In this document: positions 1-64,000 of the stretch, piece after piece
Layout of the letters: the number at the start of each line of letters is the position of its first letter
Position numbering within the stretch: position 1 is the stretch's first letter
Source: Exiguobacterium mexicanum
GTDB lineage: Bacteria > Bacillota > Bacilli > Exiguobacteriales > Exiguobacteriaceae
DNA: 64,000 nt
Reading direction: 5' to 3'
NCBI RefSeq assembly: GCF_005960665.1
Contig: NZ_CP040676.1
Span: 1,684,501-1,748,500 of the forward strand
Notes under the pieces: model-generated
Database searches by the model: none
Seen by the model: only the letters and a program-made list of their open reading frames with translations
What the model was told of the DNA's origin: nothing
Translations under genes and position numbers: made by a program

Positions 1-5
1 TCCCG

Positions 6-1472
6 ATGATGCCCGACCTGCCGAACATGCCGCCGAGCCCATACGCTGCCCTTTATGACCTGTTGATCCCGGCCGATGACGAGCTACGGCTCATCCACGA
101 CCTCGTCCCGTTCGATTTCATCACCAAGCTGCTCGAGGACACGTATTGCCATGACAACGGTCGGATGGCCGTCCATCCTGTCCGGATGTTCAAGTACCTG
201 TTCCTGAAGGCGCACTCGAACCTGTCCGACGTCGACCTCGTCAGACGGGCGAAGACCGACCTCGCCTACAAATATTTTCTGGATCTGGCACCGGAAGATG
301 ACGTCATCAATCCTTCCTCGCTCACGAAGTTCCGTCGTCAGCGCATGGCCGACGACGAGCTGCTCGACAAGTTGATCGAGCACACGGTCGAGGTCGCGAA
401 AGGGATGGGACTGCTCAAGTCACGAACATTGATTGTCGACGCGACCCATTCCCGTGCCCGGTATGGGCAAAAACCGATCGGGCAGGCGATCATCGAGGAA
501 GCGAAGGGGCTCCGTCATGCATGTTACAAAGAGACCAACGACGCGAAGGGACGTTTTCCGGAGAAGGCAAACGAGTCAGACATCGACCAGCTCCTCTCGT
601 ATGCGCTCGCCGTCGCCGAGACCGTCGAGGGCGAGATGCCTGAGCTGATGGCGCGCGAACACATCCGTGACCGTGTGAACCGTGTCCGCGAGTTCGCGGA
701 GGATGCGCACGTCGAACTTCAAGTCTCCAGGGATCCTGATGCCCGGACCGGGCACAAGAGTGCCGACTCATCATTCTTCGGTTACAAACATCATCTCGCG
801 ATGACGGAGGAGGGCATCATCACGGCCGTCGTCGTCACATCCGGCGAAGCGTCGGACGGGCATCAGATGTCGAGGCTCGTCGAGAAGAGCCACCGCGCAG
901 GGGCCGAGTTCGACCACATCGTGGGCGACGGGGCCTATTCGAGCCGGGACAACCTGATCTATGCCGCCTCGCAAGGGTGCAAGCTCGTCGCGCCATTGAA
1001 CCCACAAGTCTACTCGCCGGCACCGAACCGCGTCGAGGGTTTCACCTACAACAAGGATGCCGAACGTTACGTCTGCCCAGCCGGGCATATGGCCGTCCGC
1101 AAAGCCCGTGGCGGACGGAAGGACGTCGGAAAGAACCAAGTGGAGAGCCATTTCTTCAACATCGAGCTGTGCAAGCAATGTCCGTTACGAAAAGGCTGTT
1201 ACAAGGACGGCGCCAAATCCAGATCCTATAGCGTGTCGTTGAAATCAAGGGAGCACAGCGATCAACTTGACTATGGGCAGACCGATGACTTCAAGGACCA
1301 TCGTCGGAAACGCTTCGCCGTCGAGGCGAAAAACAGTCAACTGAAGAACCCACAAGGTCTGGCGCGCAACAAGACGCCAGACCTGAAAGGCATGACGTTA
1401 CAGAGCGTGATGGCCATCGTCGCAGTCAATCTGAAGCGAATCATCACCCTCCGGAAAGAGAAAACGGATTAA
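6..1472 (+). CDS. IS1182-family transposase
   Basis: About 488 residues. The N-terminal part resembles the InsH/DUF772 domain (region around PVRMFKYLFLK), followed by a DDE transposase domain. Likely catalytic positions are the Asp in LIVDATHSRAR (near residue 145), the Asp in GDGAYSSRDN (near 310) and the Glu in FAVEAKNSQLKN (near 440). A cysteine pair, CKQCPLRKGC, lies in the last third, as is usual in this family. It would cut and rejoin its own element. The true start could lie upstream of the window edge; the two adjacent ATG codons at 6 and 9 are the first available. No frameshift is seen, so the enzyme may be active. Confidence 0.85.
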   Translation: MMPDLPNMPPSPYAALYDLLIPADDELRLIHDLVPFDFITKLLEDTYCHDNGRMAVHPVRMFKYLFLKAHSNLSDVDLVRRAKTDLAYKYFLDLAPEDDVINPSSLTKFRRQRMADDELLDKLIEHTVEVAKGMGLLKSRTLIVDATHSRARYGQKPIGQAIIEEAKGLRHACYKETNDAKGRFPEKANESDIDQLLSYALAVAETVEGEMPELMAREHIRDRVNRVREFAEDAHVELQVSRDPDARTGHKSADSSFFGYKHHLAMTEEGIITAVVVTSGEASDGHQMSRLVEKSHRAGAEFDHIVGDGAYSSRDNLIYAASQGCKLVAPLNPQVYSPAPNRVEGFTYNKDAERYVCPAGHMAVRKARGGRKDVGKNQVESHFFNIELCKQCPLRKGCYKDGAKSRSYSVSLKSREHSDQLDYGQTDDFKDHRRKRFAVEAKNSQLKNPQGLARNKTPDLKGMTLQSVMAIVAVNLKRIITLRKEKTD

Positions 1473-1484
1473 AGGCAAGGAAAA

Positions 1485-1522
1485 AAGGCGATCGTCCCGA
1501 CACAAGTCGGGCCAATCGCCTT
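1485..1522 (+). terminator. intrinsic terminator after IS1182 transposase
   Basis: GGCGAT and CCCGAC arms pair with GTCGGG and ATCGCC, and the stem is followed by TTTTT. Confidence 0.8.
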
Positions 1523-1535
1523 TTTCACGTTCTCA

Positions 1536-1590
1536 CGCTCGGATAGAGCGGGGGTTTTTCAGTGCCCTCGCATAAGCGAAGGGGTTTTTC
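1536..1590 (+). terminator. two further tandem hairpins with T tracts
   Basis: Two short hairpins (CGCTC-ggata-GAGCG, and CCCTCGC-ataa-GCGAAGGG with one bulged base) are each followed by the same GGGGTTTTTC string. With the hairpin at 1485-1522 they form three stacked terminators on the plus strand. Confidence 0.55.
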
Positions 1591-1609
1591 TTTTGTGCGT
1601 TCAAAAAAA

Positions 1610-1635
1610 TGGAGAACCCGGCTTAATCTGTACCC
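1610..1635. repeat. IS3 left inverted repeat
   Basis: 26 bp; matches the reverse complement of 3071-3096 at 21 of 26 positions, starting TGGAGAACCC. Confidence 0.9.
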
Positions 1636-1661
1636 CTTGTAAAGGACATTAATAAAAAAAC

Positions 1662-2522
1662 TTATGCTGATTCAAGGAGATGATTCCTGTACTGTACGGG
1701 AGTCATCTTTTTCATGTTCCATTGATAACGATGATGGTTGTAATAGTTAATGGTTTTTCGGATTTCACGCTGTAGTGAATCGAACGTGGTACAGGCCTTT
1801 AACTCGACGATATCCTTGAAATGTCCAAAGAATGATTCCTGGACAGCGTTATCCCAACAGTTGCCCCGTCGGGACATGGATTGACCTAGCTTCATACGCT
1901 TCACCTCTTTCTGATAGGTCGGGCTCGTGTAGTGCCCTCCTTGATCTGAATGGATGAATGCGTCCTTGTCCAAGCGAATCCTCCGGTTCTTCCGTAAACG
2001 CTTCAACGTATCCAATACAATGTCGAGATTGATGTTCTCAGAGAGTTGATGCGCCAGTACCTCATTGGTCGAACCGTCCACGATGGTCGAAAGATAGGCT
2101 CGCTTACCGTTCCCGTAAAATATGTAGGTGATATCGGTGAGAAGCACCTTGTAGGGAGTGCCCTGTTTGAATTCGCGTTTGAGGCGATTCGGCACCACCC
2201 GGTGCTCGGCCGTCGCCTTAATGAGCCGTTTGTATGGCTTCGCCTTGCGGATTGGACACACGATGTTGTATTTCCGCATGATACGTCGGATACACTTCAG
2301 GTTCATCGTCACACCGAAATGACCAGACAGCACCATCTTGATCTGCCTAGCACCCTTCTTGCGCTTCTTGAAGTGGAACGCCTTCAGAACGAGGTCACGA
2401 AGAGCCACGTCTTTCGATTCGCGCTCCTGTCTGGTCTGTCTCCTCCGTTCCGAGAAATAGGCGTGGTATCCCTGACGTGACACCCCGGCCACCTGGCAGA
2501 GATGGCTGACCATCCCCTTCAT
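1662..2522 (-). CDS. IS3-family transposase OrfB (DDE integrase domain)
   Basis: 286 residues from the ATG at 2522. An HTH_21-like N-terminus (CQVAGVSRQGYHAYF) is followed by an rve integrase core with Asp in LLTDITYI, Asp in FIHSDQGGHYTS and Glu in NAVQESFFGHFK, the usual DDE triad. The reading frame stays open well upstream of the ATG, in the -1 frame relative to orfA, so the working protein is probably an OrfAB fusion made by -1 frameshifting as in other IS3 elements. Candidate slip sites are the A-AAG at the GGA-AAG codons and the CAAAAG run just before the orfA stop. The gene is intact. Confidence 0.9.
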   Translation of the reverse strand: MKGMVSHLCQVAGVSRQGYHAYFSERRRQTRQERESKDVALRDLVLKAFHFKKRKKGARQIKMVLSGHFGVTMNLKCIRRIMRKYNIVCPIRKAKPYKRLIKATAEHRVVPNRLKREFKQGTPYKVLLTDITYIFYGNGKRAYLSTIVDGSTNEVLAHQLSENINLDIVLDTLKRLRKNRRIRLDKDAFIHSDQGGHYTSPTYQKEVKRMKLGQSMSRRGNCWDNAVQESFFGHFKDIVELKACTTFDSLQREIRKTINYYNHHRYQWNMKKMTPVQYRNHLLESA

Positions 2523-2548
2523 TTTGTGCTTGATGATGACACCTTGAA

Positions 2549-2989
2549 TCAGCTCATACTTTTGCGATGCGTTAAGTCCAGCTTTCCTCTCCCTTCCGCC
2601 AGGCGGATCTCCTTTAATAGTTCGACCTCTGCTTTCAACAGTTTGTTTTCGGCCTCGAGCTTCGCGTACCGTTCTTCTGTCGACAGCTCTTTATCTCTCC
2701 AACGTCCTGAATTACTTGATCGTGTATCGCGCAGCCCCATTACCCCATCTTTTCGGTAAGCTCGTGTCCAACGATTTTTACAAGAACTCATACGCCGTTC
2801 ACCGAGTACCTCCACATCGAATCCACATCCCCGGAAGATTTCCACAGGGAACTTTCCTTCCAACGTCTGTGCTATAAAAAGTTCCTTAAACTCATCGGTA
2901 TACGTGATCCCTTTCGGGCTCACAGATTTAACGTAAGGATTTGCGGCTAGCGCATCTATTTCTTTTGACGTAAATATCTTCTTCGACAC
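2549..2989 (-). CDS. IS3-family OrfA (helix-turn-helix, leucine zipper)
   Basis: 146 residues beginning at a GTG with GGGAG about 9 bases upstream. The protein has a helix-turn-helix type N-terminus and ends in a heptad coiled coil (LEAENKLLKAEVELLKEI), the arrangement that lets OrfA bind the IS ends and multimerise with OrfAB. The stop is at 2549-2551 and orfB overlaps it in the -1 frame. Both genes read away from the neighbouring cytochrome operon, in the same direction as that operon's transcription. Confidence 0.88.
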   Translation of the reverse strand: MSKKIFTSKEIDALAANPYVKSVSPKGITYTDEFKELFIAQTLEGKFPVEIFRGCGFDVEVLGERRMSSCKNRWTRAYRKDGVMGLRDTRSSNSGRWRDKELSTEERYAKLEAENKLLKAEVELLKEIRLAEGRGKLDLTHRKSMS

Positions 2990-3032
2990 TCGAATTCACT
3001 CCCAATATGATTTAGTCCAGTGTACACAAAAA

Positions 3033-3073
3033 CCCTGAGCAGTAGACTTTTTTTTAGTGTCTACTACTCAGGG
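3033..3073 (-). terminator. terminator just inside the right end of the IS3 element
   Basis: 15-bp stem with one mismatch (CCCTGAGCAGTAGAC with GTCTACTACTCAGGG), 11-base loop. Read on the minus strand it is followed by TTTTTG. It should stop transcripts arriving from the cytochrome operon before they enter orfA. Confidence 0.8.
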
Positions 3074-3096
3074 TACAGTTTAGCTGGGGTTCTCCA
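3071..3096. repeat. IS3 right inverted repeat
   Basis: 26 bp; mate of 1610-1635, outer end GGGGTTCTCCA read on the plus strand. Confidence 0.9.
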
Positions 3097-3100
3097 TTTT

Positions 3101-3382
3101 TTATACTCCGATGACGTTGAGCGTCACATCGACCTGTCCGAGCAATAAGTCGAACTGATCACGCACATACCGATACAAGCGTTCAGCCTCGACGAGCGAG
3201 ACGGGTGCGATGATTTGATAATCGTATTGCTCTTTCGACAGAGACACGACTTTCACTTCACGCAATCCGAATTCGATCGCGCTGCAAGCGATCAAATCCT
3301 CGATCGCCCGTTCGGCAATCGTCACATCTCCGTAGGAATAATCATTTCCGATGACAGCCATCGTATCATTCATCTTCTTCAC
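3101..3382 (-). CDS. small conserved-looking protein, function not recognised
   Basis: 93 residues, last gene of the cytochrome block and only 4 bp from the IS3 element. The alternating beta/alpha pattern ending in VDVTLNVIGV vaguely recalls the Asp23/Gls24 (DUF322) fold, but this is weak and could be coincidence. It has no signal peptide or membrane segment. It overlaps the preceding Sco gene by 4 bp, so it is probably co-transcribed and translationally coupled. Its own terminator appears to have been replaced by the hairpin inside the IS3 end. Nothing else can be said about its role. Confidence 0.6.
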   Translation of the reverse strand: MKKMNDTMAVIGNDYSYGDVTIAERAIEDLIACSAIEFGLREVKVVSLSKEQYDYQIIAPVSLVEAERLYRYVRDQFDLLLGQVDVTLNVIGV

Positions 3383-3993
3383 TCCTTTTCTGCCGCGAGT
3401 ACTAACACGTCCTCCATAATGGTTTCGATGTCGACAGGTTTTTCTCCTGCCGTCGCCATTTGGGCGACCGCGCGCACGTCATGCTTGCGATCGATGATAT
3501 ACATCGTCGTCGCATGCGTGACGAGACCACTGTTCGCTTTCGAATAGTAGAACTGAAGCTGACGCGTGATACGGTCGATATCGGCTTTGTCTCCGGTCAA
3601 CATCTTCCAGCCCGTCGGTTCGGCTTGGAACGCCGCCCCGTAGTTCTCTAAGACGGGGACCGTATCGACTTCCGGGTCGACCGTGATGGCGACGAGCTCA
3701 ACGTCCGTCCCGTATAGATCGTTCGCTTTCAGCTCTTGCTCGAGCTTCATGAAGTCGCGCAACGTGAGCGGACAAATGTCCGGGCAGTTCGTGTAAAAGA
3801 ACGTGACGATTTTAACTTTACCGTTGTCCGAATTGTACGACTGACCGTCGAGCGCGTTCGTCAACGTGAACGGGGTCGGCTCTTGGATGACGGGCAAGTC
3901 CTCTTCTTTAAAGAATAAGAAGTACGAGGCCACGCCGATTGCCACCAAAATGGCGACCGTCAAACCGACCGTCATATAGCTATTCCGTTTCAT
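3379..3993 (-). CDS. Sco1/SenC family copper chaperone for CuA assembly
   Basis: About 204 residues: one N-terminal membrane anchor (VGLTVAILVAIGVASYFLFF), then a thioredoxin-like domain outside the membrane. The copper ligands CPDIC (in FFYTNCPDICPLTL) and the distal His in LVTHATTMYIID are present, so it should deliver copper to the CuA site of CtaC. The ATG at 3993 is preferred because GAGGGGG lies 6 bases upstream; a GTG at 4017 overlapping the previous stop is the alternative and would add eight residues. It lies in the caa3 operon directly after the CtaM-like gene, which fits the role. Confidence 0.9.
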   Translation of the reverse strand: MKRNSYMTVGLTVAILVAIGVASYFLFFKEEDLPVIQEPTPFTLTNALDGQSYNSDNGKVKIVTFFYTNCPDICPLTLRDFMKLEQELKANDLYGTDVELVAITVDPEVDTVPVLENYGAAFQAEPTGWKMLTGDKADIDRITRQLQFYYSKANSGLVTHATTMYIIDRKHDVRAVAQMATAGEKPVDIETIMEDVLVLAAEKE

Positions 3994-4013
3994 CCTCTTC
4001 CCCCTCTCTCGAT

Positions 4014-4475
4014 TCACCCACCGATAATGGCACGGAAGACGTTCGTCGTCTCACCTGGGTCATAGGCGACGTAGAGGAGGACGTATACCGTCACCCCTGT
4101 GATCGCCGTGAAGAACCAGACGACCGAAGCTTTCGGTCCGATTTTCCGGTGTTTCTCGACTTTGTTTTTATAGCCGAGGTAAAGCGTGATCAAGCCGAGG
4201 ACCCCGCCTGTCGTCGCGAGTAAGATATGAAAGATCATGAACGCCAAATAGTATGGCTTCACTGAATCAGGTCCGCCGAAAGCGGTATTGCCGACAAAAA
4301 TCGTACGCGAGACGTAAAGAATGAAGAATGTTGTCGCGGCAATCGCGGCAGCCGTCATGACTTTTTTATGTTTGTCGACGTTGCGACGATCACGCGCGAT
4401 GATCGTCCATCCGATTGCGACTAAAATAGCACTGATGACAATGAATGTCACACTGATCAAGGCAAGATAGTTCAT
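4014..4475 (-). CDS. ctaM: DUF420 membrane protein, CtaM-like oxidase assembly factor
   Basis: 153 residues with four predicted membrane helices and short loops. The family (DUF420, YozB/CtaM) is known from Staphylococcus aureus to be needed for maturation of heme-copper oxidases. Conserved His residues in the helices (VDKHKK, FHILLA, VEKHRK) fit a heme or copper binding role. It lies between ctaG and the Sco gene, 23 bp after ctaG. The symbol rests on family resemblance and location only. Confidence 0.75.
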   Translation of the reverse strand: MNYLALISVTFIVISAILVAIGWTIIARDRRNVDKHKKVMTAAAIAATTFFILYVSRTIFVGNTAFGGPDSVKPYYLAFMIFHILLATTGGVLGLITLYLGYKNKVEKHRKIGPKASVVWFFTAITGVTVYVLLYVAYDPGETTNVFRAIIGG

Positions 4476-4498
4476 CGTAGTTTCCCCTTTGACTTAGT

Positions 4499-5422
4499 TC
4501 ATTTTTTCTCTTTTGGTTCTTGCGGTGTGAACGACATGCCTTCATCGAGCGCAAGCGATTTTGTCCGGCGCACCCAGCCGAAGAATGTCCAGCCGAAGAA
4601 GAAACCGTAGACGACTTCTTGACCGAGCTTCATCAATACCCCACCGAAGCGTTGGTCTTCAAGGGCGCTGTTCGTCGCGCCCATGAGCGCGTTCAAATCA
4701 AGGCCGGATACGTCCCCGTTCGGCATACAGTAGCCGAGCACGGTCGCAAACGTTTCTGCGTCTGTATAGGCGTCATACAAGATGCCTTGGCTGAAGATGA
4801 TGAACGCACACGCCGGCGTCAACAACACCCCGTTCGCGATGATGTATACCATCCGCTTCAAATCAGACATGCCTTCCTCTTCTTCCGAGAGGAATGGTGC
4901 AATGACCGGATACCACATCGTCAAACTGAAGACCACGAGAGCTCCGTGGAAGATGCGGTGCACACCATAGTTCGTCAACACGTAGTCAAAAATGAATGGC
5001 ATATGGTAGAACGTGAATAATGCATTGAACAAAACGAGTGCGATCAAAGGTTTTGTCATAAATTTGAGCGTCGGTCCAATCACCTTATAGCTAAATAATT
5101 TTTCAAACACCCAATATGGCATCCCGTACACGACGAGCGCCGGTGCGAGCACGTAGACGAGCACCATCTGTAACATATGCACCGAGAAGATGATATGCGC
5201 GAGCACATCGACCGGGCTACCGAAACCGATGTAATACAATAAAATAGCGGATAACATGCTGAACTTTTGTAGCAACGTGGTCGACTCGTACCCTCGCTTC
5301 GCCATGCTCTCTGTGACGACCGCATAGAGGACGTACAACCCTACCATCAACAATCCGAACCATGGACTCCAAAGCGTCGTCCAATCGAACTGTTTGAGTA
5401 GCTCTGATGTATTCCAGAGCAT
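4499..5422 (-). CDS. ctaG: cytochrome caa3 assembly factor CtaG
   Basis: 307 residues with about seven membrane helices. It matches the Bacillus CtaG family (caa3_CtaG), which is required for active caa3 oxidase and probably helps build the CuB centre. Recognisable parts are an His-containing region around HIIFSVHMLQMVLVYVLAP, a second around FYHMPFIFDYV and YGVHRIFHGA, and an acidic cytoplasmic loop (EEEEGMSD). The C-terminus is rich in Lys/Glu. A terminator (5506-5549) separates it from ctaF, so it may have its own promoter or rely on partial read-through. RBS AAAAGGGGTG precedes the ATG. Confidence 0.92.
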   Translation of the reverse strand: MLWNTSELLKQFDWTTLWSPWFGLLMVGLYVLYAVVTESMAKRGYESTTLLQKFSMLSAILLYYIGFGSPVDVLAHIIFSVHMLQMVLVYVLAPALVVYGMPYWVFEKLFSYKVIGPTLKFMTKPLIALVLFNALFTFYHMPFIFDYVLTNYGVHRIFHGALVVFSLTMWYPVIAPFLSEEEEGMSDLKRMVYIIANGVLLTPACAFIIFSQGILYDAYTDAETFATVLGYCMPNGDVSGLDLNALMGATNSALEDQRFGGVLMKLGQEVVYGFFFGWTFFGWVRRTKSLALDEGMSFTPQEPKEKK

Positions 5423-5505
5423 CCCTTCACCCCTTTTCTTTCTCTCCCAAACCGATGAAACCGTTCACTTCAAGATTACTATTCCTTTATTTTTGAAGTA
5501 AAGCA

Positions 5506-5549
5506 AAAAGGACTGAATCATCTATGTTTCCACAGATGTTCAATCCTTT
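5506..5549 (-). terminator. terminator after ctaF
   Basis: Arms AAGGATTGAACATCTGT and ATAGATGATTCAGTCCTT pair with one bulge; followed by TTTTTGC on the minus strand. Confidence 0.75.
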
Positions 5550-5556
5550 GTCACAT

Positions 5557-5886
5557 TTACCAAATGAGCAAGCGAAGGGCCGCGACCGTGATGATGGCGA
5601 CAAAGATGCCGAGCCACATCATTCCGACGATCCACGTGTTGCCACGGTTGTTCATATGCATGAAGATATAAAGCTGCAAGAACACTTGGATGATGGCGAG
5701 GATGATCAAGAAGCCACCTGCCGCCCACACCGGCATGAGTTCAGCGTATACGGCGCCAAACGCGACGAATGTGAGCAAAATCATCATCGCGAAGCTAATC
5801 AACTGAAGTTGATACTCGCGTCTTGATTCGGCTTTTACTTCAAGCTCTAACTGTTTGTGCGTTTCGTTCATTGGTTGTTTTTCCAT
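5557..5886 (-). CDS. ctaF: cytochrome c oxidase subunit IV (caa3-type)
   Basis: 109 residues with three membrane helices, matching the prokaryotic oxidase subunit IV family (COX4_pro). It starts one base after the ctaE stop. It is the last gene before the strong terminator of the ctaCDEF unit. It is a small stabilising subunit with no redox centre of its own. Confidence 0.92.
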   Translation of the reverse strand: MEKQPMNETHKQLELEVKAESRREYQLQLISFAMMILLTFVAFGAVYAELMPVWAAGGFLIILAIIQVFLQLYIFMHMNNRGNTWIVGMMWLGIFVAIITVAALRLLIW

Positions 5887-5887
5887 A

Positions 5888-6514
5888 TTAGCTCACCATC
5901 CCTAAGAGGTAGACGATTGAGAAGATGAAAACCCATACGACGTCGATGAAGTGCCAGTACAGGCTCGACACGTAGAACTTCGGTGCGTTGTACACATCGA
6001 TTGGACGGTTCCAGTTGCGAATCAACAGCGTCGTGATCCAAAGGAGACCGAACGTGACGTGTGCGCCGTGGAATCCGACGAGCGTATAGAACGCAGATCC
6101 GAACGCGCTCGATGTGAACGTGTGACCGATGTGGTAGTAGTGGATGAACTCATAAATCTCTGCTCCAAGGAATCCAGCCCCGAGGAGAAGCGTGACGACC
6201 AACCAAAACTTCATGCGGCCTGGATTGTTCGCTTTCATGTTCATCATGGCGAGAACGCTTGTGAGCGAACTTGTGAGGAGGAGCATCGTCATCAAGAAGA
6301 CGAGCCCCATCTCAAAGATATTGTACGAACGAAGTTCCTCTGGCGCACCAGAGTTCAGTAGACCGACGTACGTTCCGAATAGCGAGGCGAAGAGAACAGT
6401 CTCTCCACCGAGGAAGAACCAGAAGGCCACATATTTATTTTTCCCTTCCAGCGTGGCTTTCTCTGGATTGGCCGGGATACCGGTCACCGGGTGTTTTTCG
6501 ACTGCATGTGCCAT
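5888..6514 (-). CDS. ctaE: cytochrome c oxidase subunit III
   Basis: 208 residues with five membrane helices and the family signature around HGAHVTFGLLWI and WHFIDVVWVFIFSIVYL. This is the short bacterial form that lacks the first two helices of mitochondrial subunit III; subunit I is correspondingly long. The ATG directly follows the ctaD TAA, so the two are translationally coupled. Confidence 0.95.
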   Translation of the reverse strand: MAHAVEKHPVTGIPANPEKATLEGKNKYVAFWFFLGGETVLFASLFGTYVGLLNSGAPEELRSYNIFEMGLVFLMTMLLLTSSLTSVLAMMNMKANNPGRMKFWLVVTLLLGAGFLGAEIYEFIHYYHIGHTFTSSAFGSAFYTLVGFHGAHVTFGLLWITTLLIRNWNRPIDVYNAPKFYVSSLYWHFIDVVWVFIFSIVYLLGMVS

Positions 6515-8401
6515 TTATTGGTCTCCCTTCTCACGAATCGCTTTCAAATCCGCTTCAATCTGTGATTTTGGAATATAGAAGCCATGGTCGTCGATCCATG
6601 AACGGAGGAACATCGACACGAATGTGATGAGTAATCCGATCACGATGAGTGACCAACCGACAACCGCGTTATCCATTTGGAAGATCGCTCCAAGTCCGGC
6701 GATGAAAAGACCGAGTGACATGAAGAATGGAATCAACGAGTTGTTCGGCATGTGGATGTCTGCTACCGGTTCAGCAACAGAGACCCGTTTGTTGCCCGCC
6801 ATTTTCTCGAGCCAGAACGTATCGAGACCTTTGACAAGCGGTGTTTGTGCAAAGTTGTACTCTGGTGTCGGTACAGGAAGCGTCCACTCCAATGTACGTC
6901 CATCTTCCCAGTGGTCTGGCTTGACGCGTTGTTTCGACAAAAATGCCTTGACAACAGCGACGAGCAAGATGATTGTCGATACACCCATGAAGAAGGCACC
7001 GATCGTCGACAGTAAGTTCATCGTCTCAAACCCTTGGTTAGGAAGGTATGTGAAGACGCGGCGTGGCATCCCGAACAATCCGAGGAAGTGTTGCGGGAAG
7101 AACGTCAAGTGGAATCCGATGAAGAACAACCAGAACTGCCAGTAGCCAAGCTTCTCAGAGAGCGCTTTGCCGAACATGAGCGGGAACCAGTAGTAAAGTC
7201 CTGCGAATAGACCATAGACAACCCCACCTACGATAACGTAGTGGAAGTGAGCGACAACAAAGTAACTATCGTGATACTGATAGTCGGCCGGTGCGACCGA
7301 AAGCATGACCCCTGTCATCCCCCCGACGAGGAACGATGGAATGAATGCGACCGAGTAGAGCATCGCGACGTTGAACTTGATTTGTCCGCCCCATAGCGTG
7401 AACAACCAGTTGAAGATCTTGACCCCTGTCGGAACGGCGATGGCCATTGTCGCGACAGCGAAGATCGAGTTGGCGACCGGTCCGAGACCGACCGTGAACA
7501 TGTGGTGGACCCAAACCATGAATCCGAGGAAACCGATGAGCATCGTTGCGAAGACCATCGTTGTGTAACCGAACAGACGTTTACGAGCGAATGTCGGAAT
7601 GATTTCCGAGAAAATACCGAACGCAGGGAGTATCAAGATGTATACTTCCGGGTGTCCGAAGATCCAGAAAAGGTGTTCCCAGATGACGACGTTACCGCCG
7701 GCTGCCGGATCAAAGTAGACGGCACCGAACAAGCGCTCGAACATCAACATGAACAAGCCGACTGTGAGCGGCGGGAACGCGAAGACGATCAACGCCGAAG
7801 CGACGAACGTCGTCCACGTGAAGAGCGGCATCCGCATGAGTTTCATGCCTGGTGCACGCATGTTCAAAATCGTGACGAGGAAGTTAATCCCGGCCATGAG
7901 TGAACCGAAACCTGAGATTTGAAGACCGAGGGCATAGAAGTCGACCCCTGATGCTTCAGGTTGTGTCGAGAGCGGCGCGTACGCCGTCCACCCTGCGTTC
8001 GGTGCAGCGCCGAAGAACCAGCTAAGGTTCAGCATGACACCACCGAAGAAGAACAACCAGAAACCAAGTGAGTTAATGAACGGGAACGCGACGTCGCGTG
8101 CCCCGATTTGTAGCGGTACGACGGCGTTCATAAATCCGAATAGCATCGGCATGGCCGCTAGGAAGATCATCGTCGTCCCGTGCATCGTGATCAATTGGTT
8201 GAACGTTTCGCCGCTGACGAAGTCGTTCATCGGACGAACGAGTTGCCAACGAATAAGTAAAGCTTCAATTCCACCGAGAAGGAGGAAGAAGATTCCTGAG
8301 AACAAATACAAAATACCGATTTTTTTGTGGTCAACCGTCGTAACCCAATCCATGATGCCATTGTATTTACGCGGTTGCTGCATAGCAGTGGTCTGTGCCA
8401 C
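6515..8401 (-). CDS. ctaD: cytochrome caa3 oxidase subunit I (heme-copper)
   Basis: 628 residues, about 14 membrane helices. The CuB/tyrosine region is seen in WIFGHPEVYILILPAFG, the CuB histidines in WVHHMFTVGLG, and the heme a/a3 ligands in YFVVAHFHYVIVGG. It reduces oxygen to water while pumping protons at the cytoplasmic membrane. The C-terminal extension beyond the usual twelve helices is typical of Bacillus-type CtaD with a short subunit III. Twenty bases separate it from ctaC. Confidence 0.97.
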   Translation of the reverse strand: MAQTTAMQQPRKYNGIMDWVTTVDHKKIGILYLFSGIFFLLLGGIEALLIRWQLVRPMNDFVSGETFNQLITMHGTTMIFLAAMPMLFGFMNAVVPLQIGARDVAFPFINSLGFWLFFFGGVMLNLSWFFGAAPNAGWTAYAPLSTQPEASGVDFYALGLQISGFGSLMAGINFLVTILNMRAPGMKLMRMPLFTWTTFVASALIVFAFPPLTVGLFMLMFERLFGAVYFDPAAGGNVVIWEHLFWIFGHPEVYILILPAFGIFSEIIPTFARKRLFGYTTMVFATMLIGFLGFMVWVHHMFTVGLGPVANSIFAVATMAIAVPTGVKIFNWLFTLWGGQIKFNVAMLYSVAFIPSFLVGGMTGVMLSVAPADYQYHDSYFVVAHFHYVIVGGVVYGLFAGLYYWFPLMFGKALSEKLGYWQFWLFFIGFHLTFFPQHFLGLFGMPRRVFTYLPNQGFETMNLLSTIGAFFMGVSTIILLVAVVKAFLSKQRVKPDHWEDGRTLEWTLPVPTPEYNFAQTPLVKGLDTFWLEKMAGNKRVSVAEPVADIHMPNNSLIPFFMSLGLFIAGLGAIFQMDNAVVGWSLIVIGLLITFVSMFLRSWIDDHGFYIPKSQIEADLKAIREKGDQ

Positions 8402-8421
8402 GTGAAATCCCCCTTTTCCCG

Positions 8422-9450
8422 TTAGTCAATCTTCTGATCGTACAAGAAGTCAACGAGTGCATCTAACTCTTCATCACTGATTTGGCCTTCACCGAAGCCA
8501 GGCATGAGCGCGCCTTGTTTCAATTCTTGTGGGTCGCGAATCCATTCTTTCAACTTCTCTTCGTTGTTTTCGAGGTAGCCCGCCAACCATTCGCGATCAC
8601 CAAAGTTCGTCAAGCTCGGCGCGACTTTCCCGCCACCGTGACAGCTCAAGCAGCTCTCGACGTACACGGCTTCGCCTGTCGTCAAGTTTTGGTTATCTGC
8701 AACGAGGTTTTCTGTGTTTGCGTCCTGCTGTGCTTTCATGTCTTCGAGCCATTGGTCGTACTCTTCTTGCTCGAGTGCGATGACTTTGAAGTCCATGAGT
8801 GCGTGTGAAGGTCCGCAAAGCTCGGCACATTTCCCGTAGAACGTACCTGGTTCATTTGCATGCAACCACATTTCGTTATCAAGGCCTGGGTTCGTATCCG
8901 TCTTACCTGACAAGGCCGGTACCCAGAACGAGTGAATGACGTCTTTCGATGTCAAGTTGATGCCGACACGCTTACCGACTGGGATGACGAGTTCTTGACC
9001 CGTGACCACGCCTGCGTTCGGATATTCAAATTCCCACCAGTAAAGGTTGGCCGTGACATTGATTTCTTCTTCTTTTTTCGCTTCTTTCGCTTTCGCGAGC
9101 TCGACTGTCGTCGTGATCGTCGGAACAGCGAGAATGATCAATAAAATGATTGGAACGACTGTCCAAATCATCTCAAGCGTGCTGCTTCCTTCGACTTGCT
9201 TCGGAATCGATTCATCTTTCCGACGGAATTTCATGAGCACGTACACGTAAATAATCGTTACGATGACAAGTACAAAGAGCATGATTGCCAAACTGATGAG
9301 AATGATGCGAAGCTGAATCTCAGCTCCTTCTCCCATCGGCTTCAATGCAGACAATCCCTCTACGCCGCACCCTGATAACAGTAGTGCGAACATCATCATC
9401 GGGACGATGCCAAACAGAAGCTTCTTAAATGATTTCACAACAATCCCCAC
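8422..9450 (-). CDS. ctaC: cytochrome caa3 oxidase subunit II with fused cytochrome c
   Basis: 342 residues. A lipoprotein signal (lipobox LLSGC near residue 28) is followed by two membrane helices, a CuA domain with ligands in YGKCAELCGPSHALM (around 210-225), and a C-terminal cytochrome c domain with heme motif CLSCH (near 268) and the axial Met in GALMPGFGEG. The cytochrome domain defines a caa3 rather than aa3 enzyme. CuA loading would use the Sco protein at 3379. RBS GGGG lies upstream of the ATG. Confidence 0.96.
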   Translation of the reverse strand: MGIVVKSFKKLLFGIVPMMMFALLLSGCGVEGLSALKPMGEGAEIQLRIILISLAIMLFVLVIVTIIYVYVLMKFRRKDESIPKQVEGSSTLEMIWTVVPIILLIILAVPTITTTVELAKAKEAKKEEEINVTANLYWWEFEYPNAGVVTGQELVIPVGKRVGINLTSKDVIHSFWVPALSGKTDTNPGLDNEMWLHANEPGTFYGKCAELCGPSHALMDFKVIALEQEEYDQWLEDMKAQQDANTENLVADNQNLTTGEAVYVESCLSCHGGGKVAPSLTNFGDREWLAGYLENNEEKLKEWIRDPQELKQGALMPGFGEGQISDEELDALVDFLYDQKID

Positions 9451-9498
9451 TTTCTCCCAAAATGATGTGCAATGGTTTCTATATAGTGAGTGCGACTA

Positions 9499-10419
9499 TC
9501 AAAGTGCCGTCAATACCAGCGTGACAATCCACACGACTAAATAAATCAATGAATAAAAGAACATTTTGTTTGCCCACTTGATCTCATCTTCGGCCTTGAA
9601 ACCTTTCAAGCCGAGATATAACCAGTAGCCCCCAAGACCGGCCGCGACGATCACGTAGATCAAACCGTAATGCAAGAACAAGAGCGACGCTGGAATGAGT
9701 GTCGCGATCCACCAAATGATTTGGCGCTTGGTGATCGCAAAGCCGTTGACGACCGGTAGCATCGGAATGCCGGCCGCTCGATACTCCTCGACACGCCGCA
9801 TGGCGAGCGCGAGGAAGTGTGGCGGTTGCCACAAGAACATGACGAGGAACATGAGCCACGCATCGATATGAAGCGCGGGATCGATGGCTGCCCAACCGAT
9901 GAGCGGCGGTACCGCTCCGGAGATGCTGCCGACGACCGTGTTCAACGTGTGCGTTCGTTTAAGCCACATCGTATAAATGACGACATAAAAAAATGCCCCG
10001 ATTAAACCGAAGACTGCTGCCACATACGACACGATCAATAAGAGCAATGTCCCGATCGCGAGTTGCGTTAATCCAAGGAGCAAAATCCGTTCTCCCGAAA
10101 TTTTCCCGGTGACACTTGGTCGGTTGTCTGTACGTCCCATCAAGTAATCGATATCACGGTCCACGAAGTTGTTTAGGTAACAACTCCCGGAGATGACGAG
10201 CGCGCTTCCTAACATCGTTAATAAGAGTTGTGGCCAAACTTCAAACAAATAAAGTACTGGCGTATCACTCTGATATGTTGCTGCTACAAAGAAACCGGCG
10301 AACACCAACAAAAGATTGGCGCGGACGATTCCCATTTTTGCCAGAGCAACATAGTCGCGGAACGAAGCGGATTCTGTATATTCTACTTCTGCCATTGTCC
10401 CTGGGTTGACTTTTGTCAT
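9499..10419 (-). CDS. ctaB: protoheme IX farnesyltransferase (heme O synthase)
   Basis: About 306 residues and nine membrane helices of the UbiA prenyltransferase family. The Asp-rich substrate motif is [15 protein letters not shown], with a second acidic loop in the middle. It attaches a farnesyl group to heme B to give heme O, which CtaA turns into heme A. The ATG at 10419 is preferred because a GGGGGG ribosome site lies just upstream; a GTG at 10440 is in frame but poorly spaced. It is divergent from ctaA and heads the cta unit. Confidence 0.95.
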
Positions 10420-10573
10420 AATGACCCCCCTACTAATCACGAAATCCTCGTATTCTTTTCACAGAAAAAACACAATATGAACAAAGTTCACCTAACTCAT
10501 AACAAAGATACCATATTTTCAAAAAGAATACGTCGTTTATGCTTGTAAAATAGCTAGTTTTTTGTGACAGACG

Positions 10574-10589
10574 TGTGATAATTGTCACA
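10574..10589. promoter_or_regulatory. CRP/FNR-type palindrome
   Basis: TGTGATAATTGTCACA matches TGTGA-N6-TCACA exactly, the consensus of the CRP/FNR family; Rex sites are similar. It overlaps the downstream edge of a ResD-like TTTGTGACA. The regulator is inferred, not shown. Confidence 0.55.
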
Positions 10590-10672
10590 GTAAAAACGCT
10601 ACGCTAATACTAGAATAACGATTTTGATAGCGATTGCAAGCTTTTCCGTTTCGTTTTTACGACGTAAAGCCG

Positions 10673-10678
10673 TATAAT
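10673..10678 (+). promoter_or_regulatory. probable ctaA -10 box
   Basis: TATAAT 73 bp upstream of the ctaA ATG. The -35 is weak (TTCGTT at 17-bp spacing), which suggests an activator. Confidence 0.5.
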
Positions 10679-10750
10679 AAGTATGGCGAAAAAAATATAA
10701 ACTGACAAGGCACAATTCTAGTGATTTTTCTCAAAAGCAGGTGGAAACGA

Positions 10751-11653
10751 ATGCATAAAAAACTCGCACTATTTTCAGCACTCGTCACGCTCGGGATGAT
10801 GCTTGTTCTTATCATGGGTGGAACCGTGACGAAGACCGACTCCGGCGACGGGTGCGGTACAGACTGGCCGCTCTGCCACGGGAAACTGATTCCGACCAAT
10901 CCGAGCGTCGAGACGATGATCGAGTACAGTCACCGTGTCGTCTCCGGCATCGAAGGACTCCTCATCATCGCATTGACGGTTTGGACGTTCGCGGTCGTCA
11001 AGAACCGCTATGACGTCAAAGTGTTCGCGTTCCTCGCGTTCATCTTTATGCTCATCCAGTCCATCATCGGCGCCGGTGCCGTCATCTGGCAACAGTCGGA
11101 CGCGATTCTCGCGCTCCACTTCGGCATCTCGCTCGTCTCGTTCGCGTCGCTTCTCATTTTGACGATTCTCTTGTTCGAAGGAGAACGTCTGCATCGGGCC
11201 GTCTCCGAACGGTTGAAGATTCACCTTTACGGCTTGACGATCTATACGATGGTCGTCGTCTACACGGGTGCTTATGTCCGTCACCTCGGCGCGACGTATG
11301 CGTGCGTGGGCTGGCCGATCTGTGACCAGAACGTCTGGACGTTCGAGTCGTACGTCCAAATGGGACACCGGATCATGGCGGGACTGCTCGTCTTCTATAC
11401 GCTGTACGTGTTGTACTTGGCGCGACGGGAGACGAATCGACTCGTCGAGACCGGGATGTGGGCGTCCTTGTTCTTCATCTTGCTCCAAGTCGGCACGGGG
11501 GCGTGGATTGTCCTTGGGGGACATGCCACATACGTGCCGCTCCTCCACGCGTTCTTGATTACCTGCTATTTCGGGATTGTCTCGTATTTGGCATATCATG
11601 CGTATCGGAGTCAGAAGCAGACGACCGCGTCCGCTCGACAAAAATCAGTTTAA
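10751..11653 (+). CDS. ctaA: heme A synthase
   Basis: About 300 residues and eight membrane helices of the CtaA/COX15 family. Paired histidine regions are visible (YSHRVVSG and MGHRIMAG, LHFGISL and LHAFLI), which ligate the substrate and cofactor hemes, and Cys pairs lie in the outer loops (GCGTDWPLC and CVGWPIC). It oxidises heme O to heme A for CtaD. The ATG at 10751 has AGGTGG six bases upstream; the GTG at 10721 has no ribosome site. Confidence 0.95.
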   Translation: MHKKLALFSALVTLGMMLVLIMGGTVTKTDSGDGCGTDWPLCHGKLIPTNPSVETMIEYSHRVVSGIEGLLIIALTVWTFAVVKNRYDVKVFAFLAFIFMLIQSIIGAGAVIWQQSDAILALHFGISLVSFASLLILTILLFEGERLHRAVSERLKIHLYGLTIYTMVVVYTGAYVRHLGATYACVGWPICDQNVWTFESYVQMGHRIMAGLLVFYTLYVLYLARRETNRLVETGMWASLFFILLQVGTGAWIVLGGHATYVPLLHAFLITCYFGIVSYLAYHAYRSQKQTTASARQKSV

Positions 11654-11666
11654 TCGAACACACGAA

Positions 11667-11697
11667 AAGGAGCGACGTTCATCGCTCCTTTTTTCTA
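11667..11697. terminator. bidirectional terminator between ctaA and photolyase
   Basis: Stem AAGGAGCGA/TCGCTCCTT followed by TTTTTTC on the plus strand and preceded by AAAA for the opposite strand. Confidence 0.85.
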
Positions 11698-11704
11698 TGC
11701 CTAT

Positions 11705-13060
11705 TTACTGTGCATCCTTGAACCGTTCGAGCGCTCGGGCCCGCGCTTCCTTATGGTCGACGATTGGGTCGACGTATCCGTCCCGCTCGCTGAGGTCGGG
11801 AAAGTGAATCGACTTTTTGTCGAGGTCGGCGAGTTCAGGCACATACTTCCGAATGAACGTCCCTTCGGTATCAAACTTCTCGGATTGCGTCGTCGGATTG
11901 AAGATGCGGAAGTACGGAACCGCATCCGTCCCGACCGAGGCGGCCCATTGCCAGCCGCCAATATTCGAGGCTGCCTCATAATCGATCAATTTCTGTTCGA
12001 AATAGCGTTCCCCTTTTCGCCAGTCGATCAGTAAATGTTTCGATAAGAACGAGGCGACGATCATCCGAAGCCGGTTGTGCATCCAACCTGTCTCGTTCAG
12101 TTGCCGCATCGCCGCGTCGACGATCGGGTAACCCGTCTTCCCCTCACACCACGCCTGAAAGTTCTCGGCATCGTATTCCCAGTCGAGATGCTTATATTTA
12201 TCGTTGAACGGACGGTCTTTCAGTCCCGGGAATTGAACCATGATCATATAATAAAATTCGCGCCATAACAGCTCATCGTAAAACGTGTCGCGTCCGCTCG
12301 ATTTCGGCGCCGACAGCACCGCTTCCGCCACGGTGCGGATCGACAACACCCCGGTCCGTAGATATGGAGAGAGCCGGCTCGTACCGGCGATCGCCGGGAT
12401 ATCGCGGTCCTCATCGTAGGCGTCGATCCGGTTGGCGACAAAATCATGCAAGCGTCGTTTCGCGGCCGCTTCTCCGAGCGCTTTCCACGAACGCTCGCAC
12501 CGGTCGAACTGACGCCGCAATTCAGCAGGCACGACATGTTCGGTCGCGACGAGTTGCTTCAGCGCTGTCACATCGACATCATACGGTGCGGGCGGCGTTT
12601 CGGCGTAGGCCGCCTTTTTGAACGGCGTATACACTTTGTAAGGGTCGCCGTCTTTTTTCGTGAACGCGTTCGGGGCAAACAAATGCCGATCGAGCAGACG
12701 GATGACTTTGACGTCTTGCCCGAGCGCCTCGATGACGGCATCGTCGCGCTGCTTGAACGGTTCAATATACTCGGCGTTAAAGTATAGCGTGTCAAACTGA
12801 CCGAGCGCTTCGACGAACACTTCGGCCGTGTCGGCGACGATGACACGCAGGCCGAGGCCGTTCTCCTTGAGCTCACCCATAAATTGTCGCATCGTCGCGA
12901 AAAAGTAATCGTGCCGCGTCTCGAACGGCTCGCAATAGTTCGGATTGAGCCAAAAGACGAACTCCAATTCATCGCCTGAAGCAGCGTCTTTCAATACCCG
13001 GTGTAACATATGATTATCAGTCAATCGAAAATCCGATCGAAACCAACAGACTCGTCTCAT
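11705..13060 (-). CDS. phrB: deoxyribodipyrimidine photolyase
   Basis: About 451 residues. An N-terminal photolyase alpha/beta domain binds the antenna cofactor (starting MRRVCWFRSDFRLTDN), and a C-terminal helical FAD domain carries the signature DYEAASNIGGWQWAA and the ESTRLSPYL-like TSRLSPYLRTG. Using blue light it splits cyclobutane pyrimidine dimers. The ATG at 13060 has AGGAG eight bases upstream; the GTG at 13069 lacks one. It sits between ctaA and pycA, where B. subtilis has none, so it is a likely lineage insertion. It may have its own promoter in the 50 bp after the pycA terminator. Confidence 0.94.
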   Translation of the reverse strand: MRRVCWFRSDFRLTDNHMLHRVLKDAASGDELEFVFWLNPNYCEPFETRHDYFFATMRQFMGELKENGLGLRVIVADTAEVFVEALGQFDTLYFNAEYIEPFKQRDDAVIEALGQDVKVIRLLDRHLFAPNAFTKKDGDPYKVYTPFKKAAYAETPPAPYDVDVTALKQLVATEHVVPAELRRQFDRCERSWKALGEAAAKRRLHDFVANRIDAYDEDRDIPAIAGTSRLSPYLRTGVLSIRTVAEAVLSAPKSSGRDTFYDELLWREFYYMIMVQFPGLKDRPFNDKYKHLDWEYDAENFQAWCEGKTGYPIVDAAMRQLNETGWMHNRLRMIVASFLSKHLLIDWRKGERYFEQKLIDYEAASNIGGWQWAASVGTDAVPYFRIFNPTTQSEKFDTEGTFIRKYVPELADLDKKSIHFPDLSERDGYVDPIVDHKEARARALERFKDAQ

Positions 13061-13074
13061 CTCTCCCACTCCTA

Positions 13075-13110
13075 TCTAAAAAAGAAGCATAGCCGCGCTA
13101 TGCTTCTTTC
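13075..13110 (-). terminator. pycA terminator
   Basis: GAAGCATAGC/GCTATGCTTC stem, followed by a run of seven T on the minus strand. Confidence 0.85.
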
Positions 13111-13112
13111 CA

Positions 13113-16100
13113 TTATACAAACTCAATCAATAAGTCGTCACTTTGGATTGTGTCGCCTTCTTTAATATGGACCGCTTTGACTTCTCCGTCTTGCGCGGCT
13201 TGGACCGTCGTCTCCATCTTCATCGCTTCCGTGACGAGGAGCTGTTCCCCGCGATGGACACGGCTACCAGGTTCGACGAGCACTTTCAACACCGATCCCG
13301 GCATCGAAGCACCGACTTGTTTCGGGTTCGTCCGATCAACTTTCGGTCGGCTCGTCGTCGCCGACTTCACGTTCACGTCTTTGATTTCGATTTCACGCGG
13401 TACCCCGTTCATCTCATACGAGACAAGACGGATACCGTCCTCGTTCGCCGCACTGATTTGAACGAGTTTGATGATGAGCGTCTTCCCGGTCTCGATCTCG
13501 ACTTGAATCGTCTCTCCGACGTTCAAGCCGTAGAAGAACGTTAACGTGTCGAGGACGGATACATCGCCATACGTCGTCGAATGGGTGACGTAATCCTCGA
13601 ACACTTTCGGATACAACGCGTTCGAGAGCAGTTCGAAGTCCGTCACCGGGCGCTCGAGCTTCTCGAACAACTTCGTCTGCGCCGCCTTGAAATCATACGG
13701 TTCGATCAGTTTACCCGGACGTACGTCGAGCGGTTTTTCGCCTTTCAAGATGGCTTGTTGCACGTCTGTCGGGAATCCGCCTGGAGGCGTTCCGAGCTCA
13801 CCGCGCATCATTTCGACGACCGAGTCTGGGAAGTCGAGTTGGTGACCCCGCTCGACCACATCTTGTTCGTTCAAGTTATGTTGGACCATGAACAGTGCCA
13901 TGTCCCCGACAACTTTTGACGACGGCGTCACTTTGACGATATCGCCGAACAACATGTTGACGCGGGCGTACATCGCCTTCACTTCGCTCCAACGGTCGCC
14001 TAACCCGACCGCTTTCGCTTGTTGTTGCAAGTTTGAATACTGACCGCCCGGCATCTCATGCTCATAAACCGATGGGTTCGAAGCACGCATGTCGCTTTCG
14101 AACGGCTCATAGTTATGACGCACGTCTTGCCAGTAGTCGCTGATGACCTCGTAATGCTTCGCATCGATTTTCGGTTGACGTTCATGGTGATCGAGCGCAT
14201 AAATCAAGCTGCCGCCTGAAGGTTGTGACGTCATGCCTGACATCGAGCTCGCAGCCACGTCGACGATGTCGACGCCCGCATCCGTCGCCCGGGCATACGT
14301 GAAGATTCCGTTGCCGGAAGCGTCATGCGTGTGCAAGTGGATCGGCAAATCGACGGCATCTTTCAAGGCTGAGACGAGCGCGTATGCCGACTCTGGCTTG
14401 AGCAGACCGGCCATGTCCTTGATGGCAAGGATGTGGGCCCCGCTCGCTTCGAGTTTCTTCGCCAAATCGACATAGTACGGCAAGTGGTACTTCGGACGGT
14501 TGCCATCGTACAGGTCGCCTGTATAACAAACGGCCGCTTCCGCGACTTTTCCTGTCGGTAACGTCGCGTCGATCGCAAGTTGAATCGACTCGAGGTTGTT
14601 CAAGCTGTCGAAGATCCGGAACACGTCGACACCCGCATAGGCCGCCTCATGGACGAACTGTTCGATGACGTTGTCGGCATAGTTTTTATACCCGACCGCA
14701 TTCGCGCCGCGAAGCAACATTTGAATCAAGACGTTCGGCATCTTCTCGCGGAGCCGCATGAGGCGAACCCATGGGTCTTCCGAGAGGAAACGATAGGCGA
14801 CGTCGAACGTGGCCCCGCCCCATGCCTCGACCGAGAATAGCTCTGGCATGAGTTTACTCGTCGGTTCGGCGATATTGACGATGTCTTGTGTCCGCATCCG
14901 CGTCGCAAGAAGCGACTGGTGCGCGTCTCGCATCGTCGTATCCGTCAACAACAGTTCAGGTTGACGTTTGATCCAATCGGCAAGGCCGTCCGGACCGAGC
15001 TCCGTCAAAATCTGTTTCGTACCTGGTTTGGCTTCAGCCGGAAGGTCTTGCGGAATCCGGACCGAGCGGCTAATCGGCTTATCTTTCAATCCGACACCCG
15101 GGAATCCATTCACGGTGACGTCGCCGATATAGTTGAGCAACTTCGTTCCACGGTCTTTCCGTTTCGGGAAGACGAACAGTTCTGGCGTCTCGTCGATGAA
15201 CGACGTGTTGTAGTCACCGCTGATGAAGTTCTGGTGCTTCATCACGTTAATCAAGAACGGAATGTTCGTCTTGATGCCGCGAATCCGGAACTCGTTCAAG
15301 TTACGGACCATTTTCGAAGCCGCCTGTTCGAACGTCATGCCGTGTGTCGACAGCTTCACGAGAAGCGAGTCATAATACGGTGAAATCTCGGCCCCGACGT
15401 AAGCGTTCCCGCCGTCGAGTCGGACCCCGAAGCCGCCCGGAGAGCGGTACGCCATAATTTTGCCCGTGTCCGGCATAAAGTTGTTGCCCGGGTCTTCTGA
15501 CGTGACACGTGACTGGATCGCGTAACCGAGCAATTTGATGTCTTCTTGTTTCGGCATATGGATGACGTCGCCGTGGAGCGACTCGCCTTGCGCGATCATG
15601 AGCTGGGTCTGCACGATATCGAAGCCGGTCACCATCTCTGTGATCGTGTGCTCGACTTGGATGCGCGGGTTGACCTCGATGAAGTAGAACGACTCGTCTT
15701 CCGTGACGAGGAACTCGACCGTCCCGGCGTTGATGTAGCCGACGTGGCGCATGAGCTTAACCGCCGCGTCACAAATCGCTTGGCGCGATTCCTCAGACAA
15801 CGTCACACACGGTGCGACCTCGACGACTTTTTGATGTCGACGTTGGACCGAACAGTCACGTTCGAACAAATGAATGATGTTACCGTGATCGTCCCCGAGA
15901 ATCTGAACCTCGATATGTTTTGGACGCTCCACTAATTTTTCTATGTACACTTCGTCTGAACCGAACGCTTGCTTCGCCTCTGACTTGGCACGTTCAATCA
16001 AATCTTTCATCTCGGCTTCCGTACGGATGACACGCATCCCGCGGCCGCCTCCGCCCATCGCCGCTTTGACCATGAGTGGGAACCCGTGCTCGTTCGCAAA

Positions 16101-16550
16101 CTCGAGCGCGTCTTCGTATGATGTGAGCGGTCCGTTTGAACCTGGAATGACCGGGAGTCCGGCCGCGATCGCACTTTGACGGGCCCGAACTTTATCCCCG
16201 AACGCATGAAGATGCGATTCATTCGGACCGACGAAGATGATACCTTCTTCGCGGCAACGACGTGCGAGCTCGATGTTCTCAGATAAGAAACCGTATCCTG
16301 GGTGAATCGCGTCAGCCCCCGACTGTTTCGCGATTCGAATCACGTCCTCGATATCGAGATAGGCGTCAATCGGCTTTTTATCGAGACCGATCAAATATGC
16401 CTCGTCCGCTTTAAAGCGGTGTAACGAGCCGCTGTCTTCTTGTGAATAAACGGCGACTGTGCGCATTCCTAGTTCAGTGGCTGCCCTAAATACACGAATG
16501 GCGATTTCTCCACGGTTGGCTACAAGTAATTTGCTAATTGGTTTCAACAT
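13113..16550 (-). CDS. pycA: pyruvate carboxylase
   Basis: 1145 residues, full length for the alpha4 enzyme. In order it has a biotin carboxylase ATP-grasp domain (ANRGEIAIRVFRAA, GGGGRGM near 165, CSVQRRHQKVVE), a carboxyltransferase TIM barrel (DTTMRDAHQSLLATRMRT near 535), a PYC/OADA tetramerisation part and a biotinyl domain with the acceptor Lys in TEAMKMET near residue 1111. It makes oxaloacetate from pyruvate, ATP and bicarbonate to refill the citric acid cycle. The ATG at 16550 follows GGGGG at five bases. It sits 30 bp after ftsW and was probably transcribed with it or from a promoter inside ftsW. Confidence 0.97.
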   Translation of the reverse strand: MLKPISKLLVANRGEIAIRVFRAATELGMRTVAVYSQEDSGSLHRFKADEAYLIGLDKKPIDAYLDIEDVIRIAKQSGADAIHPGYGFLSENIELARRCREEGIIFVGPNESHLHAFGDKVRARQSAIAAGLPVIPGSNGPLTSYEDALEFANEHGFPLMVKAAMGGGGRGMRVIRTEAEMKDLIERAKSEAKQAFGSDEVYIEKLVERPKHIEVQILGDDHGNIIHLFERDCSVQRRHQKVVEVAPCVTLSEESRQAICDAAVKLMRHVGYINAGTVEFLVTEDESFYFIEVNPRIQVEHTITEMVTGFDIVQTQLMIAQGESLHGDVIHMPKQEDIKLLGYAIQSRVTSEDPGNNFMPDTGKIMAYRSPGGFGVRLDGGNAYVGAEISPYYDSLLVKLSTHGMTFEQAASKMVRNLNEFRIRGIKTNIPFLINVMKHQNFISGDYNTSFIDETPELFVFPKRKDRGTKLLNYIGDVTVNGFPGVGLKDKPISRSVRIPQDLPAEAKPGTKQILTELGPDGLADWIKRQPELLLTDTTMRDAHQSLLATRMRTQDIVNIAEPTSKLMPELFSVEAWGGATFDVAYRFLSEDPWVRLMRLREKMPNVLIQMLLRGANAVGYKNYADNVIEQFVHEAAYAGVDVFRIFDSLNNLESIQLAIDATLPTGKVAEAAVCYTGDLYDGNRPKYHLPYYVDLAKKLEASGAHILAIKDMAGLLKPESAYALVSALKDAVDLPIHLHTHDASGNGIFTYARATDAGVDIVDVAASSMSGMTSQPSGGSLIYALDHHERQPKIDAKHYEVISDYWQDVRHNYEPFESDMRASNPSVYEHEMPGGQYSNLQQQAKAVGLGDRWSEVKAMYARVNMLFGDIVKVTPSSKVVGDMALFMVQHNLNEQDVVERGHQLDFPDSVVEMMRGELGTPPGGFPTDVQQAILKGEKPLDVRPGKLIEPYDFKAAQTKLFEKLERPVTDFELLSNALYPKVFEDYVTHSTTYGDVSVLDTLTFFYGLNVGETIQVEIETGKTLIIKLVQISAANEDGIRLVSYEMNGVPREIEIKDVNVKSATTSRPKVDRTNPKQVGASMPGSVLKVLVEPGSRVHRGEQLLVTEAMKMETTVQAAQDGEVKAVHIKEGDTIQSDDLLIEFV

Positions 16551-16581
16551 AAATCCCCCCATTTAAGTAGTTCGAACCTTC

Positions 16582-17817
16582 TTACCTGACAACATGTAAC
16601 GATGAACCTTGCACGTTTTCGGCTGACTTCTCACGAATCTCAGCCCGTCTTGTCGCTTCCCGGTGCCGGTTTCGCATCGAGATGCTGCTGAGCACTCCGA
16701 GAATGCCCATCGTCATGATGAGTGACGTCCCGCCGTAACTGACGAGCGGAAGCGTGACCCCCGTCCCCGGGAACCAGCCCGACATCGCCCCGATATTGAT
16801 CCCGGTTTGGACCATGATTTGGGCAGCGATGCCGAATGAAACGAACATCGCGAAGTGACTATCGCTATGGTTAGCGATATTGACGGCGCGGAACGCGATG
16901 AAAAAGAGCAGGACGAGGACGACGACGACACCGACAAAACCGAGCTCTTCCGCGATGATGGACATGATGTAGTCCGTCTCCGGTTCGGGCAGATACCCAT
17001 ACTTCTGATAACTGTTGCCGAGACCGACACCGGTCAACCCACCATGTACAATCGAGATGATCGACATGAGCAATTGGTGACCATAGCCTTCAGGGTCCAT
17101 GAACGGATTGAAGACGACTTCGATTCGACTGCGCTGGTTTTCCGAGAAGATGGTCGTGAACATCAAATAGACGGCCCCAATCCCAGCGAGCACCGACGGG
17201 ATGATGATTCGGAGCGGCGCCCCGACAGCGAGCCACATGAGGAACATGATGGCGCCGAGAACGAACAACCCCCCCATATCCGGTTGGCCGTTGATGGCAA
17301 TCGCATACGGGAGAAAGAAGTAGATGACCGGAATCACGAAGAAGGCACCGGCTTGGGCCCGTAATCCTTTTTTCGTGATCGCGGCTCGGCCGAGTCGTCC
17401 CGGCAACCCTTTCAGTTCATTGTTCCACAGCTGGTGATAATAGTTCGCGAGCAATAAAATCAACACGAACTTGGCGATCTCGACCGGTTGCATCGTGAAT
17501 CCGCCAATGATGAGCCACGCCCGCGCCCCGTTGAGCGGTATCATCGCCCACGTGATGAACAAGAGCACGACCGATACGAAATAGAGGCCGTACAAAATAT
17601 TTGGTTTTCGAAAGTTCTCATAGCGGAACATCGTCGCAATCAAATAGACGACAATCCCGAGTCCAGCGTAGAAGAGTTGCCGATAGAACAAACCGCTGTT
17701 CGCGTAATCCCCGCGATTCCATACGCTCGCACTGTAAATCATGATCGAGCTGATTCCGACAAGCATGAGCACCGCAATGAACAGTGAGAAATCAAAGTAC
17801 CGAAACCGAGTTTTCAT
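16582..17817 (-). CDS. ftsW: peptidoglycan glycosyltransferase FtsW (SEDS family)
   Basis: 411 residues with about ten membrane helices. SEDS signatures are seen in GFTMQPVEIAKF, PDMGGLFVLGAI and VSYGGTSLIMTM. It polymerises lipid II during septum formation with a cognate class B penicillin-binding protein that is not in the window. Position between ylaN and pycA matches B. subtilis ftsW, which is why this copy, rather than the one at 59546, is called FtsW. AAGGAAGTG precedes the ATG. Confidence 0.93.
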   Translation of the reverse strand: MKTRFRYFDFSLFIAVLMLVGISSIMIYSASVWNRGDYANSGLFYRQLFYAGLGIVVYLIATMFRYENFRKPNILYGLYFVSVVLLFITWAMIPLNGARAWLIIGGFTMQPVEIAKFVLILLLANYYHQLWNNELKGLPGRLGRAAITKKGLRAQAGAFFVIPVIYFFLPYAIAINGQPDMGGLFVLGAIMFLMWLAVGAPLRIIIPSVLAGIGAVYLMFTTIFSENQRSRIEVVFNPFMDPEGYGHQLLMSIISIVHGGLTGVGLGNSYQKYGYLPEPETDYIMSIIAEELGFVGVVVVLVLLFFIAFRAVNIANHSDSHFAMFVSFGIAAQIMVQTGINIGAMSGWFPGTGVTLPLVSYGGTSLIMTMGILGVLSSISMRNRHREATRRAEIREKSAENVQGSSLHVVR

Positions 17818-17903
17818 GTTTTCACTTCCTTATGTACAACAATCCTTGACCCATTATAAAAAAATACTCAAACAGCGCCGCTTGCACAGTTTGAGTATAA
17901 GGT

Positions 17904-18182
17904 TCATAAATCTGAAGCTTCCGCGAGGGCGGACAGCTTTTGTTCCAATGAATCGAGCAGTCCTTTACCTTCAATGTCTGAAATGAGTCCAAGACGGACC
18001 GCAAAATCAATTTGGCGTGATAGACCGAACATATGTGTATCAAGCACCTCTTCATAAAGCGGGCACTTCGGCATTTTTAGGTTTTCTAACTGCACTTCAA
18101 TCAAACAACGGATTTTTTCAGCGTCTGCCTCTAATAGTTGAAGCGCTTGCTCCCGTTGGACTGCAGCCAAATTTGTCGCCAC
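17904..18182 (-). CDS. ylaN: YlaN family protein (DUF1507)
   Basis: About 92 residues, close to the family length. The family core is clear: [27 protein letters not shown]. In B. subtilis and S. aureus YlaN binds Fe(II), interacts with Fur and relieves Fur repression, and becomes dispensable when iron is added. The GTG at 18182 is chosen because GGAGGAGGGG stands just upstream; the longer frame to 18221 has none. It lies directly upstream of ftsW as in B. subtilis. A promoter was not identified. Confidence 0.9.
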
Positions 18183-18315
18183 TACGACCCCTCCTCCGTA
18201 CAATGACAGACTGTTTGTCATAACTCAACTGTACATTATATTTCATCATAATTCAATGAACAGTCTGGATTCACTACGAGTTTCTCGCAGTTTCCCTTTT
18301 TCCCCGGAAGAGCTG

Positions 18316-18321
18316 TATAAT
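18316..18321 (+). promoter_or_regulatory. -10 box for the gene at 18355
   Basis: Consensus TATAAT 34 bp upstream of the ATG; no good -35 is seen. Confidence 0.4.
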
Positions 18322-18354
18322 GTACAGTGTATCGTGAATAAAGGGGGCGTATCA

Positions 18355-18822
18355 ATGATTTTTCCACTAGACGGAGCGGTTCGTCACGCGTTGACGATCG
18401 ACCCGACCGTATGGATTTTCGACGACCGCAAGCGGAACATCGAGGAACTCGACCGCGCGGTTGAGAATGATAATGAAGCGTATTATGCCAAGATGGGGAA
18501 GGCATGGGACGACGGCTTGACACAAGGGACACGTGTCGACCACAATAAACCGATGACTCGGGCCGATAAAGACGCGGCGCTTCGCGACTCGTTCGCGATG
18601 CCGTTCGCTCCGTTCCTGCAAAACGCTGAACCAATCGCTACGGCGACACACGTCAGCTTTTATGGGGAATCGGTGCTCACGCTACCAATCGATGAGGCGC
18701 GCACCGTCTATCTACAGTTCTCGAAGGACGGGAAAGTGCTCACGGACGGCCCGGTATACGTCTTGCATAATCAGCAAGTTTTGCGCGGCGTCCACCATAT
18801 CGCAGTGCGAACAGAAGCTTGA
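18355..18822 (+). CDS. conserved hypothetical protein of Bacillales type
   Basis: 155 residues starting at the ATG with GGGGG seven bases upstream. The N-terminal segment LTIDPTVWIFDDRK resembles a Bacillales protein family that some annotations label peptidyl-prolyl isomerase; that label is from memory and not supported by a motif visible here. The rest is acidic and soluble, with no signal peptide. It is monocistronic with its own terminator and stands divergent from ylaN. Function is unknown. Confidence 0.7.
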   Translation: MIFPLDGAVRHALTIDPTVWIFDDRKRNIEELDRAVENDNEAYYAKMGKAWDDGLTQGTRVDHNKPMTRADKDAALRDSFAMPFAPFLQNAEPIATATHVSFYGESVLTLPIDEARTVYLQFSKDGKVLTDGPVYVLHNQQVLRGVHHIAVRTEA

Positions 18823-18824
18823 TC

Positions 18825-18853
18825 GAGAAGGCCATAGCGCCTTCTCATTTTTT
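18825..18853 (+). terminator. terminator after the gene at 18355
   Basis: Stem GAGAAGGC/GCCTTCTC followed by ATTTTTTT. Confidence 0.8.
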
Positions 18854-18916
18854 TGGACTTTTTACTTCACAAAGTGTAACATATAGGTTATGGAAAAACT
18901 TCATGTTTGAAAGGTC

Positions 18917-20128
18917 GTGACGCTTACGTATCCTTTATGGAAGAAAAACTTAATCATCGTTTGGATCGGTAGCTTTTTGACGGCGGCCTCGATGAGCCTC
19001 GTCTTACCGTTCCTCCCCTTATTTATCGAAGAGCTGGGGGTCACGAATCCCGATCACGTCGTCACCTGGTCAGCCGTCGCTTTCGGGGCCACATTCCTCG
19101 TGGCCGCCATCGTCTCCCCGCTCTGGGGAAGGCTCGCCGACCAAAAAGGCCGCAAACTGATGCTCATTCGGGCAAGTCTCGGCATGGCTGTCGTGATGAC
19201 GCTCATCAGTTTCGTCCAAGACGTGTATCAACTCGTCGGGCTTCGGCTCCTCATGGGTGCCGTCTCCGGGTTCATCTCGGCAGGGATCACCCTCGTCGCT
19301 TCACAAACGCCAAAAGAGAAAAGTGGCTGGGCGCTCGGTACCTTGTCGACCGGTGGCATCACCGGCGGACTCCTCGGTCCATTGATTGGAGGACTCCTCG
19401 CCGACTGGATTGGGCTTCGACCCGTTTTTCTCTTGACCGGCAGTGCCCTATTTATCACGTTCATCATCACACTCGTGTTCGTCAAAGAGGACTTCGTCCC
19501 GGTGGCGCGCGAACGGCTAGATTCGACCAAATCGATCATCGCCTCCCTCCGCCATCCGCAACTGATCTTAAGTCTCTTTTTAACGACGTTTTTAATCACC
19601 TTCTCGACGCAGTCGGTCGGTCCGTTACTGACACTGTATGTCCGGGAATTGAACCCGTATACGACATCGCTCGCCTTTATCGCCGGCATCGTCGCCTCGG
19701 CACCGGGTGTGGCCGCGCTCATTTCCGCACAGCGGCTCGGGCGGCTATCGGACCGGTACGGGGCTGAACGCATCTTGTTTTGGGCGCTCATCGTCTATAG
19801 TGCCTTCTTGATTCCACAGGCGTTCGTGACGTCGACGACGCAACTCGTCGTGTTGCGATTCGGCCTCGGTTTTGCCACCGCGGCGCTCATGCCGTCCGTG
19901 CAGTCGCTTTTGCGACAACACACGCCGAGCCGAGCGGCCGGGCGCATCTTCTCTTATAATCAGTCGGCCCAGTTCATGGGTAACCTGCTCGGACCGTTGT
20001 TCGGGTCTCAAGTCGTCGCGCATTTCGGCTTCTCCGCCCTCTTCATCGTGACCGGTTTGATCATGTTGACGAACGCCTTGCTCGAAAAATCGAACGTGCA
20101 AGTGGCACTTCATCCGAATACGAAATAA
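18917..20128 (+). CDS. MFS drug-efflux type transporter
   Basis: 403 residues, 12 membrane helices in two halves. The loop 2-3 motif GRLADQKGRKLMLI and the helix 5 motif C-like GGITGGLLGPLIGGL mark a drug/proton antiporter of the DHA1 group (related to multidrug exporters such as NorA/MdtG/YfmO types). The substrate cannot be told. It starts at a GTG with AAAGG close by; the spacing is short, so the start is moderately certain. It lies between the ylaN and ylaK regions, where B. subtilis has no transporter, so it is probably an insertion in this lineage. Confidence 0.88.
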   Translation: MTLTYPLWKKNLIIVWIGSFLTAASMSLVLPFLPLFIEELGVTNPDHVVTWSAVAFGATFLVAAIVSPLWGRLADQKGRKLMLIRASLGMAVVMTLISFVQDVYQLVGLRLLMGAVSGFISAGITLVASQTPKEKSGWALGTLSTGGITGGLLGPLIGGLLADWIGLRPVFLLTGSALFITFIITLVFVKEDFVPVARERLDSTKSIIASLRHPQLILSLFLTTFLITFSTQSVGPLLTLYVRELNPYTTSLAFIAGIVASAPGVAALISAQRLGRLSDRYGAERILFWALIVYSAFLIPQAFVTSTTQLVVLRFGLGFATAALMPSVQSLLRQHTPSRAAGRIFSYNQSAQFMGNLLGPLFGSQVVAHFGFSALFIVTGLIMLTNALLEKSNVQVALHPNTK

Positions 20129-20155
20129 ACGCCGAGCAGCCGCTCGGCGTTTTTC
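20128..20155. terminator. shared terminator between MFS gene and ylaK
   Basis: AACGCCGAGC/GCTCGGCGTT stem with T tract on the plus strand; the two genes converge here. Confidence 0.85.
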
Positions 20156-20156
20156 G

Positions 20157-21473
20157 TTATAGTAAATCGGCTGCCAACCGGGCGAGCGACGAGCGCTCCC
20201 CTTTGATGAGTTGGACGTGGCCGAATACGTTTTGCCCTTTGAACCGTTCGACGGCGTACGTGAGACCGTTCGAATATTCATCCAAATATGGGTGATCGAT
20301 TTGATACGGGTCGCCGACGAGGACGATTTTCGAATTCTCCCCGACGCGGGTCAGGATCGTCTTGATCTCGTGTTTCGTCAAGTTCTGGGCCTCATCGATG
20401 ATGATGAACTGGTCCGGCATGCTGCGGCCACGGATATACGTGAGCGCCTCGAGCTGAATCGATTTGATGCCGGCCAAGATGTTCCCGAGCTCGTCTTTCG
20501 AATTGGCATTAAACAAAAACTCTAAGTTATCGTAAATCGGTTGCATCCAAGGCCGCAGCTTCTCTTCCATCTCCCCCGGCAAGTAGCCGATATCGTTCCC
20601 CATTGGGACGACCGGACGGGCGACGACAAGCTTATTGAAACGACGCTCGTCTTCCACGAGAGACAACCCGGCCGCGAGCGCGAGAAGTGTCTTCCCGGTT
20701 CCGGCTTTCCCGAGCAACGTCACGAACGGGATATCGTCACGAAGCAACAAGTCGAGTGCCATCCGCTGTTGGACGTTGCGCGGATGGATGCCCCAAACGT
20801 GTTCGACGTCTAGGGAGAGCGGACGAAGGATCGGTTGCAGCGCATCGACGACCGCGACTGCGCTCGCTTTCGAGACGTTGCTTTTTAAAACGACGAATGA
20901 ATTCGGGTACAGTTGATTTTTCGTCAACGCAGACAGCGGCAGCTGCCGGACTTTGTAAAATTCATCGATGACGGCTTGATCGACCTCGATCTCCCGGTAG
21001 CCGGCATATAGGTTCGTCGTATCGACGATATGGTCGGTCAAATAGTCTTCGGCTTCAATACCGATCGCGTCCGCCTTGACGCGAACAAGTATATCTTTCG
21101 AGACGACGACGACTTTACGGGTCCGGTCGTGCTCGTATTGTTTCATCAGGGCGAGCGCCACGGTCAAAATGCGGTTATCGTTCGTCATGACGTCGAACGG
21201 GAAATCGACGGTATGTTCATGGCCGATCTCGACAAACAAGTGACCGCCATTCTCGAGCGGCACCCCGTCATGCAGTTTCCCGGTCGTGCGGAGTTGGTCG
21301 AGTACACGCGCCGTCTCACGGGCGTTACGTCCGACCTCGTCCATATTGCGTTTTTTGCCGTCAAGCTCTTCTAATACGATGGCGGGGATGACGACATCGT
21401 GCTCATCGAATTGGAACAAGGATAGTGGATCGTGTAAGAGTACGTTCGTATCGAGCACATACGTTTTTTTCAT
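20157..21473 (-). CDS. ylaK: PIN-PhoH (PhoH2-type) ATPase/ribonuclease
   Basis: 438 residues. The N-terminal PIN domain (YVLDTNVLLHDPLSLFQF, acidic residues in the first 150) is joined to a PhoH ATPase with Walker A GKAGTGKT near residue 255 and Walker B FIIIDEAQN near 350. PhoH2 proteins are described as RNA helicases with sequence-specific RNase activity. In B. subtilis this is YlaK, adjacent to YlaL as here. Cytoplasmic. The ATG at 21473 is followed closely upstream by ylaL at 34 bp, so the two are likely co-transcribed. Confidence 0.9.
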   Translation of the reverse strand: MKKTYVLDTNVLLHDPLSLFQFDEHDVVIPAIVLEELDGKKRNMDEVGRNARETARVLDQLRTTGKLHDGVPLENGGHLFVEIGHEHTVDFPFDVMTNDNRILTVALALMKQYEHDRTRKVVVVSKDILVRVKADAIGIEAEDYLTDHIVDTTNLYAGYREIEVDQAVIDEFYKVRQLPLSALTKNQLYPNSFVVLKSNVSKASAVAVVDALQPILRPLSLDVEHVWGIHPRNVQQRMALDLLLRDDIPFVTLLGKAGTGKTLLALAAGLSLVEDERRFNKLVVARPVVPMGNDIGYLPGEMEEKLRPWMQPIYDNLEFLFNANSKDELGNILAGIKSIQLEALTYIRGRSMPDQFIIIDEAQNLTKHEIKTILTRVGENSKIVLVGDPYQIDHPYLDEYSNGLTYAVERFKGQNVFGHVQLIKGERSSLARLAADLL

Positions 21474-21506
21474 AGACTTTGCCGCCCCTCGAAAATAGGA
21501 TGGTGA

Positions 21507-21956
21507 TCAAGAATTCAAACTCTCCTTGACTTCACGGTCCAGCTTTTCTGCTGCTTCGACATCGTACGTCTTGACGATGTCCGGTTGTCCATATGTCGCC
21601 CCGTAAAAGGAGACGTTACGGACTTCTTCAACGTGCCCTTCAAAAAAGCAAAGGTGCAATCCCGGCTTCACGCTTGGCTCGAACTCGGCCACATGCGACA
21701 AGGCCACACTGTAAGCCAGGCCTCCTTCTATAAAGATGAGACTTGCGGTCCGTTCATTCCCAAGCAACGTGATCAAATGCGAATTTTTCGTCAAGGCGAA
21801 ACGTATCGTTACTTCATTCGGCGCTTGCACCCAGCTGATGGCATGGGTGATCGGCCACCGTTTCGGTTCGTCAAATGTGGTTAAAAATGTCAATGGCATA
21901 TCATTCAACGTACCTTGTTGTGCCTTTGAGAGTTCGAACGCGGCTTTGCTCGCCAT
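21507..21956 (-). CDS. ylaL: YlaL, pyridoxamine 5'-phosphate oxidase-like protein
   Basis: 149 residues of the split-barrel FMN-binding fold (PNPOx-like). It starts at an ATG with GGAGGAGGGG upstream. The segment GQPDIVKTYDVEAAEKL ends the protein. Whether it binds FMN or has enzyme activity cannot be seen. It is divergent from ylaI and lies upstream of ylaK, as in B. subtilis. Confidence 0.8.
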   Translation of the reverse strand: MASKAAFELSKAQQGTLNDMPLTFLTTFDEPKRWPITHAISWVQAPNEVTIRFALTKNSHLITLLGNERTASLIFIEGGLAYSVALSHVAEFEPSVKPGLHLCFFEGHVEEVRNVSFYGATYGQPDIVKTYDVEAAEKLDREVKESLNS

Positions 21957-22037
21957 ATACTCCCCTCCTCCCGAACGGGTATACGAAATGGATTCGCCCT
22001 TACAAACCTCTTTCCCTGCTTTTCTCTCCTGAAATCA

Positions 22038-22046
22038 TGCTATAAT
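22038..22046 (+). promoter_or_regulatory. extended -10 promoter of ylaI
   Basis: TGCTATAAT, a consensus extended -10, 23 bp upstream of the ylaI ATG. Confidence 0.65.
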
Positions 22047-22068
22047 CAACGAAGAGGAAGGTGAGACC

Positions 22069-22269
22069 ATGCGCGTAAAGTGCTCTCTTTGTGACAAAAT
22101 CGATACGATTGATTCGTGGTCGTTCGAAGCGAAACGACTTCGTAATAAACCTGCTAAAACGTACATGTGCCAGACGTGTCAAGAACGCATCACCGCGCGA
22201 ACCGCGGAGCGTGCCGCGACCGGCCAATTCCACCTATATCCATCGTTCCGTCAAAAACGGAGATGGTAA
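22069..22269 (+). CDS. ylaI: YlaI, small zinc-ribbon protein (DUF2197)
   Basis: 66 residues with two Cys pairs, CSLCDK near residue 5 and CQTCQERI near 34, likely binding one zinc ion. GAGGAAGGTGAG precedes the ATG. Function of the family is not known. Location between ylaL and ylaH matches B. subtilis. Confidence 0.85.
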   Translation: MRVKCSLCDKIDTIDSWSFEAKRLRNKPAKTYMCQTCQERITARTAERAATGQFHLYPSFRQKRRW

Positions 22270-22271
22270 TC

Positions 22272-22312
22272 AAAAATGGACGTTTCGCCCTCGGGCGAAA
22301 CGTCCATTTTTT
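22272..22312. terminator. shared terminator between ylaI and ylaH
   Basis: Perfect 18-bp stem (AAAATGGACGTTTCGCCC with its complement), loop of two bases, TTTTTT on the plus strand. It touches the ylaH stop codon. Confidence 0.9.
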
Positions 22313-22656
22313 CAGTGTGATTCGACGCCTTGTCGACGGTTCCACCAAAGGCGGCCCCGGTAAATCGCCAAGACGACAGCCATGACAAGGAGAACTTCTG
22401 GAATCGGCCATGTGAAGAAGACGAGCGCCATCGTGCCTGCCCCAAGTGCGAGCAACATATAGACGACGAGCGACTTCCACCATGTCAATTGTTTGGCAAA
22501 ACCTAATTTAAACACGAGTATCGTCAATAAGATGACCGTGATGATCAAGGCGTTAAACCCGACCGAGAAGTCGTTCGCGTCACTGCCGACGCCAAGTAGC
22601 GAGGCAATCCACGGCACATCGATTTGTGTGATGTCCATCGTTTGAGAAGCTTTCAA
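22312..22656 (-). CDS. ylaH: YlaH-like membrane protein
   Basis: 114 residues with three membrane helices and a basic C-terminal end (YRGRLWWNRRQG). Start: a TTG at 22656 has AGGGGG nine bases upstream; an ATG at 22638 is in frame but has no ribosome site. The family is unstudied. The position next to typA is conserved with B. subtilis. Confidence 0.8.
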   Translation of the reverse strand: MKASQTMDITQIDVPWIASLLGVGSDANDFSVGFNALIITVILLTILVFKLGFAKQLTWWKSLVVYMLLALGAGTMALVFFTWPIPEVLLVMAVVLAIYRGRLWWNRRQGVESH

Positions 22657-22709
22657 GCTGATAATCCCCCTTTATTTCCTTCACAACCATTCTACACTAT
22701 CCAAAACAA

Positions 22710-22740
22710 AAGGGAACGCCTAGGCGCTCCCTTTTTTTCT
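22710..22740. terminator. typA terminator
   Basis: AGGGAACGCC/GGCGCTCCCT stem with one mismatch; T-rich on both strands. Confidence 0.75.
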
Positions 22741-22743
22741 GAC

Positions 22744-24588
22744 TTATTCTTTACCAAGTTTACGACGTTTGTCAGCTTTCTCGCGTTCGTTCTTGTTCAA
22801 GACTTTTTTACGGAGACGGATTGACTCCGGCGTGATTTCACAGTACTCGTCATCGTTCAAGAACGTGAGCGACTCTTCGAGTGAGAAGACACGTGGACGT
22901 TTCAAGACTTGTGTCGAGTCTTTTGCTGAAGCACGCATGTTCGTCAACTGTTTGCCTTTGACAGCGTTGATCGCGAGGTCGACGTCGCGGTTACATTCAC
23001 CGATTATCATTCCCTCGTATACTTCTACACCTGGCTCGATGAAGATCGTTCCACGGTCTTCAAGGGCACCGATCGAGTAAGCCGTCGACTTACCAGGTTC
23101 GATACAAACCATGACACCGCTGCGGCGGCCGCCGATGTCAGCAGAGATGAACGGACGGTACTCTTCGAACGTGTGGTTCAAGATTCCGTATCCGCGTGTC
23201 GCTGACAAGAACTCGTTACGATATCCGATGAGGCCACGTGAAGGAACGATGAATTCCATACGTGTTTGACCATTGTCGTTCGTGTTCATGTTGGCAAGTT
23301 CACCTTTACGGAGACCGATTGATTCCATGACTGAACCCGTGTACTCTTCTGGGACGTCAACGATGACGCGCTCGAACGGTTCGATTTTCGTACCATCTTC
23401 GTCTTCACGGATGATAACTTGTGGTTTCGAAACTTGAAGTTCGTAGCCCTCACGACGCATGTTCTCGATCAAGATCCCGAGGTGAAGCTCACCGCGGCCT
23501 GAAACGACCCATTGGTCAGGTGAATCAGTGTTCTCGACACGGAGTGAAACGTCCGTCTCGAGTTGTTTCATCAAACGCTCTTCGATTTTACGTGCCGTCA
23601 CGAAATCGCCTTCGCGTCCTGCGAACGGTGAGTTGTTTGTCATGAAACGCATTTGAAGTGTTGGCTCATCGATGCGGAGAAGCGGAAGTGGCTCTTCTTT
23701 ACCGACTGGCGTGACCGTCTCACCGACGTTGATGTCTTCCATCCCGGCGATGGCGATCAAGTCACCAGCTTTGGCTTCTTCGATTTCAACACGTTTGAGG
23801 CCGAAGTAACCGAACAATTTAGTGACGCGCAATTGTTTGATTGATCCGTCTGTTTTGCAAAGTGACACTGATTCGCCAACTTTGATTTTCCCACGGAAGA
23901 CGCGACCGACACCGATTCGGCCGAGGTAGTTGTCGTAGTCGAGCATCGTGACTTGGAACTGAAGCGGCTCATCCGAGTTATCGATTGGTGCCGGTGTGTT
24001 CTCAAGAATCGTGTCGAGCACGTACGTGATTGTATCTTCTTGCTTCTCTGGATCAGGATCGAACGAACTTGAACCGCTGACAGCAGACGTATAGACGACA
24101 GGGAATTCAAGTTGATCTTCATCTGCTCCAAGGTCGATCAACAAGTCGACAACTTCGTCGACGACGTCGAGTGGGCGTACCATCGGCTTGTCGATTTTGT
24201 TAACGACAACGATTGGACGGAGACCTTGGTCGAGTGCTTTCTTCAATACGAAACGCGTTTGCGGCATGCAGCCTTCACGTGCATCGACAACGAGGATAAC
24301 GCCGTCAACCATACGCATGATCCGCTCAACTTCACCACCGAAATCGGCGTGACCTGGTGTATCAACAATGTTGATGCGTGTATCTTTATAATCGATTGCC
24401 GTGTTTTTAGCGAGAATCGTGATTCCGCGTTCACGTTCGATGTCGTTCGAGTCCATGGCGCGTTCTGCGACCATTTCGTTTGTCCGGAATGTACCAGACT
24501 GTTTCAATAATTCATCGACGAGCGTTGTTTTACCATGGTCAACGTGGGCGATGATGGCTACGTTCCGAAGGTTAGTTCTTACATTCAT
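22744..24588 (-). CDS. typA: ribosome-associated GTPase TypA/BipA
   Basis: 614 residues. The GTPase domain carries G1 [10 protein letters not shown]2 region ERGITI, G3 DTPGHADF and G4 NKIDKP; EF-G-like domains and the BipA-specific C-terminus follow, ending in basic residues. It acts on the 50S subunit, mainly in cold or stress, during ribosome assembly. The ATG at 24588 has AGAGGA upstream. Codon usage is strongly biased and even, as expected for a translation factor. Confidence 0.96.
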
Positions 24589-24640
24589 GTAGTTAGTCCT
24601 CTCTTATTTAAAAAAGTTTCATCTTTTATTCAACTTTAAG

Positions 24641-24671
24641 AGTATAGCACACGTCCCACCACCTTTGTCGA
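24641..24671 (-). promoter_or_regulatory. typA promoter
   Basis: Extended -10 TGCTATACT (core at 24641-24646) with TCGACA (24666-24671) 19 bp upstream; 53 bp from the ATG. Confidence 0.5.
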
Positions 24672-24750
24672 GTGTTATCAACTGTTAACGTTTCCAAACG
24701 CATCATTTTTGACTACAATAAAGAAGACTAGAGAAAAAGGGGGAATCTCC

Positions 24751-24927
24751 ATGCAACTCATGTTCGTTTTAATCGCGACCGCGGTCGTCGCCGGTTTCGT
24801 CGGCATCGGAATTGGGGTGGCCGAAGGAAGTGCCGCCATCATCATCGGCAGTCTCGCCTTGAGCGGCATCGCCACGTTCTTCGGTATCAACTTACGCCGT
24901 CGCGTCCTCTCTGACCGACGTCCATAA
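24751..24927 (+). CDS. YlaF-like small membrane protein (DUF5325)
   Basis: 58 residues with two hydrophobic helices and a basic C-terminus (NLRRRVLSDRR). The ATG is preceded by AGGGGG seven bases upstream; the longer frame from a TTG at 24709 overlaps the promoter. Size and place next to typA fit B. subtilis YlaF, though the match is by context as much as by sequence. Function unknown. Confidence 0.7.
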   Translation: MQLMFVLIATAVVAGFVGIGIGVAEGSAAIIIGSLALSGIATFFGINLRRRVLSDRRP

Positions 24928-24930
24928 CAG

Positions 24931-24959
24931 AAGGCCCGGGCGCTGCGCCCGGGCCTTGT
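24931..24959. terminator. terminator after ylaF-like gene
   Basis: AAGGCCCGGGCGC/GCGCCCGGGCCTT stem followed by GTTT; shared with the convergent gene at 24989. Confidence 0.85.
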
Positions 24960-24988
24960 TTATGAGCTTGTCCTTCTGTCTGACACGC

Positions 24989-26242
24989 TTATAAGTCGCG
25001 TGTCAGACAGATGCGGTCACGCAAGGCGAGCCCGTCCTCTTCGATTGGCGGATAACCATGGCTCGGGAAGTAGTCGCGCTCGACCGAGTCGAAGCGGAAG
25101 CCAGCTTGTTGATAAAATCGCAACTGGACGATGCTCGAGTTGCCCGTACAGACGAGCATCTGCTTCGCACCGCTTTGCTCGGCCCGACGAATCGCGTCTT
25201 GGAGCAGCCGTTGTCCGATCGTCTGGTTTTGCCGCTCCGGCTTGACGGCGATATTGACGAGCTCGAGCAGCGTTTCACTGCGCCGCACCAACATATACGC
25301 TCCGACGCGTTCTCCGCCGAGCGTCGCTTCATATGTCTCTCCCGCTTCATACTGCTCACGCACCATCGCCTCATTCGGATTGGCCAAGACGAGCAAGTCC
25401 CGGACACGGTCGTAGGAGCCGTTGATCCCAATCTGAAGATCAGGTCTCACTTCCGGCGCCACTCCTTTGGCGATGACATAGTGTTTGACGACATCTTTGA
25501 CGAACGTCTCGCTACCGGCAAGGACCGACGTCTTCCCGTCATAACGGACCGGTTCCCCGTAAATTGAGACGACTCTGCCTCCGACTTCCTCGACGAGCAG
25601 TTTTCCAGCCGCATAATCCCACGGCATATTCCGCATCGTGATGTACCCGTCGACCCGACCCGCGGCGAGCCACGCGAGTTCGAGTGACGCGGCGCCATGG
25701 GCCCGCGTGCCGACCGAGTCGCGCACGATTGGGGCGAGTACTTCCGGAGCGATCTGCTGATTCGGTGTGACCCAAGTCGCGTTCATGCTCAGGAAGGCGT
25801 CACGGACATGATGTTCTTGGATGGCCGGAAGCTTACGACCGTTCAGCGTCGTCCCAACGCCGCGACGTGCCACGAACAGCTCATCCGCCATCACATCATA
25901 GACGAAGCCGTATTCGACGACCCCATCGATCATGACGGCCACTGAGATGGCGAACATGCGCTTCTGATGGATGAAGTTCAACGTCCCATCGATCGGATCG
26001 ACAAACCAGACCGTTCCGGACAAGTCATCCGGCCCTGTCGAGATCCCTTCTTCCCCGATGATGTGATGCTCGGGATACGTTTCACGGATACGGTCGACAA
26101 TCAACTGTTCGACGGCTCGATCGATTTCTGTGACCAAATCCCCTTTACCTGTCTTTCGTTCGATGCGATAGCTCTCATCGATTTTTTGCCGAATATATTC
26201 CCCTGCTTGTTTAATCAAGTCAATCGCGAACCATTCCAACAT
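24989..26242 (-). CDS. inositol monophosphatase family protein fused to GNAT acetyltransferase
   Basis: 417 residues in two domains. Residues 1-262 are an IMPase-family phosphatase (YktC/SuhB group): metal-binding GEEG near 63, DPIDGT near 82 and WDYAAG near 208. Residues 270-417 are a GNAT domain with a central VNIAVKPERQNQTIGQRLL acetyl-CoA loop. IMPases dephosphorylate inositol phosphates, 3'-phosphoadenosine phosphate or related compounds; the GNAT substrate is unknown. B. subtilis YktC at this locus has only the first domain. The junction is continuous in frame with no stop. The ATG at 26242 has AGAGGTG six bases upstream. Substrates of both halves are unassigned. Confidence 0.88.
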   Translation of the reverse strand: MLEWFAIDLIKQAGEYIRQKIDESYRIERKTGKGDLVTEIDRAVEQLIVDRIRETYPEHHIIGEEGISTGPDDLSGTVWFVDPIDGTLNFIHQKRMFAISVAVMIDGVVEYGFVYDVMADELFVARRGVGTTLNGRKLPAIQEHHVRDAFLSMNATWVTPNQQIAPEVLAPIVRDSVGTRAHGAASLELAWLAAGRVDGYITMRNMPWDYAAGKLLVEEVGGRVVSIYGEPVRYDGKTSVLAGSETFVKDVVKHYVIAKGVAPEVRPDLQIGINGSYDRVRDLLVLANPNEAMVREQYEAGETYEATLGGERVGAYMLVRRSETLLELVNIAVKPERQNQTIGQRLLQDAIRRAEQSGAKQMLVCTGNSSIVQLRFYQQAGFRFDSVERDYFPSHGYPPIEEDGLALRDRICLTRDL

Positions 26243-26277
26243 GTTTATCACCTCTATTATGTATTGTACCAAACAAA

Positions 26278-26304
26278 AACCAGTATCCGCATGGAATACT
26301 GGTT
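26278..26304 (-). terminator. terminator after the small gene at 26322
   Basis: ACCAGTAT/ATACTGGT stem followed by TTTTTG on the minus strand. Confidence 0.7.
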
Positions 26305-26321
26305 GAATGAGTGGTTGTGGG

Positions 26322-26510
26322 TCAGGCTTCGAGACGCAAAAGTTCTTGGCGATATTTCTCTAACCGATGCTTGCTAGCCTGGACAGTGGCATCGTCTTGT
26401 GACGCCATCGCATCGAAGAGAGTTGCCAATTCATAATCAATCTCTAAGCGCAGCACCGGAATCCGTTTTTCTGCGTCTTTTCTTTTGAATGCCTCGATCA
26501 CTTGTTTCAT
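26322..26510 (-). CDS. small hypothetical protein
   Basis: 62 residues, charged and probably all helical (EAFKRKDAEKR ... ASKHRLEKYRQELLRLEA), with no membrane segment. The ATG at 26510 has AGGAG eleven bases upstream, a little long. It has its own terminator. Not recognised; a DNA- or protein-binding helical hairpin is possible but unsupported. Confidence 0.55.
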   Translation of the reverse strand: MKQVIEAFKRKDAEKRIPVLRLEIDYELATLFDAMASQDDATVQASKHRLEKYRQELLRLEA

Positions 26511-26756
26511 GAGATGCCACACTCCTTTAGTTGGGCTACAAGTTACGGTTTAGTGAGTTGAATTGAGTATATCAGATGAGATTCAAAAAGGAAAGAAAAT
26601 TGTCTGACTATTTTGAATTTTTTATCTTAGTGAGTATATTCCCATTTCAACTGACGCTAAACCTGAAATAACTGTTAATAATATGTACCCTATTTAAAAG
26701 ACAAATAACAAAAAAAGCATAAGAAAACTGTTCTGTTCTCCCATGCTTTCCAGCAG
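26511..26756. other. AT-rich intergenic region
   Basis: 246 bp without a credible gene. It holds the yktA terminator at its right end; the rest is AT-rich with no other clear signal. Confidence 0.5.
26714..26749 (-). terminator. yktA terminator
   Basis: AAAGCAT/ATGCTTT extended by eight further pairs (some G-T); followed by TTTG on the minus strand. Confidence 0.75.
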
Positions 26757-27023
26757 TTACAATTTTATAATCTTTGCATTTGATTTTAGGGCCGCTTGGA
26801 CCGTACGATAGGTAGAGTATCCGGTCTGTTCGTCGTGCACGGCGCTCAGTTGTTTTTCTTCTGATTTCGATGTCACGATTTGTTTGAACGACCGATACGC
26901 ATCCAAAAACGTTTCGCGGTCGACACCGCCTTCATTGGCAAGGGCGACTTGATTATAGAACTCGACGACTTCTATGAGCTCATCCGTCGTCCAGTCCGGA
27001 TTAATCGGATAGTTGATTTGCAT
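26757..27023 (-). CDS. yktA: UPF0223 family protein YktA
   Basis: 88 residues, the family length. The family pattern is clear: YPINPDWTTDELIEVVEFY at the start and KSEEKQL in the middle. Cytoplasmic, function unknown. The ATG at 27023 has GAGGTG seven bases upstream. Its promoter lies inside a long inverted repeat (27050-27103). Confidence 0.85.
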   Translation of the reverse strand: MQINYPINPDWTTDELIEVVEFYNQVALANEGGVDRETFLDAYRSFKQIVTSKSEEKQLSAVHDEQTGYSTYRTVQAALKSNAKIIKL

Positions 27024-27042
27024 ATTCTTCACCTCGACAACC

Positions 27043-27070
27043 ATTGTATCAACAAAAAAAACTATTGCAA
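27043..27070 (-). promoter_or_regulatory. yktA promoter
   Basis: TTGCAA (27065-27070), 16-bp spacer, TACAAT (27043-27048); about 20 bp from the ATG. Confidence 0.6.
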
Positions 27071-27103
27071 GTTGGGATAGAAATCACTATAGTTTTTTTG
27101 TTG
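27050..27103. repeat. long AT-rich inverted repeat over the yktA promoter
   Basis: CAACAAAAAAAACTAT (27050-27065) is complementary to ATAGTTTTTTTGTTG (27089-27103) apart from one base in the A/T run. The left arm contains the promoter spacer. Confidence 0.7.
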
Positions 27104-27129
27104 CATTGTTTTTTAAAAGATGAATTATA

Positions 27130-27147
27130 AAATTAAGTGCAACACCT
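27130..27147. repeat. IS30 left inverted repeat
   Basis: 18 bp; differs from the reverse complement of 28146-28163 at two positions. Confidence 0.75.
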
Positions 27148-27229
27148 GAACGTGAACGCAAAAAAGCCCATAGCGACGGCCTCGTGTAGAATGAAGTTAC
27201 CACACAAACATTCAGACGGAGGAATCGCT

Positions 27230-28165
27230 ATGAGCTACACCCATCTTACCACAGCCGAACGCGTGAAAATAGAGACCTATCTGGAGCTCGGGATGTCCGT
27301 ACGGTCCATCGCGAGACGGCTCGGGCGACAGCCCTCGACCGTCTCGCGGGAGATCAGACGGAACCCCGGGTACAAGTCGGACCGTGCACAGGAACGCTAC
27401 GTGAGGGCGAAAGCGAACTGCGGCGCCAAGACGAAGCTCGACGACATGATGCGTCTGACGATCATCGAGAAACTGCGGGCGACCTGGTCCCCGGAACAGA
27501 TCGTGGGGCGGCTCTTCAGCGGCAGGATCGCCTTCTCGACCATCTATCGATGGATCTATGTGGGTTTGATCGACGTGCCGACGACCGTGCTCCGTCAGAA
27601 GGGCAAGCGCCGGAAACCGGTGGAGACACGCGGGCGATTCAATGTCGGGCTGTCCATCTCGAAACGGCCTTCGGAGGTCAGGGGGCGCCAAACGTTCGGG
27701 CACTGGGAGCTCGACACCGTCGTCTCCGGGCGCGGGAAATCGAAGGCCTGCGTCGCCACGTTCGTCGAGCGCAAGAGCCGGTTCTACCTCGCGCTGCCGA
27801 TCACGGACCGTAGCGCGGCCTCGATGGAGGAAGCGATCCACACGGTCCACGCCGCCTTCCCGGCGGGCACGTTCAGGACGGCGACGACGGACCGGGGCAA
27901 GGAGTTCAGCTGTCACGAGCGCGTCCGGGCATCGCTCGGCGTGCCGATGTACTTCGCCGACCCGTACTCGTCCTGGCAGCGCGGCAGCAACGAGAACGCC
28001 AACGGCCTCCTGCGCGAGTTCTTCCCGAAAGGATCGGACTTCGCGACGGTCGGCCAGGGAGAGATCGTGGACGCGCTCGCCAAGATCAACGGGCGGCCGA
28101 GGAAATGTCTCGGCTGGAAGACCGCACACGAGGCCTTCGCGGAGGAAGTGTTGCGCTTAATTTGA
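27230..28165 (+). CDS. IS30-family transposase
   Basis: 311 residues. The N-terminal helix-turn-helix typical of IS30 (YTHLTTAERVKIETYLELG, RRLGRQPSTVSREIRRN) is followed by a DDE core: Asp in GHWELDTVVSG, Asp in TTDRGKEFS and Glu in GLLREFFPKG. The ATG at 27230 has GGAGG six bases upstream; a longer open frame to 27137 has no ribosome site. The TGA stop begins at the last base of the right inverted repeat, so two of its bases come from the flank. Intact and possibly active. Confidence 0.93.
   Translation: MSYTHLTTAERVKIETYLELGMSVRSIARRLGRQPSTVSREIRRNPGYKSDRAQERYVRAKANCGAKTKLDDMMRLTIIEKLRATWSPEQIVGRLFSGRIAFSTIYRWIYVGLIDVPTTVLRQKGKRRKPVETRGRFNVGLSISKRPSEVRGRQTFGHWELDTVVSGRGKSKACVATFVERKSRFYLALPITDRSAASMEEAIHTVHAAFPAGTFRTATTDRGKEFSCHERVRASLGVPMYFADPYSSWQRGSNENANGLLREFFPKGSDFATVGQGEIVDALAKINGRPRKCLGWKTAHEAFAEEVLRLI
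28146..28163. repeat. IS30 right inverted repeat
   Basis: 18 bp; overlaps the last codons of the transposase gene. Confidence 0.75.
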
Positions 28166-28193
28166 CAAACCGTCAAAACGAAACGTCTAAAAT
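28161..28193 (+). promoter_or_regulatory. possible hybrid promoter at the IS30-speA junction
   Basis: TTGACA at 28162-28167 straddles the IS30 boundary; TAAAAT at 28188-28193 is 20 bp downstream, longer than ideal. TTTGAC-N5-GTCAAA (28161-28177) is an inverted repeat at the same place. Confidence 0.3.
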
Positions 28194-28255
28194 GACATGA
28201 GATTGAACTTAAACCGACAACCCATATACACACTGCTATCAAGGAGGACTTACTA

Positions 28256-29737
28256 TTGAAACTTAAAGGTGCTACACAGCTCGAGACACCGCTCTTTGAC
28301 ACGTTGCTCACGCACGTGGACACGAATCCAATCGCATTCCACATCCCAGGCCATAAAGGCGGGAAAGGAATGGACCCTGAGTTCCGCGACTTCATCGGCG
28401 AGAACGCTTTGAAGATCGACCTGATCAACATCGCCCCGCTCGATGACCTTCATCATCCGAAAGCGGCGATTGCCGAGGCCGAGCGCCTCGCAGCCGAAGC
28501 GTTCCGTGCCGACGAGACGTTCTTCTCAGTTCAAGGGACATCAAGCGCCATCATGGCAATGATCATGGGCGTCGTCGGACCAAACGAGAAGATCATTGTG
28601 CCGCGCAACGTCCATAAATCTGTTATGTCCGCGCTCGTCTTGACCGGGGCCCACCCTGTCTTCATTCACCCTGAATATGATGAGACATACGGAATCGCCC
28701 ACGGAATCACGGCAAGTGCCGTCGAACGCGCCCTCGAGATGCACCCTGACACGAAAGCCGTCCTCGTCATCAACCCGACTTACTTCGGGATCGCTGGTGA
28801 TTTAGAACGGATCGTCGCCGTCGCCCATGCCCAAGACGTACCTGTCCTCGTCGATGAGGCACACGGTGTCCACTTGCCGTTCCACGACGAACTCCCGCTC
28901 TCGGCGATGCAGGCCGGCGCGGACGTCGCGGCAACGAGTGTGCACAAACTCGGCGGCTCGATGACTGGGAGTTCCATTTTGAACGTCCGCCGCGGACTCG
29001 TCTCACCAGAACGGATTCACGCGATGCTCTCGATGATCACGACGACATCGACGTCTTACCTCCTCCTCGCGTCGCTCGATGCGGCCCGTCGCCAATTGGC
29101 GACAAAAGGAGAGGCGATGAACGAACGTGCCCTCACGCTCGCACGTACGGCTCGTACGGCCATCGACAACATGCCGCACTTGTCGGTCTACGGTCACGCC
29201 GAACTCCATTCAGAGTCGACGTACGCGCTCGACGAGACGAAAATCCTCGTCTCGGTCCGCGAGCTCGGGATCACCGGCTTTGAAGTCGAGAAGTACTTGC
29301 GCGAGACGCACCGCATCGAAGTCGAGATGTCAGATCTGTTGAACGTCTTGTTCATCGTGACGAGCGCCGACGACGAGTCGACGATTCAAGCGTTGATTGA
29401 CGGGATGCGTGACGTAGTATCGGTCTACGACCAGTCTGGAAACGATTCGTTGTCGATCATGCTCCCTGAGATCCCGCCACTCGCGCTCAGCCCGCGTGAC
29501 GCCTTCTACGAGGAAACGGAGACGATTCCACTCGAGAACGCCGTCGGACGCATCTCGGCCGAGTTCATCATGGTGTATCCACCAGGAATCCCAATCATTA
29601 TTCCGGGAGAGCTCATCACGACATCGACGCTCGAATATATTATGGCCAACATCGAGGCCGGTCTACCGGTCCAAGGTCTAGAAGACGAGTCGCTCCAAAT
29701 GATTAAAGTCATCCAACAAACAAAAGCTATCCGCTAA
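28256..29737 (+). CDS. speA: arginine decarboxylase (PLP, Orn/Lys/Arg decarboxylase family)
   Basis: 493 residues. The fold-type I PLP domain shows DEAHGVHLPF and the cofactor lysine in SVHKLGGSMTGSS; the Bacillus SpeA-type C-terminal domain follows (VYPPGIPIIIPGE). It makes agmatine, the first step to putrescine and spermidine. Arginine specificity is inferred from the pdh-speA-yktA context and B. subtilis synteny. It begins at a TTG with AAGGAGG eight bases upstream. Confidence 0.88.
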   Translation: MKLKGATQLETPLFDTLLTHVDTNPIAFHIPGHKGGKGMDPEFRDFIGENALKIDLINIAPLDDLHHPKAAIAEAERLAAEAFRADETFFSVQGTSSAIMAMIMGVVGPNEKIIVPRNVHKSVMSALVLTGAHPVFIHPEYDETYGIAHGITASAVERALEMHPDTKAVLVINPTYFGIAGDLERIVAVAHAQDVPVLVDEAHGVHLPFHDELPLSAMQAGADVAATSVHKLGGSMTGSSILNVRRGLVSPERIHAMLSMITTTSTSYLLLASLDAARRQLATKGEAMNERALTLARTARTAIDNMPHLSVYGHAELHSESTYALDETKILVSVRELGITGFEVEKYLRETHRIEVEMSDLLNVLFIVTSADDESTIQALIDGMRDVVSVYDQSGNDSLSIMLPEIPPLALSPRDAFYEETETIPLENAVGRISAEFIMVYPPGIPIIIPGELITTSTLEYIMANIEAGLPVQGLEDESLQMIKVIQQTKAIR

Positions 29738-29743
29738 GACGAA

Positions 29744-29777
29744 AGCGAGCCGGTCCAATGGACCGGCTCGCTTTGTG
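29744..29777 (+). terminator. speA terminator
   Basis: Long stem AGCGAGCCGGTCC with its complement, followed by TTTGTGT. Confidence 0.8.
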
Positions 29778-29835
29778 TCATCAGAAGAAAAGGTGGCTTA
29801 TGATGATCGAATTGCTTCCCCTACGTTCCATTATA

Positions 29836-29849
29836 AGAAAACGCTTACA
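29836..29849. promoter_or_regulatory. perfect cre-like site at the end of the DUF3055 gene
   Basis: AGAAAACGCTTACA fits WGNAANCGNWWNCA exactly, the CcpA operator consensus. It overlaps the stop codon of the gene at 29845 rather than a promoter. Confidence 0.35.
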
Positions 29850-30171
29850 TTTTTTCAAGGGGTGAATTTTCAGTTTGGTTGGATTCAGTCTCATTTTCAG
29901 TTAGACAAAGGCGTAAAAACTCGGCGACGTGTCCGGTGTCTCGCAAGGCGATGCCGAGCATCGGATAGAGCTGTCTCGGTTCTTCGAGCGCATGGACGTC
30001 AAGAAGGGCAGACTGTCCGGTCTGCATGCAGACGACGAGCACTTTCCCCATAAATTGATGTGTGTACACAAAACCGAAATCATAACGTGACGTCTCTGTC
30101 TCGATCCCCGTGAATCGGACGCGGCTCGTCTCAGAGACGGTGTATAACAATTCTTCATCGAACGCCATCAT
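29845..30171 (-). CDS. DUF3055 family protein
   Basis: 108 residues. The pattern LLYTVSETSRVRFTGIE ... RYDFGFVYTHQFMGKVLVVCMQTGQSALL matches the DUF3055 (SAV0927-like) family of Bacillales. Soluble and acidic, function unknown. Two adjacent ATG codons (30171 and 30168) follow AAGGAGG, so the exact start is ambiguous by one codon. Divergent from the gene at 30244. Confidence 0.75.
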   Translation of the reverse strand: MMAFDEELLYTVSETSRVRFTGIETETSRYDFGFVYTHQFMGKVLVVCMQTGQSALLDVHALEEPRQLYPMLGIALRDTGHVAEFLRLCLTENETESNQTENSPLEKM

Positions 30172-30243
30172 CGTTCCCTCCTTTCTCACTTCATTCTTTA
30201 TTTTCCTTTATACTGAACGTACGAAACATAAGGAGGACGACTG

Positions 30244-30687
30244 ATGAAGATTCGAAAAGCGAATGAACAAGATTGCCTTGTCCTGGTAGCTCTCATGCGA
30301 CAACTATGGCCAGACGCCCCCGTTGCTGAACTGACCCCTGAGGTCCGGCTCGGGATCCGCTCCGGCAAGATGCACTATTTTATCGCGGAAACGGATGAAC
30401 CGGTCGGATTTTGTCAGCTCAGCTTCCGTCATGACTATGTCCCTGGCACCTCCACCTCCCCGACCGCGTTTATAGAAGGGATTTACGTCGTCGAAGCCGC
30501 GCGGCAGCAGGACGTGGCGACACGCCTCGTCGAAGCGGCCTCCGCGTTCGCCCGGTCGAAAGGATGCGACGAGCTCGCTTCAGATACGGAAATCGAAAAC
30601 GTCGGCAGCCAACAATTCCATGAACGGATTGGCTTTCAAGAAGTCGAACGGACCGTTCATTACGTGAAAAAGCTCTCTCGCGAGTAA
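30244..30687 (+). CDS. GNAT acetyltransferase resembling AAC(6') aminoglycoside enzymes
   Basis: 147 residues, the size of AAC(6')-I enzymes. Family features are FIEGIYVVEAARQQDVATRLVEAA (acetyl-CoA loop) and the C-terminal block CDELASDTEIENVGSQQFHERIGF, a near match to the aminoglycoside 6'-N-acetyltransferase signature. Whether it acetylates aminoglycosides is not shown; chromosomal relatives often have other natural substrates. AAGGAGGAC precedes the ATG. The terminator hairpin overlaps its stop codon. Confidence 0.8.
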   Translation: MKIRKANEQDCLVLVALMRQLWPDAPVAELTPEVRLGIRSGKMHYFIAETDEPVGFCQLSFRHDYVPGTSTSPTAFIEGIYVVEAARQQDVATRLVEAASAFARSKGCDELASDTEIENVGSQQFHERIGFQEVERTVHYVKKLSRE

Positions 30688-30702
30688 GCGAGAGAGCTTT
30701 TG
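30670..30702. terminator. shared terminator of AAC(6')-like gene and pdhD
   Basis: AAGCTCTCTCGC/GCGAGAGAGCTT stem, loop GAGTAA containing the stop codon, TTTT following. Confidence 0.85.
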
Positions 30703-30704
30703 AC

Positions 30705-32117
30705 TTATTTAACGACGTGGATTGGCATACCCATTGCGATTTCTGCCGCTTCCATTGCCATCTCACCGAGTGATGGGTGAGCGTGGATTGTAAGCGCGAT
30801 ATCTTCTGCAGTCATGCCTGCTTCGATGGCGAGACCAAGCTCGGCAATCATATCTGAAGCACCTGTACCCGCGATTTGAGCACCGATCAAGAGACCGTCC
30901 TCTTTACGCGTGATGAGCTTCATGAAGCCGTCTGGCTCGTCGAGAGCGAGGGCACGGCCGTTCGCTGCGAATGGGAATTTCGATACAGTGATCTCAAGTC
31001 CTTCTTCTTTTGCGAGTGGCTCTGTGTAACCGACTGTTGCAAGTTCAGGGTCAGTGAAGACGACCGCTGGGATTGCTGAGTAGTCGAGGTATGCTGGCTT
31101 ACCGGCAGCTGCCTCCGCTGCAACTTTCGCTTCGTAAGAAGCTTTGTGCGCGAGCGGTGGTCCTGGTACGATGTCGCCGATTGCGTAGATGTTTTCGTTC
31201 GACGTCTTGCACTGGTCGTCGATTTCGATGATGCCGCGGTCGCTGATTTTAACTTCCGCGTTTTCGAGACCGATGTCGCCAGTGTTTGGACGACGGCCGA
31301 CTGTGACGAGGACGTAGTCCGCTTCAACAGACTGCTCTTCGCCATTCACTTCAAACTTAACTGTTACGCCGTCTTCTGTTTCCTCGACGCCTTTTGCAAG
31401 AGCGTTCGTGTGAATCGTGACGTTACCTTTTTGTTTGAGTTTCTTCTTGACGATTTGCGTCATTTGCGGCTCGAAGCCAGACAAGATGTCGCTTGCGCCT
31501 TCAACGACGACGACTTCTGTATCGAAGTTCGCGTACGCTGTGCCAAGCTCCATACCGATGTAACCGCCGCCGATGACGACAAGTTTCTTCGGTACTTCAG
31601 GAAGAGCCAATGCGCCAGTTGAAGAAAGGACGCGTTTTGACCATTTGAACGATGGGATCTCGATTGGTGTCGAACCAGTCGCGATGATCGCTTTTTTGAA
31701 CTTGTAAGGAGTCGAGCTGTCTTCTGTGATAACACGAACTGTGTCTTCAGATGCGAAGAAAGCCTCACCTTGAACGATGTCAATCTTGTTACCTTTCAAA
31801 AGGCCTTTGACGCCGCCAGTCAATTTGTTGACGACCGACTGTTTCCAGTCTTGGACTTTTGTGAAGTCGACTGATACGTTGTCAGACGTAATCCCCATTG
31901 ACGAGTGACCTTTTGCGTGCTGGAAGTTGTGACCAGCCGTGATCAACGCTTTTGATGGGATACAACCGACGTTCAAGCAAACGCCACCAAAGTTACCTTT
32001 TTCGACGATTGTGACTTTGAGGCCAAGTTGTGCGCCACGAATGGCTGCGACGTATCCACCAGGACCGGCGCCGATGACAAGCAAATCAGTTTCTTGTGCG
32101 AATTCTCCTACTACCAT
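30705..32117 (-). CDS. pdhD: dihydrolipoamide dehydrogenase, E3 of pyruvate dehydrogenase
   Basis: 470 residues. FAD-binding [17 protein letters not shown], redox disulfide in [16 protein letters not shown]-binding [10 protein letters not shown] and catalytic His in HAHPSLGEM are all present. It reoxidises the lipoyl groups of PdhC and passes electrons to NAD. It is the last gene of pdhABCD, four bases after pdhC. Confidence 0.97.
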
Positions 32118-32121
32118 GTTC

Positions 32122-33414
32122 TTATCCCTCCATCATTAGAAGTGCTGGATCTTGAAGCAAGCGTTTCACCATGTTGAGTGCGTTTTGAGCAGTCGCACCG
32201 TCGATGAGGCGGTGGTCAAAGCTGAATGAGAGGGCGAGGACTGGTGCCGCGACGATCTCACCGTCTTTAACGACAGCTTTTTCAGCGATACGGCCGATAC
32301 CGAGAATCGCAACTTCTGGGTGGTTGATGACAGGTGTGAACCATTGTCCGCCAGCAGAACCGATGTTCGTGATTGTGATCGATCCGCCTTTCATGTCGTC
32401 CCCAGCAAGTTTGCCTTCACGTGCTTTACCGGCAAGCTCATTGATGTTTGTAGCGAGTGCGTAGATTGACTTACGGTCCGCTTCTTTGACGACAGGAACA
32501 ACGAGACCGTTGTCCGTATCGGCAGCGATACCGATGTTGTAGTAGTTTTTGTAGACGATCTCTTCGTTGACATCATCGATTGATGCGTTGATGGCTGGGT
32601 AAGCTTTCGCTGCAGCTGTCAATGCTTTAACGACGAATGGCAAGTACGTGAGTTTCACGCCTTGTTCAGCAGCCACTTGTTTGAACTCTTTACGGAGTGC
32701 GACTAGTTTCGTGACGTCGACTTCGTCCATGAGTGTAACGTGTGGAGCTGTATGCTTCGAGTTGACCATTGCTTTCGAGATCGCTTTACGGATTCCACGG
32801 ATTTTCTCACGCGTTTCGAGTTCAGGCGTCGCTGACTCGTAAGGCTTGATTTCCGTTTTAGCAGCTGCTGCTGGAGCAACAGATTCTGTTTTCTCTGTTG
32901 TAGCTTCGGCTGTTGGTGCTTCACCGTTTGCGAATGCATCGATGTCTTCTTTCAAGATGCGGCCGTTGTCGCCAGAACCTTTGACTTCACGGATGTCGAC
33001 GCCTTTTTCACGAGCGTACTTGCGGATTGAAGGCATAGCGATGACGCGCTCCGATTTGTGAAGTTGTACTTCACGCGGGCCGTCTTCTTTTACGTCTTCT
33101 TTCACGTCTTCCGTCTTCTCTTCAGCTTTTGGCTGTTCAGGAGCTGCTTCCTCTTCGCCTGCTGGCGCGTCACCTTCGATATCGAACGTGATGAGGACGT
33201 CACCGACGACCGCAACTGTACCTTCAGAGACTTTAACGTCTTTAACTGTTCCATCAACTGGAGCAGGGATTTCAACGACGGCTTTGTCGTTTTGAACTTC
33301 AAGAAGAATGTCATCTTCTTTTACTGTGTCCCCTGCTTTTACGAACCACTTGACGATTTCACCTTCGTGAATTCCTTCACCGATGTCTGGTAATTTAAAT
33401 TCAAATACTGCCAC
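32122..33414 (-). CDS. pdhC: dihydrolipoamide acetyltransferase, E2 of pyruvate dehydrogenase
   Basis: 430 residues. One lipoyl domain (lipoyl Lys in [14 protein letters not shown], near 43), an acidic/Ala/Pro linker, an E3/E1-binding domain ([14 protein letters not shown], near 125-160), a second linker and the catalytic domain ending in [12 protein letters not shown]. It forms the core of the complex and makes acetyl-CoA. A hairpin (33449-33477) precedes it in the intercistronic region. Confidence 0.97.
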
Positions 33415-33448
33415 TGGTTTTTCCTCCCATCAATTCATCATGTAAACA

Positions 33449-33477
33449 CAACGAGGGAGACAATTCTCCCTCATCGT
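33449..33477 (-). other. intercistronic hairpin between pdhB and pdhC
   Basis: GAGGGAGA/TCTCCCTC stem with a bulged extension; no T tract follows on the minus strand, so it is more likely an mRNA-stability or processing element than a terminator. Confidence 0.5.
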
Positions 33478-33490
33478 TACTTGAACACGA

Positions 33491-34468
33491 TCAGAAGTTG
33501 ATAACTTCCTTAACTTTTGCAACGACATCTTTATGGTCAGGTAACCATGCGTCTTCCCCTTGTGCGAAAGCGAAGACCGTGTCTGGTGCAGTTACACGAA
33601 GCACTGGTGCCTCGAGGTGAAGAATTGCGCGTTCTTGAATTTCAGTTACGACGTTTGCCGCAATACCTGCTTGACGTTGTGCTTCTTGAACGACGATGGC
33701 GCGACCAGTCTTTTTGACTGATTCTACGATTGTGTCGATATCAAGCGGGCTAACTGTCATAAGGTCGATGACTTCGACGTTGATGTCTTCTTTCTCAAGC
33801 TCTTCTGCCGCTTTGAGTGACGTGTGGACCATTGCACCGTAAGTGATGATCGAAACGTCAGTTCCTTCGCGCTTCACGTCTGCTTTTCCAAGCTCGATCG
33901 TGTAGTCGCCTTCAGGAACTTCGCCACGGAATGAACGGTAAAGTTTCATGTGCTCGAGGAATACGACTGGGTCGTTGTCACGGATCGATGCGATCAAAAG
34001 ACCTTTAGCATCGTAAGGCGTTGACGGGATGACGACTTTAAGACCAGGTGTCTGAGCCATCAAGCCTTCAAGGCTGTCCGCGTGAAGTTCTGGTGTTTTA
34101 ACACCGCCACCGAATGGTGAACGGATTGTAACCGGTTGGCTGTAAGCGCCGCCTGAACGGTAACGCATACGTGCCATTTGAGCAGCAACCGAGTCGAAGA
34201 CTTCGAAAACGAATCCGAAGAACTGAACTTCCATGATTGGACGGAAGCCTGTGAGACCAAGACCGATTGCAAGACCACCGATACCCGACTCAGCGAGTGG
34301 CGTATCGAAGACACGGTCTTCGCCGAACTCATCTTGAAGTCCTTCCGTCGCACGGAAGACCCCACCGTTTTTACCAACGTCTTCTCCGAAGAGAAGTACT
34401 TTCTCGTCGCGCTTCATTTCTACGCGCATCGCATCAGTAATCGCTTGGATCATTGTCATTTGAGCCAT
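33491..34468 (-). CDS. pdhB: pyruvate dehydrogenase E1 beta subunit
   Basis: 325 residues, full length for the family. Transketolase-like pyrimidine-binding domain ([17 protein letters not shown]) and C-terminal domain ([16 protein letters not shown]). With PdhA it decarboxylates pyruvate using thiamine diphosphate. Four bases after the pdhA stop. Confidence 0.97.
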
Positions 34469-34471
34469 AAC

Positions 34472-35575
<1,104 letters not shown>

Positions 35576-35749
35576 TCAACTATGAGACAATTGTCTTTTT
35601 TGTGATCAAACACTACCTCAAATCTTAAGTGTATCTGTCCAAAAAAGCAATCTGTATTAACGTGATTCAGGAAAGTTACACTTATCCTGCCGTTTCCTAG
35701 TCAGTATAAAACGGGTTGTTATAATAACGCAAAAAATATGCTCACTCTA

Positions 35750-35763
35750 TAAAAACGCTTACA
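35750..35763. promoter_or_regulatory. cre-like site between pdhA and def
   Basis: TAAAAACGCTTACA matches the CcpA consensus WGNAANCGNWWNCA with one mismatch, about 190 bp upstream of the pdhA start. Confidence 0.35.
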
Positions 35764-35846
35764 TCAACACATCTTTTCCCTTATTTCGCCTCTGTATCAT
35801 TTTCATTTCACCTTCTGTACCATCTAAGCGAAATGACTAATAAATA

Positions 35847-35855
35847 TGATATAAT
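35847..35855 (+). promoter_or_regulatory. extended -10 promoter of def
   Basis: TGATATAAT, 33 bp upstream of the def ATG; no -35 match, as is common with extended -10 elements. Confidence 0.6.
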
Positions 35856-35887
35856 TGGTCATATCGCAATGGGAAAGGAAGTTTTGC

Positions 35888-36427
35888 ATGTTAACGATGA
35901 AAGATGTGATTCGTGAAGGAGACGAGCGGCTCCGCGCCCGCTCAATCGAAGTGCCGGTCCCACCGACGGCAGAAGACCTCGCGCTACTCGACGAGATGGA
36001 GACGTTCCTCGTCAATAGCCAGGATCCAGAGATGAGCGCGAAGTATGAACTTCGGGGCGGTGTCGGCATCGCCGCACCACAACTCGGCGTCAATCGCCGC
36101 TTTTTCACGGTCCTGCTCCACGAAGAAGAAGAGACGTTCAAACTATCCATCTTCAATCCGAAGATTACGAGCCACTCGGTCGAACAGACGTACTTGAATG
36201 GCGGTGAAGGCTGTCTATCTGTCGACCGTGTCGTCAAAGGCAACGTGCCCCGATACCGACGCATCACGATTGAAGGGTTCGACCGTGACGGCGCCCCGAT
36301 TAAATTGCGGCTCCGCGGTATGCGCGCCATCGTCTGTCAACATGAGCTCGACCATTTAGATGGGGTGCTCTTTTACGACCGCATCAACACGACCAACCCG
36401 TTAGAGACCTACGGTGAGCCGATTTGA
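35888..36427 (+). CDS. def: peptide deformylase
   Basis: About 179 residues. All three metalloprotease motifs are present: GVGIAAPQLG, EGCLSVD (metal Cys) and HELDHLDG (metal His and catalytic Glu). It removes the formyl group from nascent proteins. The insertion-bearing length and CLSVD rather than CLSVP-like variant mark a type II enzyme of Gram-positives. AAAGGAAG precedes the ATG. Upstream of pdhA and divergent from it, as in B. subtilis. Confidence 0.96.
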   Translation: MLTMKDVIREGDERLRARSIEVPVPPTAEDLALLDEMETFLVNSQDPEMSAKYELRGGVGIAAPQLGVNRRFFTVLLHEEEETFKLSIFNPKITSHSVEQTYLNGGEGCLSVDRVVKGNVPRYRRITIEGFDRDGAPIKLRLRGMRAIVCQHELDHLDGVLFYDRINTTNPLETYGEPI

Positions 36428-36437
36428 GGTGACGAGC

Positions 36438-38054
36438 TTGAAAAAAAAGGCACTGTTGTTAGTATTCCCATTTCTGTTTCTTTTAATCGGGGGATGTGTC
36501 CGAATCGAATATGATGCGACCGTCCACTACGACCAATCGGTCACGTTAGAGACGACGTATGCTTTCCGTGACCATCCGGTCATGAAGCTGCTCAATTTGC
36601 GGCTCGATTGGGATACATGGAAACAACAGGCGAATGAGAATGGATATGCGACACGTGACTACTCGAGTGAGGACGATTACGAGGGCATGGTGCTGAAGAA
36701 GACGTTCGATCATGTCGATGACCTTCAAAACATCAAAGAAGAATGGAAAACCGGTCCGGCCGGTATCCTTGTCCCTCCCGATGTGAAATTCGATGTCGCA
36801 AAAGAGGACGGGATATGGTTTGACTCGTATGTGCTCAATACGAATCTCGACCTTCGGCTCGACCGTGTCGACCTACCCGGCGTGAATTTGAGCGGCTCGC
36901 CGAAGCAATTAGCAGAGCGGTACGTTCGTCAAGCCGATATTCGGTTCAATTTGACGGTGCCGACCGGCGTGTTCGTCGAAGACGGAACCGGACTCGATTT
37001 GCGTTCCATGAAACATGTCGAGTGGCAAGTGTACGGCGGCCGTCAAAACAACATGACACTCGTCGCCCACGTGCCGAACGTCAAAGCATGGATCATCACG
37101 ATCGTCGTCGGCCTCACCCTCGCCCTGATCGGTTTTTTCGTCTGGCGGAAGTACCGCAAAAACGTCGGCAATCCAGACAAGACATCGATTCGGTCCCGTA
37201 TTTTCGGTGGATTGATTCTCGTCTTGACACTCGCCTTGATCATCGTGACGATCCGCGAAGAATTGACGACCGAACGGAAGACCGAAGCAATTCGCCAAGC
37301 GGCCCAAACGGACGAGTTCATCCCGACGTTCGCCGTGCACGGGTTGCTCGGGACCGACCGCACATTCCTCCGCTTCTCGCAGTATATGGAACAGCGTGGA
37401 TTGGCCAAAGATGGGGCGCTCTGTACCGTGACGGCGAAAGGTGCGGTCGACTGCGTCATCAACGACTATAATTCGATGCGACCGATTGTCCGGATTGAAT
37501 ATGAGGATGCCGAGGCATCGCTCAACAACCAGACGAAGTGGTTGAATGCGGCGATCGAACGCTATAAACAGGAACGAAACCGTTCGTTCGACCGGATGTA
37601 TTTGATCGGCCACAGCATGGGCGGCGTCGCGGCAGCGAACTATATCTTGAATCAAGAAGACTACATCATCGACAAGTTCGTGACGTATGATAGTCCGTTC
37701 GCCGGGACACGCCTCGCCAACTTCGGTCTGTCCGCCAGTAATTTCGGGATCAATACCGGCAGTCCGGCCATCCGGGATTTGTCCCCGAGTTCTGACGGGC
37801 TGCAGGCGTTCCAAGAAAAACTGGAGACGTGGCCACGCTCTGTCCAAGTGTTCTCCTTCTCGGGACGCGGCGGCGAGTTCAACTTGATCGAACCATCCAG
37901 CTCGCTCCTACTCGAAGAATACACGAACAATATCGACACGGAGACCGTGCCGTACGATCACTTCTCGCTCCACCGGAAGACAGACGTCCTCCGGGAGACA
38001 GGACGCTTCTTGTACGAGTATTCGAACGAGTTTAACCCTGTCGAAACGAATTGA
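36438..38054 (+). CDS. lipoprotein with DUF3153/LppM-like domain fused to DUF915 alpha/beta hydrolase
   Basis: 538 residues from a TTG with AGGTGA five bases upstream. Signal peptide and lipobox LIGGC (Cys 20), a beta-rich domain to about 210 resembling DUF3153/LppM lipoproteins, a first membrane helix (217-235), a basic stretch, a second helix (255-273), then an alpha/beta hydrolase of the DUF915 type (295-538) with nucleophile Ser 393 in GHSMGG and a late His in DHFSLH. Lipid anchor plus two helices would place both domains outside the cell. The hydrolase substrate is unknown. It begins just after the def stop and may be co-transcribed. I know the two halves as separate proteins; the fusion looks unusual. 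Confidence 0.75.
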   Translation: MKKKALLLVFPFLFLLIGGCVRIEYDATVHYDQSVTLETTYAFRDHPVMKLLNLRLDWDTWKQQANENGYATRDYSSEDDYEGMVLKKTFDHVDDLQNIKEEWKTGPAGILVPPDVKFDVAKEDGIWFDSYVLNTNLDLRLDRVDLPGVNLSGSPKQLAERYVRQADIRFNLTVPTGVFVEDGTGLDLRSMKHVEWQVYGGRQNNMTLVAHVPNVKAWIITIVVGLTLALIGFFVWRKYRKNVGNPDKTSIRSRIFGGLILVLTLALIIVTIREELTTERKTEAIRQAAQTDEFIPTFAVHGLLGTDRTFLRFSQYMEQRGLAKDGALCTVTAKGAVDCVINDYNSMRPIVRIEYEDAEASLNNQTKWLNAAIERYKQERNRSFDRMYLIGHSMGGVAAANYILNQEDYIIDKFVTYDSPFAGTRLANFGLSASNFGINTGSPAIRDLSPSSDGLQAFQEKLETWPRSVQVFSFSGRGGEFNLIEPSSSLLLEEYTNNIDTETVPYDHFSLHRKTDVLRETGRFLYEYSNEFNPVETN

Positions 38055-38056
38055 CG

Positions 38057-38090
38057 AAAACCCGCCTTCTCATGAGGGCGGGTTTTGTTC
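38057..38090 (+). terminator. terminator after the lipoprotein-hydrolase gene
   Basis: AAAACCCGCC/GGCGGGTTTT stem. Confidence 0.8.
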
Positions 38091-38156
38091 GGTATCATGA
38101 TTATAGGTACTCGTCCGGTCATCATCCTCGCATTACGTGGCAAGTTATTTGGATTG

Positions 38157-38188
38157 ACCGGCGTCTGTCGACCGAAGCAAACGCCGGT
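38157..38188. other. hairpin between two convergent terminators
   Basis: ACCGGCGT/ACGCCGGT 8-bp stem with a 16-base loop and no T tract; role unknown. Confidence 0.35.
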
Positions 38189-38233
38189 GAAAGCCAAAAT
38201 GACGTTCACCAACATCCACCATCCGCAAACAAA

Positions 38234-38261
38234 AACCCGCCTTCCTGCGAAGGCGGGTTCG
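38234..38261 (-). terminator. terminator after the phospholipase D-like gene
   Basis: AACCCGCCTTC/GAAGGCGGGTT stem followed by TTTTG on the minus strand; its core ACCCGCCT is the same as in the terminator at 38057. Confidence 0.8.
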
Positions 38262-38263
38262 AC

Positions 38264-39721
38264 TTAATAGGTCATCGTCCACGTCAACTTCTGCAACCAA
38301 TAAATCAAATACTTCCCGATTGGTAAATCGGTCTGAATCTCATCATAGGCGAGCGTGTACGTCCCTTGTTCGTTGTTCCATAGCTGTTTGAAGTAGCCGT
38401 CGACTTCGCGAATGAATTCCGTCTCCGTCGTCGTCACGACTTCAACGTCCGCTTCGAGGTTATAGTCGTTCATGTTGCGGGTCGTGTAGTTGCTTGACCC
38501 GATGACGACGACGCGACGGTCCCCTTCCACGTACAGCATCTTCGGGTGGTACTGCTCTTCGCCGACTTCGTACCACCGAATCTCGATTTGCTCCGGGTTC
38601 ACCGTGTTCAATTCCGCGGCGACCGGCAAGTTCGGCAATCCTGACTTGTCGCGCCCGAACGCGTTCGTATTCGGGTCAAGAATCAGTTTGACGAAGACGC
38701 CGCGCTCAGCGGCCTCATGAATGGCTTGAATGATGTTTCGGTCGGCCAAGTAGAACATGCCGATCCAAATCGTCTCACCTGATTCCGCTTCTTCCATCGC
38801 CTTGATGACGGCGTCCTGAATCTTGGATTCCGTGACGTAGCGGATTTGCATCGGGCCTTCCGACGGCTCGTCGCGCAGATTCGCGAGTTTCTCCTCGCTT
38901 GGGAAACGTTCGGCATCCCCTTTCGAGAACGTCGCGATCGCTTCCTCCCCTTCGAGGATGTCCGCTAAAATCGGGCCATCGAGCCGCACCCCGACGTTTG
39001 AATGATACCCGCTCGCATCGTGTGGGTTGGCCGATAAGACGAAGCCGTCATTCTCGGTCACCATCACTTTGCGGTGGTTCGCTTTCACGTTCAACAGCCG
39101 TAAATACGACCGGATCGTGATGTCCGGTGCCGATTTTGCCATCGGGTTCGGCAACCAGCCGTTCTGGCTGTCCCCGAACCATTGGAACCCGATCCGATAC
39201 AGCGTCGAGTATAAGATGTTCGGGTCGCGGAGCGCATCGAGGTTCGTGTAAACGATCTCGGCGCCCGCTTCCTTCAAGACGTCGAGATGATCGGACGCGT
39301 GTCCGTTATACGTCGTATTGATTTCATCGGTGATCAAGACGACGTTCATGTCCGGATAGGCTTTCATCTGTTCGAGCAAGGCCGATGATAGACTGGCCGT
39401 GATGTCTGGATATTGTCGGTCTTCATTCGAATATGGGTTGAATAAGAAAAAGTCCATGACGATATATTCCCGTGCCTCGCGGATTGACCGCTCGACGTCT
39501 TGAAAGATCTCTTGCTCGTTCACTTCCGTGTCTTCCCCTTGATACGTCAAATCAAATAAAAAATCGATTTGGTCATCCGAAATCGCGACCGGTTCCGACG
39601 CACGCGACACGCCGTCCGGCAACGGTTTGACTTGATGGTATACCATCGTGATGAGGAAGAGTAAGGCGAATGCGGCCAGGCCCCATTTCAACCAACCTTT
39701 CTTCCGTTTCTTGCGTTCCAT
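38264..39721 (-). CDS. membrane-anchored phospholipase D-like protein
   Basis: 485 residues: one N-terminal helix after a basic start (MERKKRKKGWLKWGLAAFAL), then two phospholipase D-like halves. The HxK boxes are NHRKVMVTE (near 218) and YHPKMLYVE (near 418), the second followed by IGSSNYTTRN. In both, the Asp expected five residues after Lys is Glu. Related proteins include cardiolipin synthases and nucleases, but this one has one membrane helix, not two. It probably acts outside the membrane. Substrate unknown. AAGGAG precedes the ATG. Confidence 0.8.
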   Translation of the reverse strand: MERKKRKKGWLKWGLAAFALLFLITMVYHQVKPLPDGVSRASEPVAISDDQIDFLFDLTYQGEDTEVNEQEIFQDVERSIREAREYIVMDFFLFNPYSNEDRQYPDITASLSSALLEQMKAYPDMNVVLITDEINTTYNGHASDHLDVLKEAGAEIVYTNLDALRDPNILYSTLYRIGFQWFGDSQNGWLPNPMAKSAPDITIRSYLRLLNVKANHRKVMVTENDGFVLSANPHDASGYHSNVGVRLDGPILADILEGEEAIATFSKGDAERFPSEEKLANLRDEPSEGPMQIRYVTESKIQDAVIKAMEEAESGETIWIGMFYLADRNIIQAIHEAAERGVFVKLILDPNTNAFGRDKSGLPNLPVAAELNTVNPEQIEIRWYEVGEEQYHPKMLYVEGDRRVVVIGSSNYTTRNMNDYNLEADVEVVTTTETEFIREVDGYFKQLWNNEQGTYTLAYDEIQTDLPIGKYLIYWLQKLTWTMTY

Positions 39722-39758
39722 CCGGCACCATCTCCTTATATTGTAGTCCTCTAAAAAA

Positions 39759-39786
39759 CGGGCTGTAGTCCCCTACAGCCCGCTCG
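39759..39786 (-). terminator. RNase J terminator
   Basis: CGGGCTGTAG/CTACAGCCCG stem followed by TTTTTTAG on the minus strand. Confidence 0.85.
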
Positions 39787-39787
39787 G

Positions 39788-41455
39788 TCATACTTCCATG
39801 ATGATCGGAAGAACCATTGGGTGTCTTCGTGTTTTTTGTGCCAAGTATGGCGTGAGTGTATCCGAGACGAGTTGTTTCAACTCCGACCACTTCATCTGTT
39901 TGTTCGACAACCCTTGCTCGACCGTCTTCTTGAGCAAGCGCTCGCCGTCACGAATCAAGCTGCCCGATTCGCGCATATAGACGAAGCCGCGTGAAATGAT
40001 GTCTGGACCGGAGACGAGTTTACGCGTCTTGCCGTCAATGCTGATGACGACAACGACGAGCCCATCTTCTGAAAGGATGCGGCGATCGCGTAAGACGATA
40101 TTGCCGATGTCCCCGATGCCGTTCCCGTCCACATAAACCGCGTTAGCCGAGATTTTACCCGTGATGGCCGCCGAGTCGGCGTCGACCGCGAGCACTTCTC
40201 CGTTATCCATGATGAAGCTGTTTTCTTTCGGGATGCCGACCGACTCTGCGAGTTCAGCGTGTTTCACCAACATGCGGTACTCGCCGTGAATCGGCATAAA
40301 GAATTTCGGGTTCAGCAAACGGATCATGAGTAATTGCTCTTGTTGCGAACCGTGGCCCGACGTGTGGATGTTCGTCAACTTGCCGTAGACGACGTCCGCG
40401 CCGGCTTTATACAATTGGTCGATCGTCTTCCCGACCGAGATGGCGTTCCCCGGAATCGGTGACGACGAGAAGATGACCGTATCGCCAGGAATAACTGATA
40501 CTTGGCGGTGTGTCCCGTTGGCGATGCGACTGAGCGCTGCCATCGGCTCGCCTTGCGAACCAGTACAAAGGATTGCCACTTCGTGCGGCTCATAGTTCCG
40601 TAACTGATTCGCTTCGATGATCATGCCTTTTGGCACGTTGATGAAACCGAGCTCTTGCCCAATCGTCATGACTTTGTCCATCGAGCGGCCGAAAATGGCC
40701 AAGTGGCGGCCTGTTTCGGCACACGCATCGACGACTTGTTGCAGACGATAAATGTTCGAGGCGAACGTGGCGAAGATGATGCGGCCTTCCGCTTTCCGGA
40801 ACGTCTCGCTGATCGTGCCACCGACGACTTTCTCACTCATCGTGAAGCCTTCGACTTCTGCGTTCGTCGAATCAGACAAGAGACAGAGCACGCCTTCTTT
40901 CCCGATGTCTGCCATCTTCGCGATGTCAGCCGGTTCGCCGACCGGTGTGAAGTCAAATTTGAAGTCACCCGTATGGACGATATTCCCTTGTGGGGTCTTA
41001 ACGACGACACCGAGCGAGTTCGGAATCGAGTGAGTCGTGCGGAAGAACGAGATGCTCGTTTTTCTGAACTTGACGATGGCGTCCTCATCAATCTCATGCA
41101 GTTCCGCTTCGCGGAGCAATCCATGCTCCTCTAACTTCACTTTAATCAAGCCGAGCGCGAGCTTCGTCGCGTAGATCGGCAATTTCACTTGTTTCAACAG
41201 GAACGGGATACCACCGATGTGGTCTTCGTGACCGTGGGTGATGAACACCCCTTTGACTTTATCTTTGTTTTTAATCAAGTACGAGTAATCAGGGATCACG
41301 TAATCGATTCCAAGCAAGTCATCCTCCGGGAACATGATGCCCGCATCGATGACGATAATCTCATCTTGGAATTGAACGACGTACGTGTTCTTCCCGATTT
41401 CTCCGAGTCCGCCTAAGGCAAACACAGCTGTTTGGTGGTTCTTTACAAACTTCAT
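39788..41455 (-). CDS. rnjA: ribonuclease J (J1 type)
   Basis: 555 residues. The metallo-beta-lactamase zinc motif [15 protein letters not shown] (near 73), beta-CASP region and the C-terminal domain are present. It is a 5'-3' exonuclease and endonuclease in mRNA decay and rRNA maturation. AAGGAG precedes the ATG. In B. subtilis rpoY lies just upstream; no such gene is seen here. A 15-bp palindrome overlaps its likely promoter. Confidence 0.95.
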
Positions 41456-41550
41456 TTAATCTCTCCTTACTACAAGTAGTTGATGTTCATCTATGTGATA
41501 CATAAGTGATTCTCGCTATAAAAATTATGCCTCCGTAAGATTCTTTCTTC

Positions 41551-41556
41551 ATTATA
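41551..41556 (-). promoter_or_regulatory. probable rnjA -10 box
   Basis: TATAAT on the minus strand, about 96 bp upstream of the rnjA ATG; the upstream palindrome occupies the spacer and -35 region. Confidence 0.5.
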
Positions 41557-41560
41557 GCTT

Positions 41561-41575
41561 ATATTGTGACAATAT
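41561..41575. promoter_or_regulatory. 15-bp perfect palindrome upstream of rnjA
   Basis: ATATTGT-G-ACAATAT, seven-base arms around one base, beginning five bases upstream of the rnjA -10. A repressor operator is likely; the regulator is unknown. Confidence 0.45.
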
Positions 41576-41676
41576 TTCACTAATGACGTTAGATTGAGGG
41601 CGGTTTCTCAATTTCATGTTATGCTTTTTAGTATAAAACTGACTTCATAAAGACAGAGAAAGCATGGTGAAACAAC

Positions 41677-42453
41677 ATGGAAGATAAGAAAGTAGTCTTT
41701 TTTGATATCGATGGGACGTTGCTCCACGAAGGATCGTACATTCCACCTTCGACAATCAAAGCCATCGAACAACTCCGCGCGAACGGCGTCGAGACGTTTA
41801 TCGCGACCGGTCGCGGTCCAGCGATGCTGTCGGATATCCCCGCGCAAGTCGGGATTGAGAGTTTCGTCTGTTACAACGGACAAATCGTCGTCCATCAAGG
41901 TGAGGTCGTCTACCGAAATGCCTTACCGACAGATGCTCTCCACCGCCTGACAACGCATGCCGGTTCGAACGACCACACGCTCGTCTACCTCGGCCAAGAT
42001 CGGGGCGGAGCGACGAAAGCAAACGACCATGTCGTCGAACAGTCGCTTGGAGAACTCGATATGCCGATCCCGACTTACGAACCGAACTTCCATATCGAAC
42101 AAGCCGTCTATCAGACGTTACTTTACTGTACACCAGAAGAAGAGCATCATTACTTGGACGCGTACGGCGAATTTGATTTCATCCGTTGGCACCCCCACGC
42201 CATGGACGTCATCAATCGCGGGGCGAGCAAGGCCGATGGCATTCGCCACTTCATCGAGGCGAACGGGTACAGGCTCGAAAACACGTATGCGTTCGGCGAC
42301 GCCTTGAACGACTTGGCTATGCTCGAATACGTCGGGACCGGTATCGCGATGGGCAACGCCCGGACCGAGGCGAAAGAAGTTGCCGACTTCGTCACAAAGT
42401 CGATTCTCGAGGATGGCATCGAGTACGGCTTAAAACAAATGAAGCTCATCTAA
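41677..42453 (+). CDS. ykrA: Cof-type HAD phosphatase YkrA
   Basis: 258 residues. HAD motif I VVFFDIDGTLL, motif II IATGRG and motif IV AFGDALNDLAML are present, with the C2-type cap between. Family members dephosphorylate sugar phosphates or FMN-like compounds; the substrate is unknown. Divergent from rnjA, convergent with the Ktr gene. Ribosome site weak (GGTGA). Confidence 0.85.
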   Translation: MEDKKVVFFDIDGTLLHEGSYIPPSTIKAIEQLRANGVETFIATGRGPAMLSDIPAQVGIESFVCYNGQIVVHQGEVVYRNALPTDALHRLTTHAGSNDHTLVYLGQDRGGATKANDHVVEQSLGELDMPIPTYEPNFHIEQAVYQTLLYCTPEEEHHYLDAYGEFDFIRWHPHAMDVINRGASKADGIRHFIEANGYRLENTYAFGDALNDLAMLEYVGTGIAMGNARTEAKEVADFVTKSILEDGIEYGLKQMKLI

Positions 42454-42454
42454 A

Positions 42455-42484
42455 AAAACGAGAGGCGCGCGCCTCTCGTTTTTA
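42455..42484. terminator. shared terminator between ykrA and ktr gene
   Basis: AAAACGAGAGGCGC/GCGCCTCTCGTTTT perfect stem. Confidence 0.88.
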
Positions 42485-43156
42485 TCTAGACCGAAGGGTA
42501 CGTTCGAGTCGGTCCAAGTCTGTATCTTTGCCGATAATAATCAAGATATCTTCTGGCAGAATCATCTCGTCGGCTTGCGGGGAGATGATGACGTCGTCGT
42601 CGCGGCGAACGGCGACGATGTTGACGCCGTATTTAGCACGGAGGTCCAAGTCGATGAGCGACTTGTTCGACAACTTATCCGACGCTTTGATTTCAACGAT
42701 CGAGTGTTCGTTCGAGAGTTCGAGGTAGTCGAGGATGCTTTGACTCATCAACCCGTTCGCGATCCGAACACCCATGTCGCGTTCCGGGTGGACGATGTTA
42801 TCGGCTCCGATGCGGCGCAACACTTTCTCGTGATAATCGTTCGTCGCCTTCACGGTAATGATTTGAACGCCGAGCTCCTTCAAAATGAGCGTCGTCAAAA
42901 TCGAGGCTTGAATGTTTTCCCCGATCGCCACGATGACGTGCTCAAAGTTACGAATGCCGAGACTCTTCAATACGTTCTCGTCTGTCGTATCCGCGATGAC
43001 CGCATGTGTCGCCAATCCCATAAACTCGTTGACGCGTTCTTCATCGGCATCGATGGCCAACACGTCATAACCGTTCGCCGACAATTCACGAACGATCGAG
43101 CCGCCAAACCGTCCTAATCCGATGACTGCAAATTCACCTGTCATAATTTCATACAT
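42482..43156 (-). CDS. ktrC: potassium uptake regulator KtrC/KtrA (RCK domains)
   Basis: 224 residues. RCK_N Rossmann fold with FAVIGLGRFGGSIVREL and acidic AIDADEERV, then an RCK_C domain. A ring of these subunits gates the KtrB/KtrD membrane channel in response to ATP/ADP. The channel subunit is not in the window, as is true of B. subtilis ktrC. AGGA five bases upstream supports the ATG at 43156; an ATG at 43144 is the alternative. KtrC rather than KtrA is chosen from synteny only. Confidence 0.85.
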   Translation of the reverse strand: MYEIMTGEFAVIGLGRFGGSIVRELSANGYDVLAIDADEERVNEFMGLATHAVIADTTDENVLKSLGIRNFEHVIVAIGENIQASILTTLILKELGVQIITVKATNDYHEKVLRRIGADNIVHPERDMGVRIANGLMSQSILDYLELSNEHSIVEIKASDKLSNKSLIDLDLRAKYGVNIVAVRRDDDVIISPQADEMILPEDILIIIGKDTDLDRLERTLRSR

Positions 43157-43231
43157 CCCTTTCCTACGCTGTTTCTGTTCCCGATTCTTCGTACAGTGTA
43201 ACCGATTCCCTCAAAAAAAACTATACAAAAA

Positions 43232-43253
43232 AAGACCGGAATCATCCGGTCTT
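43232..43253 (-). terminator. cydB terminator
   Basis: AAGACCGGA/TCCGGTCTT overlapping the cydB stop, followed by TTTTTTTG on the minus strand. Confidence 0.85.
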
Positions 43254-44283
43254 ATGCTTTACCACTCGAACGCTTTCCGCGTACATAGTCATTGTCGAAC
43301 AAGAACAGGCGAAGTAAGAGATACAGCGCCGGTACGAGGAGGAGCAATCCGAGGATGAAGACGACGACGAGTGCGACCGCCATCGATTCGTTGACGACGC
43401 TTCCGTTGATGTCGATGTACGGATAAAGGATATATGGCAAGTGCGTATAACCATATCCGAACCAAGCCATGAAGAATTGACCCATGACCATCAAGAAAGC
43501 GAGGCCGTAGTTCCGCTTCAAGTAGACGAATGAAACCGCTACGACGAAGAAGATGAAACTTGCGGCGAACCACCACCAGTTGCCTGCCAAAATGCTCTCA
43601 TAATGCCAAGCCGCCTGCGACTTCAACCCGAAGAAGACGAGGCCCGAGGCAATAATCGTCGGCACGCTCCAGAACAAGGCCCACTTCCGAACGAGCGGGA
43701 CCGCTTGAACGTCACGCGCTTTGTCCGCGTAGAATAAAAGGAACATGGCACTGATGTAGAGCACCGACACGATTGCCAAGAAGACAACGGTCCATGAGTA
43801 GAAGTTGGTGAACAACTTCATGCCGTCAAAGAAGACGCCGGACTCGGTCTCATTGATGAATCCGCCTTGACTGACCGTGAGGACGGTCGACATCGAGGCT
43901 GGGATCAAGAGGCCGGTTGCCCCGTACAAGAACATGTAAAACGTGCTCTCTTTTGAACCGTAGTTGGCGAACGCATAGAAGCTCCCGCGAATCGCCAACA
44001 AAATCAAGACAACCGAAGTCGGAACGAGAAGTGCTGTCCCGTAATAGTAGGCCGTATCCGGGAAGAACCCGACGATTCCAACGAAGAAGAAGACGAAGAA
44101 GACGTTCGTCACTTCCCATGTCGGTGACAAGTACCGCTGAATCAGACGGTTGATCATGTGGTCACGCTTCGTGTACTTACTATAGAAAGCGAAGAAGCCG
44201 GCACCGAAATCAATCGATGCGACGATGAGATAGCCGTACAAAAACGTCCATAGTACGGCAATCCCTAGTTCTTGAATCTGCAT
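43252..44283 (-). CDS. cydB: cytochrome bd ubiquinol/menaquinol oxidase subunit II
   Basis: 343 residues and about nine membrane helices, including the family start LWTFLYGYLIVASIDFGAGF. Partner of CydA. The ATG at 44283 has CGGAGGG seven bases upstream. Separated from the cydA stop by 14 bp. Confidence 0.93.
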   Translation of the reverse strand: MQIQELGIAVLWTFLYGYLIVASIDFGAGFFAFYSKYTKRDHMINRLIQRYLSPTWEVTNVFFVFFFVGIVGFFPDTAYYYGTALLVPTSVVLILLAIRGSFYAFANYGSKESTFYMFLYGATGLLIPASMSTVLTVSQGGFINETESGVFFDGMKLFTNFYSWTVVFLAIVSVLYISAMFLLFYADKARDVQAVPLVRKWALFWSVPTIIASGLVFFGLKSQAAWHYESILAGNWWWFAASFIFFVVAVSFVYLKRNYGLAFLMVMGQFFMAWFGYGYTHLPYILYPYIDINGSVVNESMAVALVVVFILGLLLLVPALYLLLRLFLFDNDYVRGKRSSGKA

Positions 44284-44297
44284 GTCATACCCTCCGA

Positions 44298-45686
44298 TCA
44301 CACTTCATCCGCGAACATCGCTTCACCGCGATGCTCCGATTGTTTTAGTTCTTTCCCTACTGGGTTGTCCTTGAACAGACGAGTCAAGACGAGCACCGTG
44401 ACTACGCCAAGAACTGCATACAGGATCGCAAAGGCGATAAGCATCCAACCGACGTTCGCTGATGTCGTGGCCGCTTCACTCGTGCGCATCAAATCATAAA
44501 GCGCCCAAGGTTGACGACCGAACTCGGCGAAGAACCAGCCGAACTCGATGGCCATCATCGCGAGCGGACCACCCGCTGCGATGGCGATGAGCATCGGTTT
44601 ACTGAATTGCGGTAACCGCTTGATGTAGCGTCCGAGGACGAACAAGAACGAAATCAGTGCGAGGAGCATCCCGATCCCGACCATCGCATCAAACAGATAG
44701 TGGATGAATAGCGGTGGCTGGTCTTCTTTCGCGAATTCATCAAGACCTGTTACCTCGTAGTTCGGTACGCCGCCAGCTAAGATGGACAAGGCGTATGGAA
44801 TCTTCAAAGCGCCACGTACTTCGTAACCGCCTTCCCCGTCTTCCTCGAGCCAGCCGCCTAGGATAAGCTCAGCTTCCGAGGAGGTTTCAAAGTGCCACTC
44901 CGCAGCCGCCAATTTGTCCGGCTGGTATTTCGCCAAGTATTTCCCTGAGAAGTCCCCGACAAGAGCAGTCGCGATTGCGAAGATGAGTGCGACGGTCATC
45001 GTCAAGCGTAGTCCTTTTTTGTGATACTCGATTGACAACTTGTCGAGCTGGTTCCGTCGCTGACGGAGCAACTGGACGGCCGCGATCGCCGCAAGGATGA
45101 ACGCCGACGTCAAGATAGCCGACGTTAAGACGTGCGCCATTTTCGTTGGCATCGCTGGGCTGAACATCGCTTCAAGCGGGCTCACGTTGGCAAGCCGTCC
45201 GTCGACGATATCAAATCCGACCGGTTGGTTCATGAAGCTGTTCACGGTCGTAATGAAGAAACCTGAGAACAAGGCACCGACCGCGACCGGAATCCCGAGA
45301 AGCATATGGTGCCACGGGTTTTTAAATCGATCCCACGTGTACAAATAAATTCCGAGGAAAATCGCCTCAAAGAAGAACGCGAACGTTTCCATGAACAATG
45401 GGAGTGCAATCGTTTGACCGGCTACCCGCATCAAGTTCGGCCAAAGTAAGGACAGCTGAAGCCCGATTGCCGTACCCGTCACAACACCGACCGCTACTGT
45501 GACGACATAGCCCCGTGACCAACGACGGGCCATCAAGGTATATTTCGGATCTTTCTTTTTAATGCCTAGAAACTCTGCCAACAAAATTAAAAGTGGAACC
45601 CCGACGCCGATTGTGGCAAAAATCACGTGGAAACCCAACGTGAGTGCCGTTAACGCCCGGCTCATCAGGACAGGATCTTGAAACAT
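44298..45686 (-). CDS. cydA: cytochrome bd oxidase subunit I
   Basis: 462 residues. Heme b595 ligand region LGFHVIFATIGVG (near residue 20), heme b558 Met region and the GRQPWALYDLMRTSEA signature near 400 are present. The Q loop is short, as in Gram-positives. It oxidises menaquinol with high oxygen affinity and needs no copper, complementing the caa3 oxidase. AGGAGG stands ten bases upstream of the ATG. No cydCD genes are adjacent. Confidence 0.95.
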   Translation of the reverse strand: MFQDPVLMSRALTALTLGFHVIFATIGVGVPLLILLAEFLGIKKKDPKYTLMARRWSRGYVVTVAVGVVTGTAIGLQLSLLWPNLMRVAGQTIALPLFMETFAFFFEAIFLGIYLYTWDRFKNPWHHMLLGIPVAVGALFSGFFITTVNSFMNQPVGFDIVDGRLANVSPLEAMFSPAMPTKMAHVLTSAILTSAFILAAIAAVQLLRQRRNQLDKLSIEYHKKGLRLTMTVALIFAIATALVGDFSGKYLAKYQPDKLAAAEWHFETSSEAELILGGWLEEDGEGGYEVRGALKIPYALSILAGGVPNYEVTGLDEFAKEDQPPLFIHYLFDAMVGIGMLLALISFLFVLGRYIKRLPQFSKPMLIAIAAGGPLAMMAIEFGWFFAEFGRQPWALYDLMRTSEAATTSANVGWMLIAFAILYAVLGVVTVLVLTRLFKDNPVGKELKQSEHRGEAMFADEV

Positions 45687-45771
45687 CTATTGATTACCTC
45701 CTATCTCTCTCTAGCGCTTTAAACCAATGTCTATCGCGCAACATCACAGATGATTTCCCTTGGATACCCTT

Positions 45772-45800
45772 ATCATAATGATTTTATATAGCGCTGTAAT
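45772..45800 (-). promoter_or_regulatory. cydA promoter candidate
   Basis: ATTACA (45795-45800), 17-bp spacer, TATGAT (45772-45777). The -35 is weak, so activation or another promoter is possible. Confidence 0.4.
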
Positions 45801-45821
45801 GTCTCAATGCTTGAGTTCGCA

Positions 45822-45835
45822 AAATGTTCACATTT
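45822..45835. promoter_or_regulatory. 14-bp palindrome upstream of cydA promoter
   Basis: AAATGT-TC-ACATTT, about 22 bp upstream of the proposed -35; includes a TTCACA half-site like those of Rex. Confidence 0.35.
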
Positions 45836-45928
45836 GAGCATGATTAACAATATCGACGCTTTACAAGTCTTATTTACTTCCCGAATTTTTAACCGTTCAC
45901 GCACAATTCAACACATTTCGCACAAAAA

Positions 45929-45950
45929 AGCGGACACCGTCGTGTCCGCT
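45929..45950 (-). terminator. terminator after the M20 deacetylase gene
   Basis: AGCGGACAC/GTGTCCGCT followed by TTTTTTG on the minus strand. Confidence 0.88.
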
Positions 45951-45954
45951 CCCT

Positions 45955-47076
45955 TCATTTAATGATCGCTGTTCGAAAGAAATGATCGAACAGCTCGATG
46001 GCGACATCGATCGCCCGCTCGTCCGGATTGAGCGTTGATTGATGGAGCCCTGAACCCATATCGTTCACGCCGAGCCAGACCATGAAGCCCGGTACTTGCT
46101 TCAACATGTAACCAAAATCTTCGCCGGTCATGGCGGGGACACACGTCTTGTACGAATACCCGACTTCTTCGACTACTTCTTCAAACTGGAACAAATAACG
46201 TTCGTCATTGACGACCTCGTGATAGCGATTGCCGAACTCAAGGTCGATTTGAACGTTATACGTCATCTCCACTCCGGCGATGATTTGACGGATACGCCCT
46301 TCGAGCACGACCATCTCCTTATCCGACAGCGCACGGATCGTCCCGTCGAGTTTCGCCGTATCGGCGATGATGTTCTCTTTCGTGCCGGCCGCGACCTTAC
46401 CGATCGAGATGACAGCACTTCCCATCGGATCGATGTTCCGTGAGATGACCGTTTGAAGTTGCATGATTAAGGCAGCTTGGACGATCACGGCGTCAATCCC
46501 GGCATGCGGGAAGGCCCCGTGCCCGCCTTTTCCGTGAATCGTCAGATGCAGTTCACGCGCACTCGCGAACAAGACACCCGGGCGCGAGGCGATCGTACCG
46601 ACCGGATATTCCGGAGCCACATGAAGGCCGAACATTGCATCGGGACGGAAATGATAGAACAGTTCCGACACGGCCATCGGCTCGGCACCACCCGGACCTT
46701 CCTCTGCCGGTTGGAAAAAAATGACGAGGTCGTGGTCGAGCGGCTTCTCGACGGCACGTTTGATCAACCCAAGGGCAATCGCCATGTGAACGTCGTGGCC
46801 ACAGGCGTGCATCATCCCTTCATGGACCGAGGCGAACTCAAGTCCTGTCTCTTCTGTGATCGGCAAGCCGTCCATATCGGCTCGGTACCCAATCGTCTTC
46901 TCACCGACAAGACCATCGACACGGACGAACAGACCGGTGCGCCAGTGTGAGATATGCACCCGTGGCGAGTTCAGGGACCGGATCAACTCCTCAAGCGTCG
47001 CCTGTGTCTTGAACTCTTCATAACCTCGTTCTGGAATCAAATGTAACTGCCGTCTTGCTTCAATTGCCCAACTCAT
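45955..47076 (-). CDS. M20 amidohydrolase, likely N-acetyldiaminopimelate deacetylase
   Basis: 373 residues, di-metal M20D peptidase fold. Metal ligands: Cys/His in HACGHDVHMAIALG (near 92), Glu pair in QPAEEGPGGAE (near 128), His in GLHVAPEYPVG. The similarity is to B. subtilis YkuR, which removes acetate from N-acetyl-diaminopimelate in lysine and peptidoglycan synthesis. The acetyltransferase partner dapH, adjacent in B. subtilis, is not here. It overlaps ccpC by four bases (ATGA), so they form one transcript. Confidence 0.82.
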   Translation of the reverse strand: MSWAIEARRQLHLIPERGYEEFKTQATLEELIRSLNSPRVHISHWRTGLFVRVDGLVGEKTIGYRADMDGLPITEETGLEFASVHEGMMHACGHDVHMAIALGLIKRAVEKPLDHDLVIFFQPAEEGPGGAEPMAVSELFYHFRPDAMFGLHVAPEYPVGTIASRPGVLFASARELHLTIHGKGGHGAFPHAGIDAVIVQAALIMQLQTVISRNIDPMGSAVISIGKVAAGTKENIIADTAKLDGTIRALSDKEMVVLEGRIRQIIAGVEMTYNVQIDLEFGNRYHEVVNDERYLFQFEEVVEEVGYSYKTCVPAMTGEDFGYMLKQVPGFMVWLGVNDMGSGLHQSTLNPDERAIDVAIELFDHFFRTAIIK

Positions 47077-47951
47077 TCCACACTCTCCTTTGTCACTTCA
47101 TCCACGATTTCCCAAAATGCCTTCACTTGCGCCAACTCGAGCATCGATTCGGTCGACAACATCCACGTATCTCGGACGAGCGGTGTCCCGTTCGACGAGG
47201 TGAGCGGAATCTTATTGATCGCCTCGACATCGCGGATCGTCGACTCCGGCAAAATCGCGAAGCCGATTCCATGGAGCGCCATCTGTTTGCACGTCTCAAT
47301 CTGATCAACGACGAGCGTTGTCAGCGGCGGGCTCGAGAATCGTTCCTGCCACCATTCGAGAATCTCTTGATAATACGTCGAGTCGCTCTTGAATTGAATG
47401 AATGAGCGCTCGTTGTTTTTTAATTGTTTCAAATCGGTCATCCGCATATCGACCAAGTGGAGCGAATCTGAGAACAGTTTCATCTTCTCGCCGCGCCAGT
47501 CAGGGTTCCCCCGGATGATACCGATATGAAAATTTTCTTCTAGCATATAGCGCATCATCTCGCTTGACCAGCCCGTCACGAGTTTGACCCGGACCGACGG
47601 ATACCGCTCCATGAATCGTTTCAAGACGCGGGGCAGCCAATACTGTCCCATGATGGACGCGACGGCGATTTTTAATGTACCGTACACCTCACCTTGTTGC
47701 GCCGTCAACTCCCCACGCAGCTCCTGTTCTTCGCTGTACATCTTCTTTGCGAAGTCGATGATTTTTTCTCCGTCTGGTGTGAGCGCGAGCCCGCGCGTCG
47801 AACGGACGAATATCTTTTTACCCCATTGGTGCTCGATCGTGACGAGACGTTGACTGAGCGCGGGCTGGGAGACGAATAACCGCTCCGCTGCTTTGCGCAT
47901 GTTCAACTCCTCGGCGAGGACGATCAACACTTCCACTTCTGATACTTGCAT
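47073..47951 (-). CDS. ccpC: LysR-type regulator CcpC
   Basis: 292 residues. N-terminal winged helix (ELNMRKAAERLFVSQPALSQRLVTIE) and periplasmic-binding-like effector domain; the segments SIMGQYWLPRVL, TGWSSEMMRYMLE and VDQIETCKQMALHGIG match B. subtilis CcpC closely as remembered. CcpC represses citrate synthase and aconitase genes and senses citrate. None of those targets is in the window. B. subtilis ccpC is also near ykuR. Confidence 0.85.
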   Translation of the reverse strand: MQVSEVEVLIVLAEELNMRKAAERLFVSQPALSQRLVTIEHQWGKKIFVRSTRGLALTPDGEKIIDFAKKMYSEEQELRGELTAQQGEVYGTLKIAVASIMGQYWLPRVLKRFMERYPSVRVKLVTGWSSEMMRYMLEENFHIGIIRGNPDWRGEKMKLFSDSLHLVDMRMTDLKQLKNNERSFIQFKSDSTYYQEILEWWQERFSSPPLTTLVVDQIETCKQMALHGIGFAILPESTIRDVEAINKIPLTSSNGTPLVRDTWMLSTESMLELAQVKAFWEIVDEVTKESVE

Positions 47952-48061
47952 GACGTCACCTGTTTCTCTATCGTTTCAAAGATTGTATACTGGATACGTT
48001 ATTGCTTCACTGTATCATATCATGTTTGTCGATTAGTTTTGAATCGTCAGGAGGAAATCAG

Positions 48062-48451
48062 ATGCAACGTCATCATTTTGCCTTTATTGTCGCCACCATC
48101 GCGACGCTCGGCAGTCTTTATTTCTCGGAAATCATGCTGTACGTGCCATGCAAGTTATGCTGGTTCCAACGCATATTTATGTATCCGCTCGCCATCTATT
48201 ATTTGACGGTTATGGTCTCAAACCGTGCTGTGAACAAATTGTTCGTCGGTCTCATGGCCGGGGCGGGTTGGGCGATTGCCCTCTATCACGTCGTTCTCGA
48301 ACGCATCCCGAACGGCGACGCGTTCTGCAGTAACGACTGTTTGATTCGTTGGGTGAACTATTTCGGGTTCATCACGATCCCGCTGCTCAGCTTGATCGCG
48401 TTCACGCTCATCTTGCTCATCCAATTCATGCCGACACGCTCGAAGCGCTAA
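48062..48451 (+). CDS. bdbC: DsbB-family disulfide oxidoreductase BdbC
   Basis: 129 residues, four membrane helices. Redox cysteine pairs CKLC (near residue 28) and CSNDC (near 90) fit DsbB/BdbC, which takes electrons from a BdbD thiol oxidase to quinone. The partner BdbD is not adjacent. The ATG at 48062 has AGGAGG six bases upstream; the longer frame from 48002 has none. Confidence 0.9.
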   Translation: MQRHHFAFIVATIATLGSLYFSEIMLYVPCKLCWFQRIFMYPLAIYYLTVMVSNRAVNKLFVGLMAGAGWAIALYHVVLERIPNGDAFCSNDCLIRWVNYFGFITIPLLSLIAFTLILLIQFMPTRSKR

Positions 48452-48459
48452 TACGTGAT

Positions 48460-48497
48460 ACACAAAAGAACCGGTCTAAGGATCGGTTCTTTTGTGT
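48460..48497 (+). terminator. bdbC terminator
   Basis: 14-bp stem ACACAAAAGAACCG with its complement, T-rich right arm. Confidence 0.75.
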
Positions 48498-48511
48498 GAT
48501 TAAATCGCGCG

Positions 48512-48696
48512 TCCTTTTCGGCGCCCATGCTTTCCGCGGGCAATCACGGTGCCCCATCGCGACGGTCTGACTGTCCAGTGCCAAGGCCGGCATCCGAACT
48601 CCTAGGGGAGAGCGATGCAAGGATGACCCCGTAAAGCGCGATTCGCGCTGCGGAGGCATCCGCATCGCCCCAGGAACGGAGGGTGCCGGCAAAGGC
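48512..48696. other. GC-rich structured intergenic element
   Basis: Fills most of a 303-bp stretch without a gene, between the terminators of bdbC and nadE. Outer arms CCTTT-CGGCGCCC (48513-48526) and GGGTGCCG-AAAGG (48681-48695) pair. Inside, 48601-48631 pairs nearly continuously with 48651-48674 (GCGATGC, GGATG and CCCCG blocks) around a capping hairpin AGCGCG-ATT-CGCGCT (48635-48649). A smaller hairpin GACGG-CTGTC lies at 48561-48575. No open frame has a ribosome site. It may be a repeated palindromic element of the genome or a structured RNA. Confidence 0.6.
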
Positions 48697-48724
48697 AATA
48701 CAGAACTTGGCTCATCATACAAAA

Positions 48725-48750
48725 AGAACCAACCCGTGGGCTGGTCCTCT
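48725..48750 (-). terminator. nadE terminator
   Basis: AGGACCAGCC with GGTTGGTTCT (two G-T pairs), then TTTTTG on the minus strand. Confidence 0.75.
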
Positions 48751-48754
48751 ATGG

Positions 48755-49570
48755 TCACTGCCACCACTCGTCGTAGAGCGAGGCTGGCATATGATGCTTA
48801 TGGCGCGACCGCTTGAAGATCGTCTCGATCCGCTCGGCGATGGCCGGGTCGATCTCTTTGCCTTCTAAGTAGTCATCGAGCTGATCATACGTCATCCCGA
48901 GAGCGACCTCGTCCGGGAGTCCCGGCTTGTCATCTTCTAAGTCAGCCGTCGGCACTTTATAGATTAAACTCTCATGCGCTCCAAGTTCATGGAGTAATGC
49001 CTTGCCTTGGCGTTTGTTGAGTCCGGTGAGCGGCGTCAAGTCGGCAGCCCCATCGCCGTGCTTCGTGTAAAAGCCCGTCACATATTCAGCCGCATGGTCC
49101 GTACCGACGACGAGCGCGCCGAACGTGGCGGCGATGTCATATTGAACTTTCATCCGCTCGCGTGCTTTCGTATTCCCTTTATGGAAGTCACCGAGTTCAA
49201 GACCGGTCGCTTGTGCGAACGCTTCAGCCGAGGCGTCGACGGCCGGCTTCACGTTGACCGTGAACGTCTTGTCCGGACGGATGAATTCGAGGGCGCGCTT
49301 CGCATCCGCTTCGTCATGTTGTTCCCCATACGGAAGACGGACGGCGTAGAACGTGTACTCCGCGCCCGTTTCTTGACGCAACTCTTCCATCGCCTGCTGA
49401 CAGAGTTTACCGGCGAGCGTCGAGTCCTGTCCACCCGAGATGCCAAGGACGAGCCCTTTCGCCCCGGCCCGTTTAACATAAGCCTTTAAAAAATCGGTCC
49501 GAAGACGAATTTCTTCGGCCGGGTTAATCGATGGTTTGACATGTGTCGATTCGATAATATGTTGCTGCAT
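48755..49570 (-). CDS. nadE: ammonia-dependent NAD synthetase
   Basis: About 271 residues, the size of Bacillus NadE. The P-loop-like ATP pyrophosphatase motif [17 protein letters not shown] is near residue 45, and the NAD(+) synthetase region [25 protein letters not shown] is split around residue 165-190. It converts deamido-NAD to NAD with ammonia. The ATG at 49570 has GGAGG nine bases upstream; the TTG at 49576 is too close. Confidence 0.95.
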
Positions 49571-49606
49571 ACTCAACTTCCTCCCTAACTGATATCGGTT
49601 TGCCTA

Positions 49607-49635
49607 ATTGTCTGACAATCTGGCGGTGTCGTCAA
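49607..49635 (-). promoter_or_regulatory. nadE promoter with operator-like palindrome
   Basis: TTGACG (49630-49635), 17-bp spacer, GACAAT (49607-49612). The perfect palindrome ATTGTC-T-GACAAT (49607-49619) covers the -10 and the adjoining spacer. Confidence 0.55.
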
Positions 49636-49656
49636 CTTGTTTCATTCCCGAAAAAA

Positions 49657-49684
49657 AACGACGGAAACCTCAGTTTCCGTCGTT
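49657..49684 (-). terminator. terminator after the BsuPI lipoprotein gene
   Basis: AACGACGGAAAC/GTTTCCGTCGTT perfect stem, followed by TTTTTT on the minus strand. Confidence 0.9.
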
Positions 49685-49687
49685 CGC

Positions 49688-50497
49688 TTATTGGATGCGG
49701 AACGAGGCTACGTCTCCGCCAATCGGTGTCATCTCCAAGAACAGCGTTTTCCCGGCCGGAGGTTCTTCGTCCAATAGAGCGCCGAACGTAAAGCCGCCGC
49801 TCGTCACTTCTGCCGCGCCTTGAGCATATAGGTTATGACCGTCCGACACACTCCACTCAAACTCTTCGACGTCCGTGTAGCCAGACACGTCGATCGCGTT
49901 ACCGTTCAGTTTGATGGCGACATCGCGGAACGCACCGTTCGTTTGGGCCGGCTGATCACTCGGCTCTTCCGTCGGCTCTTCCGCCGGTTCTTCGCTCGTT
50001 CCCTCTTCTGCCGGTGGCTCCGCCGCTTCGACCGTCAATGTCTGTTGATCCGTGACCGCCATTTCAGGTGCACCGTCGACTTGGGCCAGTCCGACGAAAT
50101 CGACTGTATAGTCCCCGGCTTCGAGCGTGAGCGGGAACACTTCATCGAACACTTTCTTCTCGCCTGGTTCCCACGTCTCTTCGATAATCGATTCCGTGAA
50201 CATATATTCACTGCCGTAATCGAAGACGGTCGTATCACCGTTCATCACCGTCATCTGAAAGCGTTGCGACGAATTGAACGTCACGTTGACGGGCTCCTCG
50301 TTCGGATTCGTCATCGACACCGTCGTCGACAGTTGTTTCGATTCGGCATCGTAGCTCACGTCCGTATCGAGCGTCAATAAAGCAGGCGGTGTCGACGCGG
50401 TGTCGTCCACATCGCTCGGGTTCGCTTCTTCTTTGCTGCACGCCGCCACAACCAATATCATCGCCGTGACGATGGCCAATAACCAAGTCTTCTTCAC
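49688..50497 (-). CDS. lipoprotein with BsuPI-like proteinase-inhibitor domain
   Basis: About 269 residues: signal peptide with lipobox VVAAC, a BsuPI-type beta domain (residues 40-155; NPNEEPVNVTFNSSQRFQ, TWEPGEKKVF, LTLEAGDYTVDF), a Glu/Pro-rich low-complexity linker (AEEGTSEEPAEEPTEEPS) and a C-terminal domain of unknown type. BsuPI was described as an inhibitor of the intracellular serine protease; here the lipoprotein anchor puts the domain outside. The GTG at 50497 has AGGAG ten bases upstream; the GTG at 50506 is too close to the ribosome site. Confidence 0.8.
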   Translation of the reverse strand: MKKTWLLAIVTAMILVVAACSKEEANPSDVDDTASTPPALLTLDTDVSYDAESKQLSTTVSMTNPNEEPVNVTFNSSQRFQMTVMNGDTTVFDYGSEYMFTESIIEETWEPGEKKVFDEVFPLTLEAGDYTVDFVGLAQVDGAPEMAVTDQQTLTVEAAEPPAEEGTSEEPAEEPTEEPSDQPAQTNGAFRDVAIKLNGNAIDVSGYTDVEEFEWSVSDGHNLYAQGAAEVTSGGFTFGALLDEEPPAGKTLFLEMTPIGGDVASFRIQ

Positions 50498-50525
50498 GTA
50501 TCCCACTCTCCTCTGAAAAATAAAA

Positions 50526-50566
50526 AAACGTCTATAGCACTAGTGTAAACGTTCGTGCAGACGTTT
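50526..50566 (-). terminator. terminator after the small gene at 50598
   Basis: AAACGTCT/AGACGTTT outer stem with an inner GCAC/GTGC pairing, followed by TTTTA on the minus strand. Confidence 0.6.
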
Positions 50567-50597
50567 GTAATGGGTTTACGTATATTATTCACCTTTA

Positions 50598-50792
50598 TTA
50601 TGAAACTTGGACGTTTTCCACGTACTGTTGCCAACCAGTCATGAACAACGCGTCGGCGACGTCGATGTCGGAACGAACTTGTGCAGAGATCGAGAACGTC
50701 TCACTGTGAATCGACTCAAAGATGACCGTGATCATACCATCGACGACTTCCTTATAGGCTACGAGTTCTGGGGTTTCTGCAAAAAGCATCAT
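50598..50792 (-). CDS. small hypothetical protein
   Basis: 64 residues from the ATG at 50792, which has AAAGGAG eight bases upstream; a second ATG follows directly. Soluble with beta/alpha character, ending WQQYVENVQVS. It carries its own terminator. Not recognised. Confidence 0.6.
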   Translation of the reverse strand: MMLFAETPELVAYKEVVDGMITVIFESIHSETFSISAQVRSDIDVADALFMTGWQQYVENVQVS

Positions 50793-50955
50793 GAGTATGG
50801 CTCCTTTGTTGGTATAAGATATGTTTAGTGTATCAACGATTCGCAAGGAAAAACGTCCCATCGTTCGACAGGCCAAAAGACCCGTTTACCCAACTGTCGA
50901 ATAACTGGTATCGATTGTTAGTCATTTGGATGAATTATCAAATTGAATACGAGAA

Positions 50956-50990
50956 AAGAGAGACGAATCGCATGAGGATTCGTCTCTCTT
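50956..50990 (-). terminator. terminator after the CvfC-like gene
   Basis: AAGAGAGACGAATC/GATTCGTCTCTCTT perfect 14-bp stem followed by TTCTC on the minus strand. Confidence 0.8.
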
Positions 50991-51035
50991 CCCTGTAACT
51001 GTAAAAAAATTAAATATTTGTTTGTCGAATGATTG

Positions 51036-52127
51036 TTACTTCGTTCGATTCGAAATTTGTTGCCACACCGTCCCAAGCGCTGTCTCTCCACTCGTGATTC
51101 GCTCCTTCGCGAGACGAGCTTGAAGGGAAACCTCGAACTCGCGGTCGTCCTCGGCAATTTTCAATGCCGGCACCGCTTGCTCATCTCCACAATCGAACAA
51201 GAACCGGGCGGCCCGCCAACGGACAAGCTTGCTCTTATCTTTGAGCGCCTCGATCATCGACGGCTGCGACTGCGGCAACGCCCAATCTGATACCGTATCG
51301 CCGGCCGTACGACGGACGATCGGTGACGAGTCCACGAGCGCCTGTTCGATATACGTGACGTACTCTTCGCGGTTCTCTTCGAACATGCCGATCATGACGA
51401 CCGCTTGTCGACGGATCGCCATCACTTTATCCTCGAGCGCACGGCGGAAGTACACCATGTTGTCCGGAACGATCTCGAGTTCGTCCAAGAACGCCAATCG
51501 CGCTTTCCAATCGTCTGATTGCAACTGGTTCGCATTCGCTTCATAGTCGGCTTCCCGACCGAACGCACGGGCGACGATGCGCGCGACCCGTTCTTCGGGA
51601 TAAGCCGCCTCGAGTTCTTCTTGCGCGACGACGCTCACGTCCTCGAGCTCTCCGTAACGCGGAGCTTGCTCGACCCAACGCCGGTCTTGAATGACGTTTT
51701 TCACTTGTGCTTGCACGTCGAGCGCCGCGTCGACGAACCTCTTCGACAGACCGACACGTTTTTCGGTGTCACCTTTGACGAGTTTTAACTGCATCGGGAC
51801 GTCGAGTACGAACTGGACCGATACGTGGACCGGTTCATAGTCCGCCGCCATCTGGTTCGCCTCGACTTCCGGGACGTCTTCCCCGAACGCGCGACGAATC
51901 TCGTTCATAACGTCGTGCCAATCATGTTTTGGATGGCGTTCGACGGCGAGGAAGTCGGAAACCGCATAGACCGACTTGACCCCTCGCAACCCGACGATGT
52001 CCTCGATAATCGGAGGCATGTCACGGCTCGCCTTGTCATATGTGACGCCTCGGCCAGTGAAAGCCGGCTCCACGATAATCTTCAAGTTATTTGGACTTGG
52101 AGTTGGTTCAATTGCTACTAGTTTCAT
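51036..52127 (-). CDS. conserved virulence factor C-like protein (Nfu_N plus HEAT repeats)
   Basis: 363 residues. The start LVAIEPTPSPNNLKIIVE matches the Nfu/NifU N-terminal domain family (without its metal-binding half); from about 190 on there are PBS-lyase-type HEAT repeats (MAIRRQAVVMIG, PIVRRTAGDTVSDW, SKLVRWRAARFLFDCG). This arrangement is that of S. aureus CvfC and B. subtilis YpgR. Function is unclear; iron-sulfur or protein-scaffold roles are inferred from the domain. The ATG at 52127 has GAGGTG six bases upstream; one at 52133 is also possible. Confidence 0.82.
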   Translation of the reverse strand: MKLVAIEPTPSPNNLKIIVEPAFTGRGVTYDKASRDMPPIIEDIVGLRGVKSVYAVSDFLAVERHPKHDWHDVMNEIRRAFGEDVPEVEANQMAADYEPVHVSVQFVLDVPMQLKLVKGDTEKRVGLSKRFVDAALDVQAQVKNVIQDRRWVEQAPRYGELEDVSVVAQEELEAAYPEERVARIVARAFGREADYEANANQLQSDDWKARLAFLDELEIVPDNMVYFRRALEDKVMAIRRQAVVMIGMFEENREEYVTYIEQALVDSSPIVRRTAGDTVSDWALPQSQPSMIEALKDKSKLVRWRAARFLFDCGDEQAVPALKIAEDDREFEVSLQARLAKERITSGETALGTVWQQISNRTK

Positions 52128-52169
52128 CCTCATCACCTCACCTTCAATCGTGACGAAAACGACAAAAAA

Positions 52170-52190
52170 ACGCAAGCGAGTCGCTTGCGT
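52170..52190 (-). terminator. terminator after the gene at 52199
   Basis: ACGCAAGCGA/TCGCTTGCGT stem followed by TTTTTT on the minus strand. Confidence 0.85.
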
Positions 52191-52198
52191 CGTGAACA

Positions 52199-52438
52199 TC
52201 AAAATAGGGCGATGAACTGTTGGAGCGAATAACGATCCCCTTCGACGATGAACGTATCGTCCCCGGCGACCGGCTCGAGGAAGAAACGTTTCTCTCCATC
52301 GGCCTTCACGTATCCGAAAATATGGCCCGTCTGATAGAATAATTCCACAATCGTGATCCGGCCGAACGTCATCCCGTCATTGATGACTGCCCGGTCCTCT
52401 AACTCGCCGCCATTGTACAGTTCAATATACGTTTCCAT
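52199..52438 (-). CDS. small hypothetical protein
   Basis: 79 residues from the ATG at 52438 (GGGAG eleven bases upstream). Mostly beta-strand pattern (YIELYNGGELEDRAVI, RITIVELFYQTGHIFGYVK) with no membrane segment. Own terminator. Not recognised. Confidence 0.6.
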   Translation of the reverse strand: METYIELYNGGELEDRAVINDGMTFGRITIVELFYQTGHIFGYVKADGEKRFFLEPVAGDDTFIVEGDRYSLQQFIALF

Positions 52439-52507
52439 TTTTGCTGTCGCTCCCTTTGTGTTTGTTTTCACAATTCATTTCTATCAAACAATCAGGGCGA
52501 CTTCAAG

Positions 52508-53068
52508 TTATTTTTTTGCTTGACGCTTCCAAAATTCAATCCAATTGTAATACTCCGATAATACTCGGTCGATTTGTTGCCGCGACTTTTCATCATGCAA
52601 TCCAGTATCATCAATCTTTTCTTTACAATGCGTGATAAAGATTTCATTTCCTGGTAAAACGTTAGCGCGATTTGTGGCAAATACTTGACGGAGATGAATT
52701 TGACATCGCGCCGTCCCGAGCATGCCCGGAGACGCCCCGGCAATCATGACCGGTTTCTCACGGAGCGGCGTGCCTGGTTCGAGCGACAGCCAATCGATTG
52801 CGTTCTTCAACACACCCGGGATGCTGTGGTTATATTCCGGGGTGACGACGAGCAGACCGTCCGCCTCACGCACAGCTCGTTTGAAGTCGCGCACGACTTC
52901 GGGTTCATCCGGATCGATCAAGTCGTCGTTATAGAGCGGCATCTCAATCGAAGCGATTTCGACATCGAAGCGGTCACGGCCGAGCTCGATAATCGAGTGG
53001 AGCAACGCCGTATTGAACGACGCTTTCCGAAGACTCCCTGACACGGCGACAAGTTTGAATTTAGACAT
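52508..53068 (-). CDS. NADPH-dependent FMN reductase / azoreductase-like
   Basis: 186 residues of the flavodoxin-like FMN_red family: phosphate-binding VSGSLRKASFNTAL at the N-terminus and the flavin-contacting TPEYNHSIPGVLKNAIDW. Members reduce quinones, azo dyes or chromate with NADPH. It overlaps the hydrolase gene by eight bases and is the last of a three-gene operon. Confidence 0.88.
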   Translation of the reverse strand: MSKFKLVAVSGSLRKASFNTALLHSIIELGRDRFDVEIASIEMPLYNDDLIDPDEPEVVRDFKRAVREADGLLVVTPEYNHSIPGVLKNAIDWLSLEPGTPLREKPVMIAGASPGMLGTARCQIHLRQVFATNRANVLPGNEIFITHCKEKIDDTGLHDEKSRQQIDRVLSEYYNWIEFWKRQAKK

Positions 53069-53777
53069 GTCGCACCTCCTTAAGCCAATCGTTGATGAGT
53101 CGCGCTTCTAATTCAGGCTCCTCCATCATCCCCATATGGCTGCTTGGGACGGTTTGTTTCGTGTGATGTTCTGCGCCTAAAAAAGCACGATCCGCGTCCA
53201 TGTTCGGATCCTTGTCTCCATAGAGGAATAGTCCGGGCAATCCCGTTTCACGCACGGTCTCCGTTTCGTCGGCCCGATCGCGGATCGCGAGCTGGGCAGA
53301 CATGACCCCTTCCTTCGACATCTCATACCCGATTTGTTTCGCGCGTTCAATCAAGCTAGTGTCGGAATCAGCCGCAAACACGCCGGGAATCATCGTATCG
53401 ATGAACGGATGGACCCCTTCTTCCATCACTCGTTCGATCGCTTGATTGCGTTTGGCTTTTGCTTCTTCCGGGTCAGCCGCTGCCGTCGAGTGGATCAAAC
53501 CGAATCCCGACAACTCGGTCGGATAACGGCGGACGAGGTTTGTCGTGATGTAGCCGCCGAATGAATGGCCGAGCACGATCGGCCGGTCGAGTTCTCGGAG
53601 CCGCATCTCGGCGACCACCCAATCCGCGAACTGGTCCATCGTCTCAGGTCCTGCTTCGGTTCCAGCATGACCTGGCAGCGTCAGCGCATATACTTCCGCA
53701 TCAAGCAACGGGATAAGTTCCTCAAAGTAGTCAGGTGACCCACATAAACCGTGTAACAGCACAAGTTGTCTCATCAT
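53061..53777 (-). CDS. alpha/beta hydrolase
   Basis: 238 residues. Oxyanion-hole LLHGLCGSPDYF, nucleophile elbow LGHSFGGY (Ser near 94), acid in YGDKDPN and catalytic His in SSHMGMMEEP are present. Esterase or lipase-like; substrate unknown. Two adjacent ATGs follow GGGAGG. Four-base overlap with the preceding acetyltransferase gene. Confidence 0.85.
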   Translation of the reverse strand: MMRQLVLLHGLCGSPDYFEELIPLLDAEVYALTLPGHAGTEAGPETMDQFADWVVAEMRLRELDRPIVLGHSFGGYITTNLVRRYPTELSGFGLIHSTAAADPEEAKAKRNQAIERVMEEGVHPFIDTMIPGVFAADSDTSLIERAKQIGYEMSKEGVMSAQLAIRDRADETETVRETGLPGLFLYGDKDPNMDADRAFLGAEHHTKQTVPSSHMGMMEEPELEARLINDWLKEVRHV

Positions 53778-54343
53778 CTTTCCTCCCTCTCATTCCATTC
53801 CTCTTTCAAGAGACGATACATCGTCAAGTCCATGAAACGGCCATGACTATAGGCATAATCATGAAGTAGCCCCTCTTCCGTGAATCCAAGCTTCTGCACC
53901 AACCGGTTCGACCCTTCGTTTTCCGGGGCGACGAGCGCCGAGATGCGATGAAACTTGAACTCGTCGAACCCGTGCCGGATGACGGCCGATGCCGCCTCAT
54001 GCGCGACGCCGCGACGCCAGTGGTTTGGCGCAACCTCAAAGCCGATCTCGGCACGAAAGTATTGGGGCGTCCAGTTATGAAAGCCGATGGTCCCGACCAG
54101 TTCGTTCGTCTCACGGTCGCAGATCGCCCAGCGGATCGCTTTGCCTTGTTGAAACTGGTCTTTGAAATAAGCGATAACGTTCTTCGCCTCATATACGGCC
54201 AATAAAGGGTCAGACCCGTAATAGCGCATCACTTCCTCGGTCGAGAGAATCACATAGAGCGCCCTCGCGTCACGGGGTTCGAGTTCTCTTAAAATGAACC
54301 GACTCGTTATGAGTTCAGGAAAACTTTTTTTCAACCCCCACAT
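53774..54343 (-). CDS. GNAT acetyltransferase, RimJ/RimL type
   Basis: 189 residues. The RimJ-like opening PELITSRFILRELEPRDARALY and the acetyl-CoA region VAPNHWRRGVAHEAASAVI are clear. Members acetylate protein N-termini or small amines. The ATG at 54343 has AAAGGCGG seven bases upstream. First gene of the 54343-52508 operon. Confidence 0.85.
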   Translation of the reverse strand: MWGLKKSFPELITSRFILRELEPRDARALYVILSTEEVMRYYGSDPLLAVYEAKNVIAYFKDQFQQGKAIRWAICDRETNELVGTIGFHNWTPQYFRAEIGFEVAPNHWRRGVAHEAASAVIRHGFDEFKFHRISALVAPENEGSNRLVQKLGFTEEGLLHDYAYSHGRFMDLTMYRLLKEEWNEREER

Positions 54344-54494
54344 ATGGAATCCGCCTTTCTGCTTCTTTTCCTCAATTATAACCATTTTCCCAAAAAAACC
54401 ATCATCTCAATCCTCCCGAACCGCTCAAACATGGCGCACTCGATAGGGATTTGCTAAAATCAAACTATAGTGACTTTGAACTGAGGGGATAAAC

Positions 54495-55226
54495 ATGTCA
54501 AAACAGTTGTTCTATATTAAACAAGACCGAGAACTGCAACGTTTCACACTTCACGGCGTGACGCTGAGCGATGTCACCGAGGCGCTATCACTCGCTCGCC
54601 CGATGATCATCTGTCGCACGGACATAAAAGGGATGAGACAGTCGTCCCGGACCCGGTTTCGCTATATCGAGGCGCACGAACTGTCGACGTTCTCGACGAA
54701 ATACTTAAACAATCAAACAAGCTTCACTGCTATCGACTTTCCCGACTACCACCTACTCGAATCGTTATCAGACCATGAAATCGCCGAGATTTTGTTCCTC
54801 AGCCACATGGAACGAGGTTTGAAGGGGCCGTTCCTCAACTCGATTCAAAACGAGATCGCTTTCTTCAACGAGTCGAACGACCGTCACAGCAGCCTCTACA
54901 TCAGAGACTGGTCGACGATTAGCCAGTTTCTCCAAAGCGTCTTGCAAAGCAAACTCGATCGGGACATCCGTAACATCAGTTTTGTCCCCATCCCCCTCCC
55001 GGTTATCGATGAAATTTTGGCGTTGTCACCGCAAGGCTTGATCATCGATTTTGACCATACGAAACGGAGTCTATTCAATCGCCACGTGTCGATCGCCTTC
55101 TATGTCGCGGGACGTTACGAGGACATGTCCGTCCTCGAGGAAGATTTTGACGCGAAGAAGGAATCGATTGCGTTGAAGGGACAATTGACGTATCGCCGGC
55201 GCACGTGGGAGATCGAACGCTTTTGA
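54495..55226 (+). CDS. hypothetical protein, not recognised
   Basis: 243 residues, soluble, no signal peptide or membrane helix. The ATG has GAGGGG six bases upstream and TGCTAAAAT (extended -10) precedes it. It mixes charged helices with beta segments; no motif is familiar. It has its own terminator. Codon usage is like its neighbours, though the N-terminal part is slightly more AT-rich. Confidence 0.75.
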   Translation: MSKQLFYIKQDRELQRFTLHGVTLSDVTEALSLARPMIICRTDIKGMRQSSRTRFRYIEAHELSTFSTKYLNNQTSFTAIDFPDYHLLESLSDHEIAEILFLSHMERGLKGPFLNSIQNEIAFFNESNDRHSSLYIRDWSTISQFLQSVLQSKLDRDIRNISFVPIPLPVIDEILALSPQGLIIDFDHTKRSLFNRHVSIAFYVAGRYEDMSVLEEDFDAKKESIALKGQLTYRRRTWEIERF

Positions 55227-55251
55227 GTTCATCCCTGCATGAATCTTTGTC

Positions 55252-55278
55252 GAACCTGATCTCATCAGGTTCTTTTTT
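55252..55278 (+). terminator. terminator after the gene at 54495
   Basis: GAACCTGAT/ATCAGGTTC stem followed by TTTTTT. Confidence 0.88.
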
Positions 55279-55499
55279 GTTATCCCACCCATACGGATTA
55301 CACCTTAAATCCTTTAGCGATGCGCCTGTGACACTATTTTTAAAAATTGATAACAAATTGTCTTAATTTTTCGTTAAATTAAGTCTTTTCTTTTATCGCG
55401 AGGACGGTATACTAGGAATAACCTTCTGGAGGAATGGAAGGCAATATAGAGAAAGCGAGGTGAAAATCTATTCATCATGCGGATGGATAGATACACGAG
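55279..55499 (+). promoter_or_regulatory. leader region of the gene at 55500
   Basis: 220 bp, AT-rich. Contains TATACT near 55408 as a possible -10, TCTGGAGGAATGG near 55430, and a short frame ATGCGGATGG... (55477-55512, 11 codons) whose stop lies inside the start of the next gene. Confidence 0.35.
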
Positions 55500-55787
55500 A
55501 TGGAACAACTGAAAGTACAGGGAATGTCTTCGTTCACCAAGTTTGCGACGAATGGAAAAATGCTGAAACTAAAAGATGCAGTAGCCGGCGAGCAACGGAT
55601 TTCGCTTCAAGAAGCGACCAATATTCAAGTATCGATGCTCGACGAGGACCATTCGCGCTTCACTATATTCGGTCAGTCACACCCGCTCGTTGAACTGACC
55701 CTTCCTCACCATTCTTGTGAAGTGTTACATGCCTGGTTATTACACAAGTTAAAACGACAAAAAATCAAATTGGCTTCTAACGCCTAA
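55500..55787 (+). CDS. hypothetical protein, PilZ-like size but not recognised
   Basis: 95 residues from the ATG at 55500; no convincing ribosome site, so the ATG at 55524 is an alternative. An in-frame TAG lies at 55488. Basic C-terminus (LLHKLKRQKIKL). The beta-rich middle (ISLQEATNIQVSML, RFTIFGQSHPLVELTL) suggests a small barrel or PH-like fold. The ending HSCEVLHAWLLHKLKR recalls bacterial PH domains, but this is only an impression. Confidence 0.55.
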   Translation: MEQLKVQGMSSFTKFATNGKMLKLKDAVAGEQRISLQEATNIQVSMLDEDHSRFTIFGQSHPLVELTLPHHSCEVLHAWLLHKLKRQKIKLASNA

Positions 55788-55798
55788 ATGCCTAAACA

Positions 55799-55839
55799 AA
55801 CAAAGCGCGTTCCTCTTAAGAGGACGCGCTTTGTTTGTT
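55799..55839. terminator. shared terminator between the genes at 55500 and 55816
   Basis: AACAAAGCGCG and CGCGCTTTGTT pair with GTCCTCTTAAGAGGAAC internal palindromic structure; it overlaps the end of the convergent gene. Confidence 0.65.
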
Positions 55840-56007
55840 CTTCCGATAAATTGTGACGCCCCCGTGTTTCGCTTCCCCGACGACTTCAAACATCCAGCCC
55901 TTGTCGATCAACAGCGAGCGGACCGTCAAAAAATCGTCTTTTGGCACGAGTAACTCTTCGACCGAACCGTCGAGTAGTGCTTGGATCTTTTGTTCCCACT
56001 CGTTCAT
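55816..56007 (-). CDS. small hypothetical protein, last gene of the pgpA operon
   Basis: 63 residues, acidic N-terminal helix then a short beta domain (VVGEAKHGGVTIYRK). ATG overlaps the previous stop by four bases (ATGA); GAGAGGTG precedes it. Not recognised. Its place in a four-gene overlapping operon suggests a link with membrane lipid metabolism, which is inference only. Confidence 0.65.
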   Translation of the reverse strand: MNEWEQKIQALLDGSVEELLVPKDDFLTVRSLLIDKGWMFEVVGEAKHGGVTIYRKNKQSASS

Positions 56008-56537
56008 CGTGCGTCACCTCTCTCTGCTTGTTGTCGGTTCGCCCAAGCGAACAGCCGTTCACTTGTCTGCATCACATTTCCCGGTACGCATACGTCATCT
56101 GGCACGCGGGGATGCGACGTGATCGCCTCATCGATGGCGAGTATGACCGGTTCACCAAGTTCCCGTTCAAGGTAATCCGCTGCGAACGCGATCCGCTCGC
56201 GGTCTGTCGTGACACCTGCGTCGCGCAGGGCGCCTTCATAGGCCTCATCCCGCTCATTGTCCTTCATCAATACATGTCCCGATTCAAGGATGGCGAACGG
56301 GGGCTTGGCATCGACATGAAACACCTCGTAGGCTCGATAAGCCGCTTCATCACACGACAAGAGCGGCACGAAGCGGTGTTGCCCTGTCCATTTCTTCAGT
56401 TGGAACAATGTCCGCATCGCGGTGAACGATTTGGCTCCGGACGCATCCTTTTCGACCAGGATCGTCGGCGCTTCCGCCTCATCAGCCCGGTCGCGGTCCA
56501 TAAACAACCATGTTTCGACTTGTGTTACAAGAATCAA
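56004..56537 (-). CDS. hypothetical protein in the pgpA operon
   Basis: 177 residues, acidic, soluble, no known motif seen. It starts at a TTG that overlaps the stop of the PAP2 gene (TTGA), with AAGGAGG eight bases upstream, a strong site for a TTG. Segments such as TILVEKDASGAKSF and ERELGEPVILAIDEA suggest an alpha/beta fold. No function can be given. Confidence 0.7.
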   Translation of the reverse strand: MILVTQVETWLFMDRDRADEAEAPTILVEKDASGAKSFTAMRTLFQLKKWTGQHRFVPLLSCDEAAYRAYEVFHVDAKPPFAILESGHVLMKDNERDEAYEGALRDAGVTTDRERIAFAADYLERELGEPVILAIDEAITSHPRVPDDVCVPGNVMQTSERLFAWANRQQAERGDAR

Positions 56538-57118
56538 ATTTGTTTCCTCCTTACCATTTCTGACCCCGCCACGATGACAAGGGCGACGAGCCAGCCTCCG
56601 ATGACGTCACTAAAATAATGGACGTTCAAGATGACCCGGCTGAACGAGACGGCCAACGTCAGTGTGACGAGCAGAATCAAGCCGGCGACGGTCTCATTCC
56701 GTCGATAGACCAATACGGCGAGCAGTCCATACAACGCGAGTGACCCTGAGGCATGACCGCTTGGGAAACTGTACGTCGTCGCGTCGAGCGCCGCATCGAT
56801 CGACGGCCGGTCGACACCATAGATGAGTTTCAGCCCTTGCGTCACAAGTAGCGTCGTAATGACGACAATCGGTAAACGAAACGCCTCGAACCGGTCGCCC
56901 CGCCACAAAAAATAAAGCATGCCGATAAACGACAGGCCGATCAATACCTTCACGCTGCCGAGCTCGGTCACATAGACGAACAGCGGACCGGCGAGCGGGT
57001 CAAGCGTAGACGTGACGAAGCGATCAACCGGCACCACCCAACCTAAAACAACGACCACCGAGAAGAGCACGAAACTGATCGCCCCGGTGATCGCCAACAT
57101 GTTTGAGCGCGGTGTCAT
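56534..57118 (-). CDS. PAP2-family membrane phosphatase
   Basis: 194 residues and about six membrane helices. The three phosphatase motifs are complete: KLIYGVDRP, PSGH, and SRVILNVHYFSD. Members hydrolyse undecaprenyl pyrophosphate, phosphatidate or phosphatidylglycerophosphate at the outer face of the membrane. Starts in the stop codon of pgpA (TAATG), so the two are coupled. Confidence 0.9.
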   Translation of the reverse strand: MTPRSNMLAITGAISFVLFSVVVVLGWVVPVDRFVTSTLDPLAGPLFVYVTELGSVKVLIGLSFIGMLYFLWRGDRFEAFRLPIVVITTLLVTQGLKLIYGVDRPSIDAALDATTYSFPSGHASGSLALYGLLAVLVYRRNETVAGLILLVTLTLAVSFSRVILNVHYFSDVIGGWLVALVIVAGSEMVRRKQI

Positions 57119-57666
57119 TAATACAAGCCTTTCCGTTCCCGCATCTCGTCTTCGCCAAAATCGGTCATATCGCGCAAGCGGTGCGCCAAGCGTCCCGATG
57201 CGTTCGCCGCGATCGCGCCGACGAGGTCGTCCATGAACGTATGGACTTGACCATCTTCCATTTTCGTGTCGAGCTGTTTGATGATGCCGATTTTCGCTTT
57301 GTCTAAGTATCCGAACGTCGTGACGGCGATGGAACCATATGTGTTGACGGCCCCGATGGCAATCGTCTCATCGACACCGAACAAGCCCTCGTCCGATGCC
57401 ACGATTGACAACAGTGGCTCAGACAACTGTCCGCGTTCGGCGAGAATATCAAGTTCTGATCCGACGAGAATCGCATGTTGGAGCTCTCGTTTATCTAACA
57501 CGGCCTCGACCGATTCCGTGCAGTCTTTCAATGACAAGTGTGGCGAATACGGCGCCTGCATTTGATAGACGATCTCGGCGATCGATTCAATCGATACGCC
57601 CCGTTCAATCAAGCGAGCCCGTGCGGCCTCGCGTACGTCTCGTGAGTGTGGTACATGTTTCATCAT
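57118..57666 (-). CDS. pgpA: phosphatidylglycerophosphatase A family protein
   Basis: 182 residues, resembling the YutG/PgpA group of Bacillales: YQMQAPYSPHLSLKDCTESVEAVLDKRE and the acidic motif TFMDDLVGAIAAN. It would make phosphatidylglycerol from its phosphate. Two adjacent ATGs; the only Shine-Dalgarno-like GGGAG is buried in a hairpin (GCGGGA-GTGT-TCCCGC, about 57670-57686) directly upstream, which may control translation. First gene of the four-gene operon. Confidence 0.8.
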   Translation of the reverse strand: MMKHVPHSRDVREAARARLIERGVSIESIAEIVYQMQAPYSPHLSLKDCTESVEAVLDKRELQHAILVGSELDILAERGQLSEPLLSIVASDEGLFGVDETIAIGAVNTYGSIAVTTFGYLDKAKIGIIKQLDTKMEDGQVHTFMDDLVGAIAANASGRLAHRLRDMTDFGEDEMRERKGLY

Positions 57667-57669
57667 CTA

Positions 57670-57741
57670 GGCGGGAACACTCCCGCTACACATCCTTTCA
57701 TCTCGAGAAGGTTTCTCCCGAAGTACTCAACCTCTATTATA
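57670..57741 (-). promoter_or_regulatory. pgpA leader: -10 box and two hairpins
   Basis: TATAAT at 57736-57741 (minus), then a hairpin GAGAA-ACC-TTCTC and a second GCGGGA/TCCCGC just before the start. The -35 (TAGTCT) is weak. Confidence 0.45.
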
Positions 57742-57836
57742 CTGAAAACTCGAAAAAAAGACTAAGCCCGCTTTGACTTCATTCAATAAATCGGTCATCA
57801 TAAAAAAGTAGACCACTTTATAAAGGGGGAACTGGA

Positions 57837-58346
57837 ATGAAGATTGGGGTAGTCTTATTTCCATCAAAACAAGTTCAAGATTTCGCCAACTCGTATCGGA
57901 AGCGGTACGATACGAAGTACGCCTTGATTTCACCACACGTGACAATCAAGGAACGCACGGAGATTAACGAAGCCGATTTACCGAAAGTGCTCGAGTATTT
58001 GCAACAAGTCGCGGACTCGACCAAACCGATCCAATTAAAAATCGATGGGGTCCGCTCGTTCGCACCGACGAACAACGTCCTCTACTTAAAAGTGTTGCCG
58101 ACGCGCGAACTGTCAGCGCTCCAAGACAAGCTCCACGAGGGGCTTCTCAACCAGCCTCCCAAATACGAGTTTCTCCCGCACATCACCATCGGGCAAGATT
58201 TGACCGATGCCGAACTGTTCGACGTGCTCGAACGGATGCGCATGGAGCAAGTTCATTTCGAGGAAACGGTCAACCGTATGGCCGTCATGTATGAGCTCGA
58301 AAACGAAACATGGAACGTCTATGAGACGTTCCGGTTCCGCGGATAA
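57837..58346 (+). CDS. yjcG: 2H phosphoesterase YjcG
   Basis: 169 residues. Two HxT motifs, SPHVTIKER (near 34) and LPHITIGQD (near 117), mark the 2H (LigT-like) phosphoesterase superfamily; the whole sequence fits YjcG. These act on cyclic phosphate ends of RNA or nucleotides; the real substrate is not known. AAAGGGGG precedes the ATG. Confidence 0.88.
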   Translation: MKIGVVLFPSKQVQDFANSYRKRYDTKYALISPHVTIKERTEINEADLPKVLEYLQQVADSTKPIQLKIDGVRSFAPTNNVLYLKVLPTRELSALQDKLHEGLLNQPPKYEFLPHITIGQDLTDAELFDVLERMRMEQVHFEETVNRMAVMYELENETWNVYETFRFRG

Positions 58347-58348
58347 GA

Positions 58349-58537
58349 TTACACGCTCCGGTCGACAAATCGACCGGGGCTGTTTTGTTGTTCGGCTTCT
58401 AGCCATTCTTCTTGGCGCGGCCGGATTCGTTGGACACGCTGAATCCGCGTGACCGGCTCGATATTCGCCCGTTCTGTCGGTTGAACTTGGCGATTTCCAT
58501 ATTGGACGACCGTGAAATCAATCTGATAAGGACCCAT
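58349..58537 (-). CDS. small hypothetical protein with perfect ribosome site
   Basis: 62 residues, Arg/Gln-rich (IQRVQRIRPRQEEW). AAGGAGGTTGGATC directly precedes the ATG, an almost ideal site, which argues that this is real although the sequence is unfamiliar. A hairpin CCGGTCGA/TCGACCGG lies over its last codons and may terminate yjcG on the other strand. Confidence 0.65.
   Translation of the reverse strand: MGPYQIDFTVVQYGNRQVQPTERANIEPVTRIQRVQRIRPRQEEWLEAEQQNSPGRFVDRSV
58355..58384 (+). terminator. yjcG terminator
   Basis: GCTCCGGTCGA/TCGACCGGGGC stem followed by TGTTTTGTTG. Confidence 0.65.
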
Positions 58538-58589
58538 GATCCAACCTCCTTCACAGGTCCTTACCCGAAATCAGGTCGGAATAATACAA

Positions 58590-58614
58590 AAAAGAGCGCA
58601 TCGCTGCGCCCTTC
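58590..58614 (-). terminator. fabI terminator
   Basis: Short stem GCGCA/TGCGC with flanking pairs, followed by TTTTTTG on the minus strand. Confidence 0.6.
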
Positions 58615-58622
58615 CCCTATAT

Positions 58623-59396
58623 TTACAAAATATGATAACCGCTGTCGACGTGGATGACTTCTCCTGTCACACCGCTGCTCATGCTCGATAACAAGAACAA
58701 GCCCGTCGAGGCCACTTCTTCTGCCGAGACGTTGCGACGCAGTGGCGCCTTCTGTTCAAGCTCAGACAAAATGCTGTTAAAGTCGCCGACACCTTTGGCC
58801 GATAACGTGCGAATCGGTCCTGCCGAGATCGCGTTAACGCGGACGCCGTGAGGTCCGTACTCGTTCGCCAAGTATTTAACGCTCGAGTCGAGGGCTGCTT
58901 TTGCGACACCCATCAAGTTGTAGTTCGGGACGACGCGCTCACCGCCGAGGTACGTGAGTGTGATGACCGAAGCGTCTTCTGCGAAATACGGCTTGGCCGC
59001 TTTGACGACTGCTGTCAAACTGTACGCCGAAATGTCGAGCGCTTGCGCGAACTGCCCGCGCGTCATTTCCGAGAATTCGCCGCGTAGTGCTTCTTTGTCA
59101 GCGAATGCGATTGAATGGACGATTCCTTGAATCGGCCCTGCTTGTTCGTGAATCATACGGAACGTCGTATCGATCGCTTCGTCGTTCGTGACGTCGCATT
59201 CTAAAAGTAGGGCCTCTCCGTTCAAATCGGCCGCAAGCGACTCAAGACCTGATTTGAAGCGTTCGGCCGCATACGTAAGGACGAGCTTCGCACCTGCCGC
59301 GTCGAGCGTCTTCGCGATCGCCCATGCGATCGAGCGTTTATTGGCAATTCCCATGACGACATACGTCTTATTCGTTAACGTTGGATAGATTGACAT
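58623..59396 (-). CDS. fabI: enoyl-[acyl-carrier-protein] reductase FabI
   Basis: 257 residues, short-chain dehydrogenase family. NAD(P)-binding GIANKRSIAWAIAKTL, and the catalytic Tyr-(N6)-Lys arrangement in NYNLMGVAKAALDSS with upstream Tyr in LTYLGGERVVPNY. It performs the last reduction of fatty acid elongation and is the target of triclosan-type inhibitors. AGGGGAG precedes the ATG. A FapR-like operator lies in its leader. Confidence 0.95.
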   Translation of the reverse strand: MSIYPTLTNKTYVVMGIANKRSIAWAIAKTLDAAGAKLVLTYAAERFKSGLESLAADLNGEALLLECDVTNDEAIDTTFRMIHEQAGPIQGIVHSIAFADKEALRGEFSEMTRGQFAQALDISAYSLTAVVKAAKPYFAEDASVITLTYLGGERVVPNYNLMGVAKAALDSSVKYLANEYGPHGVRVNAISAGPIRTLSAKGVGDFNSILSELEQKAPLRRNVSAEEVASTGLFLLSSMSSGVTGEVIHVDSGYHIL

Positions 59397-59411
59397 CGTA
59401 AACTCCCCTTT

Positions 59412-59428
59412 TTAGTACCTGGTTATAA
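59412..59428. promoter_or_regulatory. FapR-like operator upstream of fabI
   Basis: TTAGTACCTGGTTATAA closely resembles the FapR box (TTAGTACCTGGTNNTAA type) found before fatty acid synthesis genes. It lies 16 bp upstream of the fabI start, downstream of the -10. Confidence 0.65.
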
Positions 59429-59439
59429 CATCTGTTATC

Positions 59440-59468
59440 AGATTACAGAATGGTGTCTGTTTTGTCAA
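59440..59468 (-). promoter_or_regulatory. fabI promoter
   Basis: Consensus TTGACA (59463-59468), 17-bp spacer, TAATCT (59440-59445). Confidence 0.55.
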
Positions 59469-59545
59469 CTAGCGCGTAACGTATTGCGATTTTTTTAACT
59501 TACGGTAAGATAAAATACGTATAGAAAGGGTGAGACGACTTCATC

Positions 59546-60712
59546 ATGAACCGCATTCAATCTTATTTAAGAAGTTTAGACACGACACTTTTGACAATCG
59601 TCTTTTTCTTGATGGTCATAAGCCTTGGCGCCATTTACACGGCACAACCGATGTTGCCGACACGATTACAACATATCAACTTCGCATTCGATCAAGGAAT
59701 CCGTTACATCATCGGGTTCGTGGCCATGTTCGCCATCATGACGATCGAGTACGAACAGTTGCGAAAAATTCACTGGTATCTCTATTCCTTCGGGCTCTTG
59801 CTGCTAGTGGGCTTGATACCGCTCCGGGATACGACACTCGTTCCAAACATCAACGGGGCGTACGGCTGGTACAACGTGCCAGGTTTCAGTTTTCAACCGG
59901 CCGAATTCATGAAGTTGTTTTTGCTCATCTCCATGGCTACGATCGTCTACGACCATAATAAACGCTACGGCTCATCCCAACAGGACACATGGCTGTTAAT
60001 GAAGCTCGTCCTACTCGCCATTCCGCCGCTCGGACTGATTGTGACGCAACCGGATTTAGGGACCGGGCTGGTTCTCATCACGATGCTCGGGGCCATCATC
60101 ATCGTCTCCGGAATCGGCTGGAAATGGTTGCTCGGTCTGTTCAGCGCCGCTGCCGTGACGATCGGCGGTTTCATGTACTTGTTCTTCTCCCATTTCGAGG
60201 TGTTGCAAAGCTTTGTTCCGGGACACGCCTTGAATCGATTCCAAGCGTGGATTTATCCGTATGAGTATTCCGACGACTTGGCGTTCCAATTGATTAAATC
60301 GCTTCAGGCGATCGGGTCCGGTCAAATGTTCGGGGCCGGGTACGGTCAAGGTTTGGTCTATTTGCCGGAGTCGCAGACCGACTTCATTTTCGCCGTCATC
60401 GCTGAACATTATGGGTTCATCGGTGCGGCCATCGTGATAATCGTCTTCTTCCTGTTCTTATACCGGATGATTCATATCGCGCTTGAGGCAAGCAGTCCGT
60501 TCGGCAGTTACATCGTGACCGCAGTCATCGCCATGTTCACGTTCCAAATTTTCCAGAACATCGGCATGACGATCGGTGTCCTTCCAATCACCGGTCTGAC
60601 GTTACCGTTCATCAGTTACGGCGGGACCGGGATCATCATGAACATGATTGCCATCGGCCTCGTCATGAACGTCGCGTCGAAATCAAAATCGTATATGTTC
60701 GACGACGATTGA
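59546..60712 (+). CDS. rodA: SEDS-family peptidoglycan polymerase, RodA type
   Basis: 388 residues, about ten membrane helices. SEDS signatures: GFSFQPAEFMKLF, TQPDLGTGLVLI and FISYGGTGIIMNM. The length, the W-Y-N-V-P loop and TQPDLGT fit RodA, which polymerises lipid II along the cell side wall with MreB and a class B PBP. Distinct from the FtsW copy at 16582. The ribosome site GGGTGAG is 11 bases upstream. Confidence 0.9.
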   Translation: MNRIQSYLRSLDTTLLTIVFFLMVISLGAIYTAQPMLPTRLQHINFAFDQGIRYIIGFVAMFAIMTIEYEQLRKIHWYLYSFGLLLLVGLIPLRDTTLVPNINGAYGWYNVPGFSFQPAEFMKLFLLISMATIVYDHNKRYGSSQQDTWLLMKLVLLAIPPLGLIVTQPDLGTGLVLITMLGAIIIVSGIGWKWLLGLFSAAAVTIGGFMYLFFSHFEVLQSFVPGHALNRFQAWIYPYEYSDDLAFQLIKSLQAIGSGQMFGAGYGQGLVYLPESQTDFIFAVIAEHYGFIGAAIVIIVFFLFLYRMIHIALEASSPFGSYIVTAVIAMFTFQIFQNIGMTIGVLPITGLTLPFISYGGTGIIMNMIAIGLVMNVASKSKSYMFDDD

Positions 60713-60713
60713 A

Positions 60714-60751
60714 AAACAGTCCCGCGCTCAGCTGAGTGCGGGACTGTTTGT
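60714..60751. terminator. shared terminator between rodA and yjbO
   Basis: AACAGTCCCGC-CTCA pairs with TGAG-GCGGGACTGTT; T-rich on the plus strand. Confidence 0.88.
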
Positions 60752-60752
60752 A

Positions 60753-61619
60753 TTATGCTTCAAGTCGAAAATCATGCGGGTATGTCGCCTCAATGACGAG
60801 TCTCTCGCCCGTCATCGGGTGGCAAAACGTCGCCGAGGCGCTGTGGAGCGCGTGACGGTCGAGTACGGTCTTACCACCGTACATCGTATCCCCGAGGAGC
60901 GGATGCCCGATATGGCGCAGATGGACGCGGATTTGATGCGTCCGTCCGGTCTCGAGGGCGATCGTCAGCGCTGTATATGCCTCGTGCGGCTCTACTTCGA
61001 GAATATGGGTCACGGCGTGCTGTCCGTCTACCGTCACGATTCGTTCCATGATTGAATCCGGGGCACGGCCGATGGGAGCGTCAATCGTCTGTGGCGAAAC
61101 CTCACCTTCGACGAGAGCGAGATACGTCCGTGACAAGCCCCCGGTCTGTTGCAATTCACTGAACCGATGGTGCACGTACGCATATTTTGCGAACAAGACG
61201 ACGCCGCTCGTGTCACGATCGAGTCGATTGATGACGTGAATCGCCGACTGTAATCCGATTCGCTCGTAATATCCGAGCACCGCATTGGCAAGCGTGTCGT
61301 CGGGATGAAGCCGGGACGGGATCGTCGCGATCCCAGCCGGTTTATCGACGGCGAGCAAATAGTCGTCCTCAAACAGGATCGTGAGCGGGCGTGACGAGCG
61401 GACCATCGTCTCCGCCGGCTGTTCGACCGGGAAATGGACCGTCACATCATCTCCTTCGCTGATGTCATAACGTACCGTCCGCGGCTCTCCGTTGACGAGG
61501 ATGAGCCCCCCTTGTTTGATTTGGGTCAACATCTTGCGCGAGATGCCGCAGTCTGTCATTAAAAAATCGCGCAGCGGGACGTTCGCCCCCGCGACGCGAT
61601 GCAATGTGAATCCGTACAT
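60753..61619 (-). CDS. yjbO: RluA-family pseudouridine synthase YjbO
   Basis: 288 residues. S4-like N-terminal domain (FLMTDCGISRKMLTQIKQGGLILVNGEP), then the catalytic domain with Asp in VINRLDRDTSGVVLFAK (HRLD motif, here NRLD) and the C-terminal GRTHQIRVHLRHIGHPLLGD. It modifies rRNA or tRNA uridines; the site is unknown. Three bases from nadF, as in B. subtilis. Confidence 0.92.
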   Translation of the reverse strand: MYGFTLHRVAGANVPLRDFLMTDCGISRKMLTQIKQGGLILVNGEPRTVRYDISEGDDVTVHFPVEQPAETMVRSSRPLTILFEDDYLLAVDKPAGIATIPSRLHPDDTLANAVLGYYERIGLQSAIHVINRLDRDTSGVVLFAKYAYVHHRFSELQQTGGLSRTYLALVEGEVSPQTIDAPIGRAPDSIMERIVTVDGQHAVTHILEVEPHEAYTALTIALETGRTHQIRVHLRHIGHPLLGDTMYGGKTVLDRHALHSASATFCHPMTGERLVIEATYPHDFRLEA

Positions 61620-61622
61620 CGG

Positions 61623-62420
61623 TTACTTCCCTTCCTCAATGAACGATTCCCGGACCCGTCGCCAAAATGGGAACGGGCGGAACCGGGCAAATGTCACTTT
61701 TTCTTTCGCGACCGCACAGCGAATCGAGCGCACGTTCGACCACGACAATGCTTCTTGGTGATCGAACGCGAGTTCGAATTCTGTTTTCGTGTGCGGCTCG
61801 ATCTTCACTTGATGATGCTTCGGCAACAAGAGCGGTGAACCGATCGTCCGGTACACCAAGTTATTGATTGACGCCATCTCCGTCACTTGGATTGCTTCAA
61901 TCGACGGATGGACGATGGCACCCCCGAGTGCTTTGTTATAGGCTGTCGACCCGGATGGTGTCGAAATACATAACCCGTCACCGCGGAACGTCTCGAAATA
62001 ATCGTCGCGAATCGACAAGTCACAGACGAGCGTACGTTTATAGTTTTTAATCGTACACTCGTTCATGGCGAGTTGTCGTTCGGTCGTCCCGTCCTCGTAA
62101 TCGATGAGCACCTCGACGAGCGGATAAGACACCGGTTCGAACGATTCGCTCGTGATCATTTCCGTCAACTCGTCGAGCTCGTCTGGTTGCCAGTCGGCGT
62201 AAAAACCGAGATGGCCCGTATGAATCCCGACGAGCAGCGTATCATCGAGCCGGTCGATATATTCGTGGAACGCTTGGAGCATCGTCCCATCCCCACCGAC
62301 CGAGACGACGATCCGCGGCTCTTTCGAGACCGAATGCCCCGCTTCGGTCAATTTATTCGTCAACTCGCGCGCAATATCGGCCGAACGCGCGTCTCCCCGT
62401 GCTACAATCGCAAACTGCAT
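61623..62420 (-). CDS. nadF: NAD kinase
   Basis: 265 residues. The kinase motif VVSVGGDGTMLQAFHEY (near 44) and the Gly/Ser-rich STPSGSTAYNKALGG (near 155) are characteristic. It phosphorylates NAD to NADP. It lies between relQ and yjbO in the conserved order. Confidence 0.96.
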   Translation of the reverse strand: MQFAIVARGDARSADIARELTNKLTEAGHSVSKEPRIVVSVGGDGTMLQAFHEYIDRLDDTLLVGIHTGHLGFYADWQPDELDELTEMITSESFEPVSYPLVEVLIDYEDGTTERQLAMNECTIKNYKRTLVCDLSIRDDYFETFRGDGLCISTPSGSTAYNKALGGAIVHPSIEAIQVTEMASINNLVYRTIGSPLLLPKHHQVKIEPHTKTEFELAFDHQEALSWSNVRSIRCAVAKEKVTFARFRPFPFWRRVRESFIEEGK

Positions 62421-62431
62421 GCCTTGGCCCC

Positions 62432-63076
62432 CTAGTCTTGGTCCGTTTGGACGTTCATTTCTTTATCCCGGAACACTTGCTGTGCATCTTGAATCTCGAC
62501 GCGGAGCTGACTCATCTCGGCATCGAGCAAAAATGCCGCTTCAGCCGCCCGGCGCAGGCGCTCCTGCACCTCGACCGGCATATCCCCGTCGTATTTATAG
62601 TTGAGCGAGTGCTCGATCGTTGCCCAAAAGTTCATCGCAAGCGTCCGCACTTGTACTTCGACAAGCGTCGGGAACTCGCCATGAATCGTTTGAACCGGGT
62701 ATTCGAGAATCAAATGGTAAGAGCGGTAGCCCGATTCCTTTTGGTTCGTGATATAGTTACGTTCCTCGACGATTTTAAAGTCGGTCCGGTGATGGAGCAG
62801 TTCAAGGACGTGGACGATATCGTCCACGAATTGGCACATGATGCGGAGTCCGGCGATGTCTTGCATCTCCGTCGACAACTTGTCGTAAGGGATTTGCTTT
62901 CGCTTCGCCTTCTCGAGAATGCTACCGACCGGTTTGACCCGTCCCGTGACAAACTCGATCGGTGAGTGGTCGTTTTGAGATTTATATTGTTTCCGAATCG
63001 CCTTGAATTTAACTTTCAGTTCATCGACCGCGATTTGATACGGCACTAAAAATTGATCCCAATCCATTGATTGCAT
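62432..63076 (-). CDS. relQ: small alarmone synthetase RelQ (YjbM)
   Basis: 214 residues, synthetase domain only. GRVKPVGSILEKAKRK, DIAGLRIMCQF and ESGYRSYHLI mark the pyrophosphokinase active site; an EVQVRT motif follows. It makes (p)ppGpp without ribosome control. GTGGTGA precedes the ATG. Eleven bases before nadF. Confidence 0.94.
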   Translation of the reverse strand: MQSMDWDQFLVPYQIAVDELKVKFKAIRKQYKSQNDHSPIEFVTGRVKPVGSILEKAKRKQIPYDKLSTEMQDIAGLRIMCQFVDDIVHVLELLHHRTDFKIVEERNYITNQKESGYRSYHLILEYPVQTIHGEFPTLVEVQVRTLAMNFWATIEHSLNYKYDGDMPVEVQERLRRAAEAAFLLDAEMSQLRVEIQDAQQVFRDKEMNVQTDQD

Positions 63077-63183
63077 ATGCTGTCACCACTTTCGTTCATT
63101 TCGGAAAACCCTGCTTTTTCCGTATGTATCCGATTGTATGGTATCATAAACGAACAATTGTTCATAGAATGGAGCGATGATTT

Positions 63184-63765
63184 ATGACCCAAGAAGTGGA
63201 AATTGAATTCAAATCGATGTTGACGAAAGACGAGTATGAGACCTTGCTCACCGCCTACGATTTAACGGACAAAGTGAAATGGCAAGCGAATGACTATTTC
63301 GATACACCGACGTTCGAACTGAAGAAGCACGGCGCCGCCCTACGAATTCGCGAGAAAAAACATGGCCAAGTGTTGACACTCAAACAACCGCATGACGTTG
63401 GACTGCTCGAGACGCATGCCCCAATCAATGAGGCAGAGGCCGAAAACTTGTTCAAATACGGCATCATCCATGACGACCAAATGAAAGAGGCGCTCGCCGC
63501 GTTCGACTTGTCCGGCCCGCTCGAACATCTCGGTCGCCTTGAGACGAAACGCGCGGAAATCGAGACACCAGACGGTCTGCTCGTCCTCGACGAAAGTCAT
63601 TATTTGGAGATTCACGACTATGAAATAGAATTTGAAGTGACCGATGAAGCGAAGGGCAAAATCGCGTTCGAACAGCTTCTTCATCGCCATGGCATTCCCC
63701 TCCGGCCCGCCAAAAATAAAATCGTTCGATTCATGGAAGAAAAGATGCGTCGAAACCAAGGTTGA
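63184..63765 (+). CDS. yjbK: CYTH domain protein YjbK
   Basis: 193 residues. The EVEIEFKSML start contains the ExExK signature of the CYTH (triphosphate tunnel) superfamily, which binds organic triphosphates or polyphosphate with divalent metal. GGAGCG precedes the ATG. Divergent from relQ. Confidence 0.9.
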   Translation: MTQEVEIEFKSMLTKDEYETLLTAYDLTDKVKWQANDYFDTPTFELKKHGAALRIREKKHGQVLTLKQPHDVGLLETHAPINEAEAENLFKYGIIHDDQMKEALAAFDLSGPLEHLGRLETKRAEIETPDGLLVLDESHYLEIHDYEIEFEVTDEAKGKIAFEQLLHRHGIPLRPAKNKIVRFMEEKMRRNQG

Positions 63766-63792
63766 GCAGATACGTTGCCAACCTTTTTTTTT
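63758..63792 (+). terminator. yjbK terminator
   Basis: AAGGTTG/CAACCTT with an inner GCA/TGC pairing, followed by TTTTTTTT. Confidence 0.8.
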
Positions 63793-63850
63793 CGTTGCTA
63801 CAATGAGCATACGATATATTTGATTTTTGTTTACGAGAGGAGGCGACACA

Positions 63851-64000
63851 ATGGAACTTGAACAATGTAATGAGTCATCCTGTTCATTGGAAGAATCTTC
63901 TATCCAAGTAACATATAAGCCATTAGAGTTATTCTATTTCATGGACATCTCAGATCCAGACGGGCTTCACGTGATGACACTCATTAAAAAACTCGAACTT
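63851..64000 (+). CDS. spxH: SpxH/YjbH-like ClpXP adaptor, 5' part only
   Basis: 50 codons to the window edge, open throughout. GAGAGGAGG stands seven bases upstream of the ATG. The match to B. subtilis YjbH runs through KPLELFYFMDISDPD ... TLIKKLEL. B. subtilis has CPEC at the position that reads DPDG here, so the thioredoxin-type CxxC is missing; two cysteines lie earlier (EQCNESSC), where YjbH has its zinc-binding His/Cys region. YjbH delivers Spx to ClpXP for degradation. The yjbK neighbourhood supports the call. C-terminal part is outside the window. Confidence 0.7.
   Translation, partial: MELEQCNESSCSLEESSIQVTYKPLELFYFMDISDPDGLHVMTLIKKLEL

Follow-up and report, generated by a model that had tools for sequence, protein, structure and literature searches.

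Between the convergent bdbC-like and nadE-like genes of Exiguobacterium mexicanum lies a GC-rich block of 185 bp, and its place between two transcription terminators raises the question of what it is and how it came to be there. The initial annotation, made from the sequence alone, had offered two answers, a mobile palindromic repeat or a structured RNA. Comparison with related genomes indicates that the block is very probably a decayed MITE related to insertion sequences (ISs) of the IS1182 family, which landed in a terminator shared by bdbC and nadE. Several properties support this assignment: the conserved hairpin of the block, here called R1, is shared with transposase-bearing ISs; the element is short, non-coding, multi-copy and dispersed; and occupied sites can be compared with empty ones.

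The block and its two repeat units

The window, meaning the whole 64,000-nucleotide stretch that was analysed, has the following order at this locus: the bdbC stop at 48451, a terminator hairpin, the GC-rich block, a second terminator hairpin and the nadE stop at 48755. The features are listed below in window coordinates.

48062-48451, plus strand: bdbC-like gene (ORF), upstream of the block; the orthologous junction was compared in 19 genomes
48464-48493, plus strand: bdbC-side terminator hairpin (AAAAGAACCGGTCTAAGGATCGGTTCTTTT), inverted repeat I2; probable left copy of a duplicated target
48503-48563, minus strand: unit B, truncated; outer arm (GGCGCC, 48520-48525) and about half of an R1 hairpin (48530-48563)
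48564-48582, no strand: junction between half-unit B and unit A, a putative deletion scar; in relatives, 50-120 bp separate two complete units
48583-48701, plus strand: unit A, with arms GGCCGGCATCCG (48586-48597) and GGGTGCCGGC (48681-48690)
48598-48679, plus strand: complete R1 hairpin, an 80-nt conserved bulged hairpin (covariance model R1, 83.2 bits, E 2.9e-20)
48721-48749, minus strand: nadE-side terminator hairpin (AAAAAGAACCAACCCGTGGGCTGGTCCTC), inverted repeat I1; probable right copy of the duplicated target
48755-49576, minus strand: nadE-like gene (ORF), convergent and downstream; ortholog search

Much of the initial description holds. The block is flanked by the two terminator hairpins and is non-coding. 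Its GC content is 65%, whereas the window as a whole has 52%, and a mere 0.9% of 185-bp segments reach the same level. The plus strand folds strongly, at -98.6 kcal/mol against -79.3 ± 4.75 kcal/mol for shuffled sequences (z = -4.07, 0 of 200 shuffles), and the minus strand gives z = -2.92. Furthermore, the proposed inner hairpin (48601-48631 with 48651-48674), capped by AGCGCG/CGCGCT, is present in the minimum-energy fold. The claim that the block pairs from end to end does not hold as worded: the outer arms at 48513-48526 and 48681-48695 are indeed complementary (CCTTTTCGGCGCCC and CCTTTGCCGGCACCC) and could pair, but in the best fold the partner of the right outer arm is 48586-48597, and the left third of the block folds by itself.

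The two outer arms are instead the sub-terminal arms of separate, related units, B (truncated) and A (complete). A DNA search of relatives divides the block into these two repeat units, each of which is found separately elsewhere. At several further loci, in G000 (the genome of the window), G004, G006, G010 and G012, unit A has counterparts of 91-95% identity. Unit B is matched in other genomes over query positions 4-64, and full-length B units occur at four loci (L012, L019, L023 and L026). Full copies show that each unit contains an 80-nt bulged hairpin of one common kind and that the two hairpins face opposite ways; the half retained in the window's unit B is the CTTTCCGCGGGC...CATCGCGAC side, and the other half is missing. 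Solo A-type hairpins were also seen at one and the same place, downstream of the terminator of one gene, in G005, G010, G004 and G000 (L006, L021, L022 and L025), where they appear to have been inherited vertically.

The R1 hairpin family and IS1182-family elements

A covariance model of R1 was built from an alignment of 13 cores, which has 26 invariant columns and shows two-sided changes at 14 of 23 base pairs. Within the window's genus the model matches 18 of 19 genomes, and in a sample of the class Bacilli 58 of 250; a strict DNA pattern for R1 was matched in Lysinibacillus, Oceanobacillus, Planococcus, Psychrobacillus, Virgibacillus, Lentibacillus and other genera. The hairpin family is therefore dispersed in many Bacilli, in keeping with the initial remark that the block recalls intergenic repeats of Bacillus genomes. 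Searches of plasmid and phage collections and a distant blastn search with the window block gave no match.

Among 86 distinct copies, 96.2% of cells are paired, compared to 76.2% after shuffling and 34-46% when partners are slid by 1-3 columns; the 86-copy alignment was fitted to the R1 model, which biases it towards that model, and the slid control is nonetheless far lower. Two-sided changes were counted in 349 cells, where shuffling predicts 106, and covariation is seen at 17 of the 23 pairs. The initial annotation had named a single copy, with no covariation between arms, as the result that would speak against it; the block is multi-copy and R1 covaries.

Strong folding and strong covariation could also be expected of a host structured RNA, either a small RNA or a cis-regulatory element with a cellular function. 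The pairing types lean slightly the same way, since G-T (37) exceeds A-C (16) among 1976 R1 cells, a small strand bias that a folded single strand could produce. These counts give no clean separation of DNA from RNA, and the G-T share of 1.9% is low for a selected RNA. Moreover, Rfam gives no relevant match at gathering or permissive thresholds, the bdbC-nadE site is empty in 12 relatives and occupied in both orientations among others, R1 recurs within transposable elements, and its structure is retained at both ends of mobile elements that have no transposase. No evidence of a host RNA role for the block was found, and the structured RNA of the initial annotation is very improbable here.

The other initial suggestion, a mobile palindromic repeat, is borne out by the genomic settings of R1. 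In G006 and G022, many near-identical copies lie within elements of about 1.7-1.9 kb that carry a transposase gene. The encoded protein belongs to the IS1182 family (NF033551, E 9e-147, cut-off passed; DDE_Tnp_1_6 and DUF772). A third IS1182 subtype of about 1.85 kb, in G000 and G022, has a weaker R1. The hairpin recurs in several IS1182-family ISs, where it is located on the other strand, some 80-200 bp upstream of the transposase gene. Of 150 R1 matches listed for the genus, 33 are near an IS1182 transposase, 48 are in close pairs with no transposase nearby and 69 are solo. In 30 of those 33 listed cases the hairpin lies upstream of the transposase gene, on the other strand and at recurring spacings. 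All 25 close pairs in the genus are divergent, with gaps of 52-122 or 300-324 bp, and many of these pairs are copies of one another rather than independent events.

The same arrangement is found outside the family of the window's genus. In G223, coordinates put R1 on the other strand and 101 bp upstream of the gene in all five full-length IS1182 copies listed, and in G202 they show the same position and strand as in the genus. At three Lysinibacillus loci R1 adjoins IS1182-like fragments. In addition, G202 has R1 pairs on both sides of IS1182 transposase fragments, at loci of which some stretches are masked. Elements with two R1 hairpins can therefore derive from an IS by deletion, which weakens the idea that two-R1 MITEs are obligatory hybrids of two ISs. 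The search for an autonomous IS with an A-type R1, the subtype of the window copy, found none. Twenty-four of the 58 R1-positive Bacilli genomes have no IS1182 match at E 1e-10 (G142 and G020 are examples), and several of these hold at least 16 R1 copies; in such genomes R1 is either a relic or dependent on something else.

The window itself opens with part of another IS1182-family element (window 1-1596; whole element G000:C4:1684229-1686096), in which the transposase profile matches at about window 42-1451. Its own R1, at G000:C4:1684343-1684423, is just beyond the window.

Insertion at terminators

Intact R1 elements have ends that read TCAG-RYTGTWGACWAA. In the genus, 17 elements have exact flanking duplications of 20-30 bp and two more have duplications with one mismatch; in nearly all, the duplicated flank is a whole terminator-like hairpin. 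Beyond the genus, 8 of 12 probable R1 elements in G223 and G202 show duplications of 20-34 bp, and one more shows 18 bp. An empty-site comparison gives the same result at L077, where relatives without the G006 element have one hairpin and G006 has two. For these relatives of the window copy, the link to IS1182, the multiplication of the elements and the duplication of whole terminators are established.

Other subtypes behave differently. Elements of the L174 and L175 subtype have duplications of about 9 nt within the loop of a hairpin. The IS1182 subtype with GAGGCTGGGACATAAC ends (G000 and G003) has no R1 match in its flanks and no hairpin duplication. In G248 and G043, R1 elements with GAGGCTGGGACATAA-type ends, which are similar to the GAGGCTGGGACATAAC ends, likewise show no hairpin duplication. 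The notion that R1 marks hairpin-duplicating elements only was dropped on account of these G248 and G043 elements, and R1 and whole-hairpin duplication are therefore not strictly tied.

At the window locus the units are multi-copy, and unfilled sites with one terminator can be set against filled sites with two. In 12 of the 19 genomes the bdbC-nadE junction is element-free, about 55 bp long, and contains one bidirectional terminator. In six genomes (G000, G004, G006, G010, G012 and G023) two terminators enclose the element, and in G025 the site is rearranged. The element points one way in G000 and G004, where unit B is truncated, and the other way in G006, G010, G012 and G023, where unit B is of a different subtype. 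The opposite orientations imply more than one event, which could be either two insertions into the same terminator or a later replacement or inversion of the site.

The initial annotation had concluded from the position between two terminators that the block is by design part of neither the bdbC nor the nadE transcript. The position stands, but it is better explained by duplication of a terminator on insertion, because related elements copy their target terminator and element-free genomes have one shared terminator. The two window terminators are thus probably a diverged duplicate. They resemble each other only modestly, so that this reading leans on the relatives: the arms of the nadE-side terminator are 74% complementary to the bdbC-side terminator, and a score at least as good is reached by 12 of 276 terminator pairs, in a null that includes some related pairs. 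The weak similarity could also suggest unrelated, gene-specific terminators of separate origins with the element merely between them. This is quite unlikely given the one bidirectional terminator at the junction in 12 genomes, and given that intact relatives of the element mostly duplicate their target hairpin.

The history of a decayed MITE in a shared terminator could be as follows. An ancestral copy would have had two 80-nt R1 hairpins, divergent and one near each end. An IS1182-family transposase acting in trans may have joined the ends of the element to the bidirectional bdbC/nadE terminator at its two 5' feet, and repair would then have copied the entire hairpin. Such an insertion would have been near-harmless, as each gene kept a terminator after the copying. 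A later deletion presumably took half of one R1 together with the spacer, after which the terminal repeats would have drifted apart, as would the two copies of the terminator. It counts against this reading that the ends of the window copy show no legible intact terminal inverted repeat; such repeats are clear in intact relatives.

The role of the hairpin and comparison with known systems

The retention of R1 pairing in elements without genes, together with the fixed orientation in close pairs, makes a cis role in transposition the simplest explanation, with R1 probably acting as a DNA hairpin. Such a hairpin, cruciform or single-stranded, would be recognised at the element ends as DNA rather than RNA. 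A fuller and more tentative proposal, for which the odds fall somewhat short of even, is that the transposase or a partner reads hairpins both at its own ends, where R1 is the conserved cis DNA hairpin, and at its targets, and that insertion takes place at both 5' feet of a terminator, which is copied each time.

The main rival to this cis DNA role is that R1 belongs to the IS but acts as an RNA in transposase control, as a transposase leader or antisense regulator. The location of R1 upstream of the transposase, on the opposite strand and at recurring distances, would suit such a regulator. This reading is nevertheless unlikely, as MITEs without transposase bear R1 at both ends in fixed divergent orientation, ISs of the L083 type have a terminator-like hairpin between R1 and the transposase, and L077 has one outside R1. 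In L077 and L166, -10-like sequences could be found by eye in the interval between R1 and the transposase, but no promoter passed the scan. A near-identical IS that lacks the hairpin bears on how far R1 matters for a cis DNA role. On the 68.7-kb contig C3 of G000, an IS1182 copy (L168, 1073-2652) is 98.9% identical to the G006 element but without about 112 bp that include R1, so R1 may help rather than be required. This copy is flanked by two different hairpins and not by a duplication.

Short palindromic units that are intergenic and form divergent pairs are also characteristic of REP/REPIN elements, which depend on a RAYT (Y1 HUH) transposase. R1 shares these features. It differs in the class of its transposase, since the link covered by the analysis is to a DDE enzyme (IS1182 family), in its length of 80 nt, which is greater than that of REPs, and in its target, as insertion duplicates terminators. 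It is therefore extremely improbable that the block is a REP/REPIN-like element.

The closest known systems are IS1272 and TnSha1, members of the IS1182 family that target hairpins, many of them terminators, without primary-sequence specificity, as described in two reports (PMC4923244, PMC5678879). IS1272 inserts in either orientation at one target and removes all or part of the stem-loop without duplication, according to PMC4923244. R1 elements are similar in using an IS1182-family transposase and in targeting terminator hairpins, but unlike IS1272 they mostly duplicate the whole hairpin instead of replacing the stem-loop. In the model of PMC5678879 (Fig. 13), duplication of the whole stem-loop (pathway b) and of the loop (pathway c) are hypothetical alternatives to the observed replacement. 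Set beside that account, R1 elements look like natural cases of pathway b, and the L174 and L175 elements of pathway c. The accessible parts of PMC4923244 and PMC5678879 contain no mention of the R1 hairpin, and a search of the open-access literature, which leaves out most subscription papers, yielded no earlier account that places R1 within IS1182 elements. Autonomous R1 elements encode the same transposase as IS1182-family ISs (NF033551), but many IS1182 elements are without R1.

Another comparison can be made with Bhal-1, a Bacillus stem-loop repeat of 74 bp with 36 copies in B. halodurans (PMC2267715). Bhal-1 and R1 are alike in size and hairpin character, as judged by description rather than consensus sequence, which suggests that they may be the same family. 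Unlike R1, Bhal-1 has no transposase link in the accessible part of PMC2267715.

These findings give a GC-rich hairpin repeat (TTTCCGCGGGC...) of many Bacilli genomes an origin and a tie to a transposase family. They also provide many natural examples of hairpin-duplicating insertion, which the IS1272 model paper treats as a hypothetical pathway only. Furthermore, a mobile element can settle between convergent genes and leave each gene with a terminator. Because they covary, such repeats can easily pass for regulatory RNAs.

The transposase of the L083-type IS is split over two overlapping frames on the minus strand (2284-2898 and 1265-2728). The split is present in nearly all copies, and the same type occurs in G003, G004, G006, G008 and G022. 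The frames overlap at GGAAAAAAGC, an A-AAA-AAG run that looks like a programmed -1 frameshift site.
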